26,251 bases of DNA from a virus. Both the position numbers and the translations under genes were made by a program. Location of the stretch: positions 1-26,251 of the IMG/VR virus record IMGVR_UViG_3300044802_000108; one strand, given 5' to 3'. Under the pieces are notes generated by a model. That model was not told the DNA's origin. It did no database searches and saw only the letters and a list, made by a program, of their open reading frames with translations. Each line of letters opens with the position of its first letter. Position 1 is the stretch's first letter. Shown here in pieces: positions 1-26,251 of this stretch.

Positions 1-142
1 AGAGTAATGCTCTCGCCTCGTCTGCGGACATTCGAGTCCTTTCTGCACTTACTTCGCGGGCACGCTGCACTCCCATAGGGAGTTTGCTTATGCCCGCCCG
101 TGCGTTTGAAACGACTCTCTGTCCTTGGCAGCGTCTCGAGCC
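1..142 (+). other. Gene-free stretch with local RNA-like hairpins
   Basis: I see no convincing gene on either strand. There is one nested hairpin: GCGGGCA at 56-62 pairs with TGCCCGC at 91-97, and inside it ACTCCC at 69-74 pairs with GGGAGT at 78-83 around the loop ATA. A weaker GGAC/GTCC pair sits at 26-39. The stretch runs into the long-range helix that starts at 143, so it is probably the 5' part of the same structured transcript. Any upstream partner strands lie outside the window. Confidence 0.4.
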
Positions 143-329
143 TTATAGTCTATTTAGGGACCGGCTCCGGCCTTCTAGTTACACTTCTCTACCGCGCCCT
201 ACTCGTCTAAATCACAAGGCTATTGACGGCAGCCTTTCGAGACATCTGGTGCAGATGTCTCTCACAATACCCTTGTTCATGGCGACTCGTTTACGTGCTT
301 GTACCTTTGCCAGTCCCTAGAGACTATAA
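143..329 (+). ncRNA. Structured RNA domain closed by a 16-bp long-range helix
   Basis: TTATAGTCT (143-151) is the exact complement of AGACTATAA (321-329), and TAGGGAC (155-161) of GTCCCTA (313-319). Only ATT (152-154) opposite G320 is unpaired, so 16 base pairs close a domain of about 150 nt. Inside are AAGGCT/AGCCTT (216-221 with 231-236), a perfect 10-bp hairpin GAGACATCTG/CAGATGTCTC (239-248 with 252-261, loop GTG), and a short GGC(TCCG)GCC stem at 163-172 capped by a UNCG-type tetraloop. ACAAGG (214-219) could instead pair with CCTTGT (271-276), a possible alternative fold. I do not recognise an RNA family. Transcription from this strand is inferred from the direction of all neighbouring genes. 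Confidence 0.5.
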
Positions 330-346
330 CGATATCCTATAAAACT

Positions 347-434
347 GAACACTCCGGGTTGATCCACAGGATCAACCTTCTGCTTTAATTTGTAATCAAA
401 TTAAAGCAGCGGCAAACACGGCCGCGGAGTGTTC
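347..434 (+). ncRNA. Near-perfect four-helix cloverleaf upstream of the first gene
   Basis: Four helices can be read by eye. The closing stem is GAACACTCCG (347-356) with CGGAGTGTTC (425-434), 10 bp. Arm 1 is GGTTGATCC (357-365) with GGATCAACC (369-377), loop ACA, 9 bp. Arm 2 is CTGCTTTAATTTG (380-392) with CAAATTAAAGCAG (397-409), loop TAAT, 13 bp. Arm 3 is CGGC (410-413) with GCCG (421-424), loop of seven. Only T378 and T379 are unpaired at the junction. It ends 21 nt before the ATG at 456 and 8 nt before that gene's AAAGGAGG site. There is no T tract, so it is not an ordinary terminator. It could be a leader riboregulator, a processing signal, or a DNA cruciform. Confidence 0.65.
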
Positions 435-455
435 CGTAGCCTAAAGGAGGCTCTT

Positions 456-854
456 ATGTCTGAAGTAACGAAAATCTATGTGGAGATTCTGTATCCTGGT
501 ATTTTGTTTAGTGAGCCTGAGAGTAGAGAAGTGAAGAGCAGGAATACAATGAAGATTGCGAAGAGCTTGAAGCATGCTGCCTTTGCCTTCAAGTTCTATG
601 ACCAAGTGGAGACTACCATTCTTTTGGATGGTAAGCCTAAGGTGGTTGCCGGCGATAGGAAGAATGAATCAGGGATGTATTACCCTGACGGACAGATCTT
701 TACCCTTGAGGAAGTCAAGATGCTGAAGCCTGCAAAGGATTATAGTATCCTGGCTAGTAATATGGAGGGGAACAACTACCCGCTTGTCGTTAAGACGCGG
801 GTGGGGAGTTGGCAGCCCTTCTATCCTGATAAGGATGAGGTGATATTGCTATAA
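456..854 (+). CDS. Hypothetical protein (132 aa)
   Basis: I do not recognise this protein. The ATG at 456 follows a strong AAAGGAGG site (443-450) at five bases, which decides the start over the longer frame that runs back to 429 inside the cloverleaf. The sequence is a mixed alpha/beta soluble protein with no signal peptide or membrane segment. The stop TAA (852-854) shares its last base with the next ATG, so translation of the two genes is probably coupled. It is the first gene after the structured leader and its expression would be affected by any folding there. Confidence 0.8.
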   Translation: MSEVTKIYVEILYPGILFSEPESREVKSRNTMKIAKSLKHAAFAFKFYDQVETTILLDGKPKVVAGDRKNESGMYYPDGQIFTLEEVKMLKPAKDYSILASNMEGNNYPLVVKTRVGSWQPFYPDKDEVILL

Positions 855-1228
855 TGGCATACACTCGGCGTGGCGGGATGGAAGCAGAGCGACTCCAGTT
901 GATTTGGGATATTTATAGTTGGACTGGTAGCCAGGCCAGTGGAAAGGTAACCAAGCCCTGGTCCTTGGCAGCTATCAATAAAAACAGGATGAACCCTGTT
1001 TCCTGGGATTTATGCCAGATCTTTGCTGCTATAGCCGGCGGGTATGTCGTGGAGCTCAGCCCGCATTACAAGGGCGTCCAGCTCGTCAGGAAGAACAAGG
1101 ACCTTTGGAAGAGAGTATCCATCTATGTTAAGCTTAAGACTGGACATGGATGTCTTCCTTATGATACTGGTCCGGCTGGTGAGCATTGGGAGCATGTGAA
1201 TGGCGTCTCGTTCTTTGAAGTCGAATAA
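854..1228 (+). CDS. Hypothetical protein (124 aa)
   Basis: An unrecognised protein starting at the TAATG overlap with the upstream gene. An in-frame ATG at 878 would drop the first eight residues. The N-terminal half is helical and rich in Trp, with a hydrophobic stretch near residues 52-66 (from DLCQIF to YVVEL) that is too mixed to call a membrane segment. The C-terminal half is basic. It sits in a block of small genes with no recognisable members, as often seen in phage early regions. Function unknown. Confidence 0.7.
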   Translation: MAYTRRGGMEAERLQLIWDIYSWTGSQASGKVTKPWSLAAINKNRMNPVSWDLCQIFAAIAGGYVVELSPHYKGVQLVRKNKDLWKRVSIYVKLKTGHGCLPYDTGPAGEHWEHVNGVSFFEVE

Positions 1229-1388
1229 GGGTCGCTGGCATCACACCACCAAAGATTACCCGTCATACTGGTATTTTCGTATGGCGTTCACCTCTTTTAT
1301 GTTCAAATGGGGCAATCACCGGCCGCAAAGTTGGGTGTGGAAATACACTCCCTGGCCAAGAGCTTGGTTCCCAAAGAGAGCAGTATGA
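1200..1388 (+). CDS. Small basic hypothetical protein (62 aa)
   Basis: The frame opens with ATG at 1200 inside the end of the preceding gene (29-base overlap) and ends in TGA at 1386-1388, sharing ATGA with the next start at 1385. The product is strongly basic and unusually rich in Trp (residues from WHHTTKDY to WFPKRAV), with no family I recognise. The overlap at both ends fits the compact phage layout, but the unusual composition leaves some doubt that it is translated. Confidence 0.5.
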   Translation: MASRSLKSNKGRWHHTTKDYPSYWYFRMAFTSFMFKWGNHRPQSWVWKYTPWPRAWFPKRAV

Positions 1389-1573
1389 GACATATAGAGC
1401 ATCGTAATCATGTTCATAATCATAATCCTGCCATTACTTGGGGGTTGTTATCCCGTATAAGCAAGGCTATTTGGATCTTCTGTTGGGCGGCTTGTCCCCC
1501 ACAGAAGCTCGCCAAGAAGGTAGACTTAAAACTGGACAAGTACTACAAACTAAAGTGGTATGGAGAGAAATAA
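1385..1573 (+). CDS. Small hypothetical protein (62 aa), His-rich N-terminus
   Basis: I chose ATG 1385 because it makes an ATGA overlap with the stop of the preceding gene and has AAAGAGAG (1373-1380) just upstream. A longer frame from 1307 would overlap the previous gene almost fully. The N-terminus carries five histidines in the first fifteen residues (HIEHRNHVHNH). A short hydrophobic segment follows (about residues 19-37) and then a lysine-rich tail. No family recognised. The stop directly abuts the next ATG at 1574. Confidence 0.5.
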   Translation: MRHIEHRNHVHNHNPAITWGLLSRISKAIWIFCWAACPPQKLAKKVDLKLDKYYKLKWYGEK

Positions 1574-2026
1574 ATGCAATCAATTCGTGAAGTATTTGGC
1601 ATCAATTCAGTGGAGGCGTTGACCGCCGCGCGAGATCAATATGAGTCTGAGATTACTGCAAAGATCCAACCGCTGGTGGATAAGCTCGAGCAGAATATTC
1701 TGTCCAGTGACGTGGTTAGCATTGAGCAGCATATGGCATACGTTGAGTCCTGGCGAGCGAGACTGGTACGCTACCATGCGCTGGCATCCGCCTTTACGGA
1801 CCATGCGAAAGATAGCACTTTCCTTGCAGCGAAGGGGACGGGCGAAGGCGATGTCAAGCGAATCCCGGAAATTGAGAGAGATGCTTTTCGCAGAAAGCTT
1901 GCAGGTGGATTTGCCGCCATCCAGCTATATCTAGAAGGGATGATCGATTCAATCGACTCGCGAGTCAATCTGTGTAAGAAAGTGTTGGGCATTGAAATTG
2001 ATGCCCCAAGAAGGAAGACTGTATGA
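1574..2026 (+). CDS. Helical hypothetical protein (150 aa)
   Basis: The ATG at 1574 follows GGAGAGAAATAA (1562-1573), which supplies both the ribosome binding site and the previous stop. The protein is almost entirely helical with heptad-like stretches (about residues 14-50 and 98-140), no cysteine clusters apart from one near the end, and no membrane segment, so it is likely a soluble coiled-coil or helical-bundle protein. It ends in an ATGA overlap with the next gene (2023). I cannot assign a family. Confidence 0.8.
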   Translation: MQSIREVFGINSVEALTAARDQYESEITAKIQPLVDKLEQNILSSDVVSIEQHMAYVESWRARLVRYHALASAFTDHAKDSTFLAAKGTGEGDVKRIPEIERDAFRRKLAGGFAAIQLYLEGMIDSIDSRVNLCKKVLGIEIDAPRRKTV

Positions 2027-2604
2027 CCGGACCAGCTCATGTAACAGGACACTTCTCAGATGTAGTTGAGCCTGAGGTAGGGGATGTTTATCCCAAGCCG
2101 GAGGACTTCCTGAAGATATGGAAGAGGCATGCCGCGGATATGAAGCGGATAGAAGTCATGCTTGCTCCGGCCGCGGAGGTTATCGGCAAGAGGTTCTACG
2201 ATCGTTACCACAAGCCAAGTGTGAAGTGGATGGAGACCGAATTACAGACTAAGGATGAGGTCAATTATGACGTTGTCCTGGTGCTGGAAGCTTGGATTGG
2301 TGGTGAGATGGATTCAGAGGCATATATTTTGCCTCTGGTAGTTGCTTTGGGGGATCCACAAGCTGTCGACATTTTCTATGAGGCGGAGAAAGTGAAGCAG
2401 ATTGCCGAAGCCGAGGCGGAGAAAGTGAAGCAGATTGCCGAAGCCGAGAGGCAAGGGCTGATGCGCATAGCGCGCGAGAAGGAAGATCGCCGAAAGATAT
2501 ACGATACTTTGAAGAAGGAGTTCGATCCAGATGGCACTCAAGGACAAAAAATCAAAGAGAATAAGGCAGAGGCCTCCTACCCCGGAGGAGTTGTTCCCGT
2601 ATGA
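2023..2604 (+). CDS. Hypothetical protein with duplicated 11-residue coiled-coil unit (193 aa)
   Basis: Not recognised. The first 120 residues look globular. They are followed by a charged helical segment in which an 11-residue unit (EAEKVKQIAEA) occurs twice in a row, encoded by a perfect 33-bp direct repeat (2380-2412 and 2413-2445), with a partial third unit after it. Eleven-residue periodicity fits a right-handed coiled coil, and the DNA identity of the two copies says the duplication is recent. The last 74 bases overlap the next gene in another frame. Confidence 0.75.
   Translation: MTGPAHVTGHFSDVVEPEVGDVYPKPEDFLKIWKRHAADMKRIEVMLAPAAEVIGKRFYDRYHKPSVKWMETELQTKDEVNYDVVLVLEAWIGGEMDSEAYILPLVVALGDPQAVDIFYEAEKVKQIAEAEAEKVKQIAEAERQGLMRIAREKEDRRKIYDTLKKEFDPDGTQGQKIKENKAEASYPGGVVPV
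2380..2445 (+). repeat. Perfect 33-bp tandem duplication
   Basis: Two identical in-frame 33-bp copies, 2380-2412 and 2413-2445, each beginning GAGGCGGAGAAAG. The length is a multiple of three, so the reading frame of the surrounding gene is kept and 11 residues are added. Confidence 0.95.
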
Positions 2605-2719
2605 GGACTGGCAGCAGGATGTAGCCCTGGGAGATACCAAGCTGGGCTACAAAGATTGGGTCGAGCATAATATGGAGGCAGTGGAGATGGAGGCCGTACC
2701 TAAATGGCTAAGGGAATGA
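2531..2719 (+). CDS. Small hypothetical protein (62 aa)
   Basis: Begins inside the previous gene (74-base overlap) with ATG 2531 preceded by AAGGAG (2515-2520) at ten bases. The N-terminus is very basic (KDKKSKRIRQR) and the rest is acidic, with several Trp residues. The stop TGA (2717-2719) overlaps the next gene. The downstream half lies outside the overlap and has coding character of its own, which supports it. No family recognised. Confidence 0.55.
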   Translation: MALKDKKSKRIRQRPPTPEELFPYEDWQQDVALGDTKLGYKDWVEHNMEAVEMEAVPKWLRE

Positions 2720-3072
2720 AGGCATTCCGCATTGACAAGGAAGGGCAGCTACGCTTTCTGTTCCATGCATACAAGGCGCCAGGGGGACGAGCATCGAGTC
2801 TTGTTCCCTTTGACTGCTGGATTGAGACCAAGCGCCCTTGGGGAAGCGAAGGGAAGCGGAAGAAGAAGTATCGTCTGGCTTTCCACTTCCTTCGGGATCC
2901 GGAACGCATAGAGAACTTTCAGAAGCTCACTAGGGGAAAGTATGTCCTTATACCAATCTCCGTATCAGATATTGAACCTAAACCGCGGTCCTCTGTTGGC
3001 AGCTGGCTCGCCCGCCGCATTCGCGTGGACTCAGATGAAGTCAAAAAAGCGCTATCCAGTAAGGCGATCTAG
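2704..3072 (+). CDS. Basic hypothetical protein (122 aa)
   Basis: ATG 2704 has GGAGG (2690-2694) about nine bases upstream. ATG 2716 (four residues shorter) makes an ATGA overlap with the preceding stop but has no room for a binding site. The protein is basic, mixed alpha/beta, with a Lys/Arg-rich loop near residues 50-58 (GKRKKKYR), which could contact nucleic acid. This is inference only. No family recognised. Confidence 0.7.
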   Translation: MAKGMKAFRIDKEGQLRFLFHAYKAPGGRASSLVPFDCWIETKRPWGSEGKRKKKYRLAFHFLRDPERIENFQKLTRGKYVLIPISVSDIEPKPRSSVGSWLARRIRVDSDEVKKALSSKAI

Positions 3073-3241
3073 GTCCTTTCTTTTCTTACTATTAACAACG
3101 TCTGGCTTGGTATTTTGGAATAACTACGTAAGGACAGAATGGGTTCGATGCCTGCCAGTAAGGAAAGTCCGCCCAGGCGGCTATCAGGTCAAGCTGGGCG
3201 GTCTGGTGGATTGGTATAGTAATCCGAAGAGCACTGTCTAG
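3035..3241 (+). CDS. Putative small membrane protein (68 aa)
   Basis: A basic N-terminus (MKSKKRYPVRRSR) is followed by one hydrophobic segment (about residues 14-28, from SFLFLLL to GLVFW) and then a soluble basic tail, the layout of a single-span inner membrane protein with the N-terminus in the cytoplasm. ATG 3035 lies inside the preceding gene, and the binding site is weak. The frame is open further back to 2942, which would overlap the previous gene by 131 bases. Otherwise the 220 bases before recA would hold no gene. Moderate support only. Confidence 0.45.
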   Translation: MKSKKRYPVRRSRSFLFLLLTTSGLVFWNNYVRTEWVRCLPVRKVRPGGYQVKLGGLVDWYSNPKSTV

Positions 3242-3243
3242 CT

Positions 3244-3272
3244 TTGGCTGGCACCTCGAAATAGGGTATTCT
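3244..3272 (+). promoter_or_regulatory. Candidate sigma-70-type promoter before the recA-like gene
   Basis: TTGGCT (3244-3249) and TATTCT (3267-3272) are separated by exactly 17 bases. Each box matches the bacterial consensus at four of six positions. The predicted start would be near 3279, leaving a leader of about 45 nt before ATG 3325. It lies in the longest gap between genes in this neighbourhood. Confidence 0.45.
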
Positions 3273-3324
3273 ATAAGGGTCATCCTGTTTAGGTATGACA
3301 ACCTCAATCAACAAAGGAAAACAA

Positions 3325-4371
3325 ATGGTAAAAAAGGAAGATACGGTTGATCTTAATGAGCAACTGGATGAAGAGCTTGCTAAGTATGATTTCGGCGATA
3401 TGCTTGATCTTGCGGAGAACATCACCGATATGTCCGTCATATGCACAACGACGGGCTTTCCGCAGTTGGATGTAATCCTCCACAAAGAACTGAAAGGACT
3501 ACCCCATGGACGTGACATCGAGATATATTCTAAGGAACCTGAGGTGGGCAAGACATCTCTTGGTCTTCAGATTCTCCAGCATTGGCAGAGCTTGGGCAAA
3601 AGAACACTCATTATCGATGTTGAGAGAACCATCACAGTGGAGTTCCTTACTCAATTGGGTATTGTTACGGCAGCGGACAATCCAGCCATCCCTGCTGTGC
3701 GTGTTTCCAGGCCCGCTGAGGCATTTACTGCCGAGGAAGTGCTTGACCTCGTACGAGACGCCGGAAAGGTATTCGATCTCATCGTCATCGATAGCATTGG
3801 AGCCATGGACATCAAAGCTAATCTCGAGAAGGAATCAGACGAGCAAGCTAAGATAGGAGCTATGGCTCTTCTTTTGAGCAATTTCCTCAAAAAGAACGTC
3901 AATAAACGTGCCACTATTATCTGGGTCAATCAGACCAGACAAGTAGTGGGAGGGTATAATCCTACGGGACAGATACGCTATTCCACTATGGGTGGCCGGG
4001 CTCTGGGTTTCTTTGGAACCATTCGTCTGGAGATATCCGTGACGGAGAAACTGAAGGATCCGGAAGATAACGTCTACGCGCTGAAGACAAAGATCTACGC
4101 AGCTAAGAACAAGGTCTCCCCGCCCTATAGGTCAGCATTACTTACCTATGTCCTGGGTGAGGGCTTCTCTGTTTATTATGACTACTTCGACCTGGCATTG
4201 AAGTTCGACATCATACAGAAGAAAGGTGGCTGGTTTGTCTATGGCGACCAGAAAACACAAGGTGAGCTGACCTTCTATAACAAGATGAGAACCAATCACG
4301 AGCTGTTCACGTCTATTAAGACGGCCGTTGATGAGGAGCTTGCTGAACATGGGGCAGGAATCGGAACGTAA
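3325..4371 (+). CDS. RecA-like recombinase
   Basis: ATP-dependent strand-exchange protein of the RecA/UvsX class, which would coat ssDNA and drive homologous pairing during phage replication and repair. ATG 3325 is chosen because AAAGGA sits six bases upstream. An ATG at 3295 has no good site. From 3325 the P-loop lies at residues 69-78 (SKEPEVGKTS), Walker B is LIVIDS near 149-154, and the region from IWVNQTRQ through YSTMGGRALGFF matches the RecA core after loop L1. Length 348 aa fits the family. The P-loop is odd: the first glycine of GxxxxGK(T/S) is lysine. The nuclease gene that follows starts inside its last codons. Confidence 0.85.
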   Translation: MVKKEDTVDLNEQLDEELAKYDFGDMLDLAENITDMSVICTTTGFPQLDVILHKELKGLPHGRDIEIYSKEPEVGKTSLGLQILQHWQSLGKRTLIIDVERTITVEFLTQLGIVTAADNPAIPAVRVSRPAEAFTAEEVLDLVRDAGKVFDLIVIDSIGAMDIKANLEKESDEQAKIGAMALLLSNFLKKNVNKRATIIWVNQTRQVVGGYNPTGQIRYSTMGGRALGFFGTIRLEISVTEKLKDPEDNVYALKTKIYAAKNKVSPPYRSALLTYVLGEGFSVYYDYFDLALKFDIIQKKGGWFVYGDQKTQGELTFYNKMRTNHELFTSIKTAVDEELAEHGAGIGT

Positions 4372-4981
4372 TAGCGCTTTGGAGCTCTTCGCGATTGTCA
4401 ATCCGCCGAAGCCTTGTAAAGAAGGGACTATGTGTAAGAACAGTCCCTTCCATGATTTACACCCTAAGTGTAATGATTGTAGGCTTTCACCTGTCTTTTG
4501 GGGCATGGCAATCGTCCCAAAGGATCATCAGTGGAAGCCAGTGAGCAAGAGATGGAAGAATGCTATACTAGAAAAGGAGAAGAGAGATGCAAATCGTCGT
4601 AAAGTTCTGGAAAGACAACAGGTCCGGCGCAACAAAGACCGAGATCGTCAAGCTATCCTCAAGAGTGCAGCACAAGCCGAATCTCGGACGCAAAAAGAAA
4701 TAATCAAGGCGACCCGGAACTCCGGGAGAGTGAATCGCGATGGCGATCATCTACTTTTTGGTCGTATTACTCTTGATACTAAGCTTCAGTCGGGGGCCGA
4801 GAATCCGACGGTAAAGCTTCAAGAACTAGATAAGGTGAGGAATGATGCGAAGCGAAGCGGAAATCCAATCGGCGGCCTTTGCATTAAAAACAAGAACGGA
4901 AGAAGCATTGTTGTCTTCGACCTCCGTGATGTTGCAAAGCAGCTACGCCCCAAAGGCGTGGGTGAGGGCAGCTCCTTTTAG
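4349..4981 (+). CDS. Putative zinc-finger PD-(D/E)XK nuclease (resolvase-like)
   Basis: Two parts can be seen. Residues 23-44 carry Cys23, Cys29, His35, His38, Cys41 and Cys44, a likely zinc site. After a very basic helical linker (about 62-125), a C-terminal domain has D133, then ITLDTK with D143 and K145 (D-x9-D-x-K, as in the PD-(D/E)XK fold), a long amphipathic helix (KLQELDKVRNDAKRSG) and two closing strands (GGLCIKN, SIVVFDL). This is the pattern of small recombination nucleases and Holliday-junction resolvases. ATG 4349 has GAGGAG ten bases upstream and overlaps the recA-like stop. The assignment rests on motif order, not close similarity; a non-catalytic DNA-binding role is possible. 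Confidence 0.5.
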   Translation: MGQESERNSALELFAIVNPPKPCKEGTMCKNSPFHDLHPKCNDCRLSPVFWGMAIVPKDHQWKPVSKRWKNAILEKEKRDANRRKVLERQQVRRNKDRDRQAILKSAAQAESRTQKEIIKATRNSGRVNRDGDHLLFGRITLDTKLQSGAENPTVKLQELDKVRNDAKRSGNPIGGLCIKNKNGRSIVVFDLRDVAKQLRPKGVGEGSSF

Positions 4982-5180
4982 TACTCCCATAGTTTCTTAT
5001 GACCAACGTCTGTGGTTCCAGACAACTTGGGAGAATTTAGCTGAGAAGCGTTATTCTTTCCCTACACCGGCCGATGAAGTAGCCTACAATCAGTACGGTG
5101 AGGTGGTGGGGACTGCCACCAAGGCAGCAGAAGCTACTCCCAAGTATGTTCCACCTCTGTTTGAGGAGAGGGAGATCTAA
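4965..5180 (+). CDS. Hypothetical protein (about 71 aa)
   Basis: An unrecognised protein with aromatic residues in its first third and a proline-rich end. I prefer GTG 4965, which has AAAGG (4952-4956) at a normal distance and overlaps the preceding gene by only 17 bases. ATG codons at 4842 and 4929 in the same frame would give longer products but larger overlaps and no visible binding site. The stop TAA shares a base with the next ATG (TAATG at 5178-5182). Confidence 0.55.
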   Translation, partial: RAAPFSTPIVSYDQRLWFQTTWENLAEKRYSFPTPADEVAYNQYGEVVGTATKAAEATPKYVPPLFEEREI

Positions 5181-5413
5181 TGGCACACGAAACTATTCCT
5201 CTTACAGCGCCAACCGATCGCTTCAAGGAAGAGACGCTCAAGATGATAGAGCTGCGCGCGAGCGATAAGATAGAAGACCAACTGATGCTTCTACTGATGG
5301 AGTCGACGGACGACAAGGATGACCCTACTGGGTTATGGTATGAGTTCGCCCTCGCGAAGGCGAAAGCTATACTGAAGAGGTTCAATGTTACAAATAGGTG
5401 TGAGGAAGTGTAG
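5180..5413 (+). CDS. Small helical hypothetical protein (77 aa)
   Basis: Starts at a TAATG overlap with GAGGAGAGGGAG (5162-5173) upstream, so the start is well supported. The product is acidic and helical, with no motif I recognise. It is the last gene before a 126-base gap (5414-5539) and may end a transcription unit. Confidence 0.75.
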   Translation: MAHETIPLTAPTDRFKEETLKMIELRASDKIEDQLMLLLMESTDDKDDPTGLWYEFALAKAKAILKRFNVTNRCEEV

Positions 5414-5491
5414 TTGTGGATGCTCCTTATATGTGCGGTGTGGTCTCTCTTTATTTATCAAATTGAGCACTGCGCGTTTCTTATTCAGTAG
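5414..5491 (+). CDS. Possible 25-residue hydrophobic microprotein
   Basis: In the gap after the previous stop there is an open frame starting with TTG at 5414 (directly after TAG 5411-5413) and ending in TAG 5489-5491. AGGAAG at 5403-5408 is well placed for the TTG; an ATG at 5420 is also in frame. The peptide is almost wholly apolar (MLLICAVWSLFIY in its core), like a single short membrane helix. Many phages carry such peptides, but a frame this short can arise by chance. Confidence 0.25.
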   Translation: MWMLLICAVWSLFIYQIEHCAFLIQ

Positions 5492-5539
5492 AAGACCCAT
5501 AAATAAGACCTTTGAATGTTTTATGTGTCAGGAGAGGTA

Positions 5540-5860
5540 GTGAAAACCACAGTAGTTAATCTTCGCAAGGAGTCCTATGACGTTTATATTGGGCGAAATG
5601 GAGAGCCATTCAACTTTGGAAATCCATTCACCCATTTGAAGAGTGCTACGTTCGCACATATTAAGGTAGAAAGCAGAGAAGATTCTATTCGATGCTTCGA
5701 ACATTGGCTGCTTGGTATGGAATATCCAGAGCTGGAGCCTGTGCGTCGAGCGTGGATTATCTCTCAGATTAAGAAGTTGAAAGGAAAGAGATTAGGCTGC
5801 TTCTGTAAGCCAAAAGCATGTCATGGAGATATACTAGCGAGGTTAGCAGATGGTAACTAA
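5540..5860 (+). CDS. DUF4326 domain protein
   Basis: The whole 106-residue product matches the DUF4326 pattern as I know it: VVNLRKESYDVYIGR at the N-terminus, GNPF, a SREDSIRCFEHWL helix, and the C-terminal signature LGCFCKPKACHGD-LA. GTG 5540 is preferred because AGGAGAGG sits at 5530-5537 and the family core begins right there. ATG 5516 would add eight residues without a binding site. The conserved Cys and His residues near the end suggest a metal or catalytic site; the biochemical role of the family is not established. It overlaps the dCMP deaminase start by 11 bases. Confidence 0.85.
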   Translation: MKTTVVNLRKESYDVYIGRNGEPFNFGNPFTHLKSATFAHIKVESREDSIRCFEHWLLGMEYPELEPVRRAWIISQIKKLKGKRLGCFCKPKACHGDILARLADGN

Positions 5861-6296
5861 ATGGGACGAGTTTTATCTGGGCATGGCTCAGTATGTATCA
5901 ACGAAATCCAAGGACCCAAGCACCAAGGCTGGGGCTGTTATCATCCGGCCGGACCGCACAGTTGTGTCAGTAGGGTTCAATGGCTTTCCCAAGAATATGC
6001 CAGACAACCCAGAATGGTATGCCAACAGGGAAGAGAAGTATTCCCGTGTGGTTCATTGTGAAATCAATGCGATGATCCACTCCTATGAGAACTTGAAGAG
6101 TTATACTCTCTATACCTATCCTTTTGCTCCGTGCGACCGCTGTGTCGTTCAGATGCTACAGGCTGGTATAGTCAGGTTCGTATTCCCTGAGCCTACTGCC
6201 GATGCTCTTACACGCTGGGCTGAGGCCTTCGTGAAGACGAAGAAGTATATCACGGAATGCGGAGCGGTATGGGAAGAGGTAAAGCGTGATACCTAA
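5850..6296 (+). CDS. dCMP deaminase
   Basis: Zinc-dependent deoxycytidylate deaminase, converting dCMP to dUMP, the substrate for thymidylate synthesis. The zinc site is visible: H69 and catalytic E71 in VHCEIN, and C95 and C98 in PCDRC. The substrate-side segment STKAGAVII and the GFNGFP stretch are typical of the family. At 148 aa it is about the usual length for a phage enzyme. It starts 11 bases inside the DUF4326 gene and lies upstream of ThyX, which would use its product. Confidence 0.93.
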   Translation: MVTKWDEFYLGMAQYVSTKSKDPSTKAGAVIIRPDRTVVSVGFNGFPKNMPDNPEWYANREEKYSRVVHCEINAMIHSYENLKSYTLYTYPFAPCDRCVVQMLQAGIVRFVFPEPTADALTRWAEAFVKTKKYITECGAVWEEVKRDT

Positions 6297-6477
6297 AATG
6301 ACAAAGAAAGAGTCGAAAGCTATTGGAAAGCTCGCAACCCAATTAGCTTTACTCCTACAAAATTTGAGTTACAAGTATTATGATGAGAATGAATCTGGTC
6401 CTACCGCAGATATTTATGCCAAGGATTATGCTGCCCTTCAAAAGCTGGAAGGTGAAATGACTTGGTGGATGCTCTAA
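6286..6477 (+). CDS. Small helical hypothetical protein (63 aa)
   Basis: GTG 6286 has GGAAGAGG (6271-6278) upstream and overlaps the deaminase stop. ATG 6298, just after that stop, is an alternative that removes four residues. The protein is helical with a Lys-rich N-terminus and an apolar stretch LATQLALLLQNL. No family recognised. The stop shares a base with the next ATG. Confidence 0.65.
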   Translation: MIPKMTKKESKAIGKLATQLALLLQNLSYKYYDENESGPTADIYAKDYAALQKLEGEMTWWML

Positions 6478-6725
6478 TGGGACTTCCTGCCAGATTTGAG
6501 ATAGTAAAAGAGACCGAGGAATATATTATTATCAAGGATCTTGGTCCGTGGTATATTCATTTCACGGTGACTAATGATGCTGAACAGGTGGTGAAGAGAT
6601 TAGCTTCCCACCTTGCTGGGCGCCGGCTGTTCTATGTAGATAGCAATGGCGATAAGGATGAACTCTTGGTCAGAGATGGAGAGTTCGCAGGCTTTGCGCC
6701 TGGATTTAAGAGCGGGTTGATATAA
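6477..6725 (+). CDS. Hypothetical protein (82 aa)
   Basis: The ATG at 6477 makes TAATG with the previous stop and has GGTGGA (6464-6469) at seven bases. The frame could also open at a TTG at 6462, which is less likely. The protein is mainly beta (FEIVKETEEYIIIKDLG, WYIHFTV) with a central helix, and resembles no family I can name. It may be a small substrate- or nucleic-acid-binding domain. Confidence 0.7.
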   Translation: MGLPARFEIVKETEEYIIIKDLGPWYIHFTVTNDAEQVVKRLASHLAGRRLFYVDSNGDKDELLVRDGEFAGFAPGFKSGLI

Positions 6726-6740
6726 AAGGTTTTAGCGAAG

Positions 6741-7079
6741 ATGAAAAAAACTGAACCACAACATACGAATGAGGAGTTGCTTGCATTAGCACATGTGATG
6801 GCCAAGCGCTTCAAGGGCGGGCTCAAAACATGGACCCATAACGGTTCTGGTCAAGTCGCTGCGAGTGCTGGGATAACGATTGACTCGGAGCGTAGTTTTG
6901 GATTGAGCCTTGTCGGTAATAACCGTATTAGAGTAGAAACGCTGCGACGGAACAACCATTATAAGAGTAAAGTCTTCAATCGTTGCGACTTTATTTATAA
7001 AGATCATGAGACAGCGTGTAAGCAGATAGCTTTGAATCTTGGTCTTTGGAAGAAAGGAAAGATAGATGAAGATCATTGA
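6741..7079 (+). CDS. Basic hypothetical protein (112 aa)
   Basis: ATG 6741 follows a poor binding site (TTTTAGCGAAG). The product is basic, with two helices, a beta-rich middle (RSFGLSLVGNNRIRVETL) and a C-terminal helix, possibly a small nucleic-acid-binding fold. It overlaps the ThyX start by 14 bases, so the two are probably translated together. No family recognised. Confidence 0.7.
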   Translation: MKKTEPQHTNEELLALAHVMAKRFKGGLKTWTHNGSGQVAASAGITIDSERSFGLSLVGNNRIRVETLRRNNHYKSKVFNRCDFIYKDHETACKQIALNLGLWKKGKIDEDH

Positions 7080-7743
7080 GCCTTCATTTGATATCCTTCG
7101 GCCGCGCGACAAGGAAGAAGGAATCAACCAGCTTCGTTTCATAGAGCAGATGGCTCGCATCAGTCATCGATCGGAAGATTTACAGACTGATAGTAGCTGG
7201 GAAAGATTCATTAAGTTCGTCGTCATGACCAAAGGCGACTGGAGTGTGGTTGAGCATGCGTATGCGACCGTTGTCTTCAGGGTCGACCGTGGTGTTACGC
7301 ACGAGTTGGTTCGACATCGTCTCTTTAGTTTCACTCAAGAGTCAACGCGGTTTGTTAACTATAATAAAAGGGAAGTGGAAGTCATACAACCTCACTTCCC
7401 GCCCGCGGCCGACGATCCCGTAAAGAGGGAACGCTATCTCTATGAATGGCAAGGCGCTATCAGCGATGCTGAAGATGCTTATACTAACCTCATTAAAGAC
7501 GGTCTGAGCCCTCAGATAGCGCGGTCAGTATTGCCTAATGCACTCGCAGCGACGATCGCTGTGACAGGTAATCTTCGCAACTGGCGCCATTTATTGATCA
7601 TGCGCACTACGCAGGAAACTCACCCCGACTTCAAACGGGTGATGATCCCTCTTCTCACTATAATGCAACAGAGGATCCCCCTTCTATTCGATGACATTGT
7701 TCCCGGACAGAAGCAGAGCGAAGCTCTGTCTAAACCCCGTTAA
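7066..7743 (+). CDS. thyX: Flavin-dependent thymidylate synthase ThyX
   Basis: Makes dTMP from dUMP using methylene-tetrahydrofolate, NADPH and FAD. The diagnostic ThyX motif RHRx7S is exact: R83-H84-R85 followed by seven residues and S93 (RHRLFSFTQES). The C-terminal RNWRHLLIMRTTQETHPDF segment, with the conserved arginines and QxE-like region, also fits. Length 225 aa is normal. AAGGAAAG (7053-7060) precedes the ATG. Together with the dCMP deaminase upstream and RNR downstream it forms a dTTP-supply cluster. Confidence 0.96.
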   Translation: MKIIEPSFDILRPRDKEEGINQLRFIEQMARISHRSEDLQTDSSWERFIKFVVMTKGDWSVVEHAYATVVFRVDRGVTHELVRHRLFSFTQESTRFVNYNKREVEVIQPHFPPAADDPVKRERYLYEWQGAISDAEDAYTNLIKDGLSPQIARSVLPNALAATIAVTGNLRNWRHLLIMRTTQETHPDFKRVMIPLLTIMQQRIPLLFDDIVPGQKQSEALSKPR

Positions 7744-7751
7744 GGAGCATC

Positions 7752-9632
7752 ATGGTAAACAAGTTGTATTCGGAATTCGTGTATAAAAGTAGGTATTCCA
7801 GGTGGTTATATGACTTGGAACGACGTGAAAACTGGGATGAAACTGTTGACCGTTATATGAAGTTCTTCGCTCCAAGAATTCCAGTTAAGCTGCGCAAGAA
7901 GATGGCTAAAGAACTGCGAGATGCCATCTTCAATATGGAAGTCATGCCCTCTATGAGGGCTCTTATGACAGCCGGCGAGGCGTTAGATAAGGACAACTGC
8001 GCAGGATATAACTGCAGCTATGTCTGTCTGAACGATCAACGAGCCTTTGATGAGGCAATGTATATCTCAATGTGCGGCACCGGCGTAGGTTTCTCCGTAG
8101 AGAGGCAATATGTCAACGAGCTCCCTGCAGTGGCGGAAAACTTCTATCCTTCCAACGTTACTCTTAAGGTCAAGGATAGCAAGATTGGCTGGGCGACTGC
8201 GTTTAAGGAGCTCATTGCGCTATTATATACTGGGATGGTCCCCAAATGGGATCTTACTGAACTACGTCCGGCGGGGGCCCCGCTCAAGACCTTCGGGGGA
8301 CGATCCTCAGGGCCAGCTCCTTTGGACGAACTCTTTAAGTTTACTGTCGAAACGTTTAAACGAGCAGCTGGCCGTAAACTCACATCCATTGAATGCCATG
8401 ATATTATGTGCAAAGTGGGGGACATCGTCGTCGTCGGAGGAGTCCGCCGGTCGGCTATGATCTCATTGTCCAACCTATCAGATGACCGCATGCGCGCGGC
8501 AAAGACAGGAGAGTGGTATAACAGCAATCCTCATCGTCGCTTGGCTAACAACTCCGCCGTCTATACGGAGAAGCCCGAGATGGGTATTTTCATGAAGGAG
8601 TGGCTCTCATTATATGAATCCAAGTCAGGGGAACGTGGAATCTTTAATCGTCAGGCAGCTACCCTTCAAGCTAAGGCAACAGGTCGTCGCAAGTTCGACA
8701 AAATCGAATTCGGAACCAATCCTTGTGGGGAAATCATCCTGCGTAATATGGGCTTTTGTAACCTTACTGAGGTTGTCATACGTCCAGAAGATACGGCGAA
8801 GTCCCTACGTAGGAAGGTCCGTATTGCTACAATTCTTGGCACCCTCCAATCAACCCTAACCAACTTCCGTTACCTGCGGGCAGGATGGAAAAAGAATGCC
8901 GAAGAAGAACGTTTACTCGGTGTATCGCTTACCGGTATCATGGACAACCCGATTACGGCTAATCCTCACGAGTCACTATTATCCTCTCTCAAAGCGGTGG
9001 CTATTAGCACCAACAAGCAGTGGGCGAAGAGACTCGGAATTAGTGTGGCTGCGGCTATCACTTGTATCAAGCCCTCCGGCACGGTCTCGCAACTGGTAAA
9101 CTCTTCGTCTGGCATTCATCCGCGGTATGATACGTATTTCATGCGCGCGATTCGCCAGGATAAAAGAGATCCTATATCGGCCCTCTTGAAGGAGGCCAAG
9201 ATTCCCAATGAATCTGATATTACACAAGCCAACGACGTGGATGTTTTCTACTTTCCGCTTAAAAGCCCGGCACACGCTGTTACGCGTATGGGTATTTCTG
9301 CGCTCGGACAGCTTGATATCTATCTCAAATACAGAAAGTTCTGGTGTGAGCATAATCCGTCGTGTACCGTCTACGTCAAAGAAAGCGAATGGCTTGCTGT
9401 AGGCGCCTGGGTTCATGAACATTTTAATGACATTGGCGGCATATCCTTTTTGCCGTATGATGATCATATATACAAGCAAGCACCTTATACTCCTATGACC
9501 AAGGAAGAGTATGAGAAGGCGGTCGCTAGCTTCCCGACTATCGACTGGCTGAAGCTTACCCAGTTCGAGAGGGACGACCGCACCTTAGGCGCTCAAGAGC
9601 TGGCTTGCACTGCAGGTTATTGTGAAATATAA
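7752..9632 (+). CDS. nrdJ: Adenosylcobalamin-dependent (class II) ribonucleotide reductase
   Basis: Reduces ribonucleotides to deoxyribonucleotides with a B12-generated thiyl radical. The active site is visible: NPCGEI with C325 (radical cysteine) and E327, C336 eleven residues later in GFCNL, and an N-terminal partner cysteine in the YNCSYVCLND stretch (C88 or C92). The C-terminal ACTAGYC pair (C619, C624) is the usual re-reducing tail. KPSGTVSQLV and the SDDRMRAAKTGEWY segment resemble the monomeric Lactobacillus-type triphosphate reductase. At 626 aa it is shorter than that enzyme (over 700 aa), as phage versions often are. AAGGAG (7742-7747) sets the start. Needs host cobalamin; no cobalamin riboswitch is evident. 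Confidence 0.93.
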   Translation: MVNKLYSEFVYKSRYSRWLYDLERRENWDETVDRYMKFFAPRIPVKLRKKMAKELRDAIFNMEVMPSMRALMTAGEALDKDNCAGYNCSYVCLNDQRAFDEAMYISMCGTGVGFSVERQYVNELPAVAENFYPSNVTLKVKDSKIGWATAFKELIALLYTGMVPKWDLTELRPAGAPLKTFGGRSSGPAPLDELFKFTVETFKRAAGRKLTSIECHDIMCKVGDIVVVGGVRRSAMISLSNLSDDRMRAAKTGEWYNSNPHRRLANNSAVYTEKPEMGIFMKEWLSLYESKSGERGIFNRQAATLQAKATGRRKFDKIEFGTNPCGEIILRNMGFCNLTEVVIRPEDTAKSLRRKVRIATILGTLQSTLTNFRYLRAGWKKNAEEERLLGVSLTGIMDNPITANPHESLLSSLKAVAISTNKQWAKRLGISVAAAITCIKPSGTVSQLVNSSSGIHPRYDTYFMRAIRQDKRDPISALLKEAKIPNESDITQANDVDVFYFPLKSPAHAVTRMGISALGQLDIYLKYRKFWCEHNPSCTVYVKESEWLAVGAWVHEHFNDIGGISFLPYDDHIYKQAPYTPMTKEEYEKAVASFPTIDWLKLTQFERDDRTLGAQELACTAGYCEI

Positions 9633-9643
9633 CCTTATTTTAT

Positions 9644-9659
9644 GCGGTCGAGCGACCGC
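9644..9659 (+). other. Hairpin between RNR and primase-helicase
   Basis: GCGGTC (9644-9649) and GACCGC (9654-9659) form a 6-bp GC-rich stem around GAGC. There is no run of T after it, so it is at best a weak terminator. It ends eight bases before the TATACT box of the following promoter candidate. Confidence 0.4.
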
Positions 9660-9664
9660 TCATG

Positions 9665-9679
9665 TGCTATACTAACCAG
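9665..9679 (+). promoter_or_regulatory. Candidate extended -10 promoter (TGCTATACT) with repeated motif
   Basis: TGCTATACT (9665-9673) is an extended -10 element. The 13 bases CTATACTAACCAG (9667-9679) recur exactly at 22158-22170, also 20-30 bases before a start codon. No convincing -35 box is present, as expected for an extended -10 type or a phage-specific sigma factor. Just downstream come the AGGAGGG site and the primase-helicase gene. Confidence 0.5.
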
Positions 9680-9698
9680 GAGGGATAATCCCTTACAA

Positions 9699-12374
9699 AT
9701 GAATAATATTTTGAGCAAGTATAACGTAGCGAAGGATCAACTTCGCGAGTATCTGGTTCAATATTTGGAGTCCCAGGGCCGTCATATCGTCACTGGGAAG
9801 GTGTTCACGTGTCTCAATCCTGAGCACGAAGACAGCACTCCATCTTGCGGTATAGTTCCGGATTCACATGGCCGTTATTTCCATTGCTTTGGCTGTGGAT
9901 GTACCGGTGATATCTTTACAGCAGCCTCCTTCCTTGAAGGGCGCCAGCTCTCCGGCGCCAGTTTTGTCCATGACAACTTAAAGTATCTAGCTGACATCTT
10001 TGGAGTTGAAGTTCCCGTTGAGGAACCCAACCCAGAACAACAGTATGAGATGGATACTTACCGCGCCTACCGCGACGCGGCTCAGATCCTCCTAGTCTCC
10101 AAGTTCAGCGATCGCGTGGCCGCCAAGCTCATTGATTATGGCTGGTCCAAGGAAGTTCGCACTCAACTGGGAGTTGGTTCTGTGACTTCATACGAGGACT
10201 TTGTGTCCCGCATGAAGAAGCAGCACGGCTGGTCGGATCCCTTCCTCAAAGAGATTGATCTGCATCGCAGGAGTATGTTCAATGAAAATAATCTCATCTT
10301 CACTGTTAAGGATGAGAATGCCAACCCGGTTGGTTTCGCATGTCGGAATCTGTTATACGAAGAAGAAGCCAAACAGTACGAATCTGCTAAGGCCCATGTA
10401 TTGGCTACGACTGAGGAAGGTAGCGACCTGCGTAAGGTGGGTCTTGCCGGACTCAAACATCCCAGTAAGTACATAAACTCGATGGAGTATTCGGGTGAAG
10501 AAACAGCCATTCGGAATAGGATTTACCAGAAGTCGAAACGGTTATTCGGATTGCACCGGGCCCGGAAGTATACTCCTCCGCTTTATGTGTTCGAGGGCTA
10601 CTCCGATTGCGTTACGGCTGTCAACTCAGGACTACAGAATAGCTGTTCGATTGGGTCGACGTCATTCACGCGAGACCATCTCGAGCTTATCCTCGGGCTT
10701 GGGATTAAGCACATCATCTTTGTTCTCGACGCTGATGATGCTGGGGAAGCTGGGACTGACCGGTTCGTCAAACTCCTAGAGGAATGTGTTGGCGGGAATA
10801 TCGGACTTAGGGTCGAAATAATCGCGATGCCAGAGGGCACAGATGATCCTGATAACTATATTCGAAAGATGGGTGGTCTCAAAGCTTTTCGCGCCTTGGA
10901 GAAGATTGACATTTTTGGTTGGTCCTTACGGAAGGCGATCAAGATTGGGGAGGATCCGACAGCACTAGCAGAAAGAATGGTGCCGTTGATTGTCAATGAT
11001 CAAAGTAACTTCGTACGTCTTAGGAAGGCTGAGCAGTTATCTAAGGCTACGGGCATATTTCAAGACGTTGTGTGGCGAGAAGTCACCCGACTTGTGGATT
11101 CTGAGATTTCTCAGATCAATGAGGAAAAGACGCTTATCGCTCAGCAAGCTGCCAAGCAATTGCAACTCAAGCCGTTAGATGTTGAGACCATTCTGGCTAC
11201 TACGATTGATAAGATCGAGAAGGTTCAAGCCCGGAAGGCAGGATACAGCGTGGCTAATACCATGCGGTATCTGGATGAGATCAAGACCATTCAAGAGCAG
11301 GACCATCATGTAGTGGAACTGTCTACTGGGTGGCCGTTGTTCGATAAGTGGGTGGGAGGCATCCCCAGAGGGGAGTGCTTTGTTACCATCCCCGGAAAGA
11401 TGAATCAAGGTAAATCCAGTTTACTGGCTAACTTAGCCTGGCGTCTGATTGAATGCAACAAGAATGAATGTATGGTGTTATACCATACGATTGATGACGC
11501 TATGTCTATCTTCCTGCCGCGCGTGTGGGCATCGATGCTTCAGAACGATGAATCGTTCGACTCGGATGCTTATAGCGATGGGCTACATAAGACCGGCTGG
11601 TATTCGAACGACTTTAAGAAGGCCGGGTATGCGCTAAACGCTTACCAGAACTTCGGAGTTGTCTACCAGAAGGCCATTGCTTGGACTACAGACAAGGTGG
11701 AACGTGAATTATTCGTCCCGGAAGATATCAGTACACTGGCTCCTTCGCTGCCGGCTCTTGAGAACCGCATCAAGGCTATTCGGCAAAAGTACCCCGAGCG
11801 CAAACTTGTGGTCATCGGGGACAACTTTCATCTTTATGACTTCCCTGGGTTCCAAGATGGTGAGGCCAAGACTCGTCATATGTCAATGTTCGTCAAAGGG
11901 CTTGCCAATAAGTATCATGCTACAATGATTATGACCATGGAGCTGCCCAAGACTTCCCTTCAACCTGGGGTTCGCCCGCGGGTAAGGAATATCAAAGGCA
12001 CTGGTGGCATATCCTATGATAGTTCCCTTAACATAGGTGTTTACAACGACATAAAGGACTTTGGTGAGGCGGCTAAGTTAATAGATTTGGACCATAATCA
12101 TATGGATCCATCGACCAACTGTCAGCCTTATCACCGGCCCATCATTGAATTGGTATTTGACAAGTCCAAGATCAACTCGTTTGATGGGACTATCTACTTC
12201 CAGTTCGAGCCGCGGTCTGGGAGGTTTGATGAGTGTCCCTTGGAAACCCAAGAAGGCCAGTTGGGCCAGAAAGATTGCCATAAGCTGGCTATGGAATACA
12301 AAACACAGGTGGTGGCTGAAGCTGCTGCAGCTCCTGGCGGGTCAACAACCAAAACTGGTTCAGACCCATTCTAA
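9699..12374 (+). CDS. Bifunctional DNA primase-helicase (T7 gp4-like)
   Basis: Three domains in order. A CHC2-type zinc finger uses C38, H43, C63 and C66 (the first pair spaced C-x4-H rather than the usual C-x2-H). A Toprim primase domain has EGYSD near 298-302 and DADDAG near 343-348. A DnaB/gp4-type helicase has a P-loop GKMNQGKSS near 566-574 and Walker B VVIGD near 704-708. It would unwind DNA and prime lagging-strand synthesis at the phage fork. ATG 9699 is chosen because 9642 lies upstream of the promoter; the AGGAGG (9678-9683) is 15 bases away, but GGGA/TCCC (9681-9684 with 9688-9691) can fold and shorten the gap. The C-terminus is Ala/Gly-rich and probably disordered. Confidence 0.93.
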   Translation: MNNILSKYNVAKDQLREYLVQYLESQGRHIVTGKVFTCLNPEHEDSTPSCGIVPDSHGRYFHCFGCGCTGDIFTAASFLEGRQLSGASFVHDNLKYLADIFGVEVPVEEPNPEQQYEMDTYRAYRDAAQILLVSKFSDRVAAKLIDYGWSKEVRTQLGVGSVTSYEDFVSRMKKQHGWSDPFLKEIDLHRRSMFNENNLIFTVKDENANPVGFACRNLLYEEEAKQYESAKAHVLATTEEGSDLRKVGLAGLKHPSKYINSMEYSGEETAIRNRIYQKSKRLFGLHRARKYTPPLYVFEGYSDCVTAVNSGLQNSCSIGSTSFTRDHLELILGLGIKHIIFVLDADDAGEAGTDRFVKLLEECVGGNIGLRVEIIAMPEGTDDPDNYIRKMGGLKAFRALEKIDIFGWSLRKAIKIGEDPTALAERMVPLIVNDQSNFVRLRKAEQLSKATGIFQDVVWREVTRLVDSEISQINEEKTLIAQQAAKQLQLKPLDVETILATTIDKIEKVQARKAGYSVANTMRYLDEIKTIQEQDHHVVELSTGWPLFDKWVGGIPRGECFVTIPGKMNQGKSSLLANLAWRLIECNKNECMVLYHTIDDAMSIFLPRVWASMLQNDESFDSDAYSDGLHKTGWYSNDFKKAGYALNAYQNFGVVYQKAIAWTTDKVERELFVPEDISTLAPSLPALENRIKAIRQKYPERKLVVIGDNFHLYDFPGFQDGEAKTRHMSMFVKGLANKYHATMIMTMELPKTSLQPGVRPRVRNIKGTGGISYDSSLNIGVYNDIKDFGEAAKLIDLDHNHMDPSTNCQPYHRPIIELVFDKSKINSFDGTIYFQFEPRSGRFDECPLETQEGQLGQKDCHKLAMEYKTQVVAEAAAAPGGSTTKTGSDPF

Positions 12375-12411
12375 TCTTTGGCTTGATCTTAAAGTATGGT
12401 AGGATGGTATT

Positions 12412-12654
12412 ATGACTGGCGATGAGATGGAAATTATCGATCCCGAAACAGGGAAGAACAAAGGATTTGTGGATTCGGAGAACCGATTCCATGATGCGCA
12501 CGACTGTACATTCAAAGGCGATCACTCACAAGGTCTCGACGTGGATGACAGGTGCATAATTTGTGGGAAGACGCTGGGCGATTACATTGCAGAAGAATTC
12601 GATCCTCTCCGGCCGCATATTCCCATAATAATTGATCCCAAGGAGGACAATTAA
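12412..12654 (+). CDS. Small acidic protein with putative zinc site (80 aa)
   Basis: ATG 12412 has AGGA (12402-12405) upstream in a short gap after the primase-helicase. The protein is acidic with a CIICGK motif near residues 48-53 and an earlier HDAHDC (about 27-32), which together could bind one zinc ion. No family recognised. The stop is followed directly by the next ATG. Confidence 0.75.
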   Translation: MTGDEMEIIDPETGKNKGFVDSENRFHDAHDCTFKGDHSQGLDVDDRCIICGKTLGDYIAEEFDPLRPHIPIIIDPKEDN

Positions 12655-13092
12655 ATGAGTACTCAAAACCCAGCGTTGGCTCGTTTACGCGCCGCGCAAG
12701 GACGTGTGATGGAATGTCCGCGGTGTCATAGCCGTCATTTCCACACAATACAGGTTAACCGCTATCTATCTGGTGGATACGGAACCGTATCTATTCAACC
12801 AGATCCAGAAGGGGTGCCTGCAGATATCCAGGTGTGTATCTGCGGTATGCCTATCGTGCCTGGCACAGATGTTGTGCGTAAGGCCGGCGGGGCAGCGCAT
12901 GTGGCTAATAAAGAGCTACGTGAGTCTGTCGATGCTTGCCAGGCATACTTGAAGTCCCAAGATCCTAAGGCTGTTACCGATCAGCTTTTGACGGTAGCTG
13001 CTGGCAAGAGTGTTGAGGGCGCCGTGGAGACTTTGAAGGTCCGGGTTAACCACCTGGAAAAGAGCTCTGATGCTTCCACAAGCACCAAGTAA
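12655..13092 (+). CDS. Zinc-ribbon protein (145 aa)
   Basis: AAGGAGG (12641-12647) sets the start. An N-terminal ECPRCHSRHFH (cysteines near 21 and 24) and a later CICGM (about 61-65) make a typical two-knuckle zinc ribbon. A helical C-terminal half ends in a Ser/Thr-rich tail. This layout resembles small phage zinc-ribbon proteins that bind nucleic acid or partner proteins; the partner is unknown. The next gene begins 23 bases before its end. Confidence 0.75.
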   Translation: MSTQNPALARLRAAQGRVMECPRCHSRHFHTIQVNRYLSGGYGTVSIQPDPEGVPADIQVCICGMPIVPGTDVVRKAGGAAHVANKELRESVDACQAYLKSQDPKAVTDQLLTVAAGKSVEGAVETLKVRVNHLEKSSDASTSTK

Positions 13093-13582
13093 GTTGAATG
13101 AACTCCTGGTCGGTCGTCAGATCGATCAGGAGTTCTTCCATGGATTAGTATTGGAACGAGATTATTTCAAGGAAGCTGCTGATAAGCACCCATCAGAACC
13201 TGTAAGAGATTCTGATCTTCCTGCCGCTCCCGGGCATATTAGCAACGCACTGCCCGTGGATCCGAGACTCAAAACCGCAACTAGAATGGGCGGAGAAACA
13301 ATCCTAGGAGTATTATTGGCTAAGATCGTTCATACTCCTTCAAAGCGTGTCTTCTATATAGTCCGTGATACTATTGACGCTTTGTATGCTGAAAGCCAGG
13401 ATCGTCTTAAATATCCTCAGTGGTTAATGGATGATCCACGCAAGCAAAATGAAAGGGCTTTCAGAATCTACGAGCTTGTTCGTCCTCCCAAGGATAGATA
13501 TGATCATTCTTGGGCAGGCGAGCTAGATAATAAAACATATGATACCTTGGCTTATTTCTTATACCAATATCGGATGAGCTAA
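13070..13582 (+). CDS. Hypothetical protein (170 aa)
   Basis: An unrecognised soluble protein. It starts with ATG 13070 inside the zinc-ribbon gene, 23 bases before that gene ends. The second half is rich in aromatic and charged residues (RVFYIVRDTIDALYAESQDRLKYPQWL) and mainly helical. It is followed by AAGGAGGAGGG (13582-13592) for the metallophosphoesterase, so the two are likely cotranscribed. Confidence 0.75.
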   Translation: MLPQAPSKLNELLVGRQIDQEFFHGLVLERDYFKEAADKHPSEPVRDSDLPAAPGHISNALPVDPRLKTATRMGGETILGVLLAKIVHTPSKRVFYIVRDTIDALYAESQDRLKYPQWLMDDPRKQNERAFRIYELVRPPKDRYDHSWAGELDNKTYDTLAYFLYQYRMS

Positions 13583-13594
13583 GGAGGAGGGTGC

Positions 13595-14875
13595 ATGTCG
13601 AAAGGCATGAACAAAGAGGCAGTATTAGTAGATTTAAAGGATAATTGGGATTCCTTGAATCCCAAACAGAGGAAAGACCTGGTTTATTCGCTGTTAGGCC
13701 ATCGGTTGAGCTTGAAATCAATCGCTGAGCAGATCAGCAGAACCTTAGAGGAAGTAAAAGCAGCCTATAGGGGAGACATTCTTATCGTTTCCGCTCAGGC
13801 GCCTGTTGTCCCCGAGTGTGGTATCTTGGAAGATTGTGGTTCCGATACATACCAGGGAATCAAGGCTCCTACCTGCGCAGGCGGAGTAGGTTGCAAGAAG
13901 TGCTGGGCTGTCTATCACGTAGTGCACAATTTGGACGGCAATTCTGTCAGTCCAAAGGTAGCCGAAGCGGCCCCGCTCAAGGCGATGTATGCCCTTTCCT
14001 TTGATGAGATATTAGAGAAGTACCGTGAGTGGATTGGGATGACAGCGAAGTCCGCTGCCACGCCAGCCGAGCCTCTAGCAGGCGATGGTTATCTGAAAGG
14101 CATCATTGTTTCAGATCTCCATGCTCCTTTCCACGATGAGCCTCGATTTGCAAAGATGATCGAGGACACCAAAGGCAAGGTTGATGTTTGTATCCTTGCC
14201 GGAGACGGTGCAGACTTCCATAACTACAGCAAGTACCTGAAGTATGGGCAGCACTTTTCGATGAAGGAAGAGCACAAGGCTTATGTATTGGTGCTCCGGA
14301 CTTTATCGGAAGCATATCCTGAAGTAATTGTGATGCCGGGCAATCATGATGAGCGCACCCGAAAGAAGTACGCTACTCTATTACCTGCGGACCTGTATCA
14401 GTCCCTATTAGATTTCCATGGTCCTAACGCATTCGATTTTGCTGAGCTAATGACTCAGCAGTTCGAGAACATTGTGGTACCCACAATGCCTTCCAATGGC
14501 TTTGCGGAATATCGCTTTGTGTATCAGATCAATGACATCGTCATCGGTCATCCCGAACTTTATTCGAAGATCCCCAACAAATCCGTTGGCGGGTTTATCG
14601 ACTGGGTTATGAAGAAAGCAGTGCCTATGGGCCTGGTTCATAATCCTATCTCTGCGGCCGTGATGGGTCACACCCATATGGCTGGCAAGACTTTCAATGA
14701 TTATGCTATCATTGGAATAGAAAATGGTTGCGTTTGTATGACTCCAGATTATGACGCTCAACCAAAATTGAATGGAGCTGCTCGTCCTTTGACACGCGGC
14801 TACACTTTATTTAAGACCAACAAGAAGACTGGTCTTACGAAGAGCAACGATATAAACTTTATCGAACTCTACTAA
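13595..14875 (+). CDS. Calcineurin-like metallophosphoesterase with N-terminal extension
   Basis: The C-terminal domain has the full metal-binding set in order: DLH in SDLHAPFH (about 172-179), GD in LAGDGADFH (about 201), GNHDE (about 249-253), a conserved H in IGHPE, and GHTH (about 357-360). It should hydrolyse a phosphoester; nucleic acid, nucleotide or phosphoprotein substrates are all possible. The first 60 residues contain a helix-turn-helix-like stretch (SLKSIAEQISRTLEEVKAAY), followed by a Cys-rich segment (CGILEDC, CAGGVGCKKC) that may hold zinc. Such additions suggest targeting to DNA. Strong AGGAGGAGGG site before ATG. The stop overlaps a homing endonuclease start. Confidence 0.85.
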   Translation: MSKGMNKEAVLVDLKDNWDSLNPKQRKDLVYSLLGHRLSLKSIAEQISRTLEEVKAAYRGDILIVSAQAPVVPECGILEDCGSDTYQGIKAPTCAGGVGCKKCWAVYHVVHNLDGNSVSPKVAEAAPLKAMYALSFDEILEKYREWIGMTAKSAATPAEPLAGDGYLKGIIVSDLHAPFHDEPRFAKMIEDTKGKVDVCILAGDGADFHNYSKYLKYGQHFSMKEEHKAYVLVLRTLSEAYPEVIVMPGNHDERTRKKYATLLPADLYQSLLDFHGPNAFDFAELMTQQFENIVVPTMPSNGFAEYRFVYQINDIVIGHPELYSKIPNKSVGGFIDWVMKKAVPMGLVHNPISAAVMGHTHMAGKTFNDYAIIGIENGCVCMTPDYDAQPKLNGAARPLTRGYTLFKTNKKTGLTKSNDINFIELY

Positions 14876-15462
14876 TGTTAATCTATAAAGCAACGAACAA
14901 CTTGAATGGAATGTCATACATAGGTAAAACTGTGTATGACATTCAAGTTCGTTTTGGACGACATTTACAGAAAGCTAGACTGGGTATCGGAGAATACTTT
15001 CATCGAGCCATAAAGAAATACGGTCCAGAGAACTTCTCTGTCAAAGTTCTCGTTATCGTTAATAATGAAGAGGATTTGAATCGATATGAAATTGCTCTGA
15101 TAAAAGCTTTTGGAACCAAGGCACCATATGGTTATAATCTTACTGATGGTGGAGAAGGAACATCAGGTTATAAACATAGTGAGATCTCGAAACATCGTAT
15201 GAGCTTGGCTAAGATAGGTAAAGCACATCCACCTAAGTTTTCTGAGATAATGAGTCGGGTAACAAGAGGGTCGAACAATCCTAACTTTGGAAAGTTGGGA
15301 CCTAGTAATCTTCTTTTCGGTAGAAAACGGCCAATCGAAGTGATAGAAAAGATTCGTATTTCACATCTTGGCAAGACACATTCTCAGGAAACCAAAGACA
15401 AATTAGGAGAGATACAAAAACAAAGATGGGCGGAAGGAAAATATGATTCAAGATCCTGCTGA
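14875..15462 (+). CDS. Free-standing GIY-YIG homing endonuclease with NUMOD3 repeats
   Basis: The N-terminus is a GIY-YIG nuclease: LIYKATNN in place of GIY, SYIGKT for YIG, then the arginine region (VRFGRHL), the FHRAIKKYG helix, the glutamate in RYEIALIKAF, and YNLTDGGEG. After it come several NUMOD3-type DNA-binding units (GYKHSEISKHRMS, NPNFGK, FGRKRP, GKTHSQETKDKL). It would cut a specific site and copy itself into phages lacking it. It begins at TAATG on the metallophosphoesterase stop, ends 20 bases inside the next gene, and is visibly more A+T-rich than both neighbours, all signs of insertion. No intron is evident. Confidence 0.92.
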   Translation: MLIYKATNNLNGMSYIGKTVYDIQVRFGRHLQKARLGIGEYFHRAIKKYGPENFSVKVLVIVNNEEDLNRYEIALIKAFGTKAPYGYNLTDGGEGTSGYKHSEISKHRMSLAKIGKAHPPKFSEIMSRVTRGSNNPNFGKLGPSNLLFGRKRPIEVIEKIRISHLGKTHSQETKDKLGEIQKQRWAEGKYDSRSC

Positions 15463-16087
15463 GAAGCGCATTATCACGCCTGGCGATCCTGGATGGAATG
15501 CTCCGGCATCTCTTGATCCAGTACCAGTGACTCCCAAACTCCCGGACGAAGTCCTGGAGGAAGCTTTTAGTGAAGCCCTAACTGAAGTTCAGAATATGAT
15601 TTCAGAAGGCGGCCCTGTCCCCTCAGAGGAGGCTCCCGCGGCTACGATTCCCAAGGAGCCCGAGCCTCCAACAGCTAGCTATCGCTTCCATAGTCCGGCA
15701 CGGATGCGGTCCATTCCTATTCCGATGCCCAAGCCTATTGTGGTTACCCTGACTGAGAATCTTTCGAAGTCATGGGAACGTAAATGCTACGTAGGTAATA
15801 TAGACTACATCCCTGTCGAAGGGCAGGATTATAAGCAACGTGTTCGTAGACCTGGATTCAGAAAGGGTGATAGCATCACCCTTTCTTCCATGGTTTTCTA
15901 TCCAGGGGTAGGAGTTCTATATGGCTTTGTTGAAGGGTCACGGCAAGGCTATGCCGTTCGTCAAGACCAGATTCTGTTTCCTGAGCCGGTACCTGAGACT
16001 CCGCCACCTGGGGAGAGCATTACGGCAGCAGTACAACCTATTAGTGAGGTAACATCAGATGCAACCATGGTTGGACAAGACACTTAA
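15443..16087 (+). CDS. Proline-rich hypothetical protein (214 aa)
   Basis: ATG 15443 follows GGAAGGAAAAT (15433-15442), a site that lies within the homing endonuclease gene. The first 75 residues and the last 35 are rich in Pro, Glu and Ala and probably disordered. The middle (about 83-180) is a beta-rich domain including RRPGFRKGDSITLSS and GVGVLYGFVEGSRQGYAV, which could be a small SH3-like barrel. Function unknown. It overlaps the nucleotidase start by 29 bases. Confidence 0.7.
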   Translation: MIQDPAEKRIITPGDPGWNAPASLDPVPVTPKLPDEVLEEAFSEALTEVQNMISEGGPVPSEEAPAATIPKEPEPPTASYRFHSPARMRSIPIPMPKPIVVTLTENLSKSWERKCYVGNIDYIPVEGQDYKQRVRRPGFRKGDSITLSSMVFYPGVGVLYGFVEGSRQGYAVRQDQILFPEPVPETPPPGESITAAVQPISEVTSDATMVGQDT

Positions 16088-16763
16088 GTATGGGCCCCAT
16101 GGGCGTCCGGTAACGGATAACCCAAAGGATAAGCTGTATGTGGTCAGCACTGACACAGATGGCGTCCTTGCCAATTGGGTAGATGCGTTCCTTGAAGTGT
16201 TCAATCAGAGATGCGGTAAGACCATTACCCAAGATCAATGGACAAACGATCGGCCCTGGCTGGCCGAACCGGAGCCCTTGATGACCAAGGCTCAGTTTGA
16301 AGAAACGTTTGATGCCACTCTGCACATCCCAGAGTTTTGGCTACACCTCAAACCCTATGATAACATAGATTTTGCGGCTATCAATAATGATTTGGGTGAC
16401 GCCTTGTACAATCTGTACGTTCTGACAGGGCGAGTAAACCTTTTGGCTGATGAAGGTATCACAGATACTACACAGATGCTTTCACGCTGGGTGCGCGCGG
16501 CAGGTGTTCCATTAGTGACCGGCTGTAACGCCGGCGCAGACGACAGAGAAGACTTATTGGCTAATCTGGATGTCGATTTCCACTTGGATGATTTCATAGA
16601 TCACGTGGAAGAGATCAATAAGGGTAAGCATACCAGGGCATATCTGATGGACAGGCCCTGGAACAGGCAGTATGATGTTGGAGACCTACGCTGCACATCG
16701 TTCGACGATTTCCTGATGAAGACGATATTCGCCGACCGGGAGTTTGAAGGCAAGAGCAAGTAA
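16059..16763 (+). CDS. HAD-family 5'(3')-deoxyribonucleotidase-like protein
   Basis: HAD phosphatase of the NT5C (5' nucleotidase, deoxy type) kind. Motif I is TDTDGVLANW with nucleophile D32 and general acid D34; motif II is VLTGR; a late acidic HLDDFIDHVEEINK followed by LMDRPWNRQYDV corresponds to motif IV and the conserved Pro-x-N segment. It would dephosphorylate deoxynucleoside monophosphates, fitting the pool-remodelling genes nearby. Length 234 aa is slightly longer than usual because of about 25 extra N-terminal residues. GAGGT (16045-16049) precedes ATG 16059. Confidence 0.8.
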   Translation: MQPWLDKTLKYGPHGRPVTDNPKDKLYVVSTDTDGVLANWVDAFLEVFNQRCGKTITQDQWTNDRPWLAEPEPLMTKAQFEETFDATLHIPEFWLHLKPYDNIDFAAINNDLGDALYNLYVLTGRVNLLADEGITDTTQMLSRWVRAAGVPLVTGCNAGADDREDLLANLDVDFHLDDFIDHVEEINKGKHTRAYLMDRPWNRQYDVGDLRCTSFDDFLMKTIFADREFEGKSK

Positions 16764-16771
16764 GAGGTCCT

Positions 16772-17077
16772 ATGCTACCAGCTCAGCTGATAGTGGATGT
16801 ATTTCAGTGTTTGGCAGACTTTCTGATTGTGCTATTCTTTATCATAGAGCTGCGGGGTAGTAGGAAAGAACGGGAGCTCAACGAACAGCAAGTCGCTGCC
16901 ATCAAGAAACAGACCCAAGTCTTGGAAGACCTTCATAAGGCTCTTCATAAGAGTGCGGCAGAAGAAATAGAACTACTTGAAGATGTGCACGCCGAACTGG
17001 CGGACATCAATGATAAACAACCGGAGATTCTCAATGAAGAACAAGAAAAAGAAAGTACTCCCACCTCGGGAAGCTAA
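16772..17077 (+). CDS. Membrane-anchored coiled-coil protein (101 aa)
   Basis: AAGAGG (16763-16768) precedes the ATG. Residues 7-27 (from IVDVFQCL to LFFIIEL) form one membrane span, followed by a basic turn (RGSRKER) and a long charged coiled coil (about 34-90), then a Ser/Thr tail. This is the arrangement of small phage inner-membrane proteins such as Rz-like spanins or lysis regulators, but no lysis neighbours support that, so the role is open. Confidence 0.7.
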   Translation: MLPAQLIVDVFQCLADFLIVLFFIIELRGSRKERELNEQQVAAIKKQTQVLEDLHKALHKSAAEEIELLEDVHAELADINDKQPEILNEEQEKESTPTSGS

Positions 17078-17276
17078 AACCGACGCACAACTTAATGAGC
17101 TCGGCCGCGACAATATCGATACAAAAGATGCCTGGATATTGATCGATGCTGGAAATGTGCATATTTGCAACCAGCGTAACGGAGAGACCTCCACAGGCGA
17201 GGTAAGTCTGAGTCGCAAGGACTTTGAGAAGTTCATTGATTGGTACAACACAGGAGTGTATAAACGTGGCCGATAA
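17034..17276 (+). CDS. Hypothetical protein (80 aa)
   Basis: ATG 17034 is chosen because GGAG (17022-17025) lies upstream. A longer frame from 16977 would overlap the membrane protein by 101 bases. The N-terminus is basic (MKNKKKKVLPPREAK); the rest is mixed alpha/beta, with AWILIDAGNVHICNQR as a likely strand pair. No family recognised. The next gene starts 11 bases before its end. Confidence 0.65.
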   Translation: MKNKKKKVLPPREAKTDAQLNELGRDNIDTKDAWILIDAGNVHICNQRNGETSTGEVSLSRKDFEKFIDWYNTGVYKRGR

Positions 17277-17475
17277 GCCCAATAGACTGCAAAATTATTG
17301 TATCCAGGCGAAACTTAGCCTTATCGTTTCTATTGAAGTCAGCGCTCATGATCTAGATGAGGCACTGGCTAAGTCAAAGGAAATGAACGAGGATAATTTC
17401 GTCGAGATTCTCGGCGAATATATGGATGGCAACCATAAGATCACCGGTGTTTATTTGTCTGATTTGGACGTGTAA
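17266..17475 (+). CDS. Small hypothetical protein (69 aa)
   Basis: GTG 17266 is preferred because AGGAG (17251-17255) is well placed. A TTG at 17224 in frame would overlap the previous gene by 53 bases. The product looks like a small ferredoxin-like alpha/beta domain (IQAKLSLIVSIEVSA, a helix DEALAKSKEM, then two strands). Acidic C-terminus. Family not recognised. Confidence 0.65.
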   Translation: MADKPNRLQNYCIQAKLSLIVSIEVSAHDLDEALAKSKEMNEDNFVEILGEYMDGNHKITGVYLSDLDV

Positions 17476-17484
17476 GGAGAACCT

Positions 17485-17682
17485 ATGAAGCTCGGTATTA
17501 AGAAGCTCCCGCAGACCGCTGAGCTGACCAAGCGTCAGCGTGCCGCGGCTACGAAACATGGTTTAGCTTTATTGGCAATACTAAGATCTGTCACCTGTGG
17601 TGTAGAAACTGTCGACGACAGGCTATTTGCCAATACTATGAAGAGACTCCGGGATGAATTCTATGAATGGGGTTTTGACTAA
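17485..17682 (+). CDS. Small basic helical protein (65 aa)
   Basis: A strong AAGGAGA site (17474-17480) precedes ATG 17485. The product is helical and basic with no recognisable motif. The stop TAA (17680-17682) lies two bases before the start I choose for the HD phosphohydrolase, so the two are probably coupled. Confidence 0.75.
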   Translation: MKLGIKKLPQTAELTKRQRAAATKHGLALLAILRSVTCGVETVDDRLFANTMKRLRDEFYEWGFD

Positions 17683-17683
17683 T

Positions 17684-18325
17684 ATGTATTTTACCTACAC
17701 CGGCCAGCAGATATCCCCCACGGAGGGTGCACCTTCGCTGGAGGATATCGCCTGGCAACTCCTGCATGTCTGTAGGTATGCAGGCGCCTGCCGGGTCAAC
17801 TATACAGTAGGGATCCATTCTATGCTGGTGGCCGACCTCGTCCCACGAAGGTTGGAATTTCAGGCCCTACTGCATGATGGTACTGAGTCTTGCGTTGGAG
17901 ATATTCCCAAGCCTTTTAAGTCCGATGAGATGCGGAAGACTGAGGATATTCTGATGGCAAGGATCTGGGAGAAGTTTGGTCTCTCGCAGTGTACTGACGA
18001 AGATTACAAAATCATTAAGCGCGCCGATATCTTAGCCTTGTGCGCCGAAGCCGACTTGATCGGCCCGCCAGGACTGGTAGAAGACGGGATTACTGAAGGG
18101 TGGTATAAGCATAATGATGGCGTGGTCTCGCGACTGAAGAACTACCTCTCCAAGTATAAGGTTCATGCTTGGGGAATGGATGAAGGCGATCTCGCACAAT
18201 GGGAGTTCATGGCCCGTGCGAGGCACTGCCTCGAGTATCAACGAGCAATGAAAAATGGAGAAGTGGTGCATTTGAATGAGGTATCTACCGGAACGACAAC
18301 CGATAATTCAATCTTCCACGACTAA
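17684..18325 (+). CDS. HD-domain phosphohydrolase (YfbR-like)
   Basis: Resembles the YfbR type of deoxyribonucleoside monophosphate phosphatases. From ATG 17684 the core is visible: a metal-site histidine region LLHVCRYAG (H28), GIHSMLVA (H45), the HD pair ALLHDGTE (H64-D65, with E68), the GDIPKPFK segment, and a later acidic ADILALCAEAD helix. It would remove phosphate from dNMPs or related nucleotides. ATGs at 17654 and 17663 are alternatives with no better site and would overlap the previous gene. The junction to the next gene repeats the same GACTAATATG sequence found at this start. Confidence 0.8.
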   Translation: MYFTYTGQQISPTEGAPSLEDIAWQLLHVCRYAGACRVNYTVGIHSMLVADLVPRRLEFQALLHDGTESCVGDIPKPFKSDEMRKTEDILMARIWEKFGLSQCTDEDYKIIKRADILALCAEADLIGPPGLVEDGITEGWYKHNDGVVSRLKNYLSKYKVHAWGMDEGDLAQWEFMARARHCLEYQRAMKNGEVVHLNEVSTGTTTDNSIFHD

Positions 18326-18326
18326 T

Positions 18327-18824
18327 ATGGTCCTAGGCATAACCGGGCACCGGCCCCATAAGTTAGGTGGTTACAACGATGCCACAAACAAGTCGAAAGA
18401 TATAAAGCTCCTGATGAAGAAAGCTTTTGTCCAAGCTGCGCCAGTTTGTATAGTATCGGGGATGGCTCTGGGAGTTGACCAGTGGGCTGTGGAAGTTGCA
18501 CTCGAGTTGGGGATCAAGGTCCTAGCCCTTATCCCCTGCCTGGAACAGGACTCGCAATGGCCTCCATCTTCGAAGAAGAAATATGCTGAACTGCTAGACC
18601 GAATCGTCAAAGCCGGAGGTTCCGTTGAATACGTTACCAAAGAACCCTATACCCAAACCTGTATGCAACTCCGTAATCAACGTATTGTGGATTACTCCAC
18701 GCATATACTGGCGGTTTGGGATCGTTCCTGGGGTGGCACAGGCAGCTGTGTCCGTTTGGGGAAGAAAGCAGGCCGACCAGTCACAGTAATACATCCTACT
18801 TCTTACGAGGTGACACATGAATAA
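18327..18824 (+). CDS. SLOG-family protein (YpsA/DUF1273-like)
   Basis: The product begins VLGITGHRPHKLGGY and continues CIVSGMALGVDQWAVEVALELGIKVLALIPC, ending with ILAVWDRSWGGTGSCV, the Rossmann-like pattern of SLOG/YpsA proteins that bind nucleotides or nucleotide-derived ligands. ATG 18327 is preferred because the family core starts immediately; an upstream start at 18276 would overlap the HD gene by 50 bases. SLOG domains act in nucleotide sensing and sometimes in defence or counter-defence; which applies here is not shown by the sequence. Confidence 0.8.
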   Translation: MVLGITGHRPHKLGGYNDATNKSKDIKLLMKKAFVQAAPVCIVSGMALGVDQWAVEVALELGIKVLALIPCLEQDSQWPPSSKKKYAELLDRIVKAGGSVEYVTKEPYTQTCMQLRNQRIVDYSTHILAVWDRSWGGTGSCVRLGKKAGRPVTVIHPTSYEVTHE

Positions 18825-18996
18825 GTCTAATCCATTACTCATGGTATTCAAAATAGGACAAAGGATTCAGGTAGATAAGGAAATATATACGATACAGTCC
18901 TTGAATCCCGATGGATCTATTTTGGACGCCATTTCGGAAACAGGGGTTACCTATACTCGTCCTTCCTTGCAATATCTGAAGATCCTCAAAGACTAA
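18817..18996 (+). CDS. Small hypothetical protein (59 aa)
   Basis: An ATG at 18817 inside the last codons of the SLOG gene, with GAGG (18807-18810) upstream, opens a 59-residue frame ending in TAA 18994-18996. The product starts MNKSNPLLMVFKIGQ, continues with IYTIQSLNPDGSILD, and ends YLKILKD: a small beta-rich domain like a mini SH3 or KOW fold. It fills what would otherwise be a 176-base gap. No family recognised. Confidence 0.7.
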   Translation: MNKSNPLLMVFKIGQRIQVDKEIYTIQSLNPDGSILDAISETGVTYTRPSLQYLKILKD

Positions 18997-19000
18997 TGAA

Positions 19001-19462
19001 ATGAATAAACCCGATCCTCTTTGGATATACGGTACTTGCGATCGCATTATGATAGCCCTTCGAAGTTGGCTATGGAACTACCATAATGGAACTGTATCTG
19101 CTACCAGTAAGTACTTGACGAAGCCCGGTGAGATGGGTTCTCAACCCAAAGAGATCGATGTTCCTGCTCGTTATGCTGTTGAAGTTACCTGGCTAAAAGG
19201 GGATCTTGATTACTTGATCAAGATCCTCGAAGCCAAAGTTCCCGAGTGGGCAGTGACGAAGGATCTGAGAAGGGGCTTTCCTAAATGGAAGAATGGGAAA
19301 CTAGTTCCCTACAAGAAGGAAGCCCGGACCGTAGTAATGGACGTCTATTATCAGAATGTGATGGAGATATATCGTCTCCTCGAGGCGATGCAAAGTGGCA
19401 AAACAACCGAAGAAAAGCAAGATCTTGGAGCAGTCGATCTCGCAAGCTACACCAAAAGCTAA
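19001..19462 (+). CDS. Hypothetical protein (153 aa)
   Basis: ATG 19001 lies four bases after the previous stop. Unrecognised protein with two helical regions; the middle is basic and rich in Trp, Lys and Pro (from WAVTKDLRRGFPKWKNG to YKKEARTVV). Its last 68 bases overlap the RuvC-like gene in another frame. Possibly a nucleic-acid-binding accessory protein, judged only by charge and neighbours. Confidence 0.7.
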   Translation: MNKPDPLWIYGTCDRIMIALRSWLWNYHNGTVSATSKYLTKPGEMGSQPKEIDVPARYAVEVTWLKGDLDYLIKILEAKVPEWAVTKDLRRGFPKWKNGKLVPYKKEARTVVMDVYYQNVMEIYRLLEAMQSGKTTEEKQDLGAVDLASYTKS

Positions 19463-19985
19463 GCGAATATTAGGTTTAGACTTGTCACTTACTGGAACCG
19501 GGTATTGTATTATTGAAGAAGGGGCGGTTTCGGCAGGTCAAGCTGAATACGGTATTATCAATACGAATAATCTGCACGATTCAGAACGAATGGATTTTAT
19601 TCTCGAGCAAGTAAAAGCGAGAGTTACTAACGATACCTTTGTAGTTATTGAGGACTTCTCTTTTGGTAGCAAAGGCTCCGGACTATCAGAAATCCATGGA
19701 CTTGGTTGGATCATTCGACATTATCTGTGGAAGAATAAAATCGAGTTCACCTTAATTCCACCGACAGTCCTGAAGAAATTTGCCACAGGGAAAGGAAACT
19801 CTGATAAGAATATCATTCTCAAGGAGATATACAAACTATGGAATGTTGATTTGTATAATGATAATGAGGCTGATGCTTTTGTTTTATCCATGATTGGACG
19901 CGCTTTTATGCATCTAGATGATGCAAACTTGAAATCGTTTCAGAAGGAAGTTATCACAAAACTATGTCACGATTCGAAGATTTAA
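19395..19985 (+). CDS. RuvC-like Holliday junction resolvase
   Basis: RNase H-fold nuclease of the RuvC class, expected to cut four-way junctions formed during recombination and replication. The acidic residues are in place: D29 in ILGLDLSLTGTGY, E86 in VVIEDFSFG, and E158/D160 in DNEADAFVLS. The helix after K123 (from GKGNSDKNIILKEIY) also fits. GTG 19395 has GAGG (19381-19384) upstream; the first 23 residues are a basic extension. From about 19440 the base composition is more A+T-rich than the genes before it. Its 3' end overlaps the HNH endonuclease start by 22 bases. Confidence 0.85.
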   Translation: MAKQPKKSKILEQSISQATPKAKRILGLDLSLTGTGYCIIEEGAVSAGQAEYGIINTNNLHDSERMDFILEQVKARVTNDTFVVIEDFSFGSKGSGLSEIHGLGWIIRHYLWKNKIEFTLIPPTVLKKFATGKGNSDKNIILKEIYKLWNVDLYNDNEADAFVLSMIGRAFMHLDDANLKSFQKEVITKLCHDSKI

Positions 19986-20545
19986 CTGGAAGACAATTTG
20001 GTCGGTTGACTGTCCTGAATTGTATTCAGGTCGCAAGAGCCAAACCATATCAACCTACCATGTGGAAGTGTATCTGTTCTTGTGGTAATGAAATAATCAC
20101 CTACGCGCAATCATTGAAAGCAGGTAAGACAGCAAGCTGTGGATGTTTAAGAAAAGAAATCTGTAGCAAACAGGGCAAGAATGGTACTCTTACTTATGGA
20201 GAATCTAGTAAACGAGCTTTATTTCATAAATATCAAGGCTCGGCTATTGAACGAAGTTTAGATTTTGAACTCTCCGAGGAACAAACTACCACTTTATTCA
20301 CATCGAATTGTCATTATTGTGGAGACATTCCTTCACAGATTTACAAAGCAGCATCAGGAAGTTTTGGAGAATTTGTTTATAACGGGATAGACAGGAAAGA
20401 TAATAACGTAGGTTATCTTTGGGAAAATTGTGTCTCCTGTTGCTATACTTGTAATCGAGCTAAGCTTGAAATGTCTTATGAGAAATTCGTTGCCTGGCTA
20501 GATCGACTTACTAAGTTTCGGAGCATCAAAGACAAGGTACAGTAA
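19964..20545 (+). CDS. HNH homing endonuclease
   Basis: The N-terminal half has a zinc-binding module common in phage HNH enzymes (GRLTVL, WKCICSCGNE, SLKAGKTASCGCL). The C-terminal half is the nuclease: CHYCGD, GIDRKDNNVGYLWENC, CCYTCNRAK, then the helix MSYEKFVAWLDRL. It should nick or cut a site near its own location and spread by homing. It starts inside the RuvC-like gene and ends just before the hairpin that precedes the sigma factor, and it is A+T-rich. No group I intron is evident around it, so it is free-standing. Confidence 0.9.
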   Translation: MSRFEDLTGRQFGRLTVLNCIQVARAKPYQPTMWKCICSCGNEIITYAQSLKAGKTASCGCLRKEICSKQGKNGTLTYGESSKRALFHKYQGSAIERSLDFELSEEQTTTLFTSNCHYCGDIPSQIYKAASGSFGEFVYNGIDRKDNNVGYLWENCVSCCYTCNRAKLEMSYEKFVAWLDRLTKFRSIKDKVQ

Positions 20546-20567
20546 CCTAGAGTGGGGAAACTCTAGG
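20546..20567 (+). promoter_or_regulatory. Hairpin covering the sigma factor ribosome binding site
   Basis: CCTAGAGT (20546-20553) pairs perfectly with ACTCTAGG (20560-20567) around the loop GGGGAA. The only binding site for ATG 20574 is AGGA at 20565-20568, and its AGG lies in the 3' arm, so the folded RNA would hide it. The hairpin also starts immediately after the HNH stop. No T tract follows. Confidence 0.55.
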
Positions 20568-20573
20568 ATACTA

Positions 20574-21686
20574 ATGACCAAATCAATTCATCTGGACTCT
20601 TTTCATTATGCGGCCAAGTGGCCATTGCCTAAGGAAGGGGAATTCAACGACCTCAAGGTTGTCAATCAGGCAGGATTAGACTATGCTAATATGGCAGATG
20701 GGCCGGCCAAGGAAGAGAAGTTGTTCGAACTTGTTCGCTACTTCCACGGTTATGTATTCAAATATACCGACCTTATTGTCCGCGGCCATCTGCCCGCTCA
20801 TAGTTATAACTCCGATACCCGCAAGTTCCTGAACTACTTCCTTCCCAAAGGATCAGTCAAAGATCAGGAAGCTTTCTCGAAAGCGGCCAAGCATCTTCAC
20901 CTGGCATTCCCTCAACAGAATGCCAGTGATATATACGATACTTTGACACTTCTGCTCTTGCGATGTATCAAGCGATACGATCCTCACTATGTCGCTAAGA
21001 TGCAGAAAATAGTGAAGATAATCGATGTCAAGAGGAAGCGCAAGAAACCCTTCACTATTGAATCGATTCAAAACAAGATAGACTTTGATCCTATTGGCGC
21101 GCTGAAGAACCTCGCGCGTAAGGGGCACATCAAAGCTATTCGTGGCGCCGGCAAGAAGCTCATAGGCTATAAAGTCACACGCAGTTGGCCTCCAAACAAA
21201 GCCTTCTTGTCCGCCGAACCTATTGGTATCACATATGTCGTTCAGCTGTGGTTCCGTTATTATCTACAGGACCACATCCACGAACAGATGAAGACCCTCG
21301 AAGCCCGGGCTTGGGACAAAATGCTCCAACTCGAGCATCGAAATGATGACATGACCGGTATGGATAACGGACCACATGCAGGTCAAGATATACCTAATGC
21401 AGATGGAGAGTTAGTAGATTCCGCCGGCAATAGCTGGGCCGCAGACATGTCCTTAGTGCGCAAGCAACTGGACATAAGCCAGATTACTCCCAGCTGGGTC
21501 CAGGGAACCTCCGACAAGCTCTTTGCCAACATGACTGTTAGAGAAAGACAGCTTATCTACCTGTATTATGTTGAGGATATGCCTTGGAAACAGCTTGCCA
21601 GCACCATGGGAATGACCATCAACCAAGTGCAGAAGATCCACGGTGACATCATCACCTATCTACAAAGTAAGTTCCATGTAAAATAA
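20574..21686 (+). CDS. Sigma-70-like transcription factor
   Basis: The C-terminal 60 residues match sigma region 4: NMTVRERQLIYLYYVEDMPWKQLASTMGMTINQVQKIH, with an RER start, a helix-turn-helix and a terminal helix. The N-terminal half (LFELVRYFHGYVFKYTDLI and the following helices, about 50-160) is compatible with region 2, though more divergent. A middle region with basic residues (KRKRKKPF) may act as region 3. It would redirect host RNA polymerase to phage promoters, plausibly for the structural genes that follow. 370 aa is normal for such factors. Translation may be limited by the upstream hairpin. Confidence 0.8.
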   Translation: MTKSIHLDSFHYAAKWPLPKEGEFNDLKVVNQAGLDYANMADGPAKEEKLFELVRYFHGYVFKYTDLIVRGHLPAHSYNSDTRKFLNYFLPKGSVKDQEAFSKAAKHLHLAFPQQNASDIYDTLTLLLLRCIKRYDPHYVAKMQKIVKIIDVKRKRKKPFTIESIQNKIDFDPIGALKNLARKGHIKAIRGAGKKLIGYKVTRSWPPNKAFLSAEPIGITYVVQLWFRYYLQDHIHEQMKTLEARAWDKMLQLEHRNDDMTGMDNGPHAGQDIPNADGELVDSAGNSWAADMSLVRKQLDISQITPSWVQGTSDKLFANMTVRERQLIYLYYVEDMPWKQLASTMGMTINQVQKIHGDIITYLQSKFHVK

Positions 21687-21689
21687 CCT

Positions 21690-21726
21690 TTGGGGCGGTA
21701 TTCTGTTTTTGATACTATTCGAATAG
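21690..21726 (+). promoter_or_regulatory. Candidate promoter and palindromic operator
   Basis: TTGGGG (21690-21695) and GATACT (21711-21716) are 15 bases apart, a weak bacterial promoter. The -10 box runs into a perfect 12-bp palindrome CTATTCGAATAG (21715-21726), a shape typical of a dimer-binding operator. It lies between the sigma factor and the next gene (ATG 21734), in a 47-base gap. Confidence 0.35.
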
Positions 21727-21733
21727 AGGTCAT

Positions 21734-22153
21734 ATGTCAAACGAGAAGAAAAGTAATCTAATCACAATGCAGCCAGCGATTACACCGACAGTGAAAGAGC
21801 TACCTACATTGGTGGCGTGGGAGACCACTAATCTCCGCAACTTGATCACTCACAAGAATGAAATGAATGCATTGGCCCAGGCATATCAAATGATTGCCAA
21901 CAATGCAGGTCAGCAGGTAGCAGATTTCGTGAATAAGCTTCTTGCTTCCCGCGGGCTGGATGTCAGGATCTATGGCATTTCCTCAACCTTGGACAAGATC
22001 ATCGAGTTGAGCGATGCCGAGAAGGCTAATGTGGCTAAGTCTCTTGCAGCACAAGCTGCAGCTCAGGCTCCAACACCATCTGCTCCACCGGCGCCCGCAC
22101 CAGGGACACCGCCAGCACCAGTGCCGGAAAGCCTTGCTCCAGCAACAAGTTAA
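21734..22153 (+). CDS. Helical protein with Pro/Ala-rich tail (139 aa)
   Basis: AGAGG (21725-21729) precedes the ATG. The first 100 residues are soluble and mostly helical (LITHKNEMNALAQAYQMI, VADFVNKLLASRG), followed by an Ala-rich helix and a tail of repeated PAP/PPAP units. Such tails are common linkers in phage structural or scaffold proteins. It opens the block that includes the Ig-like surface protein, so a virion role is likely but not shown. Confidence 0.7.
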   Translation: MSNEKKSNLITMQPAITPTVKELPTLVAWETTNLRNLITHKNEMNALAQAYQMIANNAGQQVADFVNKLLASRGLDVRIYGISSTLDKIIELSDAEKANVAKSLAAQAAAQAPTPSAPPAPAPGTPPAPVPESLAPATS

Positions 22154-22154
22154 A

Positions 22155-22178
22155 CTTCTATACTAACCAGTACAGAAG
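22155..22178 (+). promoter_or_regulatory. Second copy of the TATACT motif inside a hairpin
   Basis: CTATACTAACCAG (22158-22170) is identical to the 13 bases at 9667-9679. Here it sits in an inverted repeat: CTTCT/AGAAG (22155-22159 with 22174-22178) and TACT/AGTA (22161-22164 with 22169-22172) around AACC, with one A-C mismatch. It lies just before the GAGGTG site of the Ig-like gene and is a candidate promoter or regulator-binding site. Confidence 0.45.
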
Positions 22179-22187
22179 AGGTGTCTA

Positions 22188-23507
22188 ATGGCCCAATTAC
22201 CTACACCGACATTTAGTCCAGCTGCAGGTCCTTACGGACCAGCACAATCAGTCACTTTTATCAGTGGTGGCGCAACCTATTTCTTCTATACGACTGATGG
22301 TATCACAACTCCTACCGAAACCCTTGGGGTTGCGGGCCTCAATACCACAAAGGTTGCAGCTGCTACTCCAGTATCAGTTGCTGCCACTGAAACAATAAAA
22401 GTTCTTGCCTATAATGGCACAGATCCCGACAGTGGTGTAGCTACCGGGGCTTACATCATTAACGGTGCTTGTGCAGCACCAACTTTCCTGCCAGCCGCAG
22501 GATACTATAGCACGACACAATCGTGCACGATGGCGACTGTAACTTCGGGAGCTTCCATTGCTTATACAACCAATGGTTCAACTCCTGCATCAGATGGCGC
22601 TGGGAATGTTACTAACGGCACGCTTTATCCAGGCAGTGCGGTTTCAGTCCCAGCAACAATAACTTTTAAGGCGATAGCATTTAAAGTGAACTACGTTGAT
22701 AGTTCGCCTGTAACAGCGTGGCAATATCAGATCCTGGCAATGTCGAGTGTGACGCCTTCTACTGATACGATAGGCCCTGTAGGTGCAACGGCTGCATTAG
22801 GGGGTGGTATAGTAACTGGTGGTGCTACTGGCTCGGATAACGTAACCGATTGGTCTTCCGATACTACCGGAGTAGCAACAGTCAGCGGAAGCGGTGTTGT
22901 AACCGCTGTGGCCGGCGGTACTGCTACAGTCACCGCGATGGCAGATAAGCTTCATTCTTTGACGCACACATCTGCAATCACTGTGGTGGCAATAACAGCT
23001 ATTAGTCCTGCCAGCGCCACACTTGATACAATAGGTGAGAATCTTCAATTGACGGGCGCCGTGGTAACAGGTGGCACACCGACTACAGTCACTTGGTCTT
23101 CTTCAAACACTGGAGTGGCAACAGTCAGTGCAACCGGGTTGGTAACTGCAGTAGGATCAGGATTGGCAGTCATCACGGCAACATCTGACGAGCTTAGTGC
23201 GGCGGCAGTGACGGCTTCTATTACAGTAGGAGCCCTTACATTAGTAGACACTTCGCATATGCAGGCTGCCTTGACGGAAATAATCCAAGGTCTGAGCCCA
23301 GCAAACCCGCTTCTGGCAACCCAGCGAGCGGCACTTGTAACAGCACTGGCTAACCTCCGGAGCAATAGTTTGACACAAGCAGATCTACAGTTGCTTCAGT
23401 CATTGGCAAGTGATTTAGCTCAAACCTTAGGGCCAACAAATCCGTTTACGGGATTTGAACAAACAGTCGTCGCAGCATTATTGAAAGACTTAAGGTCATT
23501 GATTTAA
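22188..23507 (+). CDS. Ig-like surface protein: chitobiase-type and Big2-type repeats
   Basis: Four beta-sandwich units are visible. Two chitobiase C-terminal-type repeats (about 5-90 and 93-180) share FxPAxGxY, SxxxxYTTxGxTP and IKxxAyN/IAFK features. Two bacterial Ig-like group 2 domains (about 183-265 and 266-345) share the pattern VTPSTDTI...WSSDTTGVATVSGSGVVTAV...TVTA. The last 90 residues are helical. It is extremely rich in Thr, Ala, Gly and Ser and has almost no cysteine. Such proteins decorate phage capsids or tails and bind cell-surface sugars weakly. Strong context: after the sigma factor, at the start of an apparent structural block. No signal peptide. Confidence 0.8.
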   Translation: MAQLPTPTFSPAAGPYGPAQSVTFISGGATYFFYTTDGITTPTETLGVAGLNTTKVAAATPVSVAATETIKVLAYNGTDPDSGVATGAYIINGACAAPTFLPAAGYYSTTQSCTMATVTSGASIAYTTNGSTPASDGAGNVTNGTLYPGSAVSVPATITFKAIAFKVNYVDSSPVTAWQYQILAMSSVTPSTDTIGPVGATAALGGGIVTGGATGSDNVTDWSSDTTGVATVSGSGVVTAVAGGTATVTAMADKLHSLTHTSAITVVAITAISPASATLDTIGENLQLTGAVVTGGTPTTVTWSSSNTGVATVSATGLVTAVGSGLAVITATSDELSAAAVTASITVGALTLVDTSHMQAALTEIIQGLSPANPLLATQRAALVTALANLRSNSLTQADLQLLQSLASDLAQTLGPTNPFTGFEQTVVAALLKDLRSLI

Positions 23508-23518
23508 GGATCGTGGGA

Positions 23519-23545
23519 TGGAAGAGGTCCCAAGGTCCTCTTCCA
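23519..23545 (+). terminator. Hairpin after the Ig-like gene
   Basis: TGGAAGAGG (23519-23527) pairs perfectly with CCTCTTCCA (23537-23545), and CC/GG extend the stem after one T-T mismatch, leaving the loop CAA. It begins 12 bases after the TAA of the Ig-like gene. There is no T tract, so it may be a weak terminator or an mRNA 3'-end stabiliser. Confidence 0.4.
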
Positions 23546-23560
23546 GACCAGTCATACTTT

Positions 23561-23863
23561 ATGATAAAAATTAGTGGTACCGCAAAGAAAGTTAGTAACA
23601 TGAGAGATTGTGCTACTAAAGGTGCCATTCAAGAATACAAAATCGCTGTTATGCTAATGGAGAAAGGATATCAAGTCTATAAGGCTCTGAGTCCCTCTTC
23701 CAACCCAGATTTAATGGCATATAAAGACGGTAGATTCATAAAGTTAGAGGTAAGGACGGGTAAGCAGTATAAAGATATGACGTATGTTAGTGGCGATGGG
23801 GATTATGATATCCTTGTCATCGTCACCGATAAAGGCATAACCTTCATCCCGGAACTTCCCTAA
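23561..23863 (+). CDS. Small PD-(D/E)XK nuclease-like protein (100 aa)
   Basis: Single-domain protein with the order CATKGAIQEYKIAVMLMEKGYQVY, NPDLMAYKDG, KLEVRTG: a first-helix glutamate (E25), D50 and E63-x-R65, as in the PD-(D/E)XK fold with arginine in place of the usual lysine. Related small proteins of phages and cyanobacteria, including intron-encoded enzymes, have an (E/Q)VRTG motif. ATG 23561 is my choice; ATG 23600 (residue 14) is possible, and neither has a clear binding site. A GTG at 23513 is unlikely because it lies across the hairpin. A+T-rich compared with the Ig-like gene. Confidence 0.65.
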   Translation: MIKISGTAKKVSNMRDCATKGAIQEYKIAVMLMEKGYQVYKALSPSSNPDLMAYKDGRFIKLEVRTGKQYKDMTYVSGDGDYDILVIVTDKGITFIPELP

Positions 23864-23915
23864 AACTACCTTGGAACCCCTTCCCGGGTCGCTGAGCGCA
23901 CGAAAGGTCTGGAGA

Positions 23916-24440
23916 ATGACCCCAAAGCCATCCAGCAATGGTTCGAGCCTCCCAAAGGCTCCTAATGAGAAGTCGAAGTTCATCGAGTTTATTGAACGGA
24001 GGCTAGCTTTACAGCCAAATTGCTCAGTTTTTGACCTGGATAACCCCTCTCATATCCAGACTTTACCTCCTCTAGCAGACCTCGGCGTCTGGCTAGATAA
24101 TTGGCACGCTTTAGTAGATCTTCTTGGCACCCATGAAGATGCCAAGGAAGGCATAGAGCAAGCCCGAGATATTCTGTTTCTGGCCAGTTGCCGGCTCGCT
24201 AATATGGTATTCAGCACCGACGCAACCAAGCCACCATTAGATCAGTTCGGTCCCCCAGGACGCGGACTCAAGTTGTTGTTTGAATCATCAACCTGTTATA
24301 CTCTTGTAGAACCAGTTGCTCTTTATAGAGGTCGTGTGGTATACTGGGGTAGTAATCCAGCTGTTCGCTGGACGGAACCGACATTCACGTGGGGTGGCGT
24401 TCGTATAGCCCGCGTGTCAGGTCTTGGGCATTTAAGTTAA
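23916..24440 (+). CDS. Hypothetical protein (174 aa)
   Basis: ATG 23916 has AAAGG (23903-23907) eight bases upstream; a TTG at 23871 is less likely. The N-terminal 20 residues are basic and polar, then a helical part (KFIEFIERRLALQ, GVWLDNWHALVDLLGTHEDAK) and a beta-rich end (TLVEPVALYRGRVVYWGS, TFTWGGVRIARV). No family recognised. It may be virion-related given its neighbours. Confidence 0.65.
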   Translation: MTPKPSSNGSSLPKAPNEKSKFIEFIERRLALQPNCSVFDLDNPSHIQTLPPLADLGVWLDNWHALVDLLGTHEDAKEGIEQARDILFLASCRLANMVFSTDATKPPLDQFGPPGRGLKLLFESSTCYTLVEPVALYRGRVVYWGSNPAVRWTEPTFTWGGVRIARVSGLGHLS

Positions 24441-24452
24441 GGAGGAAGTCAA

Positions 24453-24653
24453 ATGGTAGGAGCTCTATTAGTTGGATTCGTTGTCGGTTTAGCCGTTGGT
24501 GGATACTTCGGCTATCTTTATGGCAAGCAGGGTGTTGCTGCAGTTTTGACAGAACTGGTTGCTCTCGAGGACAAGGTCAAGGCAGATGCTGAAATTGCCA
24601 AGACTTGGGTTCTCGCTGAGATCGCAAAGATCAAGGCAAAGTATGGTCTATAA
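24453..24653 (+). CDS. Small membrane protein with glycine-zipper span (66 aa)
   Basis: A strong AAGGAGGAAG site (24440-24449) precedes the ATG. Residues 2-24 form a membrane span with glycines spaced like a glycine zipper (LLVGFVVGLAVGGYFGYLYG), followed by an amphipathic helix (about 29-64) rich in Glu, Lys and Ala. Such proteins self-associate in membranes. The layout could suit a holin-like or membrane-shaping protein, but no lysis genes are adjacent. The stop is directly followed by the structured RNA region. Confidence 0.75.
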   Translation: MVGALLVGFVVGLAVGGYFGYLYGKQGVAAVLTELVALEDKVKADAEIAKTWVLAEIAKIKAKYGL

Positions 24654-24657
24654 TCTC

Positions 24658-24984
24658 CCTTCCCGCGGTCTCTTTTGATGGCCGTTGAGGGAAGGAATCT
24701 CCCGTAAACTAGATGCGGGAAAAGAGGGCGAACCCAGCTTATAACTGACGGCCCTCCCAGAAATGAACGTGGCGGAAAAGACGACTCGACTATATAATAA
24801 CGCCAGCAAAGGCCCAAGGGGCGAATGTCTCTTGGTTGATTCAGGGCTGACGAAAAGGTTGGGGAAAGTAAACGCTTGGGGATAAAGCGGGCTTGCTCTA
24901 CGGCAAGTACTTAACGGAACCCATGGCCGTCGGTTAAGAAAAGGCCATTCCAGAGTGGAGACGGGAATCTCTGGCGTTCATTTC
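24658..24984 (+). ncRNA. Multibranched structured RNA with long-range and loop-loop helices
   Basis: No gene fits this stretch. GAAATGAACG (24760-24769) is fully complementary to CGTTCATTTC (24975-24984) and closes a domain whose first and last inner helices abut it: TGGCG/CGCCA (24770-24774 with 24801-24805) and CCAGAG/CTCTGG (24950-24955 with 24969-24974). Other stems are CCTTCCC/GGGAAGG (24658-24664 with 24689-24695), TCCCG/CGGGA (24700-24704 with 24716-24720), GAGGGC/GCCCTC (24724-24729 with 24751-24756), CGCTT/AAGCG (24873-24877 with 24885-24889), CTTGC/GCAAG (24892-24896 with 24903-24907) and ATGGCC/GGCCAT (24923-24928 with 24943-24948). Loop TAACTGAC (24742-24749) matches loop GTCGGTTA (24929-24936), a kissing contact crossing the closing helix. 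No known family recognised. Confidence 0.6.
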
Positions 24985-25001
24985 ACTTTCTTTGGATTCA
25001 T

Positions 25002-25613
25002 ATGAACAAAGACGAAAAGATAATCAAATCTGGGGAGCAGAAGTATGAGACTGATCTCCCTCCCCGTGATCCTGATACCGGATTGGTAGTTGATGCCGGC
25101 GTCTATGATGAGAAGCAGGAGAAGAAGCGCCGTATGCATGCTGAGGGTATGGCGCACTATGCAGAAGATGGAGTTCATTTCGATCCTGCCGGATTGTATC
25201 TCTGTGGTGGCAAGAAAGGTGACGGTATAGGCGGATGTAATCAATACAGACCTGGCTCTCATAAGTGCCTTTCTGTCGCCGGCAAGATTGATGGAGATTG
25301 TGGTAGCTGTGCATGGTGGGAGAAGTATATCGAACCGCCTGGACACTCGGACCTGGATCTAGGTCCTGAAAAGTTCCACAAGAGTGAAGCAAGCTACGGA
25401 GAGCGTGAGCCAGGCGGCACAGGCTGGAGCTGCTCCAATTGCGAGTATGGTTCTTTTGCTAAGCAGAAAGATTCTGAAGGACGATCGATATTCTGTGGTA
25501 TCTGGGGAGCGAGAGTATTGCCTCTTGCCTGTTGCGGCCGGAACCACCAGCTGGGCGACACGGTCTTCAAGGACAATCAGCCGCTCACGCAGATAGAGTT
25601 TTATACTACATAA
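25002..25613 (+). CDS. Cysteine-rich putative metal-binding protein (203 aa)
   Basis: Soluble protein with about a dozen cysteines in three clusters: LCGG and GGCNQY with HKCLS (about 68-90), GDCGSCAWWEKY (about 98-109), and GWSCSNCEYGS, FCGIWGARVLPLACCG (about 142-181). The CxxC pairs followed by spaced single cysteines recall iron-sulfur or zinc proteins, with some likeness to small HiPIP-type Cys patterns, but I cannot assign a family. The first 45 residues are charged and probably flexible. The start has only TGGA six bases upstream, so translation may depend on the structured RNA before it. Confidence 0.75.
   Translation: MNKDEKIIKSGEQKYETDLPPRDPDTGLVVDAGVYDEKQEKKRRMHAEGMAHYAEDGVHFDPAGLYLCGGKKGDGIGGCNQYRPGSHKCLSVAGKIDGDCGSCAWWEKYIEPPGHSDLDLGPEKFHKSEASYGEREPGGTGWSCSNCEYGSFAKQKDSEGRSIFCGIWGARVLPLACCGRNHQLGDTVFKDNQPLTQIEFYTT
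25602..25608 (+). promoter_or_regulatory. TATACTA box before the tRNA genes
   Basis: TATACTA at 25602-25608 shares seven bases with the repeated motif at 9667 and 22158 and lies 13 bases before the first tRNA. It is inside the last codons of the upstream gene and has no -35 box, so support is weak. Confidence 0.25.
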
Positions 25614-25621
25614 GTTTCTAT

Positions 25622-25710
25622 TGCGGGATGGACCAGTCAGGCCGACGTCGCCGGTCTCATAAACCGGAAGCGAAAGCGCATCGTGGGTTCGAATCCCACT
25701 CCCGCTACCA
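25622..25710 (+). tRNA. tRNA with CAT anticodon, initiator-like, with long variable arm
   Basis: Acceptor TGCGGGA (25622-25628) with TCCCGCT (25700-25706): six pairs and a T-T mismatch at 1:72, then A73 and an encoded CCA. D arm GAC/GTC (25631-25633 with 25647-25649), including an A11-T24 pair, and conserved GG at 25640-25641. Anticodon stem CCGGT/ACCGG with loop CTCATAA, anticodon CAT at 25658-25660. T arm GTGGG/CCCAC with loop TTCGAAT. The variable region is 15 nt (25668-25682) and folds as GCG/CGC around AAAG. The unpaired 1:72 and A11-T24 are initiator features, but initiator, elongator Met and Ile2 tRNAs normally have a short variable loop. Confidence 0.85.
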
Positions 25711-25717
25711 GCTTAGT

Positions 25718-25764
25718 GCCTACAGCAGTCCAAGTGCAACGACGGTGGCCGTGCTTGGGTAGGC
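25718..25764 (+). other. Bulged hairpin between the two tRNAs
   Basis: GCCTAC (25718-25723) pairs with GTAGGC (25759-25764), CCAAG (25730-25734) with CTTGG (25754-25758), and ACGG (25742-25745) with CCGT (25749-25752). The three helices stack on one continuous 3' side with all bulges on the 5' side. It could be a processing signal or a decayed tRNA. Confidence 0.4.
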
Positions 25765-25777
25765 CTTGGTTTTATGT

Positions 25778-25853
25778 AGGCGCTTAGCTCAACGGTTAGA
25801 GCGCCTGCCCTACAAGCAGGATGTTCTCAGTTCGAATCTGAGAGTGCCTACCA
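25778..25853 (+). tRNA. tRNA-Val (TAC) with C33
   Basis: Full cloverleaf of 76 nt. Acceptor AGGCGCT (25778-25784) with AGTGCCT (25843-25849), one G-T pair, then A73 and encoded CCA. D arm GCTC/GAGC with loop AACGGTTA. Anticodon stem CCTGC/GCAGG with loop CCTACAA, anticodon TAC, which reads valine GTA and related codons. T arm CTCAG/CTGAG with loop TTCGAAT. Position 33, almost always T in tRNAs, is C here. Confidence 0.9.
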
Positions 25854-25869
25854 GATTTAAGAGAGAAAT

Positions 25870-26251
25870 ATGATAATCGAACCCGGACAGTGCAATATAA
25901 AAGATTGGGTTGTAGAGTGCGGCATGTCAGGCCGTATGCAATCCTGTCTTTGCAGTGCATTCCGCGGGGCTGATTCAGATGATTCACCGGAAGTAAAACG
26001 GATCATACGTTGGATCCGCAGGCAGTGTATCAAGCTGAACAATCCTAAGTCTCACTTCATGAAGGACGTTGAGTTCGTAGATATCAAAGCCCTCATTGAA
26101 CAAGATGCCTGGCAATGGGATCGTTTGAAGGATCATTTCTACGATCACCTGAAACAAGCTCTCGAGGTTATTGCTTTCTACCATCCTGATGCATGGGTGG
26201 CGGCAAAGGCACTAAAGGCTTATCATGATATGCAGGAACATGAGAGCATGA
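25870..26251 (+). CDS. Hypothetical protein, cut by the window end
   Basis: ATG 25870 follows AAGAGAG (25859-25865) just after the second tRNA. The frame stays open for 127 codons to the last base, so the gene continues outside. The visible part has a Cys-rich start (QCNIKDWVVECGMSGRMQSCLCS) and then a helical, charged region rich in His and Trp (from FMKDVEFVDIKALIEQD to HDMQEHESM). No family recognised. Confidence 0.75.
   Translation, partial: MIIEPGQCNIKDWVVECGMSGRMQSCLCSAFRGADSDDSPEVKRIIRWIRRQCIKLNNPKSHFMKDVEFVDIKALIEQDAWQWDRLKDHFYDHLKQALEVIAFYHPDAWVAAKALKAYHDMQEHESM

Follow-up and report, generated by a model that had tools for sequence, protein, structure and literature searches.

A conserved structured RNA of about 330 nt beside tRNA genes in a phage lineage

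The window analysed here is the whole of the 26,251-base virus record IMGVR_UViG_3300044802_000108 (positions 1 to 26,251). Near its end, a 348-nt intergenic gap (24654-25001) between a 66-aa gene and a Cys-rich 203-aa ORF contains, on the plus strand, a conserved unit of 327 nt (24658-24984) with genes on both flanks (Table 1). The first hairpin of this unit, H1, begins 4 nt past the stop codon of the 66-aa gene, and the 203-aa ORF, which yielded no match in Pfam or PHROG and no counterpart among the 13 relatives searched, is followed by tRNA-Met(CAU) and tRNA-Val. The CAU-anticodon tRNA, 87-89 nt long in its three copies (25622-25710, L020:2569-2657 and L067:1945-2031), is an unusual type II-like tRNA conserved across these phages; the folds of its window and G005 copies show an added variable-region hairpin and an unpaired first base, with U1 facing U72, and its nearest matches among phages carry a tRNA-Ser annotation.

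Table 1. Features of the locus, in window coordinates (pairing strands separated by a slash).
Feature	Position	Strand	Description
66-aa gene	24453-24653		upstream of the RNA
48-nt stretch at 3' end of 66-aa gene	24595-24642	+	98% identical to relative; run of 16 identical codons
H1	24658-24695	+	7-bp outer stem, 3-nt bulge on 3' side, inner stem, tetraloop
H2	24701-24719	+	loop AACUAGA in window, ACCUUAAGA in relative
H3	24724-24756	+	stem shape conserved, loop not
P1 closing helix, 5' strand	24760-24769	+	identical in relative
Long arm	24772-24875	+	compensatory and G-U changes in three inner helices
Long arm, base	24772-24774/24873-24875	+	3 bp; no variation
Long arm, helix	24785-24791/24857-24863	+	7 bp
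Long arm, helix	24804-24807/24846-24849	+	
Long arm, tip P3b	24814-24822/24827-24835	+	9 bp
P4	24877-24880/24920-24923	+	U-A to C-G
P4/P5 region, internal loop	24877-24923	+	highly conserved, GAUAAAGCGG / ACUYAWCGGAA
P5	24891-24897/24902-24908	+	U-A to G-C
P6 hairpin	24924-24947	+	conserved 14-nt loop (L6) GUCGGUURAGAAAA; one compensatory change
P7 hairpin	24950-24974	+	invariant 13-nt loop (L7) UGGAGACGGGAAU; stacked on P1
P1 closing helix, 3' strand	24975-24984	+	10 bp, perfect, with 24760-24769
203-aa Cys-rich ORF	25002-25613	+	612 nt; separates RNA from tRNA-Met in window
tRNA-Met(CAU)	25622-25710	+	89 nt; tRNA-Val next in window

Relatives were reached through the primase-helicase, a search with which identified 13 loci at 64-100% identity in IMG/VR, including contigs of 110 kb (G005) and 215 kb (G006); IMG/VR searches with the 203-aa, 66-aa and sigma-like neighbour proteins returned no relatives. 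When the RNA was searched against the whole G005 and G006 records, each returned a single clear match (E about 1e-37), at 74% identity over window positions 24760-24993 and starting precisely where the closing helix does. This second version occupies the same gene position and shares 74% identity with the window version over the 225-nt core (24760-24984), and it was also found by DNA pattern in a 13.7-kb contig; only two distinct sequences were thus available, the window version and the one common to these three contigs. In all three, the end of the RNA is followed after 14 nt by an 89-nt tRNA-Met, which in G005 and G006 is the first of about 24 tRNAs and has no ORF between it and the RNA. The RNA had been predicted to lie next to phage tRNAs, and the tRNA-Met and tRNA-Val of the window and the array of the relatives agree with this. 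The 215-kb contig carries about 24 tRNA genes in 9 kb (L034:7028-15904) and further tRNA genes elsewhere. Phage tmRNA genes also lie near tRNA genes (L070:1138-1483 and L066:10049-10385), in the 215-kb relative and a more distant 44.6-kb relative, with the tags AEFEELPLAA and AESLALAA.

The more distant relative G013 (64% primase identity) has the same flanking gene order with no trace of the RNA. There, a gene resembling 23871-24437 by inspection precedes a 70-aa gene resembling the 66-aa gene. The place of the RNA is taken by a simple hairpin of terminator-like form that has a T run, and beyond it come a 138-aa ORF, tRNA-Met and a gene similar to the one at 25870. Retention of the gene order without the RNA indicates that the RNA is a self-contained module at a variable site. 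The coding content of the interval between the 66-aa gene and tRNA-Met likewise varies, with the 203-aa ORF in the window, nothing in G005 and G006, and the 138-aa ORF in G013 (L067:2030-2446), which has a signal-peptide-like start.

Comparison of the two versions supported a conserved fold of the core. RNAalifold on the two-core alignment gave -65.65 kcal/mol against -38.9 +/- 4.6 in column shuffles, which retain the conservation pattern (z -5.9, none of 500 shuffles as good), and z -4.3 on the opposite strand. All 46 consensus pairs are kept and nine of them, spread over six of the eight helices, are compensatory, a tally that, drawn from two distinct sequences, counts changes and does not amount to a phylogenetic test; when the 3' partners were displaced by 1 to 3 columns, at most one compensatory pair was left. 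Indels between the versions are not multiples of three, indicating that the region is not coding. The single-sequence fold energy of the window version is modest (z -1.9 for 348 nt, z -2.9 for 225 nt). The originally predicted compact multibranched RNA closed by a 10-bp helix is therefore supported, since the whole RNA is conserved and its pairs are kept. The closing helix itself, P1, is present and perfect in the window and kept in the relative, but both versions are identical over it and it shows no covariation; Watson-Crick helices of at least 10 bp spanning more than 100 nt arose in 22 of 1000 dinucleotide shuffles of the 348-nt intergenic region. Covariation, proposed earlier as a check on the long-range helices, came instead from the other helices.

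The first and last stems of the multiloop had both been predicted to stack directly on the closing helix. This holds for the last stem, P7, in which four of the six pairs (24950-24955/24969-24974) are changed on both sides. The proposed first stem (24770-24774/24801-24805) was rejected in favour of the long arm, which is energetically preferred in both versions. Its advantage is 11 kcal/mol in the relative but about 2 kcal/mol or less in the window, where the free minimum, a fold without P7, P4 and the long arm, lies about 5 kcal/mol below both.

Upstream of the core, independent folds of the two versions produced three hairpins of the same architecture, H1-H3, whose stem letters are largely different. 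H1, with a UGA bulge in the window and CGA in the relative, shows 4 compensatory changes in 13 pairs and z -3.9 when folded alone. Over H1, H2, H3 and the tip helix of the long arm, none of the 33 pairs is broken and 11 are compensatory, although this pairing was fitted by hand to two distinct sequences only and leans towards structure by construction. The H2 loops have differing self-complementary cores, CUAG in the window and CUUAAG in the relative, and these palindromes hint that H2 could allow homodimer kissing; self-complementarity of the loop pair would arise by chance in about 1.4% of cases (0.228 x 0.061), and several loops were inspected. Switches of a self-complementary core have been reported for the symmetric kissing loops of OLE and GOLLD (PMC12286853), and the CUAG/CUUAAG switch is of the same kind, a lead from two sequences.

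The original prediction also included a kissing contact across the closing helix, between the loops of hairpins 24724-24756 and 24923-24948. Both hairpins were found, and the proposed match (24742-24749 with 24929-24936) is present and in fact extends to 12 nt, 24742-24753 with 24925-24936, with one G-U. However, a 12-bp match with G-U allowed occurred in 96 of 500 dinucleotide shuffles of the 348-nt intergenic region, making such complementarity alone uninformative, and in the relative the best contiguous Watson-Crick match between the upstream region and L6 is 4 nt. The H3-L6 kissing loop was consequently rejected as a conserved feature, and in the window it is probably a chance match. Because the kissing contact was rejected while L6 (one position differs between versions) and L7 are nearly invariant, these loops probably serve something else. 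Contacts are possible at two complementarities, both of them invariant: CCGUC/GACGG, which would join L6 to L7, and UGGCGG/CCGUCG, which would join 24770-24775 to L6.

Searches beyond this lineage gave no further homologues at the sensitivity used. Rfam hits in the window at the gathering threshold were confined to its two tRNAs, and permissive filters over 4227 families (E up to 5 for the window, up to 10 for the relative) returned no credible match, the few hits being unrelated and far under gathering scores, in keeping with the earlier impression that the RNA is not recognisable as GOLLD and may be new. A 25-nt blastn match in phages falls in apparent coding sequence and was judged to be chance; a phage search with the relative's stretch returned the tRNA part only, among the matches listed, and plasmid records gave no match. 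DNA patterns recovered only the same lineage and two apparently coding matches in viral contigs, and in 84,980 species genomes two matches, neither extending past the motif. A covariance model run on 25 virus records found the known copies only.

Conservation is also unusually high towards the 3' end of the 66-aa gene. Codon identity at conserved residues is 0.81 in this gene, whereas in twelve others it spans 0.33-0.63 (0.33-0.54 once a single gene is set aside), and silent-site conservation at 24595-24642 so far above that of other genes suggests an overlapping nucleic-acid signal. This stretch is possibly a promoter, an RNA 5' end or a processing site, perhaps the start of the RNA gene; no promoter or terminator near the RNA scored above chance.

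The region 24658-24984 is almost certainly a real conserved structured RNA. An element acting at the DNA level, such as a recombination site or the terminal inverted repeats of a small mobile element, with the RNA fold incidental, would fit the identical 10-bp arms and the absence of the module at the same position in one relative, yet it is the least credible explanation given the compensatory changes within internal helices, the stronger structure signal on one strand, the hairpin architecture conserved outside the arms, and the lack of extra copies in the window or in the G006 stretches compared. Nearly as improbable is that the Rfam models missed a divergent representative of a known ribozyme or RNA class (group I intron, RNase P RNA, phi29-type packaging RNA, GOLLD or ROOL): the large phage, the tRNA context, the closed ends and the several conserved loops would suit it, but no credible match to the 4227 families was obtained with either version even under permissive filters, and RNase P-like motifs were not evident by eye. 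No gene is interrupted, as the 66-aa gene on one side is complete and, in the relatives, the tRNA on the other side is intact; together with the missing model matches, this argues against an intron or known ribozyme. Our preferred reading (probability about 0.6) is a lineage-specific, stably folded noncoding RNA of ~330 nt that acts in trans and lies at the head of the tRNA array.

Two cis-acting roles compete with a trans-acting RNA. A 3' untranslated structure stabilising the mRNA of the 66-aa gene or controlling its translation is unlikely; H1 lies only 4 nt past the stop codon, the final codons are unusually conserved at the DNA level and no promoter is evident between gene and RNA, but the homologous gene in G013 carries a plain terminator-like hairpin instead, and for stabilisation a simple hairpin would do. 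Somewhat less doubtful is a leader of the tRNA operon, of riboswitch, attenuator or processing type, controlling or maturing the tRNA transcript. Just 14 nt separate the RNA from the tRNA-Met that follows it at the head of the array in the relatives, and the conserved internal loops could form a ligand pocket; on the other hand, no Rfam riboswitch matched, no terminator-like switch was found on the plus strand near the RNA in the window, and there the 612-nt ORF intervenes before tRNA-Met while the RNA is still retained. This difference in the downstream neighbour, 203-aa ORF or tRNA-Met, speaks against an RNA that regulates a single gene in cis. We regard action in trans, as a free noncoding RNA, as fairly probable. 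Such an RNA would be made from the plus strand within or just ahead of the tRNA transcript and, in the relatives, maturation of tRNA-Met by RNase P 14 nt downstream would free its 3' end. The released RNA may then act in trans via L6, L7 and the P4/P5 internal loop, the large conserved loops being probable docking sites where a protein, another RNA or a further copy of the molecule could bind. More tentatively, it might be a new class of RNA that self-assembles through the H2 and L6/L7 loops or docks on tRNA or the translation machinery, serving the phage tRNAs as a compact, independently arisen counterpart of GOLLD and ROOL.

Several known RNAs invite comparison. The phi29 pRNA is likewise a phage RNA with paired ends, and the candidate L6/L7 pairing, invariant here, adds to the likeness; however, pRNA belongs to small protein-primed phages, whereas this phage encodes a primase-helicase and a RecA-like protein and its RNA has no Rfam match to pRNA. 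HDV-like theta ribozymes, too, are RNA elements of phages that have been reported in association with tRNA genes (PMC10879173). They are short double-pseudoknot RNAs, in contrast to the multibranched 225-330 nt found here, for which Rfam again gave no match. Neither bacterial RNase P RNA nor the group I intron core was matched in Rfam, and a by-eye comparison recognised no RNase P core motifs or P4 pseudoknot. At the RNA region, neither ARAGORN nor Rfam matched a tmRNA with a tag ORF, and the relatives carry a separate tmRNA. GOLLD is a structured noncoding RNA found in phages and prophages, where it often neighbours tRNA islands; its members are often longer than 800 nt, and one studied example lies downstream of a Met-tRNA (PMC12286853). 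The present RNA shares the phage setting near tRNA genes but lies upstream of tRNA-Met, does not match the GOLLD covariance model of Rfam and, as a unit of 327 nt, falls short of a length above 800 nt with a conserved 3' domain. ROOL, a phage and prophage RNA with kissing loops and an obscure function, is also often found near tRNA islands (PMC12286853), a setting that this RNA shares; its architecture differs and the ROOL model does not match it. Assembly into oligomeric RNA nanocages is a further trait of both GOLLD and ROOL. With both models unmatched and GOLLD much longer, the RNA belongs to neither, and we class it as a new RNA family within the broad group of structured phage RNAs beside tRNA genes. 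Phages repeatedly carry elaborate RNAs with an obscure job beside their tRNA genes, and a third example, much shorter and unrelated, would suggest a general association of such RNAs with tRNA genes. Being small and tractable, it would also help in asking what these RNAs do for phage tRNAs, and the length of its 225-nt core permits both direct probing and determination of its structure.
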